Shown here: in pieces, positions 1 to 64,000 of the stretch
Layout of the letters: every line of letters starts with the position of its first letter
Numbering within the stretch: position 1 is the stretch's first letter
Source of the DNA: Halobacteriales archaeon QS_8_69_73
GTDB taxonomy: Archaea > Halobacteriota > Halobacteria > Halobacteriales > Haloarculaceae
NCBI GenBank assembly: GCA_003022945.1
Contig: PXRZ01000072.1
Span: 1 to 64,000 of the forward strand
Reading direction: 5' to 3'
DNA: 64,000 nucleotides
Program-made: the position numbers and the translations under genes
The notes under the pieces: generated by a model
The model's input: the letters and a program-made list of their open reading frames with translations, nothing else
Databases searched by the model: none
What the model was told of the DNA's origin: nothing

Positions 1-1457
1 GGGCCGCCGACGAACGCCTCGGGGGCGACGTGGCCGACCATCGGCCCGCGGGTGCCGCCGGAGAAGCGGCCGTCGGTCAGCAGCGCGACGTCGTCCTCGT
101 GGCCGGCGCCGACGACCGCCGCGGTGACGCCCAGCATCTCCCGCATTCCGGGGCCGCCGCGGGGGCCCTCGTTGCGGATGACGATGACGTCGCCGGAGTC
201 GATGCGGCCCTCCTGGACGTACGCCATCGCCGCCTCCTCGTCTTCGAACACCCGGGCGGGGCCCTCGTGGTGGAACTCATCCTGGCCGGTCGCCTTCAGC
301 ACCGCCCCGTCGGGCGCGAGGTTACCTTGCAGGATCTTGATTGCGCCCTCGGGGTACTTCGGCTCCGCGACGGTGTAGAGGAAGTCGGCGTCGATGTCGT
401 CGTCGGGGAGGCGACCGGCCGACTCGAGGTGTCGGAGTTCCTCGGCGACGGTCCGGCCGGTGACGGTGCGCTGATCGCCGTCGACCAGGTCGGCCTCCAA
501 CAGCCGCCTGATGATGACCGGCACGCCGCCGATTTCGTGGAGGTCGTTCATTACGTGACTACCGCCGGGCTGGAGGTCGGCGAGCTTCGGGGTCCGGCGG
601 GAAATCGCGTCGAAGTCCCCGATCTCGAGGTCGACGCCGGCCTCGGCGGCCAGCGCCAGTAGGTGAAGGACGCCGTTGGTCGACCCGCCGATCGCCGTCT
701 GGACGGCGATGGCGTTCTCGAATGATCCCCGTGTCAGGATGTCGGAGGGCCGGCGGTCGGCCTCAATGCAGTCGACGACGAGCTCGCCGGCGCGCTCGGC
801 GACCTCGTAGCGCTCGTCGTGTTCGGCCGGCGCCGACGCCGACCCCAGCGGCGCCAGCCCCAGGGCCTCCGAGACGGCGGCCATCGTGTTGGCGGTAAAC
901 ATCCCGCCGCAGGAGCCGGCGCCCGGGCAGGCGTTCCGCTCGAGATCGTCCAGCTCCTCGCGGCTCATCTCGCCCTCGGCGTGGGCGCCGACGCCTTCGA
1001 ACACCTGGACGATGGTGACGTCCCGGCCTTCGTGTTCGCCGGGCATGATGGAGCCGCCGTAGCAGAACACCGACGGCAGGTCGGTCCGGACGGCGGCCAT
1101 CATCATCCCGGGGAGGTTCTTGTCGCAGCCGGCGACGGTCACCAGCGCGTCCCCCTCGGTACCCATCGAGATGGCGTCGGAGATGGTGATGGTGCCGAAC
1201 TCGATCGGCATGCCGCCGCTTGAGTCGACGCCGTCGACGGCGGCGCCGGCGACGTCGTCGAGATGGACGTTGCACGGCGTGATGTCGGCGGCGGGGTTGG
1301 CGACGCCGACCATCGGCGAGGTGAGGTCCTCGTCGTCGAACCCCATTGCCCGGAACATCGCGCGGTGAGGCGCCCGCTCCGGACCCTCCGTCACCTCGCT
1401 GCTACGGAGTTGCCCATCGGTGCTCGACCCGCGGTCGGGCGACTCTTGATGACTCAT
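1..1457 (-). CDS. ilvD: dihydroxy-acid dehydratase, C-terminus beyond window, internal segment missing
   Basis: Dehydrates 2,3-dihydroxy-3-methylvalerate and 2,3-dihydroxyisovalerate in isoleucine and valine synthesis in the cytoplasm; Fe-S enzyme. About 485 codons are visible and the 3' end runs off the window. Seen: the Fe-S and active-site motifs AGCDKNLPGM and ACPGAGSCGGMFTANTM and the segment IGGSTNGVLHLLA. The start MSHQESPD is chosen because a TATA-like box lies 25 nt upstream, fitting a leaderless transcript. Odd: the residues ISMGTEG run straight into DALVTVAGCDK near 1151-1155. The family has about 24 residues here, including the conserved SRE and IADSVE motifs, so an in-frame block of about 72 nt is absent. 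Function may be lost. Confidence 0.93.
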   Translation of the reverse strand, partial: MSHQESPDRGSSTDGQLRSSEVTEGPERAPHRAMFRAMGFDDEDLTSPMVGVANPAADITPCNVHLDDVAGAAVDGVDSSGGMPIEFGTITISDAISMGTEGDALVTVAGCDKNLPGMMMAAVRTDLPSVFCYGGSIMPGEHEGRDVTIVQVFEGVGAHAEGEMSREELDDLERNACPGAGSCGGMFTANTMAAVSEALGLAPLGSASAPAEHDERYEVAERAGELVVDCIEADRRPSDILTRGSFENAIAVQTAIGGSTNGVLHLLALAAEAGVDLEIGDFDAISRRTPKLADLQPGGSHVMNDLHEIGGVPVIIRRLLEADLVDGDQRTVTGRTVAEELRHLESAGRLPDDDIDADFLYTVAEPKYPEGAIKILQGNLAPDGAVLKATGQDEFHHEGPARVFEDEEAAMAYVQEGRIDSGDVIVIRNEGPRGGPGMREMLGVTAAVVGAGHEDDVALLTDGRFSGGTRGPMVGHVAPEAFVGG

Positions 1458-1477
1458 GCCGAACGGTTGCCGTCGAG

Positions 1478-1490
1478 CGACTTAACGACC
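1478..1490 (-). promoter_or_regulatory. TATA-like promoter of ilvD
   Basis: On the minus strand the sequence reads GTCGTTAAGTC about 25 nt before the ilvD start codon. This is the usual archaeal spacing for a leaderless mRNA. No Shine-Dalgarno sequence is seen before the ATG. Confidence 0.45.
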
Positions 1491-1682
1491 CGTGTATCGC
1501 CCAGTTTTTGCCCGCGTTCCCCCAGGCTGCCGGAGGGTCTGGACCGCACGGGATGCCGGGGTCGCGGTGACACGGTCGGGCGGAGAACGGGACGGACTCG
1601 GGACTGCGGGCGGCCGCGGGACCCCTATCCGCGCGTCGCCGGTGGCGAAACCCACAACGTGGCGACGGCCGTACGGCCGGTG

Positions 1683-2660
1683 ATGACCGTCCGCGTCGAG
1701 ACCGGCGCGCGGCTACACGTCGGCTTCGGAAACCTCTCGCTGGCGCACGAGCGACTCTACGGCGGCGTAGGGTTGGCCCTCGAAGAGCCGCGCGTGCGGC
1801 TGGCCGCCAAGAGGGCCCCCGAGGTGCGCTGTGCGGATCCGCTGGCCGCGGAGTACGCCGCCGCCGCCTGTGACCTGCTCGGCGTCGCCGGAATCGACCT
1901 GACGGTCGAGGCGACGCTGCCGCGGCACGTCGGCCTCGGCAGCGGGACGCAGTTGGCGCTGGCGACGCTGGCGGCGGTCGCCCGCGTCCACGGCCGCGAG
2001 CCGGCCGTCCGCGAGTGGGCGCCGGCGCTGGGCCGCGGCGGCCGCAGCGGCGTCGGCGTCGCGACCTTCGAGACCGGTGGCTTCGTCGTCGACGCCGGCC
2101 ACCCGACCGAGCGGTTCACGACGGCGCCGCCGGCCGAGGGCGACTGGACGGTGCCGGCGGTCGTCGCCCGCCACGAACTGCCCGCGGAGTGGCGGTTCGT
2201 GTTGGCGATTCCCGAGGCGACCCCGGGCCGGAGCGGCGACGACGAGGACGAGAGCATGCGGGCGGTCGTCGAGGCCGCCGACCCGTCGGTCGCCGACGAG
2301 CTGGCGACCGTGCTGGTCCGGCGGCTGCTGCCGGCGGCCGCCGAGGGGCGGCTGGAGGCGTTCGGCGACGCGGTCGCGGCCTTCGGCCGGCTCAACGGCG
2401 CCTGGTACGCCGACCAGCAGGGCGGCGTCTACCGGCCGCCGGCCGGCCGAATCATCGACGCGCTCGCCGACCGGCCGGCCGTCCGCGGCGTCGGCCAGTC
2501 GTCGTGGGGGCCGACCGTCTACGGCGTCACCGACGCGTCGATGGCCGACCGGGCACGGGCCGCCGCCGTCGAGGCCCTCTCGGCGGCCGACGCCGAGGGG
2601 ACCGTCAGGGTCGTCGCGCCACGGGTCGAGGGCGCCCACGTCGACGGCTCCGCGATCTGA
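1683..2660 (+). CDS. beta-ribofuranosylaminobenzene 5'-phosphate synthase-like GHMP protein (MptG family)
   Basis: 325 residues. In methanogens MptG condenses 4-hydroxybenzoate or p-aminobenzoate with PRPP in methanopterin synthesis; in Halobacteria the substrate is not settled. Seen: N-terminal GARLHVGFGNLS, the glycine-rich GHMP loop LGSGTQLALA near residue 85, GRGGRSGVGVATFE near 120, and a C-terminal GQSSWGPTVYGVTD block. Length and motif order match the archaeal family. The start MTVRVETG is favoured over longer upstream reading because the upstream 140 codons are Arg/Pro-rich and unlike the family. It stands alone, 36 nt before the RAD55-like gene. Confidence 0.8.
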   Translation: MTVRVETGARLHVGFGNLSLAHERLYGGVGLALEEPRVRLAAKRAPEVRCADPLAAEYAAAACDLLGVAGIDLTVEATLPRHVGLGSGTQLALATLAAVARVHGREPAVREWAPALGRGGRSGVGVATFETGGFVVDAGHPTERFTTAPPAEGDWTVPAVVARHELPAEWRFVLAIPEATPGRSGDDEDESMRAVVEAADPSVADELATVLVRRLLPAAAEGRLEAFGDAVAAFGRLNGAWYADQQGGVYRPPAGRIIDALADRPAVRGVGQSSWGPTVYGVTDASMADRARAAAVEALSAADAEGTVRVVAPRVEGAHVDGSAI

Positions 2661-2666
2661 GTCCAC

Positions 2667-2676
2667 GATTTAAGTT
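2667..2676 (+). promoter_or_regulatory. TATA-like promoter before the RAD55-like gene
   Basis: The short sequence GATTTAAGTT lies 23-28 nt before the ATG at 2697. This is a standard haloarchaeal leaderless-promoter arrangement. Confidence 0.5.
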
Positions 2677-2696
2677 CCGCCGGGCGAATACGGTGT

Positions 2697-3533
2697 ATGG
2701 ATCGCATCCCGTTCGGGATTCGACGGCTGGACACGACCATCGGCGGCGGCGCGCCGCCGGGCAGCGTCGTGCTCCTGTCGGGTCACGCCGGCGCCGGGGC
2801 CCGCGAGTTCATGTACACCGCCGCGGCGATGAACGGCCTCGCCGAGGGCGGCCCGGAGCTGTTCGACCTCTACTACGGCGGGCTCGACGACCGGGCGACA
2901 ACGCCCGAGGAGGTCCACTACATCTCCTTCACCGCCACGGAGCGGCAGCTCGAACGCGAGATGACGCTGGCGATGGACGACGAGATCGTCGAGGAGAGCA
3001 TCGACAACGTGGAGTTCCACGACCTCTCGCCGGAGTTCTTCCGGCTCAGCCCGGTGCCGCGGGAGTGGTACGCCGACCGGACGCGGAGCGTCTCCCAGCT
3101 CGGCCAGTCCCAGGACCGCAAGGGCGTTCCGGAGGCGCTCGGCGACCGGCTGACCGAACACGGCGCCGACAGCGTCGTCGTCATCGATTCCATCGCCGAC
3201 CTGGTCGGCGCCCAAAGCGCCGACATCCCGTTCAGCGACGTCCCGGTGCTGCTGAAGGGGCTCTCGCGGGCCGCCCACGAGTGGGGCGGGCTCGTTCTCG
3301 TGCACGTCAACCGGGAGACGCTGGACGACCAACAGCACGGCCAACTGGTCGACGCCGCCGACGGGACGCTGCTGTTCGAGTGGGAAAGCGGCGGCTCCGC
3401 CCGGGCCCGGACGATGGTCGTCCAGCAGTTCCGCGGCGTCCTCTCCCGCATCGAGGACGAGAACATCGTCCGCTTCGAGACGGAGATCGGCGACGCCGGC
3501 TTCGACATCAGCGACGTCCGGAAGATCCGGTAG
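2697..3533 (+). CDS. RAD55/KaiC-like RecA-superfamily protein with degenerate Walker A
   Basis: 278 residues, one RecA/KaiC-like domain. Seen: N-terminal FGIRRLDTTIGGGAPPGSVV typical of the KaiC/RAD55 fold, a P-loop position GHAGAGARE at residues 29-37, Walker B-like VVVIDSIADL near residue 160, and VLVHVNRE before a C-terminal strand region. The P-loop lacks the usual Lys-Thr/Ser, so ATP hydrolysis is doubtful; I believe this replacement recurs in haloarchaeal members, but have not checked. The role is unknown; such proteins often act in signalling or recombination support. The gene is monocistronic and followed by a long repeat-rich spacer. Confidence 0.75.
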   Translation: MDRIPFGIRRLDTTIGGGAPPGSVVLLSGHAGAGAREFMYTAAAMNGLAEGGPELFDLYYGGLDDRATTPEEVHYISFTATERQLEREMTLAMDDEIVEESIDNVEFHDLSPEFFRLSPVPREWYADRTRSVSQLGQSQDRKGVPEALGDRLTEHGADSVVVIDSIADLVGAQSADIPFSDVPVLLKGLSRAAHEWGGLVLVHVNRETLDDQQHGQLVDAADGTLLFEWESGGSARARTMVVQQFRGVLSRIEDENIVRFETEIGDAGFDISDVRKIR

Positions 3534-3562
3534 CGGCCGAGCGGATAGTATTCAGTCAGAAG

Positions 3563-4060
3563 GGAATAGCGTCTTTCGGCGGTGATAAGGGCGTTTTCGA
3601 ACGCCCTCCCGCTGGCGGGCTGTGGCTCACGGGTCGCTTCGCTCACCGGCAGAGCTCTGCTCTGCCGAGCCCTCGCTCGTTTCACTCGCGAGGACCCCGT
3701 TCGCGTCGAGGCGCTCCCCGCCTCGCGGTTCCCACCGCTCGGCTCAACCGAGGCCCCCCTCCGGTCGGCCTCGCAGGTCGCGTCTCGCTACTGCTCGCTC
3801 GGCCTCGCTATCGTCCGAAAATCGAAAAGTTTCGCGATCACGGACGACCGGCGGTCTTCCGGACGACGCTCCGCGGCTCCCTGCGGCCGCCGGCAGAGCG
3901 TCGCTCTGCCGAGCCTTCGCTCGCTTCGCTCGCGAGGACGCCGCTCCGCCTCAACACCTCCCTCACTGCGCTCGCTCGGCCTCGCCCCGCGAGCGGTCGG
4001 CCCCGGTCGAGGTCCCGCTCGACGCCGGCTGACCGGTCCGCTCTCTCGTACGAACAGGGC
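3563..4060 (+). repeat. dispersed repeat element, copy A (plus orientation)
   Basis: The spacer 3534-4124 holds no convincing gene. It begins with a block around AGCGTCTTTCGGCGGTGA at 3568-3585, then a hairpin GGGCGTT-TTCG-AACGCCC at 3589-3606. It contains two direct copies of a roughly 46-bp unit (3648-3693 and 3892-3937), each starting with a GGCAGAG/CTCTGCC hairpin. It ends in a tail (3961-4057) shared with copies B and C, including CGAGGTCCCG and GACGCCGGC. Copies B (7141-7320) and C (10840-11030) share the ends, and copy D shares the middle. Confidence 0.65.
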
Positions 4061-4124
4061 AGCCGCAACGGCGGCCGCGGGGCGGGACCGCCCGCCTTTT
4101 GCCGGCGCCGCCACAACGGCTGGT

Positions 4125-4625
4125 ATGCCCTACCGAAGCGACGTCGCCCCCGAGACGCTCCAGGTGTCGTTGGAGCCGGAGGGCGTCGAGGTGGAGTACC
4201 TCGACGACCGGTCGGTGTTCTATCACGGCGTGCCGGCCGCCCGCGAAGGGTCCGTCGTCTGCGGCCCCGGCCGGGACGTCCACGTTCTCGTCACCGCCCC
4301 CGACGAACGAGAGGGAGTGATAGTGTACGTCAACGACCGGACGACACACGACGAGATACTCGAGTCGACGGGGGTGGGGCGCGTGCTCGTCGACGAGGGC
4401 GAGGCGGTGTCGCTGTTCCCGGGCGTCGAGGCGACCAACCACGGCTACCGCGTGGAGGTAGCCGCAGACCCCGAGGCGGCTCGCGGCCGCGTCTTCGTCT
4501 TCGCCGAGGACGAGACGGGCGAGGCGTCCTACGAGATCGTCGCCCCCGGCGAGGGAGACGGCGGGAGCGAGGCCGGCACCGAACCCAAAGATGAAGACGA
4601 AGACGGAGTAGAGGAGGAGTCATGA
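4125..4625 (+). CDS. conserved haloarchaeal protein, DUF5796-like
   Basis: 166 residues, acidic, soluble, no membrane segment. Seen: MPYRSDVAPETLQVSLE, EVEYLDDRSVFYHGVP, TYVNDRTTHDEIL-like segment near residue 70 and VFVFAEDE near 130, an arrangement I associate with the Halobacteria-only family DUF5796; function unknown. The start is set at ATG 4125 because the upstream in-frame codons fall in the repeat element. The last 20 residues are an acidic tail. The stop overlaps the next start (ATGA), implying translational coupling. Confidence 0.75.
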   Translation: MPYRSDVAPETLQVSLEPEGVEVEYLDDRSVFYHGVPAAREGSVVCGPGRDVHVLVTAPDEREGVIVYVNDRTTHDEILESTGVGRVLVDEGEAVSLFPGVEATNHGYRVEVAADPEAARGRVFVFAEDETGEASYEIVAPGEGDGGSEAGTEPKDEDEDGVEEES

Positions 4626-4867
4626 TGCCGCTGGCGAAGCCCTGGGAGCCACTGGAGCGGGCGACCGTCGGCCGCGTGCCGGACAGCTACGGCATCTACG
4701 AGCTGGGCGACGACGACGGGACGGTCCTCGCCGTCGAGGCCGGCGTCCTCCGGGACGAGCTGAAGGAGGCGCTGGCGTACGGCGACGGCAGCAAGGTCCG
4801 CTGGGAGGCGACGCAGAACCGCCAGGAGGCCGAACGGCTGCTGGCGGAGCACCGCGACCGGCTATGA
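4622..4867 (+). CDS. small conserved protein with GIY-like N-terminal motif (DUF7508-like)
   Basis: 81 residues, starts inside the stop codon of the preceding gene (ATGATG at 4622). Seen: RVPDSYGIYELGDDDG, which resembles the first strand pair of GIY-YIG folds, followed by a helix rich in Leu/Glu and a C-terminal QNRQEAERLLAEH helix. The catalytic Arg/Glu of a real GIY-YIG nuclease is not evident, so nuclease activity is not claimed. Coupled expression with the upstream protein suggests a shared role, which is unknown. Confidence 0.65.
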   Translation: MMPLAKPWEPLERATVGRVPDSYGIYELGDDDGTVLAVEAGVLRDELKEALAYGDGSKVRWEATQNRQEAERLLAEHRDRL

Positions 4868-4880
4868 TGGCGGTCGGTCG

Positions 4881-5285
4881 TCAGTCGCCGGCGGCCGACC
4901 GGGCGCCGCAGGCCTCACACCGGAGCATCTCCGCGCCGCTTTCCGTCTCCAGCCGCGTGTCCGGTAGCCCACACTCCGAACAGAGAACGTAGGCGTCGGC
5001 GTACCCTTCGACGGCCTCGTGGACGCGGCTGGAACGGAACTCGCCGGTCAGCCGGAGGCGCCCGCGCTCGTCGATGGTGGCGCTGGTGCCGACCTCGTTC
5101 TGGAGGTATTTCATGACGTGGGAATCCTCCCGACCGAGGGTCTCGACCGTCGACTGGAAGTTCTCGTAGACGGTGACGTTGCCCTCCTGGCGGACGTTCG
5201 GCTCCGGCAGCGAGAACCGGCTCTCGGAGCCGGCGATGTCCGGTGTCTCCTCGAGTGCCCGATCGAGCCCTTCCTCGTAGTCCAT
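4881..5285 (-). CDS. eif2b: translation initiation factor aIF2 subunit beta
   Basis: 134 residues. Part of the heterotrimer that carries initiator Met-tRNA to the ribosome. Seen: N-terminal MDYEEGLDRALEETP, central NVTVYENFQ and MKYLQNEVGTSATID, and the C-terminal zinc ribbon CSECG ... CEACG. Length matches haloarchaeal orthologues. The start MDYEEG at 5285 is preferred over an ATG 15 nt upstream (5300) because family members start at MDYE. Convergent with the small gene at 4622. Confidence 0.93.
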   Translation of the reverse strand: MDYEEGLDRALEETPDIAGSESRFSLPEPNVRQEGNVTVYENFQSTVETLGREDSHVMKYLQNEVGTSATIDERGRLRLTGEFRSSRVHEAVEGYADAYVLCSECGLPDTRLETESGAEMLRCEACGARSAAGD

Positions 5286-5406
5286 ATCTCGAGTTGGCAA
5301 CCGCCCGGCAAAAGCCTTTCAGCCCCGTCCGGCCGAGCGCCGAAACGGATGATACCGCCTGCCAGGGGGCGTCTACCGGGGGTACGTGTTAACCTGTGTC
5401 AGGATA

Positions 5407-5417
5407 CTTCTATATGT
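5407..5417 (+). promoter_or_regulatory. TATA-like box before the UPF0058 gene
   Basis: The short run CTTCTATATGT lies about 30 nt before the ATG at 5443. The gene also carries an AGAGGTGA Shine-Dalgarno sequence ending just before the start codon. Confidence 0.45.
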
Positions 5418-5442
5418 CCCGAGTCGTTATCCAGAGGTGACC

Positions 5443-5679
5443 ATGAAAAAGCAGGAGCTCATCCATCTCCACGGCCTGCTTGCGGAGGTATGCGAGCACT
5501 ACGAGCAGATGGCCGACCGCGACGTAGAGCACGCCGAGTACACACAACTGGGCGTCCGACCGACATCGATCCACAAATCGAAGACCGACCACAAGGCGGC
5601 CGTCTTCGCGCTTACGGACGGAATCACCGAGGAGATGGAACGCGAGGCCGAAGCGCCCGTCTCCGCGGCTGCCGACTGA
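5443..5679 (+). CDS. UPF0058 family protein
   Basis: 78 residues, small, helical and acidic. Seen: MKKQELIHLHGLLAEV at the N-terminus and HKSKTDHKAAVF in the centre, the hallmark of the archaeal UPF0058 family; function not known. The start is decided by a good ribosome binding site (AGAGGTGA) directly upstream; an upstream in-frame start 57 nt earlier lacks one. Monocistronic between convergent and divergent neighbours. Confidence 0.88.
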   Translation: MKKQELIHLHGLLAEVCEHYEQMADRDVEHAEYTQLGVRPTSIHKSKTDHKAAVFALTDGITEEMEREAEAPVSAAAD

Positions 5680-5730
5680 CCCGATCCGACACGGTTCTGC
5701 GGACCTCACGCCCTACAGCGGCCGCGCCGG

Positions 5731-6195
5731 TCACTCTCGCTCGTCCATCAGTTCCTCGAACTCCGGCAGCATCTCCTCGCTACCGTCTTCGCCCGGCGGC
5801 GCGGTCGAATCCGTCGTGTCGTCGGCCTCCGACTCCTCGTCGCCGTCGTCTCCCTCGTCCTCGACGGGCTCGACCTCGACCACCTCCAGCGGGATGTTGT
5901 CGAGCCGCTGGCCGATCTCCTTGCGGGCGACCCGGGAGGCGTGTTCGTCCCGTTCGACGTTGAAGACGGTCATCTCCAGCTCCAGCGCCACGAGCCCCTC
6001 GTCGGCGGCGATGAACGCCGGCTCGCGCTCGTCCCCACAGTTCGGACAGGCGCGCTCCCCCATGTCGATCTCGACGTAGCTGAGGTCCGGATTGAGCATC
6101 TCACCGGTCTTGGAGATGGCGATCCGGACGGCCTCGTCGGCTGTCTCGACGTCGTAGACGGGGACCGCAGCCTCTACCACCACCCGGCAATCCAT
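5731..6195 (-). CDS. UPF0212 (DUF555) family protein
   Basis: 154 residues. Seen: MDCRVVVEAAVPVYDVETADEAVRIAISKTG at the N-terminus (split by me: core motif VPVYDVETADEAVRIAIS), a CPNCGDE knuckle near residue 50, then a helical region and a long acidic, low-complexity tail from about residue 112. This is the euryarchaeal UPF0212 family; a role is not known. Only one CxxC pair is visible, so any metal site would need a partner. Confidence 0.88.
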   Translation of the reverse strand: MDCRVVVEAAVPVYDVETADEAVRIAISKTGEMLNPDLSYVEIDMGERACPNCGDEREPAFIAADEGLVALELEMTVFNVERDEHASRVARKEIGQRLDNIPLEVVEVEPVEDEGDDGDEESEADDTTDSTAPPGEDGSEEMLPEFEELMDERE

Positions 6196-6284
6196 GGTGA
6201 TGATTTACACACCGAGTGTCAAGAACCTTCCCCCGCCCGCTCGGAACTCGAAAGGCCGAAACCCGCGGCCGCCGACGGTGGGAC

Positions 6285-7113
6285 ATGAACGTCGGGAGCC
6301 GCCCGGTCGGGGCGCTGGACGGCGGGTTCGACCTGCAGGCGACCCTCGAGTGCGGGCAGTCCTACCTGTGGCGAAACCAACGAACCCGAGGTCATCCGCC
6401 TCCGGCAGGTCGACGGACTCCTCGAGTGGGAAGCCTCGACGCCGAACGCCTCCACTCGCCTCGGGGAGCTGTTGCGGCTCGACGACGATCTCGAGGCCAT
6501 CCTCGCGGCGACGCCGGACGACCCGCTGATCGAGCGGGCCTACGACGCATACCGCGGGCTGCGGCTCGTCCGGGACCCGCCCTTCGCGTCGCTGGTGTCG
6601 TTCATCTGCTCGGCGCAGATGCGGGTCGGCCGCATCCACGAGATGCAGGTGTCGCTGGCCGAGCGATACGGCGAGTCCGTCGCCTTCGACGGCGAGACCT
6701 ACCGGGCGTTCCCGACCGCCGAGCGGCTCGCGGCGGCCTCCGAAGCCGACCTCCGGGAGCTCTCGCTCGGCTACCGGGCGCCGTACGTCGAGCGGACTGC
6801 GGAGATGGTCGCCGACGGCGAGGCCCACCCCGGGCAGGCCCGCGACCTGGCGTACGAGGCCGCCCGCGAGTCGCTCACCCGGTTCGTCGGCGTCGGCCGG
6901 AAGGTCGCAGACTGCGTGCTGCTGTTCTCGCTGGGCCACCTACAGGCGGTGCCGCTGGACACCTGGATCCGGACCGCGATCGAGGAGCACTACCCCGACT
7001 GCGAGCGCGGCAGCTACGAGGAGACATCCCGCGCCATCCGCGAGCGGTTCGGCGGCGACTACGCCGGCTACGCACAGACGTACGTCTTCAACTGGCTCCG
7101 CAACAACGGGTAA
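6285..7113 (+). pseudogene. ogg: 8-oxoguanine DNA glycosylase (OGG1 type), internal deletion and frameshift
   Basis: OGG1-type enzymes excise 8-oxoG and cut the abasic site with a lysine. Frame 1 gives MNVGSRPVGALDGGFDLQ..CGQSYLWR (about 30 residues). After a junction near 6371-6376 the next frame gives GETNEPEVIRLRQVDGLLEWE and then the complete catalytic domain, with SFICSAQMRVGRI, the helix-hairpin-helix VGVGRKVADC (catalytic Lys) and PLDTWI (catalytic Asp). Relatives have roughly 25 more residues between these parts. A block of that size is missing and the frame is shifted, so no full protein can be made. An ATG at 6472 could start a product lacking the N-terminal domain. Confidence 0.85.
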
Positions 7114-7140
7114 TTCCGGCGTCGACGGCAGTATTGGAAT

Positions 7141-7320
7141 AAGCGCGAGCCGGCCACTCAGCCGGCGTCGGGCGAGACCTCGAACGGGGCCAACTGCTCG
7201 CGGAGCGAGCCGACGCAAGCACGCAGGCCGCGCGCAGCGAGGCCGAGCGAGCGCAGCGAGGCGCAGCCCGCGAGCGGGAGGGGGCGTTCGCAAACGCCGC
7301 CGTCACCGCCGAAAGACGCT
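7141..7320 (-). repeat. dispersed repeat element, copy B (minus orientation)
   Basis: Read on the minus strand, the gap between the glycosylase and acylphosphatase genes starts with the same AGCGTCTTTCGGCGGTGA block (7303-7320) as copy A. A GGCGTT-TGCG-AACGCC hairpin follows (7283-7298), where the loop differs but the stem is kept. It ends with a tail containing GTTCGAGGTC and CCCGACGCCGGC. The middle CTGCGCGCGGCC segment is shared with copy D at 49.1 kb. Confidence 0.65.
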
Positions 7321-7389
7321 ACTCCTCCCAACTAAACACCATCGCGCCGACGGCCCGGAGGCTTTTGTTCGCTGGCGAGAAGAGCCGAC

Positions 7390-7668
7390 ATGGCCGACCG
7401 CACCAGAGCCCACGTCTTCGTCTCCGGCACGGTCCAGGGCGTCTACTACCGCGCGAACACCCGCGATACCGCACGCGAGCGCGGCGTCGACGGCTGGGTC
7501 CGGAACCTCGAGGACGGCCGCGTCGAGGCCGTCTTCGAAGGCGACGACCCCGACGTCGAGGCGATAATCGAGTGGTGTCACACCGGCAGTCCCCGCGCGA
7601 CGGTCGACGACGTCGAGGTAGAGTACGGACCGCCAGAGGGCGAGTCCGGCTTCGAGATACGCTACTGA
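7390..7668 (+). CDS. acyP: acylphosphatase
   Basis: 92 residues, full length. Hydrolyses acyl phosphates such as acetyl phosphate or carbamoyl phosphate in the cytoplasm. Seen: the signature VSGTVQGVYYRANTRDTA, which carries the catalytic Arg, and GWVRNLEDGRVEAVFEG with the catalytic Asn. The C-terminus GFEIRY matches the family end. Converges on the RsmC-like gene 12 nt downstream. Confidence 0.95.
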   Translation: MADRTRAHVFVSGTVQGVYYRANTRDTARERGVDGWVRNLEDGRVEAVFEGDDPDVEAIIEWCHTGSPRATVDDVEVEYGPPEGESGFEIRY

Positions 7669-7680
7669 GCCGGCCGGTCG

Positions 7681-8826
7681 CTACCGAGGTCGCTCTTCCG
7701 GTCGCGCGAGGAGGACGACGTGCTCGGCGCCGGTTCGGAGCTGCTCGACCGTCCCGAAACCGGCGAGGTGAGCGGAGAGGTCGAGCGTCCGGTGGTGAAC
7801 GAGACGGCATTCGCCGTCGGCGGCGAGGACGTCGCGGGCGCCGGCAAACAGCGCCGAGAGGACGTCGTCGCCCGCGTGGGTCGGCGGGTTGCACAGGATG
7901 CGGTCGAAGGTCCGGTCGGCGACGCCGCGGGTGCAGTCGGCGGTGACGACGGTCCCGTCGACGTCCGTCGCCGCGAGGCTCCGCTCGGCGCAGGCCGTCG
8001 CCACCCGGTCGTCGTCGCTGAGCCAGACCTCGCAGTCGGCGGCGCTGGCCGCGCAGACGCCTATCGCGCCGTACCCCGAACAGAGATCCAGCACGCGCTC
8101 GCCGTCGGCCACGCCCGCGTTCTCGAGCAGGAGGCGCGTCCCGGCGTCGAGCCCCGTGGCGGCGAACAGGCCGGGAACGGACCGGAGCGACAGGTCGACC
8201 CCGGCGACGGTCGGATCGAGGTGGCGGCAGGCGACGTACTCCGGGGGGTCGAGCGCCGCCGGGCGGGTCGCCCGGAGCAGTCGACAGTCGTCTCGCCCGG
8301 CGACCGTCTCGACGGGGCCGGCGATCTCGTCCAGACACGCCTCGTATCTCGCGGCGCCGGCACTGTCGGCCGCGGCGACGTAGCAGTCGCCGCCCGGACG
8401 GAGCGCGGCCAGCGAGTCGGCGATGCGTCGCTTGCCGACCGCGAGCGGGGTGTACGGCTTCGGCGCGTAGGCGGCCGTGTCGTACGCCTCCGTCAGGCGA
8501 CCGAGATCGGCGACCAGCCGGACGGAGGCGTCGGCGTCGTTTCTGGCCGCGTTCCGGCGACAAAGTCGGGCGGCGCGGGCGCTGGATTCGGTCATTTCGA
8601 CGTCGGCGGTGGCGCCGGCCAGCACGGTGCCGACGACGCCGTAGTTCGCCTCCGGACACAGCAGCCGGCCGGTCGGGACGTCCCACAGCTCCTCAAGGAG
8701 GAGGAGGTCGCCGTCGCGGAACGACGACTTCGAGTGGACGCCGTCGGCGGTCCGAAACCGGTAGGTCGGGCGGGCGTCGTCGACGCGGGACTCCAAGGCG
8801 AGTTCGTGCTCCCCGGGCGGAGTCAT
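7681..8826 (-). CDS. class I SAM methyltransferase, RsmC-like, two tandem domains
   Basis: 381 residues. RsmC-type enzymes make m2G in 16S rRNA; the archaeal substrate is not certain. Seen: an N-terminal degenerate methyltransferase-like half with PKPYTPLAVGKRR near residue 120, and a C-terminal catalytic half with the SAM motif VLDLCSGYGAIG near 245 and the amino-methyltransferase motif NPPTHAG near 312 (RsmC and RlmG have NPPFHxG). The two-domain build fits RsmC. Start MTPPGEHEL; long GC-rich spacer upstream. Confidence 0.8.
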   Translation of the reverse strand: MTPPGEHELALESRVDDARPTYRFRTADGVHSKSSFRDGDLLLLEELWDVPTGRLLCPEANYGVVGTVLAGATADVEMTESSARAARLCRRNAARNDADASVRLVADLGRLTEAYDTAAYAPKPYTPLAVGKRRIADSLAALRPGGDCYVAAADSAGAARYEACLDEIAGPVETVAGRDDCRLLRATRPAALDPPEYVACRHLDPTVAGVDLSLRSVPGLFAATGLDAGTRLLLENAGVADGERVLDLCSGYGAIGVCAASAADCEVWLSDDDRVATACAERSLAATDVDGTVVTADCTRGVADRTFDRILCNPPTHAGDDVLSALFAGARDVLAADGECRLVHHRTLDLSAHLAGFGTVEQLRTGAEHVVLLARPEERPR

Positions 8827-9281
8827 CGCGGCGCCCTCCGGGACTGACGCGGGAGCGGTCGGTGCCGGCGGCCGGCCGGTCGGTGGCGCGGACGGCGGCG
8901 GCGGTGCGGTCGGGTCGGGGTGGATGTGTGCATCGGCGTCGGGTCGGTGGCTCGCGGCGGTCGGCGGGCTGGACGAGCCACGCTCTGCCGGGCGGCTGCA
9001 TCGGGAAGAACGAGGCCGCGGCTACGGCAGGGCGTGGACCGGTCGCCAAACAGCGCGACCGACCGACGGCGTCCGGGCGCGGATCCACCCGGGCCACCGG
9101 CCGGCCCACAGTCGGCGAGCCGACCGACCCGCGAGCCGCGTCAGGGACGCTGCCGACGCGGACGGGACGGCCTGGAGCCGCTGTTCAACGTGCCGCGGGG
9201 ACACGGTTGCCCCGGACAAAAGCGTGTCCCTCTCGCGTCCTGGCAGGAATCATTAACAGTTCGCCGGCCGAACCCCCGGGT
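8827..9281. other. 455-nt intergenic spacer, no gene recognised
   Basis: Between the divergent RsmC-like and nnrDE genes. Extremely G+C-rich with no ribosome binding sites and no protein family that I can see in any frame. The last 40 nt are less G+C-rich (CATTAACAGTT at about 9251-9261) and sit 20-30 nt before the nnrDE start, so they probably hold its promoter. Confidence 0.5.
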
Positions 9282-10706
9282 ATGCTCACCAGCGAGGAGA
9301 TGGCCGTCGTGGACGCCAACGCGGCGGCGCTGGGCGTGCCACGCAAGCAGCTGATGGAGTCGTCGGGCAACGCCGTCGCCCGGGTCGTCCGGGAGGTCGC
9401 CGACGCCGGTGACTCCGTGGCGCTGGTCTGCGGCCGGGGCAATAACGGCGGCGACGGCTTCGTCGCCGCGCGCTTTCTCTCGGCGTTCGACGTGACCGCC
9501 CACCTACTGGGCCGCGAGACGACGGTCTCGACGGATATCGCCTGCGAGAATTGGGCGGCGCTCGAGGCGGCGGACATCGACGCCCGCGAGGTGCGGGACT
9601 CCACGTCGCTGGCGCTCGAGGACCCCGACGTCGTGGTCGACGCGATGCTGGGCACCGGCGCGACCGGCGCGTTGCGGGAGCCGGAGGCGACGGCCGCCCG
9701 CGCGATCAACGACGGCGGCGCGACCGTCGTGTCCGTGGACGTGCCCTCCGGCGTCGACGCCGACACGGGCGAGGCCGCCGGCGCCGCCGTCGAGGCCGAC
9801 CGCGTCGTCACGTTCCACGACGCCAAGCCGGGGCTGGCGGCGCTGGACGCGCCGGTGATGGTCGCCGACATCGGCATCCCGGCGGCCGCCGAGCGGGTCG
9901 TCGAGCGCGGCGACCTACTGCGGCTGTCGCGGGACCAGACCGCACACAAGGGCGATTTCGGCGAGGTGCTGGTCGTCGGCGGCGGTCCGTACGCGGGGGC
10001 GCCGGCGCTGGCCGGGCGGGCGACGCTGCGGGCCGGCGCCGACCTCGTGTCCGTCGCCTGCCCGGCGGCCGTCGCCGACACGGTCCAGGGGTACGACGAG
10101 GGGCTGATCGTCGAGGCACTGTCCGGCGAGCGGGTCGGCCCGGACCACGTCGACGCGCTGCTGGCGACGGCGGCCGACGCCGACGCCGTCGTCGTCGGCC
10201 CGGGGCTGGGCGACCACGACGACACCACCGCGGCCGTCCGGCGCTTTCTTTCGTCGTTCGACGGGACGGCGGTCGTCGACGCCGACGCGCTGATCGCCGT
10301 CCCGGCCGTCAAGACGGCCGCGAGGCTGCTCTGCACACCACACCGGGGGGAGCTGGCGGCGATGGCCGACGGCCCCGTCGACGACGTCGAGGCGCGTGTC
10401 GAGACGCTGGCCGACCGCCTCGGCGCGACGCTGCTGACGAAAGGTCCCCGGGACGTCGTCTCCGACGGCGAGACGACGCGGATCAATCGGACCGGCACGG
10501 CCGCCATGACCGTCGGCGGCACCGGCGACGTGCTGGCGGGCGTCGCCGGCGCGCTGGCGTGCCGTCTCGACCCACTTGAGGCGGCCGCCGTCGCCGCCTA
10601 CGCGACCGGCCGGGCCGGCGAGGCCGCCGCCGATGGCCGGAACGGCGGTCTCGTCGCAACTGACCTCTTAGAAACGCTGCCGGCGGCGCTGCGGCCGCCG
10701 ACCTGA
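9282..10706 (+). CDS. nnrDE: bifunctional NAD(P)HX epimerase / ADP-dependent dehydratase
   Basis: 474 residues. Repairs hydrated NADH and NADPH: the N-terminal domain (about 1-215) interconverts R and S forms, the C-terminal ribokinase-like domain dehydrates the S form using a nucleotide. Seen: CGRGNNGGDGFVAAR near residue 53 and DVPSGVDADTG near 153 (epimerase), HKGDFGEVLVVGG near 225, TKGPRDVVSDG and the GGTGDVLAG nucleotide-site motif near 415 (dehydratase). The ATG at 9282 is chosen because upstream codons are unlike any homologue. Monocistronic. Confidence 0.92.
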   Translation: MLTSEEMAVVDANAAALGVPRKQLMESSGNAVARVVREVADAGDSVALVCGRGNNGGDGFVAARFLSAFDVTAHLLGRETTVSTDIACENWAALEAADIDAREVRDSTSLALEDPDVVVDAMLGTGATGALREPEATAARAINDGGATVVSVDVPSGVDADTGEAAGAAVEADRVVTFHDAKPGLAALDAPVMVADIGIPAAAERVVERGDLLRLSRDQTAHKGDFGEVLVVGGGPYAGAPALAGRATLRAGADLVSVACPAAVADTVQGYDEGLIVEALSGERVGPDHVDALLATAADADAVVVGPGLGDHDDTTAAVRRFLSSFDGTAVVDADALIAVPAVKTAARLLCTPHRGELAAMADGPVDDVEARVETLADRLGATLLTKGPRDVVSDGETTRINRTGTAAMTVGGTGDVLAGVAGALACRLDPLEAAAVAAYATGRAGEAAADGRNGGLVATDLLETLPAALRPPT

Positions 10707-10839
10707 CGGTGCTGTTTAAATTGAAGAGTGAACACGGTGCAAACGGGGTGGATAAGACCCCGGAAGCCTCTGCGCTCTTGACGGCTGCGACTCGCTGTCT
10801 CCGGAAATCAGCAATTGCCGGGAGTGAGCGGATCGGAGA

Positions 10840-11030
10840 TCCGCGATCTACGGAAGAGCTTCGCTCTTCCGGTATGACGAACGACGGTTCCGCGAGCCGT
10901 CGTTCGAACCATGCTTCCGTGTCGTCGCTCCTCCCGCTCGCTGCGCTCGGCCTCGCCGCGCGAGCGGTCGACCCTGTTCGAGGTCCCGCCCGACGCCGGC
11001 CGACCGGCCGGCTCTCGCGTAACTACACAC
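10840..11030 (+). repeat. dispersed repeat element, copy C with two perfect hairpins
   Basis: The gap 10707-11037 between nnrDE and pyk has no gene. It contains a 9-bp perfect hairpin (CGGAAGAGC-TTC-GCTCTTCCG, 10851-10871) and a 10-bp hairpin (CGAACGACGG ... CCGTCGTTCG, 10878-10906). A tail at 10934-11030 matches copies A and B: CTGCGCTCGG, GCGAGCGGTCG, GTTCGAGGTCCCG and GACGCCGGC in the same order. The hairpins could also serve as a bidirectional terminator for the two converging genes. Confidence 0.6.
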
Positions 11031-11037
11031 GACCACC

Positions 11038-12774
11038 TCACCGGCCGGTGACGTCGGACCCGTAGACGACGCCGCGGTCGCCGTCGATGGTGACGACAGT
11101 TCCGTCGTCGGCGTCGAGAGCGGCGTCGCCCACCATCGGTACGCCGAGTTCGCGAGCGACGACCGCCGGCAGGGAGGTCATTCCGTCGTCGGCGGCGACG
11201 AGCGCCGCGACCGCTCCGAGGTCGCCGGTGAACTCGCCGTCGAACGGCTCCGGCAGGACGACGACGGCGCCGTCCGGGCAGTCCACGAGGTCGCCGTCGG
11301 GCGCGCGGTGGACCGGGCCGGCGGCCCGCCCGGCGCTGATACCGCGGCCGCTGGCCAGCACTTCGGCGGCGAGGTGGACCTTCAGCGTGTTCGTGGTGTC
11401 GGCGCCCTCCAGGTCGGTCATCATCCCGACCAGAACGGCGACGGTGTCGCCGCCGTCGGCGACGCCGGCCTCGACGCTCTCGGCGGCGGCGCCCTCGATG
11501 AGGTCGGCCGCGCCGGCGTCGACGAACGGCAGGTGCCGCGGCCGGGTGCCCCAGGTGAGCGCGAGACGGCGGCGGACGGCCGGGTTGGGTGTGACCGCCA
11601 CCACCGGCACCGTCGGGCGGTACTTGGCGACCTTGCGGGCGGTGTAACCGGACTCGGTGACGGCGACGACGGCGCCGGCACCGAGGTCGCGGGCGAGGTA
11701 CCCTGCCGACCGCGCCAGCGCGTCCGTCCGGCCGTCGCCGGCGGCCGGCATCCGCCCGTCGCGGGAGGCGGCGTACTCCTCGCTGGCCTCGACGTCGCGG
11801 ACGATGCGGGCCATCGTCTCGACGACCCGGACGGGGTGGTCGCCGACGGCCGTCTCCGCCGACAGCATCACCGCGTCGGTGCCGTCCAGCACCGCGTTGG
11901 CCACGTCGGAGGCCTCCGCGCGGGTCGGGCGGCGCTCGTCGACCATCGAGTCCAGCATCTCCGTGGCCGTGATGACCGGGATACCGGCGGCCATCGCCGT
12001 CCGAATGATGCGCTTCTGAATGAGCGGCACCCGCTCAAGGGGGCACTCGACGCCGAGGTCGCCGCGGGCGACCATCACGCCGTCGGCGGCGTCGATTATT
12101 TCCGCGAGGTTCTCGACGGCGTCGGCCCGCTCGATCTTGGCGACCACGGGCGTGTCGGCGCCGAACGACTCCAGAACCTCGGTGACGGCGTAGACGTCGT
12201 CGGCCGACCCAACGAAGCTGGCGGCCACGAAGTCGGCGTCCCGCTCGGCGGCCATCCGCAGCTCCTCGCGGTCGGCGTCGGTGACCGGCGCCAGCCCCAG
12301 ATCGACGCCGGGGACGTTGACGCCCTTGCGACCGCCGAGCGATCCACCGGAGTCGATCTCGACGACGGCGACCTCGCCGTCGACGCGCTCGACGGTGGTT
12401 TCGATGCGGCCGTCGTCGAACAGCACCCTGTCGCCGGGGGCGACGGCCGAGAGCGACGTCGAGACGCCGAGCGTCCCGTCGTCGGCGACGTCGCCCTCGA
12501 CGAGGCGGAGCCGGCTGCCGGTCTCCAGTTCGACGGGCTCCGACAGCGGGGCGGTCCGGACCTCCGGCCCCGAGACGTCGACCATCGTCGCGACCGGCAC
12601 GCCGGCCTCCTCGCCGACCGACCGGACCCGGTCGAGGAGTTCCGCCCGGCCCGTCGTCGAGCCGTGGCTGGCGTTGAGCCGCGCGACCGACATTCCGGCC
12701 GACAGCAGCCCGCGGATCGTCTCGCGGTCGTCGGAAGCCGGTCCGAGCGTGCAGACGATCTTCGCCCGGCACAT
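11038..12774 (-). CDS. pyk: pyruvate kinase with C-terminal PEP-utiliser domain
   Basis: 578 residues. Converts PEP and ADP to pyruvate and ATP, last step of glycolysis and the Entner-Doudoroff route. Seen: AKIVCTLGPAS, RLNASHG, the active-site block VVAKIERADAVEN with MVARGDLGVE, and TATEMLDSMVDERRPTRAEASDVANAVLDGTDA (core motif ATEMLDSM). After about residue 470 a swivelling mobile domain follows, ending GVVYGSDVTGR, as in other haloarchaeal enzymes. It starts 1 nt after the gapN-like stop, so the two are one operon. Confidence 0.95.
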   Translation of the reverse strand: MCRAKIVCTLGPASDDRETIRGLLSAGMSVARLNASHGSTTGRAELLDRVRSVGEEAGVPVATMVDVSGPEVRTAPLSEPVELETGSRLRLVEGDVADDGTLGVSTSLSAVAPGDRVLFDDGRIETTVERVDGEVAVVEIDSGGSLGGRKGVNVPGVDLGLAPVTDADREELRMAAERDADFVAASFVGSADDVYAVTEVLESFGADTPVVAKIERADAVENLAEIIDAADGVMVARGDLGVECPLERVPLIQKRIIRTAMAAGIPVITATEMLDSMVDERRPTRAEASDVANAVLDGTDAVMLSAETAVGDHPVRVVETMARIVRDVEASEEYAASRDGRMPAAGDGRTDALARSAGYLARDLGAGAVVAVTESGYTARKVAKYRPTVPVVAVTPNPAVRRRLALTWGTRPRHLPFVDAGAADLIEGAAAESVEAGVADGGDTVAVLVGMMTDLEGADTTNTLKVHLAAEVLASGRGISAGRAAGPVHRAPDGDLVDCPDGAVVVLPEPFDGEFTGDLGAVAALVAADDGMTSLPAVVARELGVPMVGDAALDADDGTVVTIDGDRGVVYGSDVTGR

Positions 12775-12775
12775 A

Positions 12776-14212
12776 TCAGAGTACGATGGTCTTCTCCCGT
12801 ACGAAGGCGTCGATCGTGTAGCCGATCCCCTCCCGGCCGATGCCGGAGCGCTTGACGCCGCCGAAGGGGATGTCGCCGAGGCCGTGACTCGGGGCGCCGT
12901 TGATGCGGACGGCGCCGGCCTCGATGCGGTCGGCCAGCCGCATCGCGCGATCGTAGTCGCTCGTGAACACCGCCGCGTCGAGCCCGAGGTCGCCGCCGTT
13001 GGCCAGCGCCAGCGCCTCCGACTCGTCGGCGACGGACGCGACGGCCGCCACCGGGCCGAACTGTTCCTCGTGGACGATGCGGGCGTCGTGGGGGACGTCG
13101 CCCAGAAGCGTCGGCTCGACGACCCGGCCGTCGCGGTCGCCGCCCCGGACGAGGTCGGCGCCGCGGTCGACGGCGTCGTCGACCAGCTCGGCGACCCACT
13201 CCGCTTGGGCCTCGGAGATGAGCGGCCCCAGTCTCGTCTCCGGGTCGAAGAGGTCGCCGGCGGTCCAGCCCTCCATCTCGGCGTCGAGGCGGTCGACGAC
13301 CTCGTCGTGGACCGCCTCGTGAGCGAGCACGCGGGAGACGGCCGAACACCGCTGGCCGGCGTACTTCAGCGAGCCGGCCGCACAGGCGCCAGCGACCGCC
13401 TCGAGGTCGGCGTCCGGGAAGACGACCGCCGGCGCGTTGCCGCCCAACTCCATGTGGAGCGCGACCATCCCGCTGACGTCGGCGATACGCTCGCCGGCGG
13501 CCGTCGAGCCGGTCATCGCGACGGCGTCAACGCGGTCGTCGCCCGCCAGGGCGTCGCCGATCTCGCTCGCCCGCCCGGGGACGAACGAGAAAGCCCCGTC
13601 CGGGACGTCGGGCGCCGCCTCGACGACGATCTCCGCCAGAACGGCGCCGCTGACCGGCGTCTTCGAGGCCGGCTTCAGAACGACCGCGTTACCGGCCGCC
13701 AGTGCCGGCGCCACCTGCAGTGCCGCCGTCGACAGCGGGTAGTTGTACGGCGTGACGCACAGAACCGTCCCGACGGGCTCCTTGCGGACGACGGCGCGCC
13801 ACCCCTCGTGACCCTCGGTCGTCCCCTCGAGGTAGTCGCCGTCGAGCGAGCGGACCTCCTCGACGGCGCGGCGGAACCGCTCGGCGGCGGCCTCGACCTC
13901 GCCGCGGGCGCTGGCGATCGGCTTGCCGGCCTCCCGGACGATGATCTCCGCGAGCACGTCGGCCCGCGTCTCGATGCCCTCGGCGACGGCCGACAGCCAC
14001 TCCGCCCGCTGGACGACCGTCGTCTCCCGGAGGGCCGGTTCGGCGCGCTCGGCGGCCGCGAAGGCGTCGTCGACGTCCGCGGGCGCCGCCGCCGCCATCC
14101 GGGTGAACCGCTCGCCGTCGGTCAGATCCGTCACCTCGATGTGGTCGTCCGGTATCCGCCACTCGCCGTCGATGTGCAACCCCTCGCGTCCCGATGCGTG
14201 GTGTGTGGCCAT
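12776..14212 (-). CDS. aldehyde dehydrogenase, GAPN-like (non-phosphorylating glyceraldehyde-3-phosphate dehydrogenase)
   Basis: 478 residues, ALDH superfamily. GAPN oxidises glyceraldehyde 3-phosphate directly to 3-phosphoglycerate with NAD(P)+. Seen: TPYNYPLSTAALQVAPALAAGNAVVLKP (core TPYNYPL and VVLKPAS), catalytic Glu in MELGGNAPA, catalytic Cys in YAGQRCSAVSR, and HEEQFGPVA. The YAGQRC block resembles archaeal GAPN more than succinate-semialdehyde enzymes. Position directly before pyk and near kdgK supports a role in the semi-phosphorylative ED pathway. An alternative is another sugar-aldehyde substrate. Start MATHHASG; a longer start at 14242 is possible but overlaps the promoter. Confidence 0.82.
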   Translation of the reverse strand: MATHHASGREGLHIDGEWRIPDDHIEVTDLTDGERFTRMAAAAPADVDDAFAAAERAEPALRETTVVQRAEWLSAVAEGIETRADVLAEIIVREAGKPIASARGEVEAAAERFRRAVEEVRSLDGDYLEGTTEGHEGWRAVVRKEPVGTVLCVTPYNYPLSTAALQVAPALAAGNAVVLKPASKTPVSGAVLAEIVVEAAPDVPDGAFSFVPGRASEIGDALAGDDRVDAVAMTGSTAAGERIADVSGMVALHMELGGNAPAVVFPDADLEAVAGACAAGSLKYAGQRCSAVSRVLAHEAVHDEVVDRLDAEMEGWTAGDLFDPETRLGPLISEAQAEWVAELVDDAVDRGADLVRGGDRDGRVVEPTLLGDVPHDARIVHEEQFGPVAAVASVADESEALALANGGDLGLDAAVFTSDYDRAMRLADRIEAGAVRINGAPSHGLGDIPFGGVKRSGIGREGIGYTIDAFVREKTIVL

Positions 14213-14225
14213 ACCCGGCGATAGC

Positions 14226-14262
14226 TCCGCCACCGTTAACAAGTTTACTCACGTTAGAATAA
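14226..14262. promoter_or_regulatory. divergent promoter region between GAPN-like and M24 genes
   Basis: An AT-rich island in otherwise G+C-rich DNA. AAGTTTACTC at 14241-14250 is 20-29 nt before the M24 start at 14270, and on the minus strand TTGTTAACG lies about 20-28 nt before the GAPN-like start at 14212. Both transcripts would be nearly leaderless. Confidence 0.5.
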
Positions 14263-14269
14263 ACGATAC

Positions 14270-15367
14270 ATGAGCGATCCGACGTTACCGGCCGGGCGGC
14301 ACGCCCGGCTGGACGCGCTGCTGGAGCGACGGTCGCTGGCGGCCGTCTGGGTCGCCCGCCCGACCGCCTTCGCGTGGCTGACCGGCGGCGACAACGTCGT
14401 CGACCGGACGGCCGACGTCGGCGTCGCGGCGGCGGGCTACGACGGCGAGGAGCTGTGCGTCGTAACGAACGACATCGAGGCCGGACGGCTCGCCGACGAG
14501 CAGCTGCCGGCCGGCGTCGCCGTCGACTCTTACGAGTGGCACGCCTCGTCGCTCGCGTCGGCGGTGGCCGACCGGAGCCCGCGGCCGGCTGCCGCCGACT
14601 TCGACGTCCCCGGGCTGGCGACGCTGGAGGCCGACGAGTTCCGGGGGCCGCTGACCGACGGCGACGTCGACCGCTACCGGCGGCTGGGAGCGACCGTCGC
14701 GGAGGCCGTCGAGGACGTCTGCCGGGCGGCGGCGTCCGACGACGCCGAGCGAGTTGTCGCCGCCGACCTCCGGGGGCGGCTCGCCCGCGCCGGCATCAAG
14801 ACGCCGGTGGTGCTCGTCGGCGGCGCCGACCGGGCGACGGCGTACCGCCACTACACGCCGACGGCGGCCGACCTCGGTGACTACGCCCTCGTCAGCGTCA
14901 CCGCCGAGCGGGACGGACTGTTCGCCTCCTGCAGCCGGACGGTGGCCTTCGACCCGCCGGCGTGGCTGTCGGCGCGCCACCGCGCGGCCTGCCGGGTGGA
15001 GGCGACGGCCCTGGCGGCGACGCGGGCGGTCGGCCGCGATGGCGGCACCGCCGGCGACGTCTTCGAGGCGGTCCGGGAGGCGTACGACGCCGTCGGCTGG
15101 TCCGAGGAGTGGCGCAACCACCACCAGGGTGGGGCGGCCGGCTTCGCGGGCCGGGAGTGGATCGCGACGCCGGGGGCGACCGCGTCGGTCCGGCTGCCGA
15201 TGGCCTACGCCTGGAATCCGACCGTCGCCGGCGCCAAAAGCGAGGGGACCGTCCTCGTGACGGCGTCGGGGTACGAGCGGCTGACGGCGGGCGAGTGGCC
15301 GACCGTGACCGCCGAGGCCGTCGGCCGCGACGAGCGGCTGGAGCGGCCCGGCCTGCTGCGGCGCTGA
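14270..15367 (+). CDS. M24-like (Xaa-Pro peptidase / creatinase fold) protein without evident metal site
   Basis: 365 residues, pita-bread fold inferred from an N-terminal creatinase-like domain (about 1-130) and a C-terminal M24-like domain. Seen: VVLVGGADRATAYRHYTPT, ALVSVTAERDGLFASCSRTVAF where catalytic members carry two metal-binding Asp, HHQGGAAGF at the usual His, and a Ser-Glu-Gly segment near residue 325. The two Asp ligands are replaced, so peptidase activity is unlikely; creatinase-type hydrolases need no metal. It lies between the two halves of the sugar-acid block, convergent with the pfkB gene with no gap, which suggests but does not prove a metabolic link. Confidence 0.7.
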   Translation: MSDPTLPAGRHARLDALLERRSLAAVWVARPTAFAWLTGGDNVVDRTADVGVAAAGYDGEELCVVTNDIEAGRLADEQLPAGVAVDSYEWHASSLASAVADRSPRPAAADFDVPGLATLEADEFRGPLTDGDVDRYRRLGATVAEAVEDVCRAAASDDAERVVAADLRGRLARAGIKTPVVLVGGADRATAYRHYTPTAADLGDYALVSVTAERDGLFASCSRTVAFDPPAWLSARHRAACRVEATALAATRAVGRDGGTAGDVFEAVREAYDAVGWSEEWRNHHQGGAAGFAGREWIATPGATASVRLPMAYAWNPTVAGAKSEGTVLVTASGYERLTAGEWPTVTAEAVGRDERLERPGLLRR

Positions 15368-16315
15368 CTACCCCCGGATCGCCCGGACCCGCTCGCGGTC
15401 GACGGCCGCGCTCATCGCCCCCTCCTCGGTCGTCGCGGCCGCGGCGACGGCGTTGCCGACGGCGACGGCCTCCGACAGCGGGTCGCCGTCGGCCAGCGCC
15501 CGTAATGCGCCCGCGGTGAAGGCGTCGCCGGCGCCGGTCGTGTCGACGGCGTCGACGTCGAAGCCGTCGTGGGCGACGTCGGCGGGCCCCCACGGCGCCG
15601 CCGCCGTCGCCGTCGCGCGGGCGCCGGTCGACCCCAGCGTCAGCAGGACCGTGTGTGGGCCCATCGCGACGACGTCGTCGAGCAGCGCCGCCGGGTCGCC
15701 GTCGAGGCCGGCCGCCGCGAGGTCCGCCGGGGTCGCCTTCACCACGTCGGCCAGTCCGAGGGCCATCTCGACGGCCTCGGAGAAGTCGCCGTCCCACAGC
15801 TCCGGCCGGGCATTGGGGTCGAAAACCGTCGTACAGCCGTGCTCGCGGGCCCGCTCGGCGAGGTCGAAGGTCGCGGTCCGGGCGGGGTCGGTCGACAGCG
15901 TCACCCCGCCGAAGGCCACCCACTCCAGCGCCGACAGCGTCTCGTCGGGGACGGCCCCCGGCCGGAACCGGGTGTCGGCGGTCGCCTCCCGTCGGAAGGA
16001 AAACTCGCGGTCGGCCGACTCGTCGTGGGCGACGAACGCGAGCGTCGTCTTCGCGTCGTCGTCGCGGACGACGAACCGCTCGGGGAGGCCGTGGTCGGCG
16101 AGCGTCGCCGCGAGGTGGTCGCCGAAGGGGTCGGTGCCGAGCCGCGTCCACAGGTACGGTGCCGGCCCGAGGCCAGCCAGCCGGACGGCGACGTTGGCCG
16201 GCGCGCCGCCGGCCCGCCGCTCGAACCGCCGCACGTCGGCCAGCCGGCCGGACTGGTCGGGGATGAAATCGACGAGACACTCGCCGGCGACGAGAACGTC
16301 CGGATCCGGGGTCAT
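15368..16315 (-). CDS. PfkB-family sugar kinase, fructokinase-like
   Basis: 315 residues. ATP-dependent phosphorylation of a sugar. Seen: VLVAGECLVDFIPD near the N-terminus, GGAPANVAVRLAGLG with the first PfkB signature, WTRLGTDPFGDHLA, and the C-terminal DTTGAGDAFTAGAL holding the catalytic Asp. The GGAPANVA block is usual for fructokinases. The exact sugar cannot be read from sequence. It lies 55 nt downstream of kdgK on the same strand, probably cotranscribed. Confidence 0.85.
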   Translation of the reverse strand: MTPDPDVLVAGECLVDFIPDQSGRLADVRRFERRAGGAPANVAVRLAGLGPAPYLWTRLGTDPFGDHLAATLADHGLPERFVVRDDDAKTTLAFVAHDESADREFSFRREATADTRFRPGAVPDETLSALEWVAFGGVTLSTDPARTATFDLAERAREHGCTTVFDPNARPELWDGDFSEAVEMALGLADVVKATPADLAAAGLDGDPAALLDDVVAMGPHTVLLTLGSTGARATATAAAPWGPADVAHDGFDVDAVDTTGAGDAFTAGALRALADGDPLSEAVAVGNAVAAAATTEEGAMSAAVDRERVRAIRG

Positions 16316-16370
16316 ACCGCCGACACGGCGCCCGGCGGCAAAAAGCTCCCCGCGACGGGTCGGCGTTCCG

Positions 16371-17318
16371 TTACCGGGACAGGTCGGCGTCGCCGTCGAC
16401 GACGGCCTCGACGTCGGCCGGCGACACGAGCGGCATGTCGCCGTCGAGAGTCCGCGCGACCGCGGCGGTCGCGGCGCCGTACTCCAGGGCCGCCGCGAGG
16501 TCGTCGCCGGCCAGCCGCCGGGCGAGGAAGCCGCCGACGAGGGCGTCGCCGGAGCCGACCGGGTCGCGGGTGTCGGCCTCGAAGGCCGGCTGTTCGACGA
16601 CGGCGTCGGCCGTCACGGCGACCGCCCCCTCGGCGCCGCGCGTGACGACGACCGTCTCGTGGCCGTAATCGGCGAGCAGGCCGCGGCCGACGGCCGCGGG
16701 GTCGCCCGACCGCCCGAACACCGTCTCGGCGTCCCGCTCGGCGACGACGAGGACGTCCACGAACTCCAGCAGGTCGGTCAGCGTTCCGGCGGCCGCCTCG
16801 GCCGACCACAGCTTCGAGCGGTAGTTGACGTCAAGGACGGTCGTCGTTCCGGCAGATTGTGCGGTCGTCAGCAGCTCGCAGGTGGTGTCGGACAGCGTCG
16901 CCGACAGCGCCGGCGTGATGCCGCTGGTGTAGAAGGCGTCGGCGGCGGCGACGTGGTCGGTCGCCAGCTCGTCGGGCGTCGCCGTCGTGACCGCGGCGTC
17001 GGCCCGGTCGTAGCGGACGTCGGTCCCGCGCGGGCGGCCGCCGAACTCGACGTAGTAGACGCCCTGGCGGCCGGTTTCGCTGCGGACGACCGCCGTGGTG
17101 ACGCCCTGTGCGGCGACGGCCCGCTCGACGCGGTCGCCGAGCGGCGACGCCGGCAGCTTCGAGAGCCAGGCCGCCTCGCGGCCCAGCCGGGCGGCGGCGA
17201 CGGCAACGTTGCTCTCGGCGCCGCCGACGTGGACCGACAGCTCCTCGGCGACCTCCAGTCGCTCGCCGGGCGGCGGGGCGTACCGCAGCATCGTCTCCCC
17301 GAAGGTGACGAGCGTCAT
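16371..17318 (-). CDS. kdgK: 2-keto-3-deoxygluconate kinase
   Basis: 315 residues, PfkB family. Phosphorylates KDG (and often KDGal) to KDPG in the semi-phosphorylative Entner-Doudoroff pathway. Seen: VTFGETMLRYAPPPGERLE, VHVGGAESNVAVAAARLG, VVVTRGAEGAVA and the catalytic loop DPVGSGDALVGGFLARRL, which replaces the commoner DTTGAGDAF but keeps the Gly-Ser-Gly-Asp core, as in archaeal KDG kinases. First gene of the kdgK-pfkB pair; a truncated bolA lies 24 nt upstream. Confidence 0.88.
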   Translation of the reverse strand: MTLVTFGETMLRYAPPPGERLEVAEELSVHVGGAESNVAVAAARLGREAAWLSKLPASPLGDRVERAVAAQGVTTAVVRSETGRQGVYYVEFGGRPRGTDVRYDRADAAVTTATPDELATDHVAAADAFYTSGITPALSATLSDTTCELLTTAQSAGTTTVLDVNYRSKLWSAEAAAGTLTDLLEFVDVLVVAERDAETVFGRSGDPAAVGRGLLADYGHETVVVTRGAEGAVAVTADAVVEQPAFEADTRDPVGSGDALVGGFLARRLAGDDLAAALEYGAATAAVARTLDGDMPLVSPADVEAVVDGDADLSR

Positions 17319-17342
17319 GCCCCGACCACGACGCCGCCGGAT

Positions 17343-17513
17343 TTACGCGCTTCGGCCCTCGTGCTGGTCGACCAGCGACTCCCCCTCGAAGGCCGGCGAG
17401 ATGACCGTCGCCTCGAGGTGGTCGTCGTCGTGGGCGCCGCGGGCGTAATCGACGGTCGCCTCGCACTCTTTGAGCGCCGATTCGATGCGGGCCTCGACTT
17501 CCTCGGGCGTCAT
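17343..17513 (-). pseudogene. BolA family protein, C-terminal part missing
   Basis: 56 residues. Seen: MTPEEVEARIESALKECEATV and HDDDHLEATVISPAFEGESLVDQH, a close match to the first two thirds of haloarchaeal BolA proteins (about 80 residues). The last roughly 25 residues, including the conserved helix and final strand, are replaced by EGRSA and a stop. No matching continuation exists in other frames before kdgK begins 24 nt later, so the 3' end appears deleted. BolA proteins partner with monothiol glutaredoxins in Fe-S handling. Confidence 0.7.
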
Positions 17514-17922
17514 ACGCGAGCGTGGGGCCGGCGCCGATAAAAGACCGCCGACCGTACCGTCCCGTCGCGGTGGCCGGCAAACGAACCCGGCGTTTCGGCC
17601 TTCGACGTCGCCGTCCAACGGCGGGATGTCGTTGTCGCAGTGGCCGGCGAACGAATCCGGCGTTTCGGCGGCCGGTGCAGCCACAGAAGACTTATTCAGG
17701 GAGAGATCTCCCGAGCGAATATACGACTATGTTCGCATCGCGCTCCCCTCCGCGTCGCCGCAGCCTGCGGGGCAGCAGCCGGATGCGTCGGCGAGAGACC
17801 GGAAACGCTTGATGAAAACTGTGCGGAGGGGCTGACCGAGGGGTCGGCATCGGCCGGCGGAACCGGTCGCCCCGCCGAGAGAATCCAAAACCTTCATTTG
17901 ACGGTCAGATGACCGTCCTCCC
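17514..17922. other. 409-nt intergenic region with a 29-bp direct repeat
   Basis: No gene recognised. Two copies of a 29-nt unit (17571-17599 and 17641-17669) differ at two positions, both transitions, and share TGGCCGGC and CGGCGTTTCGGC. The right half (17690-17900) has an AT-rich CTTATTC box and several short inverted repeats. It could hold a structured RNA, but I see no SRP or RNase P RNA signature. Confidence 0.45.
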
Positions 17923-18252
17923 ATGGAGCGACGCAAGTTTCTCGCGACGGCGGGTGCGACGGCCGCGGTCGGGCTCGCCGGCTGCAGCCAGCCGGAGCCG
18001 ACGGTCGAAAACGTCACCGCCGAGGGACAGCTGATCGGGCCGACGGAGATAACCGTCGAGGTGCAGAACAGCGGTTCCGCCGGCGAGGCCGAGATCGTCA
18101 TCAGGACCTACGACGAACAGGACACGGTGCTCGACGAGTTCACCCGACAGATAGCGCTACAGGAGGGTGAGCGCCGCGAGGAAACCTTCGAGGTCGAAAT
18201 CAACGACCAGGCCGAGCGGATCGAGGCGGAGGCCTCCTCAAGCTTCTTCTGA
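17923..18252 (+). CDS. small Tat-exported lipoprotein, unknown function
   Basis: 109 residues. Seen: twin-arginine signal ERRKFLATAGATAAVGLAGC with a lipobox ending at Cys 21, then a beta-rich domain (VENVTAEGQLIGPTEITVEVQNSG; core ITVEVQNSG) with alternating strands, resembling small CARDB/FxLYD-like folds on the cell surface. It should be lipid-anchored outside the membrane. No cofactor motif is seen. Monocistronic. Confidence 0.75.
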   Translation: MERRKFLATAGATAAVGLAGCSQPEPTVENVTAEGQLIGPTEITVEVQNSGSAGEAEIVIRTYDEQDTVLDEFTRQIALQEGERREETFEVEINDQAERIEAEASSSFF

Positions 18253-18309
18253 TACTGTCGGTCGTGGGGATTTAAACCGGCGATTCACAGTGAATATGTG
18301 AGTCGCCCG

Positions 18310-18336
18310 GAAATGAATTATTTCCTCGGAAAATTA
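18310..18336 (+). promoter_or_regulatory. AT-rich promoter before HTH gene
   Basis: The stretch around AATGAATTATTTCC and GAAAATTATTTG is the most AT-rich in this area and ends about 30 nt before the ATG at 18365. It fits a BRE/TATA promoter of an HTH regulator. Confidence 0.45.
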
Positions 18337-18364
18337 TTTGTCGCTGCGCCGTGTGTTATCAGAC

Positions 18365-18892
18365 ATGACCGAGACGTGGGACGACGTCAACGAACAGGTC
18401 AAATCGGACTGGAAAGACGACACCGCGCCGTTCGAGCGGGTGTACGAGATCATCGAGCAAACCCACCAGGGGGAGTCGGCAGCCGAGATCGCCGATCGGG
18501 CCCTCGTGAGCGAGCCGACGGCCCGTCGGCACTGTAAGACGCTCGTGAATACGGGGTTCGCCGAGACGAACCACGACGGCCGGACGACGCTGTACCGGCG
18601 CAACAGCGACCGGATTCTGCTGGCCCGAATCCGCGAACTCCGCGACGAGACGGACCGGACGGAGTTGCTCGAAGGTATCAGGGAGATGAAAGCCGAGATT
18701 CGTCGCTACGAGGACCGCTACGACGTAATGTCACCCGAAGAGCTCGCCCAGCAGCTCGATGCCGACGACACCGAGGGGTGGGACGACCTCACCGCGTGGA
18801 AAACCACCCGACAGAACCTCGCGGTCGCGCAGCGATCTATCTGCCTGCCCTCCACCGTATTCGTGACCTCTGGCTCGAATGCGAACCACTGA
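18365..18892 (+). CDS. winged-HTH transcription regulator (DUF7342-like), C-terminus probably replaced
   Basis: 175 residues. Seen: MTETWDDVNEQVKSDWKDDT, a wHTH at about 25-85 (SAAEIADRALVSEPTARRHCKTL), then a coiled helix with RYEDRYDVMSPEEL and TAWKTTRQNLAVAQ. In relatives the helix continues after NLAVAQ, but here the last 25 residues (from RSICLP) look like an out-of-frame reading of the next gene. A deletion probably fused the two genes at about 18830. DNA binding should be intact. Confidence 0.7.
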   Translation: MTETWDDVNEQVKSDWKDDTAPFERVYEIIEQTHQGESAAEIADRALVSEPTARRHCKTLVNTGFAETNHDGRTTLYRRNSDRILLARIRELRDETDRTELLEGIREMKAEIRRYEDRYDVMSPEELAQQLDADDTEGWDDLTAWKTTRQNLAVAQRSICLPSTVFVTSGSNANH

Positions 18893-19251
18893 CCGATACG
18901 GTAGCGTACGACGACGTCGTCGCACCCACGGAACTGCAGATCAGTCTCACCGACGGCCTCGGAGACGCTGACGCCGCGCGATTCGATATCCAGTGGAGCG
19001 AACGGAGAATGTACTCATTCCATTACGTCGATAGCGCGGATGTCAACTGGCGATTCGATCGTCACCCGAACGCACATTCCGCCGAGAGCCACTTTCACCT
19101 CCCGCCCGATGCGGCCACCAGGACGGCGGAACCGTCCTGTATCGACGTGACCGAAGTGTCACTCGTCACCCGTGCCATCCACGCGATGTGGCGAGCAGCG
19201 TACGAGAACGACGACCTCGATCGGCTGAACAGCGCATCGAACCCACCCTGA
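18778..19251 (+). pseudogene. TumE/DUF6516-like putative toxin component, 5' end missing
   Basis: The frame shifted relative to the HTH gene reads IYLPALHRIRDLWLE, ARFDIQWSERRMYSFHYVDS, HPNAHSAESHFHLPPDA and ends LNSASNPP. This looks like a complete C-terminal three quarters of a haloarchaeal family that resembles TumE-like toxins (SFHY-type motif). No proper start is present: the only upstream in-frame candidate is a GTG at 18778 inside the HTH gene. Fusion with the HTH gene by deletion is the likely cause. The family assignment is from memory and tentative. Confidence 0.5.
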
Positions 19252-19522
19252 CCACGACCGCTGGGACTGACCGTCTCGTCGAGAACCCCGACATAGCCAC
19301 GAGAAGGGGTGCCTTATCCGGTCCCTCGGCCGCCAGGACAGCCCGGGTTGAATCCAGTCGTGCCGGCGAACTTGCCGCTGACAGTTCGGAAAACGAGGGC
19401 CTCATCAAGCTTGTAACCCGCGGCGACCCCGGCGGGGAACGTGCTACACACGGCTGCTGCGTCGGGTTGAGACGTGTCCCGTCCGTGTCATGTGGGCGTC
19501 GCTCGGAGGCCCCGCCCTCGCG

Positions 19523-20509
19523 TCACGTCCACCGGTCCAGGCCGGCCTGGACGACCGATTCCTCGATTCGCTCGAAGCCGCGGTCGACCTCCGACTCGGG
19601 GACCTCCCACTCGTCGGTAACGAACCGCTTTGCGCCCTCGAGGTCGGGGTCGATGTCGGGGTCATAGTCGTAGTCGTCGGTCACCGTCGGGTCGAGGAAC
19701 ATCGCCCGGATGCGGTCGGCGTGGGGGATGGTCTCCTCGCGGGCCGCGAGTGCCGCGAGGAGGTCGCCGTGTTCGTGGATCAGCTTCACGGCGGTCTTGG
19801 GGCCGACGCCGTCGATGCCGTCGTTGAAGTCGGTACCGACGAGAACGGCCGCGTCGACCAGCCCCTCCCAGGTGAGGTCGTGCCGTTCGAGGGTCGCCTC
19901 GAAGTCCATCCGCTCGGGGTCGCCGGAGCTGGTCAGACCCCGGAGCGTCTGCGGCGCTCCCAACAGCAGCGCGTCGTAGTCCTCGGAGCCGACGTAGTCG
20001 GCGTCGCCGTATCGGGCCATGTGGGCGGCCTGGGCCTCGCCCTCGGCCGGCGCCTCGACGTACGGCACGTCGAGGCGGTCGAGCAGCCCGCGGGTGGTCC
20101 GCTGGATGGTCTCGGTGAGCCGCTGGGTGCGGGACTCCAGCGTCGCCACCTCGGCGGCGTCGACGTCGTCGGCCGCGCGGGCCTCGTCGAGTTCGTCCTC
20201 GTAGCGCTCCCGCTGCTCGCGGCGCCGTCCGACCTCGTCGTCTTTCAGCTCCGTGACGCCGCCGTCGAAGACGAAAACGGGCGTGACGTCGTGTTCGAAG
20301 AACTTCGGCAGTCCCTGGACGGCGCCGACGAGGTTGGCCACCTCCTCGCCGTCGGTCGTCGTGTAGGCGTTGCTGCTCGTGAACCTGACCGTGGTCGTGA
20401 GATAGCGGTACAGCCAGTTGTGGGCGTCGACGGCGACGACCGACCCGCCGAGGTCGTCGAACGACGCCGGCTCGAGCGCCGCCAGTTGTCGCAGGTCCGC
20501 GTTTCCCAT
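19523..20509 (-). CDS. fen: flap endonuclease 1
   Basis: 328 residues. Structure-specific nuclease that removes 5' flaps in Okazaki fragment maturation and repair. Seen: N-terminal MGNADLRQL with [11 protein letters not shown] (metal Asp), PVFVFDGG, the XPG-I block [15 protein letters not shown] with [11 protein letters not shown], and the Hh[22 protein letters not shown]. The C-terminal QAGLDRWT is a PCNA-interacting PIP-box. All expected Asp/Glu residues appear present. Start at MGNADL as in relatives. Confidence 0.94.
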
Positions 20510-20535
20510 TAGCGGCCGTAAGCCCGCCGTCGGCT

Positions 20536-21105
20536 TCAACCCCCCGACGCTCGCTCCAACGGCGGCGGCGCGGCGCCGGCCTTCCGGTCGAGAAACGCCG
20601 TCTCCTCGGCCGACAGCTCCCGGCGGCGGAACCGGTCGAGCCCGCGCCGGTAGGCCGCCGCCGGCCGGTCGGCGGGCTCGGCAGCCGGCCGTTCCAGTAC
20701 GAGTTCCGCCAGGCCGGTCGTCTCGCCGGTGAAGCCGAAGCCGACCCGGTACAGTGCCTCGTAGGCGAAGGGGTTGTTGACGGCGATGCGGAGGCGCTCG
20801 TAGCCGCGGTCGGCCGCCCGGTCGATGACCAACCCGCAGAGCCGCGGCCCGAGGCCCTCCCCGCGGCGGTCGTGACGGACGGTCACGTAGCGGAGCCACA
20901 GAGTCGCCGGGTCGGTGCGGTCTTCGTTGAACGCCACGGCCGCCAGCACCGCGTCGTCGTACTCGCGGTCGGTCGCCGCCCCGGGGTCGCGGACGATCGC
21001 CTTTCCCGTGTTCGACATGACGAACTTGCCGGCGTAGCTGAACCGCCGGTGGTCGAGCCGGAGGGTCGGTCCGTCGGACGGCCACCCGAGGACGAGACGC
21101 TCCAT
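20536..21105 (-). CDS. GNAT family N-acetyltransferase
   Basis: 189 residues. Seen: [20 protein letters not shown], the acetyl-CoA-binding motif A (R/Q-x-x-G-x-G/A), near residue 75, and [19 protein letters not shown], motif B, near 110. The substrate is not evident. The C-terminal 50 residues are a charged extension. It lies 26 nt upstream of fen on the same strand, so cotranscription is possible. Confidence 0.8.
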
Positions 21106-21156
21106 GGCCGGGGTTGTGGAGCAACCGTGTTATGTCCGGCGCCCGAGCGGGCGGAC

Positions 21157-21720
21157 ATGCGCCCGGACGTCGCCGCTTTCGACGCGTTCGCCCCGCTGTA
21201 CGACCTGCTGATGCCGGCGACCGACCGGACGGCCCTCCGGAAGGGGCTGTTCTGCGCCGACCGCGAGGTCGACCGCTGCGTCGAGGTCGGCGGCGGCTCC
21301 GGCCGGGCCGCGCGCGAGGTCGGCGCCGCGGTCGTCGACCCGGCCGGGGGGATGCTCCGACGGGCCCGCCAGCGGGACCTCGAAACCGTCCGGGGGACCG
21401 CCGAGACGCTACCGTTGGCCGACGGCTCCGTCGACGCCGTGCTCGTCGTCGACGCGCTGCATCACTTCGCGGACCACGACGCCGCCCTCGCGGAGGCCGC
21501 CCGCGTGCTCGCGCCGGGCGGGGTGGTCGTCGTCCGGGAATTCGACCGCTCGACGCGCCGCGGGCAGCTACTGGCGGCCGGCGAGCGGCTGGTCGGCTTC
21601 GACTCGCGGTTCCTCACGGCCGCCGAACTCGAGACGGCCGTCGCGACGGCCGGCCTCGACGCCCGGCCCGTCGAGTACGGCTTCGGGATGACCGTCGCCG
21701 GCGTGAAGGAAAAAGAGTAG
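21157..21720 (+). CDS. class I SAM-dependent methyltransferase (UbiE-like)
   Basis: 187 residues. Seen: [17 protein letters not shown], the SAM motif [16 protein letters not shown] near residue 45, [25 protein letters not shown] (core LPLADGSVD) and [15 protein letters not shown]. This Methyltransf_11 pattern is shared by many small-molecule methylases, so the substrate is unknown. The start ATG 21157 is divergent from the GNAT gene. The stop codon is the first of four in-frame TAGs in a hexamer repeat. Confidence 0.82.
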
Positions 21721-21738
21721 GAGTAGGAGTAGGAGTAG
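21715..21738 (+). repeat. hexanucleotide tandem repeat (GAGTAG)x4
   Basis: Four perfect head-to-tail GAGTAG units begin at the stop codon of the methyltransferase gene. Each unit adds another in-frame Glu-stop, so the gene is followed by four successive in-frame TAG codons. Confidence 0.9.
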
Positions 21739-21751
21739 CCCCGGCGCCGCT

Positions 21752-22165
21752 CTATCGGAAAACGAAGTAGAGCCCGCGCCAGAACGAGAGTACGAGAGCC
21801 CCGCCGACGAGCATGACGACGGCAAAGACGGGGTCGAAGCCGCTGGCCGGGACGGCAACGACGCGGGCGACGAGGCCCACGACGACGGCCGGTATCCACG
21901 AGCGAATCGCGAGCGGAATCGAGGAGTTGGGCGCCGACCCCCCGCCCGGCGAGTACGCGCCGACGAGCGGTGCACAGGCCAGCCACCCCAGGACGAACGG
22001 CCAGGCGGCGTCGACGTAGATCATCGGTGCGATCTTGAGCGCGGGGATGGTATGGTGCTGGAGCACCCCGGCGAGGAAGAACAGCAGAAGAACGGCCAGG
22101 TCCCCGACCACGAGGGGCCAGGTGCTCGCGTCGAGTCGCTGCTCGAGAAACGAGGGGTCTGCCAT
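21752..22165 (-). CDS. DUF3054 family membrane protein
   Basis: 137 residues, four predicted membrane helices (about 17-37, 48-68, 85-108, 113-132). Seen: VGDLAVLLLFFLAGVLQHHTIP, ALKIAPMIYVDAAWPFVLGWLACAPLVGAY (core GWLACAPLVGAY), typical of the DUF3054 family in Halobacteria and Actinobacteria; function unknown. The start MADPSFLEQ lacks an obvious ribosome site. Same strand as the MFS gene upstream (40 nt apart). Confidence 0.8.
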   Translation of the reverse strand: MADPSFLEQRLDASTWPLVVGDLAVLLLFFLAGVLQHHTIPALKIAPMIYVDAAWPFVLGWLACAPLVGAYSPGGGSAPNSSIPLAIRSWIPAVVVGLVARVVAVPASGFDPVFAVVMLVGGALVLSFWRGLYFVFR

Positions 22166-22205
22166 GTCGAGCCGTTCGGCTGGCCTCCTACAAGGCCTTG
22201 CGGAT

Positions 22206-23501
22206 TCAATCGCGGACGACGCCGGCCGGCGGCCGGAGCGCGAGGGCGGCGAGGCCGGCGCCGGCGGCGAGGACGCCGCCGAGCGCGAAGGTGGGTCCCC
22301 AGCCGACCGTCCCCGCCAGGTAGCCCGCGAGGGTGCCAGCGACGACGCCACCGCCGACCTTCGCCGTGTACAGCACCGCGTAGTTGCTCGACGAGAACGC
22401 CGAGCCGTAGTAGTCCGACAGCAGTGCCGGGAAGTAGACGTACAACGGCGAGGAGAAGGCGATGGCCGCGAGCACGAGTGCGACGAAAACGACCGGCCGG
22501 CCCGCACGGCCGGCGGCGACGAGGCCGAACCGGAAGACCCCGGCGAGCAGGAAGGAAACGGCCATCACGCGCCGGCGACCGAGGCGGTCGGTGACCTCGC
22601 CGAGGACGAGCCGGGAGACGCCGGCCGCCAGCGGTAGCAGCGTCGCCGCAGCGGTGACGACACCGCCGGCGAAGCCCAGGGCGTCGGCGAAGACGACGAC
22701 GTTGGCGACGACGACGAGGTCCGCACCCGCGGTCGCGACGAACATCGCGTACAGCAGCCAGAACTGCCAGGTTGCGACCGCCTCGCGGGAAGTGTAGGCC
22801 GTCTCCCGCCGCGACGCCGTGGTGTCATCGCCAGCGTCGGCGTCGGCGTCAGTGTCGACGTCAGCGTCGGCATCGAACCCATCGGCGTCGAGCCACTCCT
22901 TTGGCGGGTCCCGCAGCAGGACCGCCCCGACGAGCAGAACCACGAGGATGACGACCCCGACGGTCCGGAGGACGTCGGGGTAGCCCTCAACGGTCGCGTT
23001 CGCCCGGACGTACGGCACCGCCAGTACGCTGCCGGCGGCGAAGGCCATCGTCCCCAGGCCGGTCGTCAGGCCGGTCCGGTCGGGGAACCACTTGACCGCG
23101 GTGTTGACCGCGACGGTGTAGACGATCCCGACGCCGATCGACCCCAGCGAGTAGAGGACGTACAGCTGCGGCACGGTGGTCGCGTAGGCCAGCCCGACGT
23201 AGCCGCCGCCGGCCAGCAGCGCCGCCAGCGCACAGAGCGACCGCGGCCCGCGGCGGTCCCGCCACCAGCCGGCCGGGAACTGCGACAGCGACTGGAAGGC
23301 GACGTACAGCGAGAACACCGCCCCCAGCGCCGCCGGCGCGACCGACAGCCGCTCGGAGATCGGCGGCGCGACCGACGACCAGACGTACTGGTAGGGGCTG
23401 ACCGCCGCCATCATCGCCGTCACCGCCGCGACCTGCCACCACCGCGAGAAGCCCAGCGCCTCGCGGGCCCGCCCGGCGTAGTCGGCGCCGCCGTCCGCCA
23501 T
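22206..23501 (-). CDS. MFS transporter, oxalate/formate antiporter (OFA) type
   Basis: 431 residues, 12 predicted membrane helices with a long acidic loop in the middle (Asp/Ala repeats around residues 200-225). Seen: PYQYVWSSVAPPISERL, QFPAGWWRDRRGPRSLC, matching the MFS loop 2-3 motif, GLTTGLGTMAFAAGSVL and the second-half GEVTDRLGRRRVMA. OFA-type members swap carboxylates, but the substrate here is not known. Start MADGGADYAG chosen because upstream codons are non-conserved. Confidence 0.82.
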   Translation of the reverse strand: MADGGADYAGRAREALGFSRWWQVAAVTAMMAAVSPYQYVWSSVAPPISERLSVAPAALGAVFSLYVAFQSLSQFPAGWWRDRRGPRSLCALAALLAGGGYVGLAYATTVPQLYVLYSLGSIGVGIVYTVAVNTAVKWFPDRTGLTTGLGTMAFAAGSVLAVPYVRANATVEGYPDVLRTVGVVILVVLLVGAVLLRDPPKEWLDADGFDADADVDTDADADAGDDTTASRRETAYTSREAVATWQFWLLYAMFVATAGADLVVVANVVVFADALGFAGGVVTAAATLLPLAAGVSRLVLGEVTDRLGRRRVMAVSFLLAGVFRFGLVAAGRAGRPVVFVALVLAAIAFSSPLYVYFPALLSDYYGSAFSSSNYAVLYTAKVGGGVVAGTLAGYLAGTVGWGPTFALGGVLAAGAGLAALALRPPAGVVRD

Positions 23502-23720
23502 GTGTCGCCGCTCGCCCCCGCGGCACATCAATCGCCCGGAGTCGGCGAGCCGCCGCGGTATGCACTTCGGGCGTCGCGAGCGGACGGACGCCCTCAAGCG
23601 GTGTCGCTCTCCGGAGTTCGACCGTCGAGGCCACCTCGGAATCGTCCCCGCCTCGTAAGTTATGTAGAAGTTCTTCGTGGCCACCGTAGCGCCACGGCGT
23701 ACATCAGAGGAGTATTACCA

Positions 23721-23731
23721 AACACTTATTC
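23721..23731 (+). promoter_or_regulatory. TATA-like box before small membrane protein gene
   Basis: AACACTTATTC lies about 30-38 nt before the ATG at 23760 in an AT-richer island between G+C-rich genes. Confidence 0.4.
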
Positions 23732-23759
23732 CGCTGCTTGTCCTCGGTTTTACCGTACC

Positions 23760-23951
23760 ATGGCGAGTTATTACGACGTCGTGCTCGGGCTGATCCCGCT
23801 GTCGCTGGCCGGGCTGACCGCGGCACTGGTCGCCGGCGGGCTCCCGTCGGCGGTCGCGGTCCCGCTGGCGTCGACGGTCGCGGTCGGCGTGATAGGTCAC
23901 GCGATGTTCGTCAACGGTCCCGACGCCGGGTTAGCGCCTCAATACAGCTAA
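23760..23951 (+). CDS. small two-helix membrane protein
   Basis: 63 residues: MASYYDVVLGLIPLSLAGL, a second hydrophobic helix with VAVGVIGHAMFVNGP, and a short polar end. Similar small proteins with the GHAMFVNGP ending are widespread in Halobacteria; the function is unknown. A promoter-like box upstream and normal codon use support expression. Confidence 0.7.
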   Translation: MASYYDVVLGLIPLSLAGLTAALVAGGLPSAVAVPLASTVAVGVIGHAMFVNGPDAGLAPQYS

Positions 23952-23975
23952 GCCGGTCGCCGCCGAAGGCGGGGT

Positions 23976-24974
23976 ATGACCGAGGTCCTGTTCCTGCGGA
24001 GCGACGAACTCGCCGACCTCGCGGAGCCGGCCGACTACGTCGAGGCGGTCCGGGCCGGCTACGAGAGCCACGGCAACGAGGGCAGCGCGGCGCCGCGGAC
24101 GAAGCTGGTCGCCGACGAGCCACCCGGCATCTGCACCGGCTACCTGGCGGTGCTACCGGAGGTCGGCGCCATGGGCGGCTACACGTACGCGGCGGGCTTC
24201 GACGACGAGGACGTCCACTTCGTGCTGCCGCTGTTCGACGCCGAGTCCGGGCGGCTGGTCGCGCTGCTTGACGGCGCGTCGATGAACCCGTTCAAGACCG
24301 GCGCGGCCGGCGCGGTCGGGGTCGACGCCCTCGCCCGCGAGGACGCGGCGACGTGTGCGGTCGTCGGCTCCGGCGCACAGGCCCGCGGCCAGTTGCGGGC
24401 GACGGCCACGGTCCGGGAGTTCGAGCGGGTCCGGGTGTACTCGCCGACGACCGCCCACCGGGAGGCCTTCGCCGAGGAGTTCGACGACCGACTGGCGGCC
24501 GACGTCTCGGCGGTCGAGTCGGCGGCCGACGCCCTCGACGGTGCCGACGTCGTCGTCACGGCCACGCGGGCCTCGGAGCCGGTGTTCGCCGACGGCGCCC
24601 TCCCGGACGGCGCCCACGTCACCGCTATGGGCCAGTACGACGCCGACAAAAACGAGCTGCCGCCGCGGACGGTCGCCCGCAGCACCTACGTCCCGGACCT
24701 GGCGGCCCGGGCGTTCCAGGACGCCGGCTCCTTTCTGGCGGCCCGGGAGGCCGGGCTCGTCGACGACGACGGCGTCCACGCCGAGCTGGGCGAGGTGGTG
24801 GCGGGACAGGAACCGGGCCGGCCCGACGAGGGGGCGGTGACCGTCTTCGACAGCGGCGGCACCGGCATCGAGACGGTGGCGGCGGCGTGGATGCTGTACG
24901 AGCGGGCCCGCGAGCGGGACCGCGGCCGGACGATCGAGTTCCTCCCCGGAAGCGAGGCGCTGACGGGCGACTAG
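23976..24974 (+). CDS. ornithine cyclodeaminase / alanine dehydrogenase family protein
   Basis: 332 residues, mu-crystallin superfamily, NAD(P)-binding. Seen: RTKLVADEPPG near residue 35, GYTYAAGF, LLDGASMNPFKTGAAGAV near 105, the Rossmann loop VVGSGAQARGQL near 130 and DVVVTATRASEPVF near 190. The family includes ornithine cyclodeaminase, archaeal alanine dehydrogenase and imine reductases; the residues seen do not separate these. The stop overlaps the 3' end of the convergent protease gene by 4 nt. Confidence 0.85.
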   Translation: MTEVLFLRSDELADLAEPADYVEAVRAGYESHGNEGSAAPRTKLVADEPPGICTGYLAVLPEVGAMGGYTYAAGFDDEDVHFVLPLFDAESGRLVALLDGASMNPFKTGAAGAVGVDALAREDAATCAVVGSGAQARGQLRATATVREFERVRVYSPTTAHREAFAEEFDDRLAADVSAVESAADALDGADVVVTATRASEPVFADGALPDGAHVTAMGQYDADKNELPPRTVARSTYVPDLAARAFQDAGSFLAAREAGLVDDDGVHAELGEVVAGQEPGRPDEGAVTVFDSGGTGIETVAAAWMLYERARERDRGRTIEFLPGSEALTGD

Positions 24975-26053
24975 AGGTACGGCGCGAGGCCGACGGCCTC
25001 GGCGACGGCGACGCCGGCCAGGGCGGTTCCGAGCAGGTAGCCGGCGATGGCGCCGCCGTTCAGCAGCGGTAGCCCGGCGTGAGCCCGGCCCTTCGTCACC
25101 AGCCACAACAGCCCCGACAGCCCGCAGAGCGTCCCGGCCATCGCCCCCAGGGCCGGTAGCGTCACCGCCAGCCCGGGCACTGCCAGCAGGCCGACGTCGC
25201 CGGGCCGGAAGAACGCCGCCGACGCGACCAGGATGGTCGGGATGACCGCGTCGCCCAGCCCGATGAAGAAGGCGTCGCGGGCGAACGCCTCCCCGGCCGG
25301 GTCGTCGACGTCGTCGGCGTCGTCGGTGTCGTCGGTGTCGTCCGGCTCCTCGCCGTCCAACGCCTCGGCGCCGTCCGACTCGCCGGTACCCGGGCCGTCG
25401 GCGTTCGGGTCGCCGTCGTCCGGCCCCTCGCCGTTTTCGAGCGCCACCGGGCCGTCGTCGTCCAGAAAGGAGTACGACAGCGTCAGCGGGACGACGAAGA
25501 CGACGGGCAACCGGAGGTCCATCGCGCCGGAGGCCAGCGTGAGCATGTGCTCGGTGCCGTAGACGGAGACGGCGTCGTAGACGGCCAGGACGGCCAACAG
25601 TAGCAGCGCGGGCGCGAGCCCGAAGCTGATACCGAAGAGGCCGGCGGCGCCGGCCCCCATGACGACGCCGGCGGCGTCGATGACGTACCACTCGGGGTAC
25701 GCCAGCAGGCCGACGCCGAGCAGGGCGGCGGCGGCGACCGCCGGGAGGTTCAGCCCGGCGTAGGTGACGACGGCCGGCACCGTCACCGAGAAGACGTAGA
25801 ACGCCAGGAAGACGGCCGCGAAGACGATGAGCCCCTGCAGCAGCCCCTCGATGCCGAGCCGGATGGCCCCGAGCATCACCGCCGTCGCGACGAGAATCGC
25901 GCCGACGTACAGCAGGCTGTTCGTCGGGTCGGAGGGGTCCTCGACGGTCTGGTAGCCGGCGTCGACGAACGGCTCGACGAGCGCGAGCGCGCCCACCTGG
26001 ACCGCGACGAACAGCCCGACGGTGGCCGCGGCGGCGACGTATGCCCGCTTCAT
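24971..26053 (-). CDS. presenilin-like intramembrane aspartyl protease (PSH)
   Basis: 360 residues, nine membrane helices. Cleaves helices within the membrane. Seen: catalytic Asp 1 in LAVYDAVSVYGTEHM near residue 170, catalytic Asp 2 in FIGLGDAVIPTI near 265 (GxGD motif), and LPLLNGG near 335 at the place of the PAL motif. An acidic loop of about 55 residues separates the halves. This matches the haloarchaeal presenilin homologues; substrates are not known. Start MKRAYVAAA. 38 nt after gar1 on the same strand. Confidence 0.85.
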   Translation of the reverse strand: MKRAYVAAAATVGLFVAVQVGALALVEPFVDAGYQTVEDPSDPTNSLLYVGAILVATAVMLGAIRLGIEGLLQGLIVFAAVFLAFYVFSVTVPAVVTYAGLNLPAVAAAALLGVGLLAYPEWYVIDAAGVVMGAGAAGLFGISFGLAPALLLLAVLAVYDAVSVYGTEHMLTLASGAMDLRLPVVFVVPLTLSYSFLDDDGPVALENGEGPDDGDPNADGPGTGESDGAEALDGEEPDDTDDTDDADDVDDPAGEAFARDAFFIGLGDAVIPTILVASAAFFRPGDVGLLAVPGLAVTLPALGAMAGTLCGLSGLLWLVTKGRAHAGLPLLNGGAIAGYLLGTALAGVAVAEAVGLAPYL

Positions 26054-26091
26054 ACCCGTCAGTCCGTCGGCGCCCGCTTGGTCGTTGTGAT

Positions 26092-26319
26092 TCAGTCGGC
26101 GTAGAGCCGGTCGCCGAGCAGACTCGCCGGCGCGACGCCGTCGGCCGTCGAGACGGCGACGTACGGCCGCTCGACGGGGCCGAACACGTCGACCACCCGG
26201 CCGACGTCGTCGAGCTCCCGGTCGACGACCCGCTCGCCCAGCTCCGGGTGGTCCGCGTCCGGACACCGGACGACCGCCAGCCCCTGTGCCGTCCGGACCA
26301 CCTCGCCCAGGGGTCTCAT
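26092..26319 (-). CDS. gar1: H/ACA RNA-protein complex component Gar1
   Basis: 75 residues. Binds the Cbf5 pseudouridine synthase in H/ACA guide RNPs. Seen: [18 protein letters not shown], then [19 protein letters not shown], the six-stranded barrel core of Gar1. Overlaps the srp19 stop by 4 nt (ATGA), indicating translational coupling. The srp19-gar1-protease order is an apparent operon. Confidence 0.88.
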
Positions 26320-26594
26320 CCGCGGATGGCCGAGAGGTAGACGGCGACGGCCCCCAGCAGGTCCGACTTGGTGGCGTCCCCGGCGTCTTCGACCACGACG
26401 CGGCCCCGGGGCTCGTACTCCCGCGGGTAGGTCGCCTCGCGCTCGATGACTGCATCGTATCCCACCTGCTGGACCGCCTGGGCGATCTCGTCGACGGTCG
26501 GCTCCGGGACCGCCAGCTCCTCGGCGACCCGGCGGCCCTCGCTCCGGGAGCAGGCGGCATCGAGATAGGCGGGCCAGATGACGTTCTCGACCAT
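26316..26594 (-). CDS. srp19: signal recognition particle protein SRP19
   Basis: 92 residues. Binds 7S RNA and promotes loading of SRP54. Seen: [29 protein letters not shown] (core VIWPAYLD and SRSEGRRV), [21 protein letters not shown]. These match RNA-contact regions of archaeal SRP19. Coupled with gar1 downstream. Confidence 0.93.
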
Positions 26595-26639
26595 GTCCGG
26601 CCGTGGGCGGCCGCCGCGTAAAAAGCGGCCGGTTGTCGG

Positions 26640-27713
26640 TTACCGGCGGGCCAGCAGCGCGGCCGACAGCAGCGCGACGAGCGCCGCGACGGCACCCAGC
26701 CCGGGCCCGTCGGCGTCCGTGCCGGGGTCGGTCGGCGTGGCCGTCCCGGTCGGCGTCTCGGCTGCCGTCTCCGTTGCCGTCGGCGTCCCGCCCGCTCGCT
26801 GGGCGCTTTCGAAGGCATCCGCCATCGTCTGCAGCGCGACGACGACGCGCGGGCCCGGCTGGCTGACGTAGTTGGCGTCGACGGTGACGACCCGGTCGTT
26901 CCGGACCGCGGCGGTCGACGCGTAGGCCTCGGTATCCGGAACGCCGCCCTCGACGCCGCTGACGACGATGACCTCGGGGTTCCACTCGACGAGCGCCTCC
27001 TCGTTGATCTGGCCGTACCCCTGGACGCCGTTCTCGGCGGCGACGTTCGTCCCGCCCGCGGTCGTGATGAGCGAGTCGATGAACGTGCCGCCGCCGGCGG
27101 TGAAGTTGTCGGTGAAGTACATCACGCGCGGCGAATCGAACGCCTCGGTCCGGTCGCCGACGCTCTCGACGGTGGCGTTGTACTCCCGGTTGGTCTCCGC
27201 GGCGGCCGGGCAGGACCCGATGAGACGGCCGGTCCGCTCGGTCTTCCCGGCGATGAACGAAAGCGAGGTGCCGAAGCCGAACTTGTAGACGGTCTGGTCG
27301 GCGTCACGGAGGCTCTCGATCGTCTCGTCGGGGATGACGTTCGGCGCGAGCACGAGGTCGGCGTCCAGTTCGACGACGGCCTCCTGGTTGACGGTGAACT
27401 GGTCCTCCTGGAGGACGTCGTCCGTCTCCTCGATGCCCTCGAGGTACGACGTCGTCGGGTTCACCGGCGCGCCGACCACGCGGTCGTCGGCGCCGAGTTC
27501 CCAGACGGTCTGTGCGGCGCTGGCCTGCAGCACGACGATGCGCTGCGGTTCGCCGTCTACGGTTACGTTCGCGCCCGTGGCATCCTGCGCGGAGTACGGG
27601 AACGAACAGTCCGACGCCTCCTGCGGCGTCGCACCCGCGGCGGGGACGGCGGCAGCCGAAGCCGAGAGTACCAGCGACAGCACGAACAGCGCGGTGAGCG
27701 TCCGTCGAAGCAT
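26640..27713 (-). CDS. btuF: cobalamin ABC transporter substrate-binding protein with PGF-CTERM-like tail
   Basis: 357 residues. Surface receptor delivering corrinoid to BtuCD. Seen: Sec signal (about 1-28), periplasmic-binding fold with RIVVLQASAAQTVWELGADDRVVG and ADLVLAPNVIPDE, then a Thr/Pro/Glu linker near residue 310-330 and a tripartite C-terminus: PGLG, a hydrophobic helix, and ARR. The usual archaeosortase signal is PGF; here Leu replaces Phe. Divergent from btuCD with a shared 60-nt promoter region. Confidence 0.85.
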   Translation of the reverse strand: MLRRTLTALFVLSLVLSASAAAVPAAGATPQEASDCSFPYSAQDATGANVTVDGEPQRIVVLQASAAQTVWELGADDRVVGAPVNPTTSYLEGIEETDDVLQEDQFTVNQEAVVELDADLVLAPNVIPDETIESLRDADQTVYKFGFGTSLSFIAGKTERTGRLIGSCPAAAETNREYNATVESVGDRTEAFDSPRVMYFTDNFTAGGGTFIDSLITTAGGTNVAAENGVQGYGQINEEALVEWNPEVIVVSGVEGGVPDTEAYASTAAVRNDRVVTVDANYVSQPGPRVVVALQTMADAFESAQRAGGTPTATETAAETPTGTATPTDPGTDADGPGLGAVAALVALLSAALLARR

Positions 27714-27732
27714 CGTTTCGACGTGAAGCGAG

Positions 27733-27752
27733 GACAGTAAGTATTTGACTAA
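27733..27752. promoter_or_regulatory. divergent btuF / btuCD promoter region
   Basis: AGTAAGTATTTGACTAATCC sits between the two start codons. Plus strand AAGTATTTGAC lies about 25-35 nt before the btuC ATG at 27773. Minus strand CAAATACTT lies about 25-30 nt before the btuF ATG at 27713. The two TATA boxes overlap, so the two transcripts may compete. No B12 riboswitch is seen. Confidence 0.5.
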
Positions 27753-27772
27753 TCCAATCCAACTTGCACGGG

Positions 27773-28819
27773 ATGGTGTTCCGCCGGACGCTCGCGTGGT
27801 CGGCCGGGCTCTCGGGCCTGCTGGTCGGGGTTTCGCTGGTCAGCGCGACGCTCGGCTACGCGGACATCGGGCCGCTCGCGGTCGCCCGCGTGGTTCTCGA
27901 CGCCGTCGCGGTGCCGACCGTCGGTGCCGGCGGGCTCGGCTGGGTCAGCCCCTTCGACCTCGAGGTGTCCCGGACCACCGCGACCATCGTCGGAGGGTTG
28001 CGTCTGCCCCGCATCGCCTTGGGCGCCGTCGTCGGCTTCGCGCTGGCGCTGGCCGGGACCGTCATGCAGGGGTTCTTCCGGAACCCGATGGCCGACCCCT
28101 CGATCATCGGCGTCTCGACGGGCGCCGCCGTCGGCGCCGTCGCTTTCATCGCGCTGCCGGTGTCGGTGCCGTTCGGCCTGCCGGCCTTCGCGTTCGCCGG
28201 CGCACTCCTCGCGGCCTTCGGCGTCTACCTCATCGCCACCGAGGGCGGCCGGACGCCGGTGGCGACGCTGCTGCTCGCCGGCGTCGCCGTCCAGGCGTTC
28301 CTCGGAGCCGTCATCTCGTATCTCCTCCTGCACGCCGGCGACGGCCTCGAAACCGCGATCTACTGGCTCATGGGCCACCTCCAGAACAGCACCTGGGGCC
28401 GGGTCCGGGTCGCGCTGCCCGTCGTGGCCGTCTTCTTCGTCATCCTGCTGGCGTACACCAGGGAGCTGAACGTGCTGCTACTCGGCGAGGAGGACGCCCA
28501 CACGCTCGGCGTCGAGGTCGAGCGGACCAAACACGTCCTCCTGGCGGCCTCGAGCGTCGTCACCGCGGCCGCCGTAGCCGTCTCGGGCGTCATCGGCTTC
28601 GTCGGCCTCATCGTCCCCCACGTGATGCGGCTGATCGTCGGCCCGGACCACCGGATCCTCCTGCCGACGAGCGCGCTCGCCGGCGCCGTCTTCCTCGTCG
28701 CCACCGACACCGTCGCCCGGATGGGCCCCGCCGAGATGCCCGTCGGCATCGTCACCGCCGCCCTCGGGGCGCCGTTTTTCCTGTATCTCCTGCGGCGCCG
28801 GGAGGTGCACGCGCTGTGA
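27773..28819 (+). CDS. btuC: cobalamin ABC transporter permease
   Basis: 348 residues, about ten membrane helices, FecCD/BtuC family. Seen: [29 protein letters not shown] (core [13 protein letters not shown]), [21 protein letters not shown], the EAA-like coupling loop [12 protein letters not shown], and [20 protein letters not shown]. Start at ATG 27773; an in-frame TTG 9 nt upstream is an alternative. The stop overlaps the btuD GTG start by 4 nt. Confidence 0.92.
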
Positions 28820-29997
28820 TACGTCTCGACGGCGTCGCGGTCGAACTCGGCGGGACGACCGTCCTCGAGTCGGTGTCGACGACCGTCGAGACGGGGCAGT
28901 TTCTCGCGCTCGTCGGGCCGAACGGCGCCGGCAAGACCACGCTGCTGCGGACCTGCAACGGGGTGCTGACGCCGGACGAGGGGGCCGTCCGCGTCGACGG
29001 CGAAGCCGTCGCCTCGCGGTCGGCGCGGGCACTGGGCCGGACCGTCGCGACCGTCCCCCAGGAAACGACCCTCGCCTTCGACTTCGACGTCAGGGACGTC
29101 GTCGCGATGGGCCGGACGCCGCACCGCTCGCGGTTCGCGACCGCCGACGACGCCGACCGCGAGGCCGTCGAGGCCGCCCTCGAGCGGACCGAGACGGCCC
29201 GGTTCGCCGACCGCCCCGTCGGCGAGTTGAGCGGCGGCCAGCGCCAGCGCGTCCTGCTGGCGCGGGCGCTGGCGCAGTCGACGCCGGTGCTGCTGCTGGA
29301 CGAGCCGACCGCCAGCCTCGACATCGACCACCGCGTCCGGACGCTGTCGCTGGCGCGGGAACTGACCGCCGACGGCCGGACGATCGTCGCCGCGGTTCAC
29401 GACCTCGAACTCGCGGCGCGGTTCTGCGACGAGATGGCGCTGCTGGCGGACGGCCGGCTGCTGGCGACCGGGCCGCCCGGGGAGGTGGTCACCGCCGACC
29501 GACTGGAGTCGGCCTTCGGCGTCCGGACCGCGGTCGCGACGAACCCGGTAACCGGAACGCCGACAGCGACGCCCCTGCCCGAAAGGTCGTCGGCGGACCG
29601 CCGGGTCCACGTCGTCGGCGGCGGCCGCCGGGCCGCCCGCGTGATCGGGCGACTCGCCGGGACGGGCGCGACGGTGACCGCGGGCGTGCTCCCGGCGGGC
29701 GACATCGCCGCGACGACCGCGGATGCCGTCGCCGGGGAGCTGGTGACCGCGCCGCCGTTCGAGGCGATCCCGCCGGACCGGCGGGCCGCGGCCGCCGACC
29801 TCGTCGAGGCCGCCGACGCGACGGTGCTGACGGCGCCGGTCGACGGCGCCAACGCGACGCTGGCCCGCCGGAGCCGGCGGCTGCTCGCACTCGAGAACAC
29901 CGACCCGCCGCCGGCCGCGACGGTCGTCTCCGAGTCGGAGCTGCCGGCGGCACTGTCGGCGGAGCCGTCGCGCCGGTCGACGACGGCCCCGCGGTAG
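28816..29997 (+). CDS. btuD: cobalamin ABC transporter ATPase with C-terminal extension
   Basis: 393 residues. Seen: Walker [10 protein letters not shown] near residue 36, signature [15 protein letters not shown] near 140, Walker [13 protein letters not shown], and the switch His in AAVHDLE. These make a complete ATPase up to about residue 255. The remaining 135 residues form an extra domain with a Rossmann-like start [17 protein letters not shown] and two further alpha/beta repeats; it has no known catalytic motif. Such an extension occurs in haloarchaeal BtuD and may regulate transport. GTG start inside the btuC stop. Confidence 0.9.
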
Positions 29998-30022
29998 GAG
30001 ACGCGAGGGGCCGCCGGGAGAA

Positions 30023-30181
30023 TCAGTTCTGTCTCGTCGACCGCGCCTCGCGGATCTCGGCGCCGTCGCGGAGCTTGTCCTCGCAGTTGGGGCAGACGCG
30101 CACCGTCGACATCCCCTGTGGTGCGAACACGCGGACGTAACTCTCCGTCACGAACGCATCACAGTTGCGGCATCGTGGCAT
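30023..30181 (-). CDS. small zinc-ribbon protein (DUF7563-like)
   Basis: 52 residues, too short for most gene finders. Seen: MPRCRNCDAFVTESYVRVF, then RVCPNCEDKLRDG and EARSTRQN. Two CxxC pairs form one zinc ribbon. Close relatives occur across Halobacteria, usually without assigned function. Start MPRC is preferred to an ATG 24 nt upstream, as a TATA-like TATTTATTTG (minus strand) lies about 25-30 nt before it. Confidence 0.8.
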   Translation of the reverse strand: MPRCRNCDAFVTESYVRVFAPQGMSTVRVCPNCEDKLRDGAEIREARSTRQN

Positions 30182-30205
30182 ATGCTGTTCCCGCGAAACC
30201 GTCAA

Positions 30206-30216
30206 ATAAATACCTT
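30206..30216 (-). promoter_or_regulatory. TATA-like promoter of the zinc-ribbon gene
   Basis: Minus strand GGTATTTATTTG lies about 25-35 nt before the start codon at 30181, an AT-rich box in G+C-rich surroundings. Confidence 0.45.
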
Positions 30217-30396
30217 TTCACTTCCGGCCGAAAAATACGTCCTACGGTCGTCGATATGTCTGAGGCGAGGGGTCACCGCGTGCGGTGGCCACCGCGGGCG
30301 GTGGCGCCAAATCCGCGGGAGACGCCGCGGGTAACTCGCTGTGTTGGCCCCAAACGATTACCACCCTCGGTGTAAAGCTACGTCAGAACACGGTTC

Positions 30397-30977
30397 ATGC
30401 GATACTTCGACCTCGTCCTGACGCCGGAGCGCGGAGGCATCCACCCGGTCGACGCGGAGCTCGCGTCGATGCCCAGGGTGGACCGGGACGCGCTGCTCCA
30501 CATCGACGCCTTCGGCGACGGGACGGGGGTGCTGTTGTACCGTCTCGAGGGCGACCGGGAGACGGTCGTGGAGGCCATCGCCGACCACGACTACCTCGTC
30601 AGCTACGACATCCTGAGCGTCGACGCCGAGAACACCTTCCATCTCTACCTACACGTCCGGCCCGGCGAGCCGGCGGGGACGCTGATGGCGCTCTGCTACG
30701 AGTACGCGCTGATCATCGACACGCCGATCAAGTTCACCGACCGCGGCGGGGTCCTCGCGACGGTCGTCGGCACCCACGACATGCTACCGAGCGCCAGCGG
30801 GAGGTGTTCGAGACCGCCGTCAACATGGGCTACTACGACATCCCCCGGGAGGTCAACCAAGGCGACCTCGCCGAAACGCTCGGCTGTGCGCCGTCGACCG
30901 TCGACGAGCACCTCCGCAAGGCCGAATCGGAGATGCTATCGGCACTGCTTCGGACCACCAACGTCGACGAGTCCTGA
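30397..30977 (+). pseudogene. Bat-type helix-turn-helix regulator, internal deletion and frameshift
   Basis: Frame 1 gives a complete BAT-type sensor half: MRYFDLVLTPERGGIHPVD to VVGTHDML. At about 30784 the frame changes to ATERQREVFETAVNMGYYDIPREV and the HTH_10 domain LAETLGCAPSTVDEHLRKAE to the stop. Bacterio-opsin activator-like proteins have around 30 residues between these parts (the end of the sensor domain). The missing block and frame shift prevent a normal product. Confidence 0.8.
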
Positions 30978-30985
30978 CCGTCCGG

Positions 30986-31370
30986 TCACCCGTACGGCCG
31001 CTCGAGGATCGTCCGGCCGTCGGCCGTCTCAACGGTGACCGCGTCGCCGGCGTCGTTCAAGACATCGTTCCGGCGTCAGTACAGTTCGGCGCCCATGTCG
31101 GTCCCGTCGCCCATGTGGAGCCGCACCCGTCCGCCAGCCACAACGATGAATCCGTCCGGGAAGACGTACGTGTGGCCGGCCTCGTCGCGGACCCGCCACC
31201 CGGAGAGGTCCAGCGGCTCGTCGCCGGCGTTCTCGAAGACGACGTACTCGTCGTCGAGGTTCCCGTGGTCGTCGCCCGTGGCATCGGTGTGGGTTTCGTG
31301 ACGTTGCCGCAGTTGACGACCACGGGATTCGAGCGAGAGCGTCGCTGTAGCCCGCCGGTCTCACTCTGCC
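30986..31370 (-). pseudogene. lamin-tail domain (LTD) protein relic
   Basis: One reading frame encodes GDDHGNLDDEYVVFENAG, LDLSGWRVRDEAGHTYVFPDGF and RLHMGDGTDMGAELY, then a TGA at 31076-31078, then RRNDVLNDAGDAVTVE to a second stop. In LTD proteins a Trp follows at the position of the TGA, so this looks like a TGG to TGA change. There is no plausible start: an in-frame stop lies near 31370 and no ATG or GTG follows before the domain. LTD domains occur on secreted nucleases and surface proteins. Confidence 0.7.
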
Positions 31371-31383
31371 GTCCCGCGAGCGA

Positions 31384-31391
31384 AGATATAA
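31384..31391 (+). promoter_or_regulatory. TATA box before the YgaP-like gene
   Basis: GATATAAC lies 26-33 nt before the ATG at 31417, typical haloarchaeal spacing. Confidence 0.5.
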
Positions 31392-31416
31392 CTTCGACCC
31401 GCTCTACTGTCCGGAT

Positions 31417-31629
31417 ATGGTAGAATCAAACGTCGGTGGCCGCGATCGTCTCGTCCGCACGTTACTTGCCGCCCTGCTGACCGTCGTAGCGATAAGCACG
31501 TTCCGGAAAGAGAAGCCCAAGACCGGTGTAATTGCTCTCGTTGGGGCGCTCGGGTTCGGGTTCAACGCGACGACCGGCTTTTGTGGAATGAACAAAATGC
31601 TCGGTATCGACACCACGTCCGACGAGTAG
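31417..31629 (+). CDS. YgaP-like (DUF2892) small membrane protein
   Basis: 70 residues. Seen: NVGGRDRLVRTLLAALLTVV, a polar segment, VIALVGALGFGFNATTGFCGMNKMLGI. The NVGGxDRxxR start, two hydrophobic helices and a Cys near a KLLGI-type end are the pattern of the DUF2892/YgaP transmembrane domain. In larger proteins this domain follows a rhodanese; alone its role is unknown. Confidence 0.82.
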   Translation: MVESNVGGRDRLVRTLLAALLTVVAISTFRKEKPKTGVIALVGALGFGFNATTGFCGMNKMLGIDTTSDE

Positions 31630-31757
31630 ACACCGACCGGAATCCAAGATACACCTATCAGCGCGTCTACCCTCTTACAGAGTTGCCACGACTCACAGCG
31701 CCGTTGAACATCTCTGCATATAGATTCGAGTAGTAGGATCGTGAAGAAAACGATGTA

Positions 31758-31831
31758 AGCCGGTGGAGGGATTTGAACCCTCGGCCTAATCCTTACGAAG
31801 GATTCGCTCTGCCAGTCTGAGCTACACCGGC
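31758..31831 (-). tRNA. tRNA-Thr (CGU anticodon)
   Basis: 74 nt on the minus strand. A 7-bp acceptor stem GCCGGTG/CACCGGC, D-arm with TAGCTCAGACTGGCAGAGC, anticodon arm AATCC-TTCGTAA-GGATT giving anticodon CGU, and T-arm GAGGGTTCAAATCCCTC form a full cloverleaf. The discriminator base would be U, as in other haloarchaeal tRNA-Thr. No intron. CCA is not encoded. Confidence 0.93.
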
Positions 31832-31880
31832 ACTACGTGTCGACGTGTGGGGATAATCGCAATAAGGGTTGCGAATCGCG

Positions 31881-34107
31881 CTACCTCCGGACGACCCGGG
31901 AGCCGTACACCAGCACGGCAGCGACGATCATGGCGATGACCAATATGGTGAACCGCGCCGGGCCGCCGCCGCCGGCGATCTCCTGGAGGCTACCGACGAT
32001 CGAGTCGTCGTCGGTGTCGGTCGACGATCCGCCGTCGGTCGGCGTCGGGGTCGCCGTCTCGCCGCCGGCCGACCCGGCACCGCTGTCGCCGCCGGTTCCG
32101 TCACCCGAGCCGTCGCCGCTTCCATCGTCGCTGCTGCCGGCACCGCCTTCGCCGATGCTACCGCTGCCGTCGCTACTACCATCGTCCCCACCACTACTGT
32201 CGCCACCGCTGCCGTCCCCATCACTGCCATCGCTATTTCCGTCGTTATCGCTTCCGTTCTCACCGCTTCCGTCGCTACTTCTGTCCCCACCATTGCCATC
32301 GCCACCGCTTTCGTCGCCACTGCCATCGCTCCCATCACCGCCGTCGCCGCCACTTCCGTCGCCATCGCCGCCATCGTCGGTCGACCGTTCGCCGACTGAC
32401 ACGACCGTACCGGTCGTTCGCGTGACGTCCTCGTCGCCGGGCGTCGTCGTCACGAGCAGCGACGCGTCGGTGGCGTCCGGCTCGGTGTCGAACCTGATGG
32501 CACGGTCGCCGCTCCGGCGGAGCTGGAAGCTGTCGCCCGCTTCGGTGGTCTCCTGGACCTCGAGAACGATCGTCCGGCCGTCGATCGCCTCGACGGTCGG
32601 CGCCGCGGTGTCGCCGGAGGTCGTCACGACCTCGAGCGACTGTGACTCGTCGAAGGTGACCCCCGTGTCCGCCAGCTCGACGGTGATCGTCGTGCCGGCG
32701 GCCATCATCCCGCCGATGTCGTCGGTGAGGTCGACCCGGACGTCGCCGTCGCCGGAGGCCGCCGTCCGGTCGGCCGCGACGGTCGTTCCGCCGGGCTCGA
32801 CGACCGGCGCGTGCGCCGACACCGGGTTGCCGCCCTCGACGAACACCGTCTCGGTCCTGTTCACCGGCTTGTGGGTGCCGTCGAGCTGTGCGACGAACTC
32901 CGCCGGCTCGACCGCCGTCGCGCCGCTGAGGTTGAATCTGATGTTTTCGACCTTCAGGTACCCCTCGCGATTGATCTGACAGCTGAGGTCGATCAGCACC
33001 GAGTCTTCGGTCACTCGCACGTCCTCGGTGCGCTGTTCGGCGACGGGACCGGGCAGCGCGCAGTCACCGCCCTCGGTGATACCTCGGGGGTCGCTGGAGG
33101 TGTCGAAGGAGATGTCTTCCCGGTACTCCTCGGGAATCTGGATGGCGAGGAGTTCGTTCTGTGCGTGGAATCCCTCGGTCTTCGCGTCGTCCGGCGCCTT
33201 TGCGAAGAACTTGGCGCCGTCGCTCGGGACCCCGTCGGCGCCGCGCGGGAGGTCGTTCCCGAGGCCAAGGAACTCGAGCCGCTCGGGCGTCACCGTCGTC
33301 GTCCCGGAGACGTCGCCGAACCGCCAGGTCGCCGCCTCGACGTCGGCGTCGTCGCTGGTGAACCGGAGCCCCTCCAGGGCCAGCGAACTGTTCGCCTCGG
33401 GATCGATGCTGTCGACGTCGACCGTCACCGTCCGCGCGGAGACGCCGGTGACCGCGGCGTCGGCACCGTCGGCGGTCGCCGTCGCCGAGGTGGCGTTAGT
33501 GTCGAAGGTGACTGTGCTGTCGTCGTCGAGCGTTAGCCGCGCGGTGCCGTTCTCGGGGAAGTCGCCGGCGGCCTCCTCGGTGAGCCGCAGGGTCGCCGGC
33601 CCCTCGCCGGCCTCCGCGATCGGTGCCTGCGCGGAGGCGCCGGCGGTGACGGCGACCGACGCCGGGGCGGCGGCCCCCTGTCGGGAGCCCGATTCCGGTC
33701 GTCGCCCCGCCCGTGACGTCGTCGGCCGTCCTGGCGACTTCGTCGGTCGCCCCTTCGGCGGTGTCGGCCGTCTCATCGGCCGTTTCCTCGGCGTTGTCGG
33801 CCGCCTCGTCTACGTCGGCCGCGTCGGTCGTTCCGTCGCCGGAGCCGTCCGAGGAGTCGCTCGAAGAATCGCCCGAGGGGTCGGTGTCGGCGGCGTCGGT
33901 GGTTCCGTCGTCGGTACTGTCCTCCGTGTCGGTCGGGTCGGCCGGGTCGTCGGCGCTCACGTCCGTCGCGGCGGTGGCGTCGTCGAGAGAGCCGTCGGCG
34001 ACCGTCTGGCCGGCGACGGCGACGGCTCCACCGACCATCGACAGCACCATCGCTGCTGCCAGAAGGACCGCCCGAACCCGTTCGCTCGTTTTCGATCGTT
34101 GATTCAT
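31881..34107 (-). pseudogene. large surface glycoprotein with Ser/Gly/Asp linker and C-terminal anchor, frameshifted
   Basis: Reading starts MNQRSKTSERVRAVLLAAAM, a haloarchaeal surface-glycoprotein signal peptide, followed by an acidic Asp/Thr segment to DDVTGGATTGIG. At about 33680-33692 the frame changes and continues SRQGAAAPASVAVTAG, several beta-rich (cohesin/BGTF-like) modules, then a 115-residue Ser/Gly/Asp linker with mixed serine codons, a Thr/Pro stretch, and a final helix RFTILVIAMIVAAVLVYGSRVVRR (core ILVIAMIVAAVLVYG). No PGF motif is present, so anchoring should not depend on archaeosortase. The frame change may be another short deletion or a sequencing error in a G/C run. Confidence 0.75.
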
Positions 34108-34248
34108 TGATCCACCCGCGGTTCCCCCAATCGCACGACGTACTCTCCGGTATCGTACAAAAACAGTTGTGACAAACGCTTCCAAACGACGGATATGACC
34201 GGGTGTTTTTGATGATGTACGGGATGAAAACAACCCACGAACTGCCGG

Positions 34249-35078
34249 TCACCGACGGAGCTGGACGTCGAGACAGACGTTCGATTCGTGCGGCGCGTAC
34301 GACCGGACCCGGCGGCGGTTCTCGACGCGCACCTCGTACTCCGGGGCGGCGGCGGCCCTGATCGCCCGCTCGCCCGCGGCGAAGGGGGCGTCGTCCGGCT
34401 GGATGTCGTAGTAGTGGAGACGGCAGTCGTCGCCGGCGAGTTCGACGGCGGTATCGAGGAACGCGTCGGCGCTGTGCGGGAGGTTCAGTCACGCGGTCGG
34501 CGACGCCGTTGCGCTCGGCGTTCCGGCGGAGGTAGTCGACGGCCGTCTCGTTGAGATCGACGCCGACCGCCTCTGCTTCCCGTTTCGCGGCCGGGACGAC
34601 GAACGGCCCGACGCCGGCGAACATGTCGACGAGGAGTTCCCCGGCGTCGACCTGCTCGACGACCCGGTGTCGCTCGGTCGCCAACCGCGGCGAGAAGTAC
34701 ACCGCCGCGACGTCGACCGCGAAAGCACAGCCGTACTCCCGGTGGACGGTCTCGGTTCCGTCGCCGGCGAGGACGTCCCACTCCCGGACTCGGAGTTCGC
34801 CCTCGACGGGCGAGGCCCGGTCGAGCACGGTCTCGACCGGCAGGTCCGAGCCGACCAGCGCGTCCGCCAGCGCACGCGCCCGCTCGTCGTCGTCCTCGTC
34901 GACGATGGCGACGTCGCCGAGCCGCTCGTACGACGGCTCGAAGTCGAGCAAGCGGGATGTAGAGGAAGCCGTCCTCGACGGCGATCTCGTAGCCCTCCGC
35001 GATCGCGTTCCGCTCGGCGAGTCGCCGACGGGTCGTCTCGCCCTTCTCGCGGGGCACGCGGACGCAACTGACTGCCAT
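34249..35078 (-). pseudogene. trm5: tRNA (guanine37-N1)-methyltransferase Trm5, two deletions
   Basis: Trm5 methylates G37 next to the anticodon to keep reading frame. Three pieces are on one strand in three frames: MAVSCVRVPREKGETTRRRL..EDGFLYIPL; after about 34952, LLDFEPSYERLGDVAIVDEDD through VDMFAGVGPFVVPAAK and VGVDLNETAVDYLRRNAERNGVADRVT; after about 34488, LNLPHSADAFLDTAVEL to the C-terminus. Each join lacks about 25-35 residues known in the family: the linker before LLDFEP, and the region leading to the catalytic NLPH motif. This makes two independent lesions in one conserved gene. The stop is TGA at 34249. Confidence 0.85.
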
Positions 35079-35290
35079 CGCCGGGACTCCGGACGCGGGC
35101 GCGGTAAGGCTGGCGCTCCGCGTCGGCGCTCCCCGGGGCTGGCGCTCCGCGCCGACGGCCCCCGGAGCGACGCACGCGCTCGCTCGGGGCTGCCGGCCGA
35201 CGTACCGACGCGACCTCGCGACCGACTCGGGGCGCGCTGCGACCGCCCGGCCACCGCGTCGTTTTTGCCCGCGGCGGGCCGACGGAACGT

Positions 35291-35997
35291 ATGCTCACCT
35301 TCGTCGGCCTCGGCCTCTACGACGAGCGGTCTGTCACCGTCCGGGGGCGGGACGCCCTGCGGGCCGCCGACCACGTCTTCGCGGAGTTCTATACCAGCAC
35401 GCTCGCCGGCGCGACGGTCGCGGATCTCGAGGCCGAACACGGCGTCGAAATCGAGGTTCGCGACCGCGAGGGTGTCGAGCGGGACCCGGAGCCGATCCTC
35501 GCCGCCGCCGAGGCCGGCGACGCCGTCTTCCTCACCGCCGGCGACACGATGATCTCGACGACGCACGTCGACCTCCGGCTCCGGGCGGCCCGACGCGGTA
35601 TCGATACGTGGGTCGTCCACGGCACGACCGCCGAGGCCGCCGCCGCCTCGCTGTGCGGCCTCCAGAACTACCGCTTCGGGAAGGCGACGACGTTACCGTT
35701 CCCCTGGGCACCGGGCCGTCCGGCCCCGACCCCGACTTCGAGGAGTACATGACCGCTGACCGAGCGGCGGCGTTGCTCGCCGACGAGGTGGGCGGCGACG
35801 GCATCGGCGTCGCCGTCGCCCGCGCCGGCGGCCCGGACCCGGTCGTCGTCGCCGACGAGCTGTCGGCGCTCGCCGGGCGATTCTTCGGCGCCCCGCTACA
35901 CCTGCTGGTGGTCCCCGGCGACCTCCACGTCGTCGAGCGCGACGCCCTCGTGGAGCTGGCCGACGGCCCTGCGGACGTCCTCCCGGACCCCGTCTAG
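35291..35997 (+). pseudogene. dphB: diphthine synthase, internal deletion and frameshift
   Basis: DphB methylates the modified histidine of elongation factor aEF2 on the way to diphthamide. Frame 1 gives MLTFVGLGLYDERSVTVRGR, FLTAGDTMISTTHVDLRLRA and NYRFGKATTLPFPW. After a junction at about 35707-35730 the next frame gives DFEEYMTADRAAALLADEV and RAGGPDPVVVADELSAL to the C-terminus. The family has about 30 or more residues between, containing the ETIxxNxxxGLHTLVYLDI region. The 3' end overlaps artA by 4 nt, convergent. dphB next to artA is also found in other haloarchaea. Confidence 0.85.
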
Positions 35998-36890
35998 TCG
36001 TCGGCCCGCGCCGGGTCGGCGGCCGGGCGGTCCTCCAGCAGCCCGAGTTCGGCGGCCGTGTCCCGCTCCTCGCCGGTCGCCATGTAGGCGACGTCGTCGA
36101 CGATGACCAGCAGCTCCGGCAGCTCCCGAATGGCGAACCACGCGATGGACTCGCCGAACAGTTCCATCAGGTACGGCGCGTACGGCCCGTCGAACCATTG
36201 GTGGCCGAAGGCCAGTCCGATGAACGTCGTCCGGACGATGTTGAGAACGTAGATGACGCCGACCGCGACGGCCAGCGCGCGGAGCTTCCGGGCCAGCGGC
36301 GCCCGCACCGCCGCGATACAACCGCCGAAGATAGCCATACTCCCGAGTCCGGTGCAGGCCATCACGATGTTGTAGACGATGCCGTCGTGGGAGGGGTCGG
36401 CCGTCTCGAAGTGGAAGGCGCCGAGGTACCCCTCGTAGGCGGGCCGGTCGGCGATGGGCTCCAGCGTCGGGTCGTAGCCCAAGAACTCCATCAGCAGCGC
36501 CGTCTGCCGGGCGACGTGCTCGACGAGCAGTTGCCGGACGAACGGGATCGTCTCGGCCGGCATGTACACCAGCCCCATCACGGCGACGGCCCGCGAGAGG
36601 ACGAACAGCGAGTCCCGGCCCCCGACCAGCAGAAAGCCGGCGTACAGACAGGCGGGGACGCCGGCCAGCGCCAGCGCCGCCTCGACGACGCTGTTCTGGA
36701 CGAGGAAGAAAAACGGCGCCAGCAGCAGCCAGAAGACGGCGAACAGCGCCCACGCCGCCCCGACGACGTACCGCGCGGCGGCCGGGCGCCGCCGCTCGAG
36801 GAGGGCGCCGCCGCCGAACAGCGCCACCAGCACCCACGCCAGCGGGTCGGTGACCGCGAGTACGTCGACCGGGAGCATCGGTTCTACCAT
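35994..36890 (-). CDS. artA: archaeosortase A
   Basis: 298 residues, about eight membrane helices. Transpeptidase-like enzyme that removes PGF-CTERM tails and links surface proteins to membrane lipid. Seen: the catalytic Cys region MACTGLGSMAIFGG near residue 175, the catalytic Arg region YVLNIVRTTFIGLAFGHQWF near 215, and HDGIVYNIV before the Cys. The C-terminal 35 residues are a soluble acidic tail. Start MVEPMLPVDVL, with an alternative at the second Met. Substrates in the same region include the S-layer-like protein at 38571. Confidence 0.92.
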   Translation of the reverse strand: MVEPMLPVDVLAVTDPLAWVLVALFGGGALLERRRPAAARYVVGAAWALFAVFWLLLAPFFFLVQNSVVEAALALAGVPACLYAGFLLVGGRDSLFVLSRAVAVMGLVYMPAETIPFVRQLLVEHVARQTALLMEFLGYDPTLEPIADRPAYEGYLGAFHFETADPSHDGIVYNIVMACTGLGSMAIFGGCIAAVRAPLARKLRALAVAVGVIYVLNIVRTTFIGLAFGHQWFDGPYAPYLMELFGESIAWFAIRELPELLVIVDDVAYMATGEERDTAAELGLLEDRPAADPARADD

Positions 36891-36929
36891 AGATCGGTCG
36901 TCTGAAGTCGTTGTCGGCCTGCCGTCTCA

Positions 36930-37391
36930 CTACCGGACGTGGGTCGCCCGGTGGCGGTCGTCGTAGGCCGCCAGCCCCGGACCGGCTACCGACGTGACGC
37001 CGAAGTCGTCGTACAGCGTCGAGTGGGTGTAGTCGACGAACGTCATCGGCACCACCAGGTCGCCGTCGAGGTCGGCCGCCGTCGCCTCCGCGTCCGCCCG
37101 GAGGTCGAGGCGGCGACCGCCGTCGGACGTCGAGACCACGACGTCGTCGTCGATGGCCCGGAGCCGGCGGCCGGCGACCCGCTCGTCGTACCACACCCGG
37201 ATGCTGTCGGCGACGAGGCCAGCGAGGTCCTGCTCGAGGAGGTTCGTCCCGTAGCCGAGTTCGCCGTAGCCAAGCAGCGCGTCGCCGGCGGCTCGGACGG
37301 CGCCGCCGGCCGACGTCTCCCCGGCGCCGGCGAGGAAGCGCCGCCGGGAGACGTCCGGGAACTCCGCGACCCGGGGCGTCTCCTCGGTCAC
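36930..37391 (-). CDS. haloarchaeal protein coupled to archaeosortase paralogue, unknown function
   Basis: 153 residues. GTG start that overlaps the stop of the upstream archaeosortase paralogue (GTGA), so translation is coupled. Seen: VSRRRFLAGAGETSAGGAVR at residues 14-33, which resembles a Tat motif but lacks a long hydrophobic stretch, then LLGYGELGYGTNLLEQDLA, IRVWYDERVAGRRLRAIDD and the C-terminal VVPMTFVDYTHSTLYDDFG. I recall longer relatives with the same ends, so an in-frame internal loss is possible between DLDGD and VVPMTF, but this is unsure. No catalytic motif recognised. Confidence 0.65.
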   Translation of the reverse strand: MTEETPRVAEFPDVSRRRFLAGAGETSAGGAVRAAGDALLGYGELGYGTNLLEQDLAGLVADSIRVWYDERVAGRRLRAIDDDVVVSTSDGGRRLDLRADAEATAADLDGDLVVPMTFVDYTHSTLYDDFGVTSVAGPGLAAYDDRHRATHVR

Positions 37392-38277
37392 CGCCGCTCG
37401 CCCCCGTCGGTCGCCGTCGACGGCGGCCGCAGCCGCACCTCGTCGCCGGTCACCAGGTACAGCAGGTCCTCGGCGATTCCGAGCAGTTGCGGCACCCACC
37501 GCGAGACCAGCCACGCGATGCCGACCAGGGCGACCAGCGCGAGACTCTGCGACAGCACACGGTCGGCGAAGTAAAACGACACCAGCGAGGGGTCGGACAG
37601 TCCGAACGCCGCCATCACCGGGCCCTCCAGCGCCGGGTGGTCGAACCAGGCGTAGCCGTTGGCTGCCGCGATGAAGGCGTTGCGGACGAGGTTGAGCACC
37701 CAGATGATCGACAGCGACACCGCGAGCGCCACCGCCTTCCGGCGCGGCGGCGCCCGGACGGCGCCGATGAGCCCGCCGAAAATGGCGAGACTCCCGATGC
37801 CCGTACAGGCGAATATCACCCGCGAGGCCCGCTCCGTCCCCGGGAACCAGAACGTGTTCCGCAGGGTCGACTCCTCGGGGTCCTCGATTAGTTGCATCCC
37901 GTCGCCGAGGCCGGCGGCGTCCAGCAGCCACGCCGTCTGCCGGGCCACCGTCTCGATGAGAAACCCCCGGATCGGCGCCGACATCTGGAACGGCAGGTAG
38001 ATCAGCCCCATCAGCGCCACGGCGCGGGACAGCACGAGCAGCGACTCCCGGCCGGCCAGCAGCGTCCGGCCGACGTACAGACACAGCGGCACCGCCGCCA
38101 CCACGAGCACCGTTTCGACGATGCTGCGGTGGACGACGGCGAACTGGTGGATCAACAACAGCCAGAAGACGGCGAACAGCGCCCAGGCGCCGGCCGTCAC
38201 CCGGCGAGCGAGGTCGCGCCGCTCTCGGCGGTCGGCGAGCACCCCCAGAGCTCCGTCAGCGACTGCGCCGGGAGCAT
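37388..38277 (-). pseudogene. second archaeosortase (ArtA paralogue), N-terminal deletion and frameshift
   Basis: The main part is intact: VTAGAWALFAVFWLLL, FACTGIGSLAIFGGLIGAVRAPP with the catalytic Cys, and WVLNLVRNAFIAAANGYAWF with the catalytic Arg, so the active site is kept. At the 5' end an ATG at 38277 reads MLPAQSLTEL, the counterpart of MLPVDVLAV in artA. It then shifts frame near 38245 into LADRRERRDLARR, skipping the first membrane helix. A longer open frame from 38344 exists but its first 30 residues look non-coding. The paralogue shares roughly the same helix plan as artA. Confidence 0.75.
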
Positions 38278-38392
38278 CCTTGCTCGAAACTACGTCACGA
38301 CCGTCATATGTCTTGTCGTCGCGGGCGCGGCCGAAACGGAACACCCGCCGGCGCGTCGGTCGGAGCCGGCACGCTGTCGGCGGGGCGTCCGC

Positions 38393-38519
38393 GTCGCTGT
38401 CGGTAGGTATCGGCGTCGCTACCGGTAGGTATCGGCGTCGCTGTCGGTAGGTGTCGGCGTCGCTGTCGGTAGGTGTCGGCGTCGCTGTCGGTAGGTGTCG
38501 GCGTCGCTGTCGGCGTCGC
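38393..38519. repeat. 22-bp tandem repeat, five full copies plus a partial
   Basis: Units start at 38393, 38415, 38437, 38459 and 38481, followed by a partial copy. The unit contains GTCGGTAGGT and GTCGGCGTCGC. Units 3-5 are identical; units 1 and 2 differ at one to three positions. 22 is not a multiple of 3 and no frame stays open as a sensible protein. It lies upstream of the archaeosortase paralogue and downstream of the S-layer gene, with no spacers, so it is not CRISPR. Confidence 0.9.
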
Positions 38520-38570
38520 GCGCGAAAGAATGAAACCGCGGAAACCGCGAAGGCCGGGCGGTCCGGCTAG

Positions 38571-41500
38571 TTAGAAGTCGGTCCGACGGGCAGCCAGCAG
38601 CGCCGCGCCGATGAGCGCGATCAGCGCCAGCACGGCACCGAAGCCGGGCTGGTCGGTGGGCGTCTCGGTCGGCGTCGGCGTCGTCGGCTCCGGCGTCGGC
38701 GTCGGCGTCGGCGTCGACGGCTCCGGCGTCGGCGTCTCCTGCTCGAAGGTGACCGACGCGGAGTCCGTCACGGCTGCGTCGCCGGCCGTGTACGGACCGT
38801 CTTCGCCGCCTTCCGTCTCGACGAAGTCGTACTCTTCGTTGTCGTTGGTGTCCCGGTGCGGCATCGCGATGGCGGTCTGCGTGTCACCATCGCTTCTCAC
38901 GTACGGATCGTCGAGTTCGACCTCGACGTCGCTGAAGTTGCCCTCCTCGAGGTACTCGGAGGACCCACGGACGCTGTCGAACGTCGCGCCGTCCTGCAGC
39001 GTGCCGTCGTGGATGGTGATGAAGCCGCCTTCCGGCAGGAAGCCGGAGTCGACCGTGATGGTCGACACCTCGTCCTGGTCGGTCGAGGCCGTGGTTTCGC
39101 TGATAGCCACTTGTGCGGCCCGGCCCTCGATGACGCGGCCGTCCGTCTCGGCGCTGTCCTCGATACCCGCTCTGGTCGCGGTCACGACGAACGTGCGTCC
39201 GACCTCGTTGTCCGAGAAGTCGAACGTGCTGTCACCGAAGCTGCCGTCGTCCTGGACCTCGACGTCGGCCCGCTGGAAGACGGGTGCCAGCTCGGAGGTG
39301 TCGTTGCTATTGTTGCGCCGCGTCCGGGTCGAGGAGTCCACCGCGATGGTGAGATTCGTTCCGGGTGCGACGTTGGTCGTCCCAGCGATCTCCTGGTCCT
39401 CGGCCGGTTCGACACGGACCTCACTGCCGTCTCCGGTGTCGAACTCCGCCGTGCGGTCCTCGATATCGAGGTTGACCGACGTGCTCTCTTCGGGGGCGTA
39501 CTCGTCGATGCCGCCCTCGAAGGTCTCGTTGAAGCCCGACCCGACGTTGAACTCGAACCTGTAGAGGTCACCGGTTTCGATCTGCTCGTCGGTGTTGGTT
39601 TCGTCGGCGGTCGAGCGGTTCAGGCCGATCTGCTGGACGTCGGTGACGAGGTAGACCGTCTCGTTGTCCTCGTCGATGACGAACTCGAAGCCCTCGCCGG
39701 TCGGGTCCGTGAACTCGTTCCGCTTCGGCTCGCGGTTCTGCCGGAAGTTCACCTGCTCGAGCGTGAGGTTCAGGATCGGATCGTCCTCACCGTTCGAACC
39801 GAGCGCGGTGCCGCCTTCCTGTGCCTCGCGCAGAATCTCCTCGCCCTCCGCGCTCTCCAGCGAGCCGGCGCCGGTGGACTCGGTACGGATCGCGTCGAAC
39901 GCACCGAAGACACCGGAGATGTTGACTCGGTGGATCAGGAGGTCACGCTCGGCGCTGCTGCGGTCGTCGTCGCGGTCCGACAGCGTGACGACCTCGGTCT
40001 CCGAGAGGTCCTCGTTCTCGGACAGCTCCGAGACCTCGTCGGCGTTGGACAGCGACGTGTCGGGGTGCCGGAGCTGGTCCAGCGACTCGTAGCTCGACCG
40101 GCGGATGTTGAGCACACCCGCGTCGACCTCGCGCTCGCGCTCCGTCTGCCGGGTCTCGATCGTCAGGTCGTACTGACCCTCGTCGAGAACGCCGGTCAGC
40201 CGATCCGTCCGGCGGTTGGCCGTCACGAGCTCGCCCTCGGTCACCTCGTAGGCTTCCGTGACGTTCTCTCCCTCGACGTTGCCGGCGAGGAAGGTGTTCA
40301 TCCGGATCTCGATTTCGCCGTCATCGTTCGGCTCGACGACGAGTGCCGTCTCGTAGTTGTTCCGCTCCTCGTCGCCGATCGTGACGGTGACGGCCCTGAT
40401 GTCGGTCGTCTCGATCGAGATCGTCGAGTCCGAGTCGCCCTCGTCGCTCTGAATGTCGCCACGCTTGACCGTGAACGCCCCGCTGTCGGAGGCGAACTCG
40501 GCGTCAGCGTCCGGCTCCTCCTCGACTTCGACCTCCGCGCTCGCGTTGGCGGTGGTGTCCTGCACCTCGAAGTCGAACGAGAAGTTGCCTGTGTCGTCGA
40601 AGTTGAACAGGATCGAGCCGGTTTCGTTGATGCCGTCCACCCGGACCGAGTCGTCGCTCGGCGAGCGGTCGGTGTTGATGTCGGTGGACGTGCTGTCCTG
40701 GATGATGCTCGTCAGCTCGCTCTGACTCAGGTTGTCCGAGTCGACGAACAGGTCGAAGTTGTCACGGTTGGAGTCGACCTCCAGCGTCACGTTGTCGCCT
40801 TCGAACGCCGTGTCCGATTCGAACTCGGTGCTGAGCGTCTGCGGGACGATTTCGACGGCGTCGTCGTCCGCGTTGTCGTTACCGCCGGCACCAGTATCGA
40901 ATCCCTGCTGTTCGCCGTCTTCGTTGACCTCGACGATCGTCGGATCGTTGAACTGGGTACCGTTTTCGTCTTCACCCTGTGCCGTGATGACGACGCGCTC
41001 GTTGTCCGGCACGTTCTCGGTTTCGATCTGTGCGCCCTCGCTGTCGTTCAGCGAGATCTGGGTGATCAGCGCGCCGATGTTCTCGTCACCGTTACGATCG
41101 CCCGGCGTGTAGAGCCGGAGCTCGTAGTCCTCGATCTGGCCGCCGTTGGTGTCGGCCTGGAAGTCCAGGATCTGGCCCTTGAACCGGGTTTTACCGCCGC
41201 CGAAGCTGTCGTCGGTGTTCCGATCGCGGCGGTCGCCGTCGCCGCCGGCGTCATCGATCTCGTAGTTGTCGGTCGCCTCGGGGGCCTCGCTGAAGCCGAA
41301 GTTGGTAGGAGCGCCCGAGCGGAGCTTCCCCTCGTACGTGTCCTCGACCGCCGGGTTGTTCACGCCGTTGCTGATGTTGACCAGCAGGGTGGCGCCGTCG
41401 TCAGGCTCGAAGTTCTCCTCGAAGTTGGCCTGGACGGTGTCATCCGTGCCGTCTTCGTCCTTGTCGATGACTCTGACGTCATCCAGGGGGACGGGCGCCG

Positions 41501-41843
41501 GGCCGGTGTCGTTGACCTTCGTGACGATGACATCCTCCGTGCCCAGGTCGCTGTTGACGCTACCGCCGGCGGTGCCGCCGGAAGCGTCGGTAAGGTCGAC
41601 CTCGACACCGCCCGCTGTGTTGTTCTCCTCGTCGGGGTTGTCGTAGTCGAACGACGAATTATACGTTACGTTCTGTGCGTCTGTTCTATCATTCTGCGGG
41701 TTGACGTCAGCATTCTCGATGCTGCCGTCGCCCTCGATTGCGGCGGCACTCCCTGCCAGCGCGACGGTTCCTGCGAAGACCCACAGGACCATCAGCGCCG
41801 CGAGGAACACCGCACGCAGCGTATTGTTGGTTTCGTCTGTCAT
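38571..41843 (-). CDS. S-layer-like surface glycoprotein with PGF-CTERM anchor
   Basis: 1090 residues. Seen: signal peptide MTDETNNTLRAVFLAALMVLW..AGSAAA (about 1-35), a long acidic ectodomain of repeated beta modules with many N-x-S/T sites (NVTYNSSF, NETGSILFNF, NLTLEQVNF), a Thr/Pro linker (TPTPTPTPEPTTPTP), and the tripartite tail PGFG, a hydrophobic helix, ARRTDF. This is the architecture of haloarchaeal S-layer glycoproteins (BGTF-domain type). ArtA should cut at PGF. Single gene with its own promoter and long leader. Confidence 0.9.
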   Translation of the reverse strand: MTDETNNTLRAVFLAALMVLWVFAGTVALAGSAAAIEGDGSIENADVNPQNDRTDAQNVTYNSSFDYDNPDEENNTAGGVEVDLTDASGGTAGGSVNSDLGTEDVIVTKVNDTGPAPVPLDDVRVIDKDEDGTDDTVQANFEENFEPDDGATLLVNISNGVNNPAVEDTYEGKLRSGAPTNFGFSEAPEATDNYEIDDAGGDGDRRDRNTDDSFGGGKTRFKGQILDFQADTNGGQIEDYELRLYTPGDRNGDENIGALITQISLNDSEGAQIETENVPDNERVVITAQGEDENGTQFNDPTIVEVNEDGEQQGFDTGAGGNDNADDDAVEIVPQTLSTEFESDTAFEGDNVTLEVDSNRDNFDLFVDSDNLSQSELTSIIQDSTSTDINTDRSPSDDSVRVDGINETGSILFNFDDTGNFSFDFEVQDTTANASAEVEVEEEPDADAEFASDSGAFTVKRGDIQSDEGDSDSTISIETTDIRAVTVTIGDEERNNYETALVVEPNDDGEIEIRMNTFLAGNVEGENVTEAYEVTEGELVTANRRTDRLTGVLDEGQYDLTIETRQTEREREVDAGVLNIRRSSYESLDQLRHPDTSLSNADEVSELSENEDLSETEVVTLSDRDDDRSSAERDLLIHRVNISGVFGAFDAIRTESTGAGSLESAEGEEILREAQEGGTALGSNGEDDPILNLTLEQVNFRQNREPKRNEFTDPTGEGFEFVIDEDNETVYLVTDVQQIGLNRSTADETNTDEQIETGDLYRFEFNVGSGFNETFEGGIDEYAPEESTSVNLDIEDRTAEFDTGDGSEVRVEPAEDQEIAGTTNVAPGTNLTIAVDSSTRTRRNNSNDTSELAPVFQRADVEVQDDGSFGDSTFDFSDNEVGRTFVVTATRAGIEDSAETDGRVIEGRAAQVAISETTASTDQDEVSTITVDSGFLPEGGFITIHDGTLQDGATFDSVRGSSEYLEEGNFSDVEVELDDPYVRSDGDTQTAIAMPHRDTNDNEEYDFVETEGGEDGPYTAGDAAVTDSASVTFEQETPTPEPSTPTPTPTPEPTTPTPTETPTDQPGFGAVLALIALIGAALLAARRTDF

Positions 41844-41963
41844 TGTTGTTGACTGCTATCGGTCGGCGACCGTACCTCGTACGCGATGGGGCGTCGCGGT
41901 CGGCCCGTCATCGGCACGCCGTACTGTCACCATGGGTAGGGGTACGGTCCGAACAACTAACGC

Positions 41964-41976
41964 TCAGTATAAATGC
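41964..41976 (-). promoter_or_regulatory. TATA promoter of S-layer gene
   Basis: Minus strand GCATTTATACTGA is a strong TATA box about 125 nt before the ATG at 41843. The implied mRNA leader of about 95 nt is long for a haloarchaeon but fits highly expressed S-layer genes. No Shine-Dalgarno sequence stands out. Confidence 0.5.
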
Positions 41977-42109
41977 TTTGTGGGGTCGGTGGACCCGTGC
42001 TAACCCGTCACGCTCCCGAAAACGACCGGTAGGCGGGTTTTGGTATCTCGTCACACACCCGTCGGACGCCCGGCGAACACATATAAACGCTCGGCGATTC
42101 GGAGGCCAT

Positions 42110-42862
42110 TCAGGCCGTCACGAGTTCGACCTCGTGGCCGTCCTGGTCCGTCGTGAAGGCGTAGCGGTGGTCGCAGGAGGCGGGGTCGCGGTAGTCGGCC
42201 GCTTCCCGCTGCATCAGCGTCGCCCAGCCGTCCTCGAGGTCCTCGACCTCGACGGCCAGGTGGCCCCAGGCGTCGCCCAGTTCGTAGCTCCGGCCGTCGT
42301 AGTTGTACGTCAGCTCGACCGACATGGCCTCCTCGGCGGCGCCGTCGGGCTCGAGGAAGTAGTTCGCGAACGTGTCGGCTTCCCACCGACCGGCGGGTCG
42401 GTAGCCGAACTTCCGACTCCAGAAGCCCAGCGCTTCGTCGGCGTCCTCGACGCGGAGCATCGTGTGGTCCAGCGACCATCGGGCGCCGTGGTCGCGCTCG
42501 ACGATTTCGACCTCGTGGCCGTCGGGGTCCCGGACGAAGGCGTAGCCGGGGTTTTCCGCCGGCGGCCGGTAGTCCGCGACGCCGCCGTCCATCAGCTCCT
42601 CGTAGGCGGCCTCGACGTCCTCGACCCGGACGGCGATGTGGCCCCACGCGTCGCCCATCGTGTACTCCCGGCCGTCGTGGTTGTACGTCAGCTCCAGCAG
42701 CGCGCCGTCGTCGTGGACGTCCTCCGGACCGAGGAAGACGTTCGTGAATGTGTCAGCCTCCCAGCGGCCCTTCTCCTCGTAGTCGAGGTGGGTGGTGTAC
42801 CACTCCAGCGACTCCTCGAGGTCCTCGACGCGCATCATCGTGTGGTCCAGCGTCGCGTCCAT
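42110..42862 (-). CDS. tandem VOC-domain protein, glyoxalase I-like
   Basis: 250 residues made of two homologous halves. Each half starts LDHTMMRVED or LDHTMLRVED (metal His), includes ELTYNHDGREY or ELTYNYDGRSY (metal Glu), GDAWGHIAV or GDAWGHLAV (metal His) and ends DPDGHEVEIVE or DQDGHEVELVT (metal Glu). Both metal sites look complete. Similar to lactoylglutathione lyase, but haloarchaea use other thiols, so the substrate is uncertain. Start MDATLDHTMM. Confidence 0.88.
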   Translation of the reverse strand: MDATLDHTMMRVEDLEESLEWYTTHLDYEEKGRWEADTFTNVFLGPEDVHDDGALLELTYNHDGREYTMGDAWGHIAVRVEDVEAAYEELMDGGVADYRPPAENPGYAFVRDPDGHEVEIVERDHGARWSLDHTMLRVEDADEALGFWSRKFGYRPAGRWEADTFANYFLEPDGAAEEAMSVELTYNYDGRSYELGDAWGHLAVEVEDLEDGWATLMQREAADYRDPASCDHRYAFTTDQDGHEVELVTA

Positions 42863-42922
42863 GTCCGAACGGTGGAGCGCCAGATACGAAAAGGCTGGCG
42901 ACGGCGTGCCGGAACGGGGAAA

Positions 42923-42936
42923 ACAAATTTTTATGC
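42923..42936 (+). promoter_or_regulatory. AT-rich promoter before lipoprotein gene
   Basis: AAATTTTTATGCG lies about 25-35 nt before the GTG at 42959; a GGGGAGG ribosome site follows directly before the start. Confidence 0.45.
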
Positions 42937-42958
42937 GAATTCCGGTCGACGGGGAGGT

Positions 42959-44128
42959 GTGACCCTCCGGAGACGGAAACTGCTGACGACCGCTGCTGCG
43001 GCGCCGCTCGCCGCGACCGCCGGGTGTACCGACGGGTTTGGGTTCGGCGACGACGCGGATGCCAGTGACGTGCCGGCATACGCTCGATGGGTCCCGGCCA
43101 GCGGCCCCGGCGAGAACGGAGCCGGATACGTGTACGTGGACTGGGCCGAAATAAATACCCTCGGAGACCTCGGGGAGAGCCTCCCGGGCGACGACCCGCC
43201 ATTAGAGAGGACGCCCGGCAGGGGTTCGACGGAGGAGACTGGAGGTGACCCACTGATCGTCGTCCCGGGGACGGCCGTCGTCGCCGCGGGGCTCGGCATC
43301 GGGGTCGGCCTCGGCGTCTACGGAATCGAGTCCCTCGTCGGCCTCATCGACGAGTACGTGGACGATCCCGTCGCGGACGACCCCAGCGATTCGCCTGCCG
43401 AGACACCCACCGACGACGGAGAGCCGGACCTCGGCAGCATGGAGACGACGCTCCTGACGCGGCGCGCCATCGTGCTCGAGGGGTCTTTCGACCTCGAGGC
43501 GGTCGAGGAGGCCGCGACCGACGCCGACTTCGAGCGCTCCGGCACGCACCAGGACGCCCGAATCTACGAGGGAACGGGGGTGTTCGGGTCGGACGACCTC
43601 GCGTTCGCTGCCCGCAAGGACGCCCTCGTGTTCGGCCTTGCGCCCTCCGATGGCTCGTCCCTCGGGGAGACGCCCGCGGAGGAAGCCCCTGAGGAGGACG
43701 TGCGGTCCCGCGTCGAGCGCCTTCTGGACGCGGAGTCTGGAGACGCCGAACGGCTGTCCGGGCGCGGCGACGACGCCGGGTGGGCGCTGGGTAGGGCCGG
43801 CCACGGTCACGTCGTCGTCGGTGGATGGGGCGACGTCGACGCCGACTCTCCCGGCGACGGGGCGTTCGGGAGCCCCGGGTTCGGCACCGAGGAGGAGACG
43901 ACGCCGGAACCGCTCCCCGAGTCCGACGGCGAGGTGTACTCCCTGACGCTGGAGGAATCGGAGCTATCGGGCGACATGGCGGCCGCGTACCCGGAAAACG
44001 AGACCCCCGACCGCGAAACCGTCGAGTCCAGCGTCGGCAACACCGCCGACGAACGGGAAGTCGAAATCGACGGCCAGCGGGTGGCCGTCACCGGCACCTG
44101 GAGCCGCGAACCCGAACGGAAAAGCTAG
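42959..44128 (+). CDS. Tat-exported lipoprotein-like protein, unknown function
   Basis: 389 residues. The GTG start is set by the upstream GGGGAGG site. Seen: twin-arginine-type LRRRKLLTTAAAAPLAATAGC with lipobox Cys near residue 23, then YARWVPASGPGENGAGYVYVDW, a hydrophobic Gly-rich stretch VPGTAVVAAGLGIGVGLGVYG (core AAGLGIGVGLGVYG, perhaps a helix), an acidic linker, and FDLEAVEEAATDADFER with VFGLAPSDG. Members of this haloarchaeal family have no assigned role. It should be lipid-anchored. The stop overlaps the convergent gene at 44125. Confidence 0.72.
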   Translation: MTLRRRKLLTTAAAAPLAATAGCTDGFGFGDDADASDVPAYARWVPASGPGENGAGYVYVDWAEINTLGDLGESLPGDDPPLERTPGRGSTEETGGDPLIVVPGTAVVAAGLGIGVGLGVYGIESLVGLIDEYVDDPVADDPSDSPAETPTDDGEPDLGSMETTLLTRRAIVLEGSFDLEAVEEAATDADFERSGTHQDARIYEGTGVFGSDDLAFAARKDALVFGLAPSDGSSLGETPAEEAPEEDVRSRVERLLDAESGDAERLSGRGDDAGWALGRAGHGHVVVGGWGDVDADSPGDGAFGSPGFGTEEETTPEPLPESDGEVYSLTLEESELSGDMAAAYPENETPDRETVESSVGNTADEREVEIDGQRVAVTGTWSREPERKS

Positions 44129-44580
44129 GCTGCGAGACCCCGCTCTCGCACTAGCGGCCAGTAGAACCACCACGCCACGGCCCACGTCGCCAGCAGCCCG
44201 ATCGGCAACACCGTCGCGGGACTCATTCCGTACGCCCGATAGAGGCCATAGGCGACGTGGCCGTGCGAGAGGCCGGCGAAGACGAGTAGGCCGCCGGTCA
44301 GCCGCGGATCCTCGAACGACCGGAGACCTCCGGCTGCGCTCGCGAGCGCGCCCGCGTGAAGCACGACACCTGCCGGCCACGCCTGCAGCCGCTGCGGGAG
44401 CCTGCCGGTGTGGACGAAGAGGTAGTCGTACACGTTCACGAGCATCGGCGGGTTCGTGTTCACCAGGCCGAACCCGAAGACGAGACTCGCCTCCCCGTCG
44501 AGGAGGATCACCGTCCACGGCAGGAGTCCGAGAGAGGCGACCGCGACGAGCCGTCGCCCCGGGGATGACCCGTCGTCCAT
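44125..44580 (-). CDS. TIGR04206-like four-helix membrane protein
   Basis: 151 residues with four membrane helices. Seen: LGLLPWTVILLDGEASLVFGFGLVNTNPP (core LPWTVILLDGEASL and FGLVNTNPP), AWPAGVVLHAGALASA, GLLVFAGLSHGHVAYG and a Trp-rich last helix AVAWWFYWPL. This is a Halobacteria-specific membrane family of unknown role. Confidence 0.72.
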   Translation of the reverse strand: MDDGSSPGRRLVAVASLGLLPWTVILLDGEASLVFGFGLVNTNPPMLVNVYDYLFVHTGRLPQRLQAWPAGVVLHAGALASAAGGLRSFEDPRLTGGLLVFAGLSHGHVAYGLYRAYGMSPATVLPIGLLATWAVAWWFYWPLVRERGLAA

Positions 44581-44683
44581 CCGGTGTCGGTACGGGTCGC
44601 CGACACTTGCGAACTGCGGTTCGCGGACGGCGGGGCGACCGGAGGGCCGTCGAGGGGTGCGAGCCCGGACGGCTCGCCGGCCG

Positions 44684-45649
44684 CTACTTCCGCGCGATGA
44701 TCCGCAGGACGTCCTCGTCGACGAGCTCGTGGTCGCGGCCGACCTGCTGTTCGTCGTGTTTCGCCGAGGGGCCGGTCACGCGGGCGAATCGGAACCGCTG
44801 GTCGAAGCTCCCGCCCAGCTTCTCGAGGGCGTCGTCGACGGTGGCGCCCTCGGTCAGGACGAGCGGCTCCTCGCGGTCGACGCCGCGGCCCGGCTTGTCC
44901 ATGTAGATCCGGATGAGCCCGAGGTCGTCCCAGATGGTCTCCGTCAGCGACTCGAGGCCGCGCTCCTCCTCGGCGCTGATGAACACGGCCTCCTCGGGGT
45001 CGACGTCGTGGTCCCGGAGGTTCGCCTCGACCGTCTCGAGGTACTCCGGCTCGATGAGGTCGACCTTGTTGACGGCGACCGCGGAGGGCAGGTACTCGCG
45101 GTTGTCCTGGATGGCGTCGACCAGCTGGTCGATGGTGAGGTCCTCGCGGATGGTGACGTCGGCGTTGACGAAGTCGTACTGCCGGAGCACCTCGGTGATG
45201 GTCTCGTCGTCGAGGCTCACCCGGTCGGAGGTGGTGAGGTTGATGCCACCCTTGTGTCGCTTGCGGACGTTGACCTGGACGGGTTCGGTGTCTAGCCGGA
45301 CCTTGTTTTCGTACAGCTCGTCGCTGAGCCGCTCGTACTGGTCGATCTCGAACGCCGACAGCACGAACAGCACGAGGTCGGCGGTCCGGACGACCGACAG
45401 TACGGCCTGGCCGCCGCCGCGGTCGTCGGCGGCGCCCTCGATGAGCCCCGGCACGTCGAGCAACTGGATGTTCGCGCCGTTGCACTCCAGCATGCCGGGG
45501 TTGACGTCCAGCGTCGTGAACTCGTAGGAGCCGACCTCGCTGTCGGCGTTGGTGAGGGCGTTGAGGAGCGTCGACTTGCCGACCGACGGGAAGCCGACCA
45601 GGGCGACGGTGGCGTCGCCGTGCTTCTCGACGGCGTAGCCGGCCCCATC
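44684..45649 (-). pseudogene. drg: DRG-family GTPase, N-terminal coiled region deleted
   Basis: Developmentally regulated GTP-binding proteins associate with ribosomes. Intact from GYAVEKHGDATVALVGFPSVGKST (G1 VGFPSVGKS) through DVPGLIEGAADDRGGG (G3), NKVDLIE (G4), to the TGS domain IRIYMDKPG and the C-terminus. The normal first 45 or so residues (helical MGLEEEI... region) are absent. An ATG followed by GGGC sits at 45649, but then the sequence jumps into CCGGCTACGCC out of frame. A longer in-frame start upstream reads non-conserved Arg-rich codons. This is consistent with a deletion near 45640-45646. Confidence 0.8.
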
Positions 45650-45732
45650 ACCCGAGCACACTCGCCGACGCCGAAAAAGCCGTTCGGTTGGCGGGGCGCC
45701 GGGGTTATCTCCCCCCGGCCGCAACGACGGGT

Positions 45733-45897
45733 ATGGACGGCAAGAAGCGGCTCGCGTACAACCTCCTCTGCGTCGGCGTGGCGTTCGTCGGCGTCTTTCA
45801 CTTCGTTTTCTCGACGGTGTACAACTACGGACTCCGGGAGGTGAGCGGGTTGCTGGTGGCGGCGGCGCTGTTCGGACTCCTGCTCGTCAACGCCTAA
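45733..45897 (+). CDS. small two-helix membrane protein
   Basis: 54 residues. MDGKKRLAYNLLCVGVAFVGVFHFVFSTVYNY, then a second hydrophobic helix LLVAAALFGLLLVNA (helices about 8-28 and 38-53). It looks like a haloarchaeal small membrane protein family; no function known. It lies divergent to drg and just before the rpl11 promoter. Confidence 0.6.
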   Translation: MDGKKRLAYNLLCVGVAFVGVFHFVFSTVYNYGLREVSGLLVAAALFGLLLVNA

Positions 45898-45948
45898 CTG
45901 TCGGCGGCCGCGACGGCCGGCCCGGGCGGGTCCGTGACCCGAATCGAC

Positions 45949-45961
45949 AACGCTTAAAACC
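45949..45961 (+). promoter_or_regulatory. TATA promoter of rpl11
   Basis: ACGCTTAAAACC is centred about 28 nt before the ATG at 45983, giving a leaderless rpl11 transcript. Confidence 0.5.
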
Positions 45962-45982
45962 GCGGCGATGCTTTCGATTCGT

Positions 45983-46367
45983 ATGGCTGGAACCATCGAG
46001 GTACTCGTTCCCGGCGGAGAGGCCGATCCGGGGCCGCCGCTCGGACCCGAGCTCGGCCCGACTCCCGTCGACATCCAGGCGGTCGTCGGCGAGATCAACG
46101 ACCAGACGGAGGCGTTCGACGGCACCGAGGTCCCCGTCACCGTCGACTACGACGACGACGGCTCCTTCGACATCGACGTCGGCCGTCGCCGAGCAGAAGC
46201 TCCCGGACCTGCTGGGCTACGACGTCCGCAACGCCGCAAAGGAGGTCGCCGGCACCTGTGCCTCCCTCGGGGTCACCATCGAGGGCGAGGACGCCCGGAC
46301 GTTCAACGAGCGGTTGGAGGACGGCGAGTTCGACGGGGTTTTCGCTGAGGCGGAGCCAACGGCGTAG
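45983..46367 (+). pseudogene. rpl11: ribosomal protein L11, internal deletion and frameshift
   Basis: L11 forms the base of the ribosomal stalk with 23S rRNA. Frame 1 gives MAGTIEVLVPGGEADPGPPLGPELGPTPVDIQ through DDDGSFDIDVG. At about 46183 the next frame resumes at VAEQKLPDLLGYDVRNAAKEVAGTCASLGVTIEGEDA and runs to the stop. Relatives have about 36 residues between (VPPTAxLIKDEAGF.. to ..VDQVKQ), so about 107 nt are missing and the frame is lost. Both flanks are otherwise perfectly conserved. It leads the rpl11-rpl1-rpl10-rpl12 region. Confidence 0.9.
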
Positions 46368-46495
46368 CCGAAGCGAAAGCTCGAACCCGAGCGTAGCGAG
46401 GGTTCGGTGTCTTCGACGAAGCCGAAGCGAAGGCTCGGGACGCGAGCGGAGCGAGTTTTTCGACGTGTTCGACGAAGCCGAAGCGGCAGCGGCGT
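46331..46495 (+). repeat. imperfect repeats of the rpl11 3' end
   Basis: Three related blocks: the rpl11 C-terminal codons for GVFAEAEPTA (46336-46366), then GTCTTCGACGAAGCCGAAGC (about 46413-46434), then GTGTTCGACGAAGCCGAAGC (about 46464-46483). The 2nd and 3rd copies share GACGAAGCCGAAGCG, and copies 1 and 2 are each followed by GAAGCGAA-GCTCG and a GCGAGCG-AGCGAG segment. They look like tandem partial duplications of the gene end. Confidence 0.55.
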
Positions 46496-46584
46496 GCCGC
46501 GGCGGAATCCATTCGATCTCTCGTTTCGCTCGCGCGGACGCCCGCGACCGGTACATCGATACGGCGGCGGTCCGAACGACCGAC

Positions 46585-46989
46585 ATGGACGGCACCGACC
46601 GGCCGGTGCTGCTGTTCGACGGCGTCTGCAACCTCTGCAACGGGCTGGTCCAGTGGGTCATCGAGCGGGACGACGGGCAGTTCCGGTTCGCGCCGTTGCA
46701 GTCGGCGGCCGGCCGGCGGCTGCTCGAGCGACACGACCTGCCGGTCGACGACCTCGATACGGTCGTACTCGTGGTCGACGGGAAGTGTTATACGAAGTCG
46801 GCGGCCGCGCTGCGGGTGCTGCGACGGCTCGGCCCGCCGTACTCGCTCGGCTACCCGTTGGTCGCGGTGCCGCGGCGGCTCCGGGACCGCGCTTACGACC
46901 TCGTGGCCGAGCACCGCTACGGCGCCTTCGGTCGCCGGGACGCCTGCATGCGGCCGGCGCCGGAGCGGCAGGAGCGGTTCCTGGAGTGA
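46585..46989 (+). CDS. DCC family thiol-disulfide oxidoreductase-like protein (DUF393)
   Basis: 134 residues. Seen: LLFDGVCNLCNGLVQWVIERD, giving the DxxCxxC motif of the DCC family, RFAPLQSAAGRRLLERH, YTKSAAALRVLRRLG and the conserved C-terminal YRYGAFGRRDACMRP-like segment. These are predicted thioredoxin-like proteins; the partner is unknown. It separates rpl11 from rpl1, an unusual position. Confidence 0.85.
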   Translation: MDGTDRPVLLFDGVCNLCNGLVQWVIERDDGQFRFAPLQSAAGRRLLERHDLPVDDLDTVVLVVDGKCYTKSAAALRVLRRLGPPYSLGYPLVAVPRRLRDRAYDLVAEHRYGAFGRRDACMRPAPERQERFLE

Positions 46990-47011
46990 CGGCCGCACGA
47001 CGGCGGTTCGA

Positions 47012-47026
47012 CGCGTTTAAGTGCGT
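47012..47026 (+). promoter_or_regulatory. promoter of rpl1-rpl10-rpl12 operon
   Basis: CGCGTTTAAGTGCG is a typical haloarchaeal BRE/TATA box, roughly 90 nt before the rpl1 start. The leader after it has a CAGGCAAC-GCCTG hairpin and a strong GGAGGTGA site at 47098-47105. In haloarchaea L1 can bind its own leader; no convincing L1-site mimic was identified here. Confidence 0.55.
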
Positions 47027-47108
47027 CATATTCCTGGGTACAGACGAGACAGGCAACGCCTGTTTCACGCCGTAGGAGCCCTCGTGGCGACAACTACGGA
47101 GGTGAACG

Positions 47109-47645
47109 ATGCCAGATTCGATAGAGGACGCAGTATCTCGCGCGATCGACGAGGCGTCGGGTACGGGCCAGGACACGCGTATCATCGTCTTCGCCGAGGG
47201 CGAAACCGCCATCCGTGCGGAGGAGGTGGCGGACGAGGTGCTCGGCGACGAGGACCTCGAGGACCTCGGTGACGACGACGACGCGGCGAAGGACCTCGCG
47301 GACGAGACGGACTTCTTCATCGCGGAGGCCAACCTGATGCAGGACATCGGGCGCTATCTCGGGACCGTACTCGGTCCCCGCGGGAAGATGCCGACGCCGC
47401 TGCAGCCGGACGACGACGTCGTCGAGACGATCGAGCGGATGAAAAACACCGTCCAGGTGCGCTCCCGCGACCGGCGGACGTTCCATACGCGCGTCGGCGC
47501 CGAGGACATGTCCGCCGACGAGATCTCGGACAATATCGACGTCATCCTGCGCCGGCTGTTCACGGACCTCGAGAAGGGCCCGCAGAACATCGACGCGGTG
47601 TACGTGAAGACGACGATGGGGCCGGCCGTGGAGGTGCCCGCATGA
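47109..47645 (+). CDS. rpl1: ribosomal protein L1, lacking an N-terminal segment (in frame)
   Basis: 178 residues instead of about 210. Seen: [16 protein letters not shown] then directly [16 protein letters not shown], and the rest complete: [29 protein letters not shown] (core [13 protein letters not shown]), [18 protein letters not shown] and [13 protein letters not shown]. The missing block of about 34 codons contains the conserved RNFRETVDLAVNLRDLDL region that forms the first strands of the rRNA-binding domain. The deletion keeps the frame. Strong ribosome site GGAGGTGA. Overlaps rpl10 by 4 nt. Confidence 0.93.
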
Positions 47646-48706
47646 GCGCCGAGGCCGACCGCCGAGCCGAGACGATTCCCGAGTGGAAGCGCGAGGAGGT
47701 CGACGAGCTGGCGGCCTTCATCGACCGGTACGATTCCGTCGGGGTCGTCGACGTCACCGGCATCCCGAGCCGCCAGCTCCAGGACATGCGCCGGGGGCTG
47801 TACGGCACCGCCGCGCTGCGCATCTCGCGGAACACGCTCATCGAGCGGGCCCTCGAGGAGGCCGGCGGCGAGCGGTCGTCGCTGGCCGAACACGTCTCCG
47901 GTCAGGTGGGACTCATCGGGACCGACGACAACCCCTTCGGACTGTACCAGCAACTCGAGGCCTCGAAGACGCCCGCACCGATCAACGCGGGCGAGGTGGC
48001 GCCCAACGACATCGTCGTCCCCGAGGGCGACACGGGGGTCGACCCCGGGCCGTTCGTCGGCGACCTCCAGCAGGTGGGCGCCAACGCCCGCATCGAGGGC
48101 GGCTCCATCAAGGTCGTCGAGGACTCCACCGTCCTCGAAACCGGCGAGGAGGTCTCCGCCGACCTCGCGAACGTGCTGAGCGAGCTGGGCATCGAGCCCA
48201 AGGAGGTCGGGCTCGACCTCCGGAGCGTCTTCTCCGACGGCGTGCTGTTCGCCCCGGAGGAGCTCGACATCGACGTCGACGACTACCGCGCGGACGTCGA
48301 GTCGGCGGCCGCCGGGGCACGGAACCTCGCGGTCAACGCCGACTACCCGACCGCCCGGACCGCGCCGACGCTGCTGTCGAAGGCGACCGGCGAGGCCAGG
48401 TCCGTCGGCCTCTCGGCGGCCGTCGAGAGCCCCGACCTCGCCGACGATCTCGTCTCGAAGGCCGACGCCCAGGTGCGGGCGCTCGCGGCGGCCGTCGACG
48501 ACGACGAGGCGCTGCCCGAGGAACTTCGGGACGTCGAGGCCCCGGCCGCCAGCACGGAGCCGGCCGCCGACGACGAGGGGGCCGACGACGCCGACGGCGA
48601 ACCGAGCGACGAAGAACCTGCGGAAACCGAGACCGAGTCCGAGTCCGACGACGCCGACGACGACGGCGGCGACGGCGGCGACGCGCTCGGCGACATGTTC
48701 GGGTGA
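47642..48706 (+). CDS. rpl10: ribosomal protein L10 (P0)
   Basis: 354 residues. Anchors L12 dimers to the ribosome. Seen: [40 protein letters not shown] (core [13 protein letters not shown]), the RNTLIERAL helix, a long acidic Ala/Asp/Glu hinge from about residue 305 and the shared C-terminal DALGDMFG end. ATG overlaps the rpl1 stop; complete. Confidence 0.95.
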
Positions 48707-48712
48707 TACACA

Positions 48713-49066
48713 ATGGAATACGTTTATGCAGCACTCATCCTGCACGAGACCGACGAAGAGATCAACGAAGACAACCTGACGGGCATCCTCGAGACGGCCG
48801 GTGCCGACGTCGAGGAGTCCCGCGTCAAGGCCCTCGTGGCCGCGCTGGAGGACGTCGACGTCGAGGAGGCCATCGAGTCGGCCGCGGCGGTCCCCGCCGG
48901 CGGTAGCGGCGGCGGTGGTGCCGCGGCCGGCGGCGCGGCCGAGGAGGCTGACGCCGACGCCGACGACGAAGGGGCCGACGACGAGGCCGAGGAAGCGGAG
49001 GCCGACGACGGCGACGACGACGACGGCGGCGACGGCGGCGAGGGCCTCGGCGAGCTGTTCGGCTGA
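48713..49066 (+). CDS. rpl12: ribosomal protein L12 (P1)
   Basis: 117 residues. Stalk protein that recruits translation GTPases. Seen: [30 protein letters not shown] (core [13 protein letters not shown]), [17 protein letters not shown], a Gly/Ala hinge, an Asp/Glu-rich tail and the terminal GLGELFG shared with L10. Follows rpl10 by 6 nt in the operon. Confidence 0.96.
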
Positions 49067-49119
49067 CGACGCCACACCTTCCCGGTTCTTTCGACGCTCG
49101 CCGCGTAGCGGCAGCGCCG

Positions 49120-49200
49120 ACCTGCCGCTGCGCGCGGCCGTGCGTGCTCGCGTCGGCACGCTTCGCGAGCGGCAGGGGCGTTCGGACGCGCCGTCATCAC
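49120..49200 (+). repeat. dispersed repeat element, partial copy D
   Basis: After rpl12 the segment CTGCGCGCGGCCGTGCGTGC and the following CGCGTCGGC..GCGAGC match the middle of copy B read on its minus strand. GGGGCGTTCGGACGCG and the CCGTCATCACCGCCGA stretch recall the hairpin end of copies A and B. The order of parts differs, so this may be a rearranged relative. Inverted repeats here could also terminate rpl12 transcription. Confidence 0.45.
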
Positions 49201-49323
49201 CGCCGACGGCGGGACCGACCGCGACGCCGGATTCCTCGACGTGAACCGAGTCGTGTAGCGCGGCTCGCGGGCCCGCCGACCTCGGGCGGTGATTCAAGTA
49301 CGATACCGGGGCCATCCCGCGAC

Positions 49324-50532
49324 GTGGCCGGAACCGGTAGCCTCCTCGCGCTCGCCTTCGTTACCGGGGGGATCGCCCTCGGGACCGTCAGCGGTCTGAC
49401 GCCGGGATTGCACGCCAACAACATGGCGCTGCTGCTGGCGGGTGCCGCGCCGTCGGTCCCCGGGCCGCCGCTGTACGTCGCGATGGCGATGCTCGCGGCG
49501 GGCGTCGTCCACACGTTTCTCGACATCGTCCCGTCGCTGGCGCTGGGCGTGCCGGACGCCGCGATGGCCGCGGCCGCGCTGCCGGGCCACCGGCTCGTTC
49601 TCGAGGGCCGCGGTCGTGAGGCGCTACGGCTCTCTGCGCTGGGCAGTGGTGGCGCGGCCGTCCTTGCGGCGCCGCTTTCGGTGCCGGTGACACGACTGAT
49701 GACCGCCGCCTGGCCGCTGCTGCGGGCGAACCTCCGGGCGGTGCTCGCTGCCGTTGCGGTCCTGCTCGTGCTCACCGAGCGGACGCCGACGGCGATGGTC
49801 GGGGCGGCCGTCTCGCTTCTCGCCAGCGGCCTGCTCGGGCTGGCGGTGCTCGACCTGACCCCGGCGGCGCCGCTGGCCGCCGGCGGAACGCTCGCGCCGC
49901 TGTTCGCCGGGCTGTTCGGCGCGCCGGTCCTCGTCGACGCCGTCGGCGGCGGCGGCGTCCCGCCGCAGGACGACCCGGTCCTGGCCGTCTCCCGCCGCGA
50001 GGTCGGCGGGCTGACGGGCGTCGGCACCGTCGCCGGCGCCGTCGTCGGCTACGTGCCGGCGGTCTCCAGCGCCGTCGCCGCGACGGCGGCGTTGCTGGCC
50101 GTCCCCGGCCGGTACGGCGCCCGCGGGTTCGTCGTCGCCACTTCCGGCGTCAACACCTCGAACACGATCTTCGCGCTCTTCGCCCTCGTCGCGCTCGGCA
50201 CCCCCCGGACGGGCGTGCTCGTCGCCGTCGACTCGGTCGGGGCGCCGCCGTCACTGCCGCACCTGCTGGCTGCCGTCGCCGTGGCCGCGGCCGCCGGCTT
50301 CGGCCTCGTCGTCACCGTCGGCGACCGCTATCTGGCCGTCGTCGGCCGGCTAGACGCGACGAAACTGTCGCTCGGCATCCTTGTCGGCCTGGCGGGGCTG
50401 TCGTATCTCTTCGCCGGTGCGGTCGGCGTCGTCGTCTACCTCGCGGCGGCGGTCGTCGGCCTCGTCCCCGCGCGGTTCCGGGCCCGCCGGGCGAACCTGA
50501 TGGGCGTGCTGCTGCTGCCGCTGGCCCTGTAG
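49324..50532 (+). CDS. TctA-like membrane transporter (tripartite tricarboxylate permease family)
   Basis: 402 residues, about ten membrane helices. Seen: GGIALGTVSGLTPGLHANNMALLLA, the TctA G-x-x-x-G-x-x-P-G-x-H-x-N-N signature, VHTFLDIVPSLALGVPDAAM, and a second repeat GAVVGYVPAVSSAVAATAAL with TSGVNTSNTIFALFALVALG. The two halves are inverted-repeat related. No TctB or TctC gene is nearby, as is usual for haloarchaeal single-component members; substrate unknown. GTG start 49324 chosen over a longer reading through the repeat region. Confidence 0.8.
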   Translation: MAGTGSLLALAFVTGGIALGTVSGLTPGLHANNMALLLAGAAPSVPGPPLYVAMAMLAAGVVHTFLDIVPSLALGVPDAAMAAAALPGHRLVLEGRGREALRLSALGSGGAAVLAAPLSVPVTRLMTAAWPLLRANLRAVLAAVAVLLVLTERTPTAMVGAAVSLLASGLLGLAVLDLTPAAPLAAGGTLAPLFAGLFGAPVLVDAVGGGGVPPQDDPVLAVSRREVGGLTGVGTVAGAVVGYVPAVSSAVAATAALLAVPGRYGARGFVVATSGVNTSNTIFALFALVALGTPRTGVLVAVDSVGAPPSLPHLLAAVAVAAAAGFGLVVTVGDRYLAVVGRLDATKLSLGILVGLAGLSYLFAGAVGVVVYLAAAVVGLVPARFRARRANLMGVLLLPLAL

Positions 50533-50730
50533 TTACTTCGGATGCTCGACGCCGGCGTTCAGCCGATCGACGTTGTTACTCTCGTCGACATCGGCGGGGT
50601 GGACGCCGACGGTGATGACGAAGTCCGGGTCGCCGTCGGAGCGCTCGCTACGGCCCCGTGCGATGTGGAGGTTCACCTCCGTCGGCTGGCCTTCCGTCTC
50701 GGCGTTGGCGCGGTAGCGGGTCACCGTCAT
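50533..50730 (-). CDS. small conserved haloarchaeal protein, unknown function
   Basis: 65 residues. MTVTRYRANAETEGQPTEVNLHIARG, HPADVDESNNVDRLNAGVEHPK (core ADVDESNNVDRLN). It looks like a single beta-rich soluble domain. Codon use is normal and the end abuts the TctA-like gene convergently. I recall no name for the family. The 200 nt upstream (50731-50929) show no gene. Confidence 0.6.
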   Translation of the reverse strand: MTVTRYRANAETEGQPTEVNLHIARGRSERSDGDPDFVITVGVHPADVDESNNVDRLNAGVEHPK

Positions 50731-50929
50731 CTCTCCCAGCAGTTCGGCCTCCCGATAGCTGACCCCGTGAGCGACGCGGTCGAGGCCGTGCCGAGCGTCT
50801 TCGGCAAGGTGAGACGGCGGGTCGACTCGATCCAGTACCTGGGCGGTCGGCGTGCCGGCCGGCGGGTCGCCGGTCGTGACGGTCCGCTGTGTCTTCGGCC
50901 CGGCTGCCGACCGGAGGTGAGCGCGGCCG

Positions 50930-52101
50930 TCAGCTCGCCGTCGCGATCAGCTCGAGGTGGTCCGCGAGGAGCCGCGGCGTCAGGAACCGCTCGCGGACGG
51001 TCTCGCGGCCCCGCTCGCCGAAGCGACCGCGGCGCGACGGCGACTCCAGCAGGTCGACGACGTCGTCGGCGACGGCCTCGAGGTCGTCGGGCGCCTCGAG
51101 GAAGCCGCTCTCGCCGTCGTCGACCTGCAGCGGGATCCCGCCGACGGTCGTCCCGACGACCGGCGTCTCCTTCCACAGCGCCTCCGAGACCGTCAGGGCG
51201 AACCCCTCCCGCAGCGACTTCTGGAGGACGACATCGGCGTGCCGCTGGAGCGCGTTGATCCCGGCGTCGGGCAGGTCCGTCAGCAGGTGGACGTCGGGAT
51301 CGTCGTCGGCCGCCGCCGCCACCTCGCGATAGACCGCCTCGCCCTCGGGGTCGTCGTCCGGCATCGCGCCCGCCAGGACGAGCTGTGCGCCGGGGACGCG
51401 GTCGGCGACGCGGCGGTGGACCTCGAGGACGCCCAGGGGGTCCTTCCAGGGGTCGAACCGCGACACCTGCACGACGAGCGGCCGATCGGGGTCGAACGGC
51501 CGGTCGGCGGCGTCCGGGGGGTCCGACAGCGCCGACGGCGGCCGGTTCTTCGCCGTCAGCGGGTCGATGGCCGGGGGGACGACCGTCGCCGGGACGTCCC
51601 CGAGCGGGTCGGCGTACTCCGGCAGCGTCACCACCATGCGGTCGACCGTCTCGAGGTACGACCGCACGAACTCCAGCGCCGACGGGGCGGCGTCGGTGAG
51701 GTCGATGTGACAGCGCCAGACGAGCGCCAGTTCGGGGAACCGCTCGGCCAGGGTCGGCGCCATCCCCAGCGTCTGTGGGTCGTGCAGCACCGCCACGCGA
51801 GGGCGTCGCCGTCGCCCTGGAGGCCATTGTGGACGGCTTTCGTCACGTCGAAAAACGACTCCGGGGCGTCCATCACCAACCAGTCCGTCTCGACGCCGGC
51901 ATCGTCCAGCAGCGGGACGAGCGAGCCGAGCATCTCGGCGACGCCGCCGCCGCTCGCCGTCGAGTTGACGTGGGCGACCCGGCGGTCCAGCGCCGCCGCC
52001 GTCTCCCGGATGTGATGGCGCCGCTCGGCGTCGGTGTACTCCTCGTAGGCCGCGACGCCGCGGCCGTCCGTCTGTTCGACGTGCACCCGTGTTGCGTGCA
52101 C
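50930..52101 (-). pseudogene. TreT-like trehalose-synthesising glycosyltransferase (GT4), internal deletion and frameshift
   Basis: TreT joins NDP-glucose and glucose to trehalose. Frame 1 from GTG 52101: VEQTDGRGVAAYEEYTDAERR, RRVAHVNSTASGGGVAEMLGSLVPLL, FFDVTKAVHNGLQGDGDALA. After about 51797 the next frame reads VAVLHDPQTLGMAP, WRCHIDLTDAAP, RFDPWKDPLGVLEVH and LREGFALTVSEALWKETPVVG to the end. Relatives have about 25-35 residues between NGLQG and the HDPQ motif. Both GT-B halves are otherwise complete. Trehalose is a compatible solute in many haloarchaea. Confidence 0.78.
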
Positions 52102-52157
52102 GGTACGGCACCGCCGCACATTACCATTGTGACGGGCGCGGGCGAGCGGCCGGCGGC

Positions 52158-53563
52158 TCAGAGGTCGTACGTCGGGCCGTCGTCGGTGTCCTGGACGTCG
52201 ACGCCGAGGGCCTCGAGGTCGTCTCGAAGGGCGTCGGCGCGGTCGTAGTTGCCGGCCGCCCGCTCCCGCTCGCGGACGTCGAGGACGAGCTCGACCAGCT
52301 CGCCGGTCAGCGTCGCCTCGCCGCCGCCGGCGTCGCCGTCGAAGGCGAAGCCCAGGACGTCCTCGCCGAGTTCCTCGAACGTCTCGACGGCGGCCCGCAG
52401 CCATCGTCGTTCATCGCCGCGGCGAATGCCTCGTGGCTCTCGGCGGCCCGCTCGCCGAGCGTCGAGTCGGCCGTCGTGCGGGCGTCGGCGCCGGCCAGCG
52501 CGTCGGCCGCCCGGTCGTATGCGGTCGCCAGCCGTCCCCACCGCTCGATGGCTTCCTCGACGGCGGCGTCGCTGTACGTCTGTGTCGAGTTGTACGACGC
52601 CGACAGGAAGAACATCCGCAACGGGTTCGTGCCGAACCGCTCGACGGCCTCGTGGACGGTGACGAAGTTGCCGAGACTCGAGGACATCTTCTCGGCGTCC
52701 ATCTCGAGGAGGTCCGCGTGCAGCCAGTAGCGGGCGAACGGCTCGCCGGTGACGGCCTCGCTCTGGGCGATTTCGTTTTCGTGGTGCGGGAACACGAGGT
52801 CGCGGCCGCCCATGTGGATGTCGAGCGTCTCCCCGAGGTAAGTCATTGACATCGCCGAGCACTCGATATGCCAGCCGGGGCGGCCCTCGCCCCACGGCGA
52901 CTCCCAGGTCTCGCCGGTCGGCGCCGCGGCCTCGTAGTCGCGATCGTCGTAGCGGTGCTCCGCTATCGCGGCGGCGTCGACGCCGCCGGCCTTCCACAGC
53001 GCGAAGTCCGCCGGGTGTCGCTTCTCGGCGCGCTCCGCCTTGGGCCCCTGGGCTTCCACGTCGTCGAGCCGCTGGTTCGACAGCTCCCCGTAGTCCGGAA
53101 ACGCCGTGACGTCGAAGTAGACGGAGCCGTCGGACTCGTAGGCGTAGTCCTCCTCGACAAGCGTTTCCACGAGGTCGATTATCTCCGGGACGTGTTCGGT
53201 GACGCGAGGGTGGACCTCCGCGCGCCGGAGGTTCAGCGACCGCATATCCGTCAGCAGGCGGTCGATGAATGTCGCGGCGACCTCGCGTTCGTCGTCGCCG
53301 AGCGTCCCGTCGCCGTCGCGCTCGCCGACTCGGGCGACGATCTTCTCGTTGACGTCCGTGACGTTCTCGACGTGGCGGACGTCGTAGCCGAGGTGTTCGA
53401 GCCACCGGTGGATGGTGTCGACGTGAACCCAGGTCCGCGCGTGCCCGAGGTGCGGGTCGTCCGAGACGGTCAGCCCGCAGTAGTACAGCAGCACGTCGTC
53501 GGGGTCGGCCGGCTCGAACGGCTCGCGCTCGCCGGAGAGGGTGTTCAGCACGCGGAGCGTCAT
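52158..53563 (-). pseudogene. cysS: cysteinyl-tRNA synthetase, internal deletion and frameshift
   Basis: Charges tRNA-Cys. Seen in frame 1: MTLRVLNTLSGEREPF, zinc Cys and HIGH-like [45 protein letters not shown] and EKMSSSLGNFVT (KMSKS loop), through EAFAAAMNDD. At about 52402 the next frame continues LRAAVETFEELGEDVLGF to RAAGNYDRADALRDDLEALGV. The family has about 30 residues (FNTREALAAL.. to ..YDYRG) between, part of the DALR anticodon domain. Catalytic core intact but the normal C-terminal third cannot be read. Confidence 0.87.
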
Positions 53564-53618
53564 GCCCGAGGGTCGACTCCCGTCGGCTTTCAACCCGTCG
53601 CTTGTACGCGACCCGTTC

Positions 53619-54089
53619 TCACAGCGCCGCCTCGACGGCCCGGACGGCGTCGGCACCGTCCCGGCGCCCCACCACGACCGCGAGCGTCCCGTCCGCAGCG
53701 GCGGCGGCCTCGACGCCGACGCCGGCGGTCCGGAGCCGCCCGAGGACGTCGGCCAGTGCTGCTGCCCCGACGTCGCCCTCCGCGAGGACGGCCGTGTGGT
53801 CGCCGCCGTCGGCCGCGAAGGCCGTCCCGCCGACCGATAGTAGACCGCCGTCGTCGGCGTCGGCGTCGACTGTACCGACGCCGGACCGCATCGAGACGCT
53901 CGCCCGGCGGTCCGGCGGCGCGTGGTCGTGGTCGGCGGCGTAACGGCGCAGCGCCGCCGCGACGGCCTCCTCCTCGCCCACGTCGAGAAAGCGGGCGGCG
54001 GCGGTGTAGTTGACGACACCGGCGCGCAGCGCCGTCTCCAAAAACGGGTGGTCGCGGACGGCCTCCCGGGTCTCGGCGGCGACGGTCAT
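53619..54089 (-). CDS. conserved haloarchaeal protein, DUF7523-like
   Basis: 156 residues. Seen: VAAETREAVRDHPFLETALRAGVVNYTAAARFLDVGEEEAVAAALRRYA (core ALRAGVVNYTAAARFLD), an N-terminal helical, HTH-like domain, then a C-terminal ACT-like beta/alpha portion (VGVEAAAAADGTLAVVVG). Widespread in Halobacteria, unknown role; the N-terminal part suggests nucleic-acid binding, but this is inference. Start MTVAAET at 54089. Confidence 0.7.
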   Translation of the reverse strand: MTVAAETREAVRDHPFLETALRAGVVNYTAAARFLDVGEEEAVAAALRRYAADHDHAPPDRRASVSMRSGVGTVDADADDGGLLSVGGTAFAADGGDHTAVLAEGDVGAAALADVLGRLRTAGVGVEAAAAADGTLAVVVGRRDGADAVRAVEAAL

Positions 54090-54171
54090 ACGCGTCGGCT
54101 CGCGCCGCCGGCACATCGAGCTGTCGGTCCCGCGGCGACGGGGTTTTGTCCCCGCCGGCCGAGCCGCCGGT

Positions 54172-54510
54172 ATGGACGGCATCGTCTTCTTCGGGACCGA
54201 GCGGCTCGAGACGGTCGTCGACTTTTACCGGGACATCGGCGCCGAGGTGTGGCTCGAACAGCCCGACTGCACCATCCTGCGGTTCGGCGACTTCCGGGTC
54301 GGCTTCTGCGCCCGGGAGACCGCTGAAACCGACGGGATCGTCACCGTCGTCGTCGACACTCGGGCGGCCGTCGACCGGCTCGCCGACGACCTCGGGGCCG
54401 CCGTCGAGGAACCGCCGCGGTACAACGACCGCTACGAGATCTACCAGTGCTTCGCGGCGGACCCGGAGGGCCGGACCGTCGAGGTTCAGACGTTCGAACA
54501 CGACGGGTAG
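54172..54510 (+). CDS. VOC-domain protein (glyoxalase/bleomycin-resistance superfamily)
   Basis: 112 residues. Seen: IVFFGTERLETVVDFYRDIGAEVWLEQPDCTILRFGDFRVGFC (core VVDFYRDIGAEVWLEQ) and DPEGRTVEVQTFEHDG at the end with the usual Glu. The normal N-terminal His is Phe here, so metal binding is incomplete in the monomer. The substrate is unknown. Start ATG 54172. Confidence 0.78.
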   Translation: MDGIVFFGTERLETVVDFYRDIGAEVWLEQPDCTILRFGDFRVGFCARETAETDGIVTVVVDTRAAVDRLADDLGAAVEEPPRYNDRYEIYQCFAADPEGRTVEVQTFEHDG

Positions 54511-54595
54511 CCCCGGACCGAGACGCCGTCCGTGGCTACCAGCAATCCGGCCGGGTCCCGAAGCCCCTAAGAGCGGGCTGACCGTTGTTTCGGAC

Positions 54596-55546
54596 ATGCA
54601 ATCGCTCGTCATCGTCGCCCACGGGTCCCACCTGAACCCGGACGCGAGCACCCCGACGTACGACCACGCCGACACCGTCCGCGAGGCCGGCGTCTTCGAC
54701 GAGGTGCGGACCGCCTTCTGGAAGGAGGAACCGTCGTTCCGCGAGGCGCTGCGGACGGTCCAGGCTGAGGAAGTGTACGTCGTCCCGCTGTTCATCTCCG
54801 AGGGGTACTTTACAGAACAGGTCATCCCCCGCGAGCTCCGGCTCGACGACTGGGACGAGGAAGCCTGGGACTCCGACGGGACGAGCGCGACGCATGCGAC
54901 CCTGGAGGCGACCGATGTCGGCAAGACCGTCCACTACTGCGGGCCGGTCGGCACCCACGACGCGATGAGCGACGTCATCGTCCGGCGGGCGGAGACGGTG
55001 ACCGGCGACCCCGACGTGGGCGAGCGCTCGGATTCTCCGAACTCCCGGGCGAGTCGAACGGAGTCCGACGGCGAGGTCGGCCTCGCGGTCGTCGGCCACG
55101 GCACCGAGCGCAACGAGAACTCCGCGAAGGCCATCGAGTACCACGCCGACCGCATCGCCGACCGGGACCGCTTCGAGGAGGTGCGAGCGCTGTTCATGGA
55201 CGAGGACCCGGAGGTCGACGACGTCACCGACTTCTTCGAGAGCGACGATATCGTCGTCGTCCCGCTGTTCGTCGCCGACGGCTACCACACCCAGGAGGAC
55301 ATCCCCGAGGACATGGGGCTGACCGACGACTACCGGACGGGGTGGGAGACCCCTGCCGAGGTCGACGGCCACGACGTCTGGTACGCCGGCGCCGTCGGTA
55401 CGGAGGCGCTGATGGCCGAGGTCATCTTGGAGCGGGCCGCGGAGGCCGGCGCCGACGTCGGCGACGCCGTCGAGACGGTCCGGCGCCGGACCCGCGTCGC
55501 CGGGACCGACGCCGGGACCGGCGCGGGAGCGGGCACGGGTGACTGA
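54596..55546 (+). CDS. cbiX: CbiX-type sirohydrochlorin cobaltochelatase, two-domain
   Basis: 316 residues. Inserts cobalt into sirohydrochlorin in cobalamin synthesis. Seen: N-terminal half LVIVAHGSHLNPDAS with metal-binding His, VYVVPLFISEGYFTEQVIPREL; C-terminal half AVVGHGTERNENSAKAIEYHA and IVVVPLFVADGYHTQEDIPEDMG. Both halves keep His and Glu positions. The C-terminal tail is Gly/Ala-rich. Overlaps the next gene; CbiX with a DR2241 partner is the known haloarchaeal arrangement. Confidence 0.88.
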   Translation: MQSLVIVAHGSHLNPDASTPTYDHADTVREAGVFDEVRTAFWKEEPSFREALRTVQAEEVYVVPLFISEGYFTEQVIPRELRLDDWDEEAWDSDGTSATHATLEATDVGKTVHYCGPVGTHDAMSDVIVRRAETVTGDPDVGERSDSPNSRASRTESDGEVGLAVVGHGTERNENSAKAIEYHADRIADRDRFEEVRALFMDEDPEVDDVTDFFESDDIVVVPLFVADGYHTQEDIPEDMGLTDDYRTGWETPAEVDGHDVWYAGAVGTEALMAEVILERAAEAGADVGDAVETVRRRTRVAGTDAGTGAGAGTGD

Positions 55547-56627
55547 CGTGAACGACCGACAGGTCGACGCCCTCGTCGCGGCGGCCGACGACGGCGTCGA
55601 CTGCGACGGCCTCCGGGTTCGCCGGGGCGAGGACGGCTACCGGTTCGAGACGCCCGACGGCGCCGAGACGGGCCTCGAGGAGTCGGCGCTGCGGTCGGTC
55701 GCCGCCGAGAACCCCTGGTTCGTCTCCAACTGGTACTGCTGGCGGGAGGTCGACCGCCCGGAGGTCGAGACGGCGTTTCTCCGCTGGCTGGAGAGCGCCG
55801 ACGACCGTTCCGTTCCCGACCGCTACGAGGCGCTGGCGGACGGGGTCGAGGCCTCGTGGGGAGAGCTGGCCGTCGAGGTCGCCCTCGGCGGTGACGGCCG
55901 CCGGACCTACGCCGTCCGGCACGAAGAGGACGCCGATCGACCGGTCGGCGAACTGGAGGTTTATGCCGACCCGCTTTCGGCCCGCGAGCTGGTCACGTAC
56001 GACGACCGCGGGCGCTACCGGCCGCTGAAGACCGCGCCGACGCTGCAGACCGGCTGGGCGCTCCTCGACCTCGACGGCCGGTCGCTCGTCCGGGCGGTCG
56101 ACGTCGTCTACCCCGCGACGGTGACCAACTGGCACCTCGAGCGGCAGGGCGAGCTCGACGTCAGCCACTGGCGGGAGACGATGGAGCGACAGACCGGCAT
56201 CTACGGCGTCATCCGGACGTGGGACCGCGGCGAGGGGTACGAACACGTCAACTGGGTCGCCGAGGCCTGCTGTGACGACTCACAGTGTCTGAAGCGCCGC
56301 GAGTGGGAGTACGACGACGACACCGACCTCGACGTCGACGGCGGCGACGGCGCGTTCCCCTGCCGGGAGCCGTGTTCGCTGGTCGTCGCCGCCGCCCGCC
56401 AGTGGACGAAGCTGGAGGGCGAGCAGCCGCAGACCTACGAGTTCGAGCTGACGCCCAGCGAGAAGGAGCAGGTGGAAGCGATCATCGACACCGTCGCCGA
56501 CGGCGAGGCTGGCGAGATTCGCGAGGCCGACGTCTACGAGGGCGCGAACCGTTACCGAGCGCGGTTCCTTCGGGCCAAGCGGTTCGACGAGGAAGGCCGG
56601 CTCGGCGGCGTCTCGACTGACGACTAA
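55539..56627 (+). CDS. DR2241 family 4Fe-4S protein, CbiX partner
   Basis: 362 residues, starts at GTG 55539 within the end of cbiX (a second GTG lies 9 nt downstream). Seen: WFVSNWYCWREV near residue 70, TAPTLQTGWALLDLDG near 165, and the cysteine cluster ACCDDSQCLKRREW with CREPCSLV near 245-285, which suits a 4Fe-4S cluster. The C-terminal helical part ends in an acidic tail. In the family it accompanies cobaltochelatases, perhaps supplying redox control. Confidence 0.82.
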   Translation: MTDVNDRQVDALVAAADDGVDCDGLRVRRGEDGYRFETPDGAETGLEESALRSVAAENPWFVSNWYCWREVDRPEVETAFLRWLESADDRSVPDRYEALADGVEASWGELAVEVALGGDGRRTYAVRHEEDADRPVGELEVYADPLSARELVTYDDRGRYRPLKTAPTLQTGWALLDLDGRSLVRAVDVVYPATVTNWHLERQGELDVSHWRETMERQTGIYGVIRTWDRGEGYEHVNWVAEACCDDSQCLKRREWEYDDDTDLDVDGGDGAFPCREPCSLVVAAARQWTKLEGEQPQTYEFELTPSEKEQVEAIIDTVADGEAGEIREADVYEGANRYRARFLRAKRFDEEGRLGGVSTDD

Positions 56628-57214
56628 AGAAGGTAGGCGCTGACGGCACACAGCGCCGCCGCGACGACGGCGAAGCCGCCGAGCGCGAGGTCGACCTCGG
56701 TGCCGACGAGCGCGCCGGTCGCCAGCAGGACGGCCACGAGCCCGAGCGCGGCGACGGGGATCAGCCGCAGCGCCGACGTCCCGGCGCCGGCGGTCGACCG
56801 CGACCCGGACCCGGACCCGGAGCCGGACCCGGACGACCCGGAGGCCGCCAGTTCGGGGTCGATCTCGACGTGGTCGTCGTCGGTCGTCCGGTCGAAGACG
56901 ACGTCGACGAACCGCCGAGTGTTGCCGTGGGCGACGACCACCTTCAGCTTCCCGCGGACGGTGTCGGCCGGCCACTCGTCGGGCTCCAGCGCCCGCACCC
57001 GCACCCGCCGGCTCCGGCCGCTCTCGACGTAGTGGTTCGACGCCTCCAGCCGGGCGACCTCCGAGAGATCGTCGCCGAGATGGAGGTGGACGTGCGTCGC
57101 CTCCCCGTGGTTGATCAGCTTGACGACGAACGACCCGTCAGCCTCGAACCGGTCGTCGACCTCGAGGGTGTGGAGACCCTGCTGATTGACCGCGACGTCG
57201 AGGCTGTCCGTCAC
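56624..57214 (-). CDS. haloarchaeal membrane-anchored protein, DUF7524-like
   Basis: 196 residues, GTG start. Seen: soluble beta-rich domain (about 1-115) with VNQQGLHTLEVDDRFEADGSFVVKLINHGE (core FVVKLINHG) and HLHLGDDLSEVARLE, resembling an immunoglobulin-like fold, then a (Gly-Ser)n linker encoded by a hexanucleotide repeat, then two membrane helices to the C-terminus. Function unknown. Stop overlaps the DR2241 3' end by 4 nt. Confidence 0.7.
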   Translation of the reverse strand: MTDSLDVAVNQQGLHTLEVDDRFEADGSFVVKLINHGEATHVHLHLGDDLSEVARLEASNHYVESGRSRRVRVRALEPDEWPADTVRGKLKVVVAHGNTRRFVDVVFDRTTDDDHVEIDPELAASGSSGSGSGSGSGSRSTAGAGTSALRLIPVAALGLVAVLLATGALVGTEVDLALGGFAVVAAALCAVSAYLL

Positions 57215-57264
57215 GGCCGGGCGGTGACGCGGTGAGAATAAAAAGCCTCGCCTCGCGGGGGCCC

Positions 57265-57459
57265 TCAGGCGGTCGCCTCGTCCCGCATGTCCGGCGGCAG
57301 CAGGTTCGGGATGCCGTCCTCGATGGGGTACTCCTCGCCGCACTCCGCACAGACGAGACGGCCCTCCAGCACCTCTTCGTCGTCCTCGCGGATGACCTCC
57401 AGTTCGAGTTCGCTCTTGTCGAGCGGGCAGCACAGAACGTCCATCAGCGATTCCTTCAT
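57265..57459 (-). CDS. Trm112-like zinc-binding methyltransferase activator
   Basis: 64 residues. Seen: MKESLMDVLCCPLDKSELEL, LVCAECGEEYPIEDGIPNLLPPDMR. The CCPLDK and CAECG pairs with YPIxDGIPxLLP are the Trm112 / Trm112p-like signature. These small proteins activate several methyltransferases of translation components; in Haloferax Trm112 has several partners. Start MKESL chosen; upstream codons are not conserved. Confidence 0.88.
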   Translation of the reverse strand: MKESLMDVLCCPLDKSELELEVIREDDEEVLEGRLVCAECGEEYPIEDGIPNLLPPDMRDEATA

Positions 57460-57690
57460 ACCGCCGTTTCGGAGTGGCCGGGGCAAAAACATGGCGGGTC
57501 ACGGCGCATCAGCGACGCCGTTTTTCCGGCGGGCCATCAAACCGACCCCGTGACCGACGGCACCTAGCTGTAACAGCGAGAGAGTCCGCCCTTTCCCGTG
57601 AAGGACGAGCGTTCCGACACCTTGCTGTCGGAACCAAGGGCTGAACAGGGCGGGCGTGAATCGCGTAAACTCGCGTGAAAAACCGCCGCG

Positions 57691-57834
57691 TTACTGCTTG
57701 TCCTGAGTCTCCAACGCCTCAAGACCAGCTTCTAACACCTCTGCATAAGCTTCTGACAGGCCCAAATCGTTTGCTTCTGCGTAGTCTTTAATTCGGCCAC
57801 TGAGCGTGTGTGAAATATCGATATTGGGTCGCAT
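57691..57834 (-). CDS. 47-residue ribbon-helix-helix-like protein of the IS element
   Basis: [32 protein letters not shown] and ALETQDKQ at the end, split here as core [17 protein letters not shown]. An N-terminal strand followed by two helices fits an RHH repressor half. Small genes of this type sit divergently before tnpB in haloarchaeal IS1341-like elements. Probably an autoregulator of tnpB, since the two start codons are only 43 nt apart; this is inferred. Confidence 0.75.
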
Positions 57835-57876
57835 GACGAAAAGACTTTCAGACTAAAGGTATATACATCTGTTGTC

Positions 57877-59274
57877 GTGAAGCGAACCAACACGTTCACC
57901 GTGCGACCGCTCTCCGGCGATGGTGAGCAACTGCTACGGGACTTATTGGACGCTTCCGCCGCTCTCTGGAACGAAGTCAATTTCCAGCGTCTCATGCGGT
58001 ACAACAATGAAAACGGCTTCGAGGGGGACGTGTGGGACGCCAATACTGGCGCTCTTGAAGGCAAATACAAAGGCGTGCTTGGTGCGTCCACCGCACAACA
58101 GGTCATTCAGAAGAATAGCGAAGCGTGGCGCGGGTTCTTCGACACGAAGAACAAGTACCACGACGAGTCGAACACGTCGGTAACGGAACACCCGGAACCG
58201 CCGGGGTTCCGTGGCAACGAGGACGATGGACGCCAACTCAAGACCGTCATTCGCAACACTTCATATACCGTCGAATGGGGCGAGCGGTCCCGGCTTGAGA
58301 TACTGGTCGGACGCGAGTTGAAAGACCAATACGACCACACCGGGCGTCTCCGACTCGAAATTGCTGGCGACCCGAACTGGCCCGACTACGAGAAACAGGG
58401 CCGGTTAGACCTGTGGTACGACGAGACTGATAGCACCTTCCGAGCTTCGCAACCCGTGACTGTTTCTGACGATGCACGGGATACTCCACTGGCCGACGAG
58501 ACGGCCGCTCTAGACATTGGTGCAAACAATCTCGTTGCCTGCACCACCACAACCGGCGAGCAATACCTGTACGAAGGCCGCGAGTTGTTCCAGCGGTTCC
58601 GCGAAACGGCACGGAAAATCGCCCGGTTACAGTCAAAACTTGAAGACGGCCGATACAGTAGCAAGCGTATCCGGCGGCTGTACCGGAAACGAACCTGCCG
58701 CCGGGACCACGCTCAAGAAGCATTGTGTCGTGACCTGCTGGAACGGCTGTACGCCGAGGGCATCAATACCGTGTATATCGGTGGGCTGACTGACGTATTG
58801 GATACACACTGGTCGGTCGAAACCAACGCCAAGACGCACAATTTCTGGGCGTTCAAGAAGTTTGCCGAACGACTGGCGTGTACCGCCGAAGAATACGGTA
58901 TCTTAATCGAAGTCCGGTCAGAAGCATGGACCAGTCAAGAGTGCCCGCAGTGTGGTTCGACAAACAGAACCATACGGCATCAGGACACGCTCACCTGCCC
59001 ATGTGGGTTCGACGGGCACGCCGACCTTACAGCCTCAGAAACGTTCCTGAGACGGCACATAGAGCAAGCAGTCAGGCCGATGGCACGGCCCGTGCGGTTT
59101 GAGTGGGACGACCACAGATGGTCGGAGTTACCACACTCTCATGAAAGTCCCAAAGAACAGCGCACAGACCCGAGTACCGTCCACTGCGACGGGAATGTTG
59201 CTTCCGGGGTCGTTCGGAAATCGGAGATTTCCGTGATGACGAGAATCTCCGATTCTCGGACCAAATCGGCATAG
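57877..59274 (+). CDS. tnpB: RNA-guided endonuclease TnpB
   Basis: 465 residues, GTG start. Seen: N-terminal wedge/REC-like region with [19 protein letters not shown], Ruv[18 protein letters not shown] (Asp near residue 213), RuvC-II Glu in [18 protein letters not shown], the zinc finger CPQC ... CPCG, and Ruv[14 protein letters not shown] (Asp). All three catalytic acids look present. The C-terminal 60 residues after RMARP are variable. TnpB cuts DNA matching the element's guide RNA next to a target motif and favours element retention. Confidence 0.93.
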
Positions 59275-59282
59275 CCGAGACT

Positions 59283-59324
59283 CCCATGGAGGAAACCCCG
59301 CCGTTCACGGCGGGGAGGATGTCA
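59283..59324 (+). ncRNA. right-end hairpin / reRNA (omega RNA) scaffold of the IS element
   Basis: CCCATGGAGGAAA, hairpin CCCCGCCG-TTCA-CGGCGGGG (59296-59315) and AGGATGTCA up to 59324. In TnpB systems the guide begins directly after this point, so the expected guide is the DUF123 coding sequence from 59325 (TACGCTGTTG...). RNA boundaries upstream are not seen; probably inside tnpB. Confidence 0.6.
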
Positions 59325-59725
59325 TACGCTGTTGCTGTGGCGCGCCGAATCGGCGACGCTCGAGGTGGGCGCCCTCGGCGAACGGGAGTTCCCGGCGGGG
59401 TGGTACGCGTACACCGGCAGCGCGCTCGGGGCCGGCGGGTTCGCCCGGGTCGACCGGCACCACGAACTCGCGGCCGGCGACCGGGAGACCCGCTTTTGGC
59501 ACGTCGACTACCTGCTCGGGCACCCGGAAACGGAACTCCGCGACGACGTGCGCTCGCCCGGCGCGGACCGCGAGTGTGCCGTCGCCCGCCGACTGCCGGA
59601 CGGCCCGGTTGAAGGGTTCGGCGCCTCCGACTGTAGCTGTCGCTCGCATCTCGCACACGGGACGGAACGGTTGCGCGAGCGCGTCGCCTCGCTCCACCGC
59701 CGGAACGGCGAGTGAGCGGGGGGCG

Positions 59726-61549
59726 CTACTCGCGGATGATGCGGACGCCGCTGATCAGCGCGACCGCGAAGATGGCAAACAGGAGCAGGTAGACCCACAG
59801 AGCGCCGTCGAGCGACCCGAGGAACACGCCCGACCTCTGGATCGAGTTACCGCTGGCTACCGTCACCGTCACCGTCCGGGTGACGCCGCCCTCGATGCCG
59901 ACTTCGTACTCGCCCGGCGCGTCGAAGGCGTGTTCGAGGGAGATTTCGCGCGTCTCGCCGGCCGGCACGGTGACCGTCTCGGAGTCGACGGTCTCGCCGT
60001 CGGCGAACATCCGGACGACGACGGTCTCGTTGCCCTCGTCGGCGGAGTTCCCGAGCGTCGCACCGCCGGAGACGGTCTCGCCGGTGCTGACCTCGGCGGG
60101 GTCGACCGTCGAGTCGACGATCGTCACGCTCTCGACGTCGGCGACGCCCTGCTCGGTGTCGTCGCCGGGGGTGTCCGGGTCGAGGTAGTCGGGGACGCCG
60201 TCGCCGTCGGCGTCACCGGTTCCCTCCTCGGCGTCCGGGACCCCGTCACCGTCCGAGTCCTCGTCGAGGTAGTTCGGCGTTCCGTCGCCGTCGGCGTCGC
60301 CGGTCCCCTCCTCCGAATCGAGGATGCCGTCGCCGTCGGAGTCCCCGTCGAGGTAGTTCGAAATGCCATCACCATCGGTGTCGTCGGCCCCCTCCTCCGA
60401 ATCGGGGACCCCGTCACCGTCCGAATCCTCGTCGAGATAGTTCGGCGTTCCGTCGCCGTCGACATCGCCGGTTCCTTCCTCCGAATCGGGGATGCCATCG
60501 CCGTCCGAGTCGGTGTCTTTGTAGTTCGGCGTGCCATCGCCATCGGTGTCGTCGGTCCCTTCCTCCGAATCGGGGATACCGTCGCCGTCCGAGTCGGTGT
60601 CGTCGAGGTTCGGGTCACCGTCGCCGTCGATATCATCGTCGCCCTCCTCGGAGTCGGAGATGCCGTCACCGTCGGTGTCCGTCTCGCCGGAACCGTCCGA
60701 ACCGTCGGTGCTTCCGTCGTCGCCGCTGTCGTCGTCACCGCTGCTGTCATCACCGCGGTCACCGTCACCACCGCCATCATCATTGCCGCCGTCACTGCTG
60801 CCGTCATCATCGTTGCCGTCGTCACCGCTGCCGTCGTCTCCGTCTCCACCGTCATTTCCGTCGTCCGCGGAGGACGAACAGCCGGTATCGACGGTCGTAT
60901 TCCACCCGCCCGTCGCCCGCACGTACGCCCTGGCGGCGGCCGACTCGTCGCCGACCTGTATGCAGGCGTCGACGTCGACGACGTCGTCCTCGGTGCCGTT
61001 CTCGCAACTGCTTCCGGCTGCGTCCGCACAGACGTCGGCGTCGAACGTGTCGTTGTCGCTGTGGTTGTCCGCCGTCTCCGCGAGGCGATCGGCGGCGTCG
61101 TCGGCCTCGGGTTCCTCGACGGGGTCATCGTCCCGGTCGACCGCCGGTGCCTCATCGACGGCGTCTTCGTCAGCGTCGTCGGAGCTGGATGTCTCCGCTC
61201 CCGCGTCGTCAGCGTCTTCTTCGGCCTCGTCGGCTTCGTCGGAGCCGGATGTCTCCGCTCCCGCATCGTCGGCGCCTTCTTCGGCCTCGTCGGAGCCGGA
61301 CGTCTCCGCCCCTGCGTCGTCGGCGTCTTCTTCAGCCTCGTCGTCGTTGGAGCCGGACGCCTCTGCCCCCGCATCGTCAGCGTCTTCCTCGGCTTCGTCG
61401 TCGGTATCGACGGCGTCGTCGACCGTATCGGCTAGGCCGTCGTCGTCCGGGCTCTCGCTGAAAGATTGTGCAGCGGTCACCGCGGGCGGCGCCGCGACGA
61501 CCGACAGTAGCATTACTACTGAGAGTATCCCCACCTTTATCCCATTCAT
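59726..61549 (-). CDS. Ca-binding thrombospondin-type-3 repeat surface protein with CARDB domain
   Basis: 607 residues. Signal peptide (1-27), five acidic repeats with core [11 protein letters not shown] (about 50-130), a Cys-containing module [13 protein letters not shown], a Ser/Gly/Asp linker, eight or so TSP3-like units with core [13 protein letters not shown] that bind Ca2+ (about 285-430), a CARDB-type beta domain with [24 protein letters not shown] (core [12 protein letters not shown]), and a C-terminal helix [22 protein letters not shown] (core [14 protein letters not shown]). No PGF motif. It is likely a membrane-anchored extracellular protein. Confidence 0.88.
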
Positions 61550-61567
61550 CCCGGTTCAACTCCAGTG

Positions 61568-61582
61568 TTACTTATAAAATAA
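61568..61582 (-). promoter_or_regulatory. TATA promoter of TSP3 surface protein gene
   Basis: Minus strand CTTATTTTATAAGT is a strong TATA box about 20-33 nt before the ATG at 61549, giving a leaderless transcript. Confidence 0.55.
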
Positions 61583-61606
61583 GTTCTGCCGTACATTACA
61601 CGTCTT

Positions 61607-62497
61607 TTATATCGACCGGGAGGTGACGTAGATGCCGAACAGGACGACCGCGGCGCCGGCGAGGGTCGTCGGGCCGGGGGCTTCCGCCAGCAGGATCAGC
61701 GCCAGCAGCGTCGCGCCGACCGGCTCGCCGAGCAGCGAGACGCTCACGACCGACGACTCGACGTGCTCCAGCGCCCAGTTGACCACGGTGTGGCCGAACA
61801 GTCCCGGTCCGACCGCCAGCGCGAGGAAGATGAGCCATTCCCGGCGGCCGTAGCCGGTCAGGGGCAGCCCCTGCGCGACGGCGACGACGAGCAGCGTCGC
61901 CGCACACGCCGAGTAGACGACGAGGACGTAGGGGACGACCGCGACCCGCTGGCGGAGCGACCGACCGACGAGGACGTAGACGGCGGCCATGACGGCGCCG
62001 AGCACCGCCAGAGCGTTGCCGTACAGCGGGCGGGGCCCCCGGACGGCGGCGCCGGCCAGCAGGTCGCCGGCCGACATCGCGACTATCCCGACGACGGCGA
62101 CGCCGATGCCGGCCGCCCGCCGGCGGCCGACCCGCTCATCAAGGACGACGGCGGCACCGACGGCAACGAACAGCGGCTGGGACTGCACAAGGGTGACGCT
62201 GGCGGCGACGCTCGTCCAGGCGAGGCTCTCGAAGTAAGCGGCGAAATGGACGGCCAGGGCCGCGCCGGTCGCCGTCGCGACGAGCCAGTCGCGGCGACGG
62301 AAGGCGCCGAACTCCCCGCGGTAGCGGGTGAAAAGCAGCGGCGACAGCAGCAACGTCGTCAGTGCCACCCGGTAGAGAGCGAGCACGACGGCCGGTGCCG
62401 AACTCCAGCGGACGAGGACCGCACTCGTCGAGACGGCGGCGATGGCGACCGCCAGCGCGGCCGCCGGCGGCGTCCGCTCCTCGAGACGCGCGAGCAC
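61607..62497 (-). CDS. EamA/DMT superfamily transporter
   Basis: 296 residues, ten membrane helices in two EamA repeats. Seen: VLARLEERTPPAAALAVAIAAVSTSAVLVRWSSAP (core AAVSTSAVLVRWSSAP), ALYRVALTTLLLSPLL, and the second repeat GHTVVNWALEHVESSVVSVSLLGEPVGATLLALILLAE (core VVSVSLLGEPVGATLLA). Family members export or import metabolites; substrate unknown. The GTG at 62497 is preferred as start because the upstream 26 codons are Arg-rich and unlike the family. Confidence 0.82.
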   Translation of the reverse strand: MLARLEERTPPAAALAVAIAAVSTSAVLVRWSSAPAVVLALYRVALTTLLLSPLLFTRYRGEFGAFRRRDWLVATATGAALAVHFAAYFESLAWTSVAASVTLVQSQPLFVAVGAAVVLDERVGRRRAAGIGVAVVGIVAMSAGDLLAGAAVRGPRPLYGNALAVLGAVMAAVYVLVGRSLRQRVAVVPYVLVVYSACAATLLVVAVAQGLPLTGYGRREWLIFLALAVGPGLFGHTVVNWALEHVESSVVSVSLLGEPVGATLLALILLAEAPGPTTLAGAAVVLFGIYVTSRSI

Positions 62498-62627
62498 GAC
62501 CGATCCTGGCGGGCGGGACGACAAGTCGGTTCCGCAACGGGCTCGTCCAGTGCCGCGGCGTCGCCCGTCAGGCACCTCATAGGGGCCGTCTTCCCGTCCC
62601 GGCGGGGCGGCTCACCGGTAACAGCGT

Positions 62628-62964
62628 GGAAGCCCACGGCTTTAACCGTCCCCCAGAACGCTTCGCGTTCCGGTGTGCCAGTCAGAAATCAAGGATTTCT
62701 GACGACGTCGGAGGAAGCGCGGAATCTTGATCTGATTCCGAATCGAACCGCTGAGTATGTCCCACAGGCCTACAAGCGGTCGGTGGGACGGGCTGTCCGT
62801 CAGCCGGCCCCGAAGTCAGGGGACGGCGAACGAGTCCCTCCGACTCCCGGCCTGAAAGCCACCTGAGAGAGCCCCTGATTAGAACGTCGGGGGCGTAGGG
62901 CTTTCGAGCCGGGAGCGCGACACTCGGGAGTCCCACTGACAAGCCCACGAGTTTACTCGTGGGC
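62628..62964 (+). mobile_element. probable relic of an IS200/IS605-type element
   Basis: The intergenic region 62498-62952 has no gene. AGCCCACGGCTTTAACCGT at 62630-62649 resembles the decayed right-end hairpin of TnpB elements. GCCCACGAG-TTTA-CTCGTGGGC at 62943-62964 is a perfect 9-bp hairpin of the same style. Between them lies GTCAGAAATC-AAG-GATTTCTGAC (62681-62703), a perfect 10-bp hairpin. No TnpB motif remains. The evidence is structural only. Confidence 0.4.
62943..62964. terminator. hairpin spanning the stop codon of the SRPBCC gene
   Basis: A 9-bp perfect stem with a TTTA loop; on the minus strand the loop contains the TAA stop of the SRPBCC gene. It could terminate transcription of that gene or be an IS end that replaced its original 3' end. 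Confidence 0.4.
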
Positions 62965-63447
62965 AGCTGACTCCAGCAGCGCCTTCGTCTTCCGGTGTCG
63001 GTCCCGGAACATCGGCTCGAAGCCGACCCAGCCGAGCGGCGACGCCGCCCGTCCGACGGCGCCGCCGGGGAGCTCGTATTCGACGCGGTCGGCGACGACC
63101 GTCGCCTCGCCGTCCGCGAGAAACCGGTGGGTATGTTCCCAGGTCGGGAACGGACCGCCCTCCATGACGTCGCGGAACATCGCCCGGTCGTCGGGTTCGG
63201 TGCGCTCGGTGATGACGGAGGTCCACTCCTGTCGCGGGCCGACGCCGAGGGGTCGCATCGCGAGGTCGATCTCCGCGCCGGCTTCGAGCACCTCGGGGTC
63301 TGTCTCGCCGTCGGGGCCGGTCACCTCGCGGATTTCGAGGTTCATGAAGCCGGGCGTGAGCGCGTCGAGGCCGTCGACGGTCGAGTGAAACAACCACACC
63401 TCATCGAGCGGCGCCAGAACCCGCGTCTCCCGCGTATACGTAGCCAT
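62953..63447 (-). CDS. SRPBCC-fold ligand-binding protein
   Basis: 164 residues. Seen: MATYTRETRVLAPLDEVWLFHSTVDGLDALTPGFMNLEIRE (core APLDEVWLFHSTVDGLDALTP) and PTWEHTHRFLADGEATVVADRVEYELPGGAVG (core VVADRVEYELPGG), the START/polyketide-cyclase-like helix-grip fold seen in YfiT/CoxG-like proteins. The ligand is unknown. The last five residues SAAHE and the stop come from a hairpin that may be an IS end, so the C-terminus may not be original. Confidence 0.8.
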   Translation of the reverse strand: MATYTRETRVLAPLDEVWLFHSTVDGLDALTPGFMNLEIREVTGPDGETDPEVLEAGAEIDLAMRPLGVGPRQEWTSVITERTEPDDRAMFRDVMEGGPFPTWEHTHRFLADGEATVVADRVEYELPGGAVGRAASPLGWVGFEPMFRDRHRKTKALLESAAHE

Positions 63448-63500
63448 GTCGGTGGTAGTGGTCTCGCCGACAAAACAAGCACGGACGACGGACCGTCGGA

Positions 63501-63926
63501 TTACTTCAGCCGTTCCTGCAGGAAGGAGGGGTGGGCGGCCTCGACGCCGTCGACGGAGAGGATCTCCTCGCGGATGACGTCGCCGACGGCGTCGCCGTCG
63601 GAGGCCCGGACCTCCGCCATCAGCATGTGGTCGCCGCTGGAGGCGTACAGCGCCTCGACGGCGACCTTCTCCTGGAGCTCGCCCGTCACCTCGATGTAAC
63701 GGTCGCTGGCGACGTCGATGCCGACGAGGGCGATGGAGGTCTCGGAGAGCTTCTTCGGGTCGACGTCGGCCGAGTAGCCGACGATGACCCCCTCCGACTC
63801 CAACTTGTCGATGTATTTTCGGACGGTCGGTTTCGACACGTCGGCCCGTTCGGCGATCTCGGCGTATGAGGCCTGGGCGTCCTCTTCCAGAACCGACAGT
63901 ATCCGGCCTTCCGTCTCCGTGCTCAT
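63501..63926 (-). CDS. lrpA1: Lrp/AsnC family transcription regulator
   Basis: 141 residues. N-terminal HTH (ASYAEIADRADVSKPTVRKYIDKLESEGVI; read here as core DVSKPTVRKYIDKLESEGVI) and C-terminal RAM domain with IALVGIDVASDRYIEV, ASSGDHMLMAEVRASDGDAV and DGVEAAHPSFLQERLK. Length and the HPSFLQERLK end match LrpA1 of Halobacterium, which represses an aspartate transaminase gene. The symbol is by resemblance. The gene is monocistronic with a promoter at about 63951. Confidence 0.85.
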   Translation of the reverse strand: MSTETEGRILSVLEEDAQASYAEIAERADVSKPTVRKYIDKLESEGVIVGYSADVDPKKLSETSIALVGIDVASDRYIEVTGELQEKVAVEALYASSGDHMLMAEVRASDGDAVGDVIREEILSVDGVEAAHPSFLQERLK

Positions 63927-63946
63927 GTGTCTTGATTTTCCGTCCG

Positions 63947-63959
63947 CGAAAAAATATCT
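63947..63959 (-). promoter_or_regulatory. TATA promoter of Lrp gene
   Basis: Minus strand AAGATATTTTTTCG lies about 22-33 nt before the ATG at 63926. A second AT-rich stretch follows upstream. Confidence 0.5.
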
Positions 63960-64000
63960 TCCGAAGTTGAAAATACGTCGCCCGAACCCTCGGAAGCAGC

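Follow-up and report, generated by a model that had tools for sequence, protein, structure and literature searches.

Why should a haloarchaeal genome keep two archaeosortases A (ArtA), enzymes that anchor surface proteins to the membrane, close together, and what is the gene lodged between them? The question touches on ArtA recognition beyond PGF and on lipid attachment. We analyzed a stretch of 64,000 nucleotides, here called the window, from contig PXRZ01000072.1 of Halobacteriales archaeon QS_8_69_73, a genome assembled in 79 contigs and 76% complete, whose genus, as given by its named relatives, is Natronomonas. An initial annotation of the same DNA had pointed to two archaeosortases with a translationally coupled partner of 153 residues: the locus is real and interesting, and the partner was mis-described owing to damaged sequence. 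Our overall reading, to which we assign a probability of roughly 0.6, is that the window carries a damaged copy of a conserved anchoring module, with two ArtA subtypes that would sort different tails and a thiol partner presumably exported by the Tat route, the lesions being probably artefacts. The relevant features are the following:

26643..26720, minus strand: tail of the G class, ADGPGLG, belonging to another surface protein, a predicted substrate of the Tyr-type ArtA
35994..36890, minus strand: downstream ArtA, Tyr-type (clade G, assigned from the tree), 298 aa as read, TIGR04125 score 268.6 bits
36930..37391, minus strand: remnant of a partner of about 340 aa, with a Tat-like N terminus and the C-terminal Asp region retained, Cys and His gone
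37388..37391, minus strand: GTGA in which the partner's start overlaps the stop of the paralogue; GTGA or ATGA is kept at artA-partner and several pssD-partner junctions
37388..38277, minus strand: upstream ArtA, the "paralogue", Ser/Thr-type (clade Q), TIGR04125 score 320.4 bits
38571..41843, minus strand: surface glycoprotein that carries halo_sig_pep at its N terminus, contains a BGTF domain and has the Q-class tail TDQPGFG; it is probably processed by the Q-type ArtA next to it

The three reading frames lie on the minus strand where they were first placed, and both sortases belong to the archaeosortase A family, scoring well above the curated TIGR04125 cut-off of 75 bits. The catalytic residues of the H. 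volcanii enzyme are Cys173, Arg214 and Arg253 (PMC9263693). Equivalents of the first two are present in 74 out of 74 aligned ArtA, both window copies included, in agreement with the catalytic Cys and Arg motifs originally noticed in the two proteins. The Arg253 equivalent is an Arg in the paralogue, is deleted in the window artA, and is replaced by Gly or Ser in the Natronomonas orthologues of the latter, whose activity could be altered. In the 74-ArtA alignment, the same position is taken by Asn, Ser or His also in some genomes with a single ArtA, so that absence of the third Arg is no proof of inactivity.

With both sortases above the cut-off, catalytic Cys and first Arg in place, and a PGF-CTERM surface glycoprotein nearby, the locus resembles the known archaeosortase A/PGF-CTERM system (TIGR04125/TIGR04126; Haloferax volcanii HVO_0915); 12 PGF-CTERM matches are encoded in the genome. 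It differs from that system in having two subtypes per genome, with a differing residue before PGF, and a predicted exported partner gene overlapping one of the sortases. The occurrence of several archaeosortases with different tails in one genome also recalls archaeosortases B, C and others recognizing non-PGF tails (PMC9723798); those, however, form families of their own, whose tails are VPXXXP or PEF, whereas here both enzymes are of the ArtA family and both tails retain [P/A]GF.

All three genes of the block are damaged in the window, as seen by comparison with the nearest relative, MAG QS_4_69_225 (G011), which is about 88–96% identical in nucleotide sequence across the locus. The downstream artA is not intact: it has a 75-bp in-frame deletion near window 36146, which removes one membrane segment and appears as a gap over positions 213-241 of the TIGR04125 profile, among them the one that holds the third catalytic residue. 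The partner lacks 549 bp, also in frame, at window 37063, a loss that took away the conserved Cys and His. The 153 residues are thus what is left of a larger protein, since they align with positions 1-113 and about 287-337 in a protein of 338 aa; a distinct family of 153-aa partners was rejected, because relatives have ORFs of about 340 aa matched by both ends of the window protein. The paralogue is damaged at its 5' end, as had been observed: a loss of 55 bp at about window 38248 breaks the frame and removes the first membrane segment. The body of the gene, which is in frame over 37388-38248 and open up to a GTG at 38344, does not share the frame of the ATG at 38277 (37388-38277 spans 890 bp, a length that cannot be divided by 3). 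At the other end of the gene, the partner does start inside the paralogue stop codon, its GTG overlapping the TGA as GTGA.

We consider it probable, at a good deal better than even odds, that these lesions are errors of the metagenomic assembly. In the neighboring trm5 (34252-35078) and dph5 (35068-35994), short deletions seen against G011 have broken each gene into several frames: the damage is therefore regional and blind to reading frame, which makes an assembly artefact likely, and deletions of this type seem to affect the contig as a whole. About 12 further deletions of 54–120 bp, with lengths disregarding the reading frame and mostly without microhomology, were found against the same reference, and 14 out of 39 matched window genes are incomplete or split, some of them at contig or rearrangement ends. 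Genuine deletions, in a trio decaying within the organism and left with at most one working enzyme, would account for the reading frames kept open by the 75- and 549-bp losses, and for a dN/dS of 0.44 in the partner remnant versus 0.13–0.19 in the sortase remains, values that in the latter indicate purifying selection. Such decay is nevertheless unlikely, given that deletions of the same kind break dph5 and trm5, that G011 in turn lacks, in the pairwise comparison, similar segments present in the window, and that microhomology is scarce and completeness low.

TIGR04125 was found in 390 out of 391 genomes class-wide, with a single match in nearly all, as expected from the notion that haloarchaea typically have one ArtA. 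An intact artA-partner-artA arrangement is present in other Natronomonas genomes, namely G001, G002, G007, G009, G010 and G011; in G398 the order is kept and the partner shortened, and in G360 the partner is inverted between the two artA copies. Seven further Natronomonas genomes (G003, G004, G005, G006, G008, G063 and G113) feature one artA followed by the partner. Natronomonas genomes with a single ArtA always retain the upstream copy, which identifies the "paralogue" as the main, universal enzyme of the genus and the downstream artA as the extra, dispensable one: the roles initially given to the two genes have to be exchanged. Nor is the paralogue, within the genus, a rare duplicate lacking conserved context, as the partner is its conserved neighbour and, where this was examined, shares a GTGA or ATGA overlap with the upstream artA. 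Several other genomes have such an overlap between pssD and the partner.

In four genomes of the window's family (G179, G240, G269 and G380; loci L386-L389), a much more divergent second TIGR04125 match, of 132–174 bits, was observed, possibly representing another archaeosortase subtype; because of this weak match they were left out of the two-type genomes. In G242, one gene appears as two matches.

A maximum-likelihood tree of 74 ArtA falls into two sides, with support 94/94; being midpoint-rooted, it describes a split and not a dated duplication. In genomes with both types, the two copies are always found on opposite sides. The side named clade G contains the downstream Natronomonas copies and the B copies of G170, G173, G315 and G397, along with most single copies of the window's family and family f4. 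Clade Q contains the upstream Natronomonas copies and the A copies of the same four genomes, as well as families f6, f7 and f13 and genus g17. The site that best separates the two sides is position -6 from the catalytic Cys, occupied by Tyr or Phe in 29 clade-G copies compared (the rest being mostly from f4) and by Ser or Thr in 36 out of 36 clade-Q copies.

Substrate tails divide along the same line. We collected 170 PGF-CTERM tails from 28 genomes, a sample made mostly of best-scoring matches. Where only Tyr-type enzymes are encoded, all tails (36 out of 36) have Gly before PGF; where only Ser/Thr-type enzymes are encoded, Gly is found in just 1 of 74, the others having Gln (51), Leu (11) or, in the remainder, Ile, Val, Ser, Thr, Met, His or Ala. 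All five two-type genomes sampled contain both tail classes, with Gly in 37 of 57 tails. The Fisher value for the comparison of Tyr-type-only with Ser/Thr-type-only tails, 3e-28, ignores shared ancestry and is not to be taken literally, and contrasts within lineages are therefore a better basis for judging. In Natronomonas, Gly tails occur where the Tyr-type enzyme is present, while Q-only genomes have almost none; in group g18, Gln tails occur where the Ser/Thr-type is present, as seen by comparing the G-only G250 and G383 with G170, which has both types. The f4 genome G032 has a Val at -6 and Thr, Ile or Ser before PGF, in spite of its place on the G side of the tree, suggesting that the tail split tracks the -6 residue better than the clade. 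The window genome itself features both classes, TDQPGFG at 38583 and ADGPGLG at 26643, with SDGPGF further along the contig at 101106. In the window, as in G002, G074, G145, G170, G268 and G315, the tail of the surface glycoprotein adjoining the Q-type enzyme is of the Q class.

Taken as a whole, these data fit a damaged Natronomonas cell-surface anchoring module composed of surface glycoprotein, Q-type ArtA, a presumably exported partner enzyme and Tyr-type ArtA, in which the two sortases would be long-diverged subtypes, each cleaving its own tail class. The Tyr-type, with a bulky residue at -6, would take Gly before P/AGF, and the Ser/Thr-type, with a small one, Gln or another larger residue; the -6 residue may thus help to set tail choice through the space available in the active site. 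The suggestion that the second enzyme serves another tail signal, made when only the window had been seen, is supported at the sequence level by the pairing of both enzyme types with both tail classes in the sampled genomes. The correlation is a comparative one, and, clade and tail class both being inherited, it corresponds to few effective events, in about three lineages.

For this reason, one may ask whether the two enzymes act on identical sets of tails, with a neutral residue before PGF and with enzyme and cargo inherited or transferred together. Tail class does follow lineage, and the G-tailed cargo of Natronomonas includes tandem paralogues, whose tails are partly common by descent. Yet the two tail classes recur in the unrelated cargo families Peripla_BP_2, CarboxypepD_reg and DUF7490, Q-only Natronomonas genomes are almost devoid of Gly tails, and both classes coexist in the two-type genomes of three lineages. 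A neutral residue is thus in our opinion improbable, and we favor two subtypes with distinct tail preferences. Two ArtA subtypes that occur together in nature, and whose tails can be told apart, would permit a direct mapping of specificity, by setting position -6 of the enzyme against the position that precedes PGF in the tail.

The number of PGF-CTERM matches was also considered as a general correlate of two ArtA: the relationship is clean in Natronomonas (12–24 matches with two ArtA, 5–7 with one) and fails across other genera, and was rejected. Among G-tailed proteins, Peripla_BP_2 substrate-binding proteins ending in GDGAGFG were observed at L226:1495-2562 and L229:1498-2565. Two-ArtA Natronomonas genomes contain tandem arrays of proteins, mostly of about 340–390 aa, with G-class PGF tails (G010 C1:2513276-2516999 and G002 C1:1514170-1519035); those tested have no Pfam domain beyond the tail. 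In the window, 31881-33776 encodes a large acidic surface-type protein with no family match, whose C-terminal membrane tail is not PGF-CTERM.

The partner was detected in 59 of the 391 haloarchaeal genomes. Neither the 153-aa window protein, searched against Pfam, nor the family, searched against Pfam, NCBIfam and PDB sequences, gave a match. Invariant in 55 sequences are two N-terminal Arg, C245, H278, H280 and several further Arg, while D303 is nearly so. The invariant Arg-Arg may belong to a Tat signal, and a few members match TAT_signal models weakly. In an AlphaFold2 model (mean pLDDT 87.6), a helix starts at C245 and strands lie beside the His and Asp residues, so that conserved Cys, His and Asp have the order and the matching secondary structure of papain-like Cys-His-Asp enzymes of the arylamine N-acetyltransferase/transglutaminase type. 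Foldseek searches against PDB and viral models returned nothing at E<=0.001; arylamine N-acetyltransferases and an amide synthase recur among the weak, non-significant matches. Since the partner differs from these acyltransferases and transglutaminases in having no significant sequence or fold match with them, the modelled resemblance is a lead only, and we do not file the partner as a member.

The 55 full-length partners, from 54 genomes, adjoin artA in 23 cases (22 genomes), pssD in 18 and neither in 14, and in the partner tree artA-neighbour and pssD-neighbour members form largely separate groups. The adjacent pssD passes the threshold of the model NF038088 ("protein sorting system archaetidylserine decarboxylase") and is single-copy in 17 of the 18 genomes tested, not being found in the remaining one. 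In H. volcanii, HvPssD and HvPssA are required for ArtA-dependent processing (PMC7157517). The partner thus recurs next to two different genes of one pathway, the ArtA-PssA-PssD lipid-anchoring pathway, in whose description, in the passages of PMC7157517 consulted, it is not named. The concern that it might occur mostly without archaeosortases is borne out to the extent that 32 of 54 genomes do not have it next to artA, but in 18 of these it is beside pssD, itself an ArtA-pathway gene.

The partner is thus most likely a Tat-exported thiol enzyme acting with ArtA and PssD in C-terminal lipid anchoring, export and chemistry both being predictions; it would act outside the membrane on the anchoring reaction. 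A more daring and quite tentative version would make it the missing lipid-anchoring step, an exported Cys-His-Asp acyltransferase acting on ArtA-processed proteins, for instance passing them to archaetidylethanolamine supplied by PssD, with the surface proteome divided between two ArtA subtypes according to a single residue of the tail. Conversely, the partner might be an independent exported protein, merely hitch-hiking with artA and pssD: the 14 cases beside neither gene, and its absence from most haloarchaea, could be read in this way. We hold this for doubtful, because two separate contexts both involve ArtA-pathway genes, with 4-bp stop-start overlaps in several genomes each, and because pssD is single-copy. 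A role in anchoring, which we prefer, does not amount to a strict need for the partner on the side of the second ArtA, as had been envisaged, or of its tail class: Q-class tails are present in the partner-less G215, G241 and G323, and the partner was accordingly rejected as a determinant of this class. A transglutaminase acting on the tail Gln is not favored either, Gln being not strictly kept (Leu, Ile, Val, Ser and Thr also occur).

In the open-access literature searched, no earlier description of the ArtA subtypes or of the partner was found. A conserved, predicted exported gene tied to both artA and pssD provides a concrete candidate component of anchoring, in culturable species. In some genomes lacking adjacent artA or pssD, a twin-arginine protein with a HETLHTF/HEAFHTF motif, a putative metalloprotease, lies beside or near the partner (L146:4964-5884, with no Pfam match, L170:2588-3682 and L185:4961-5986).
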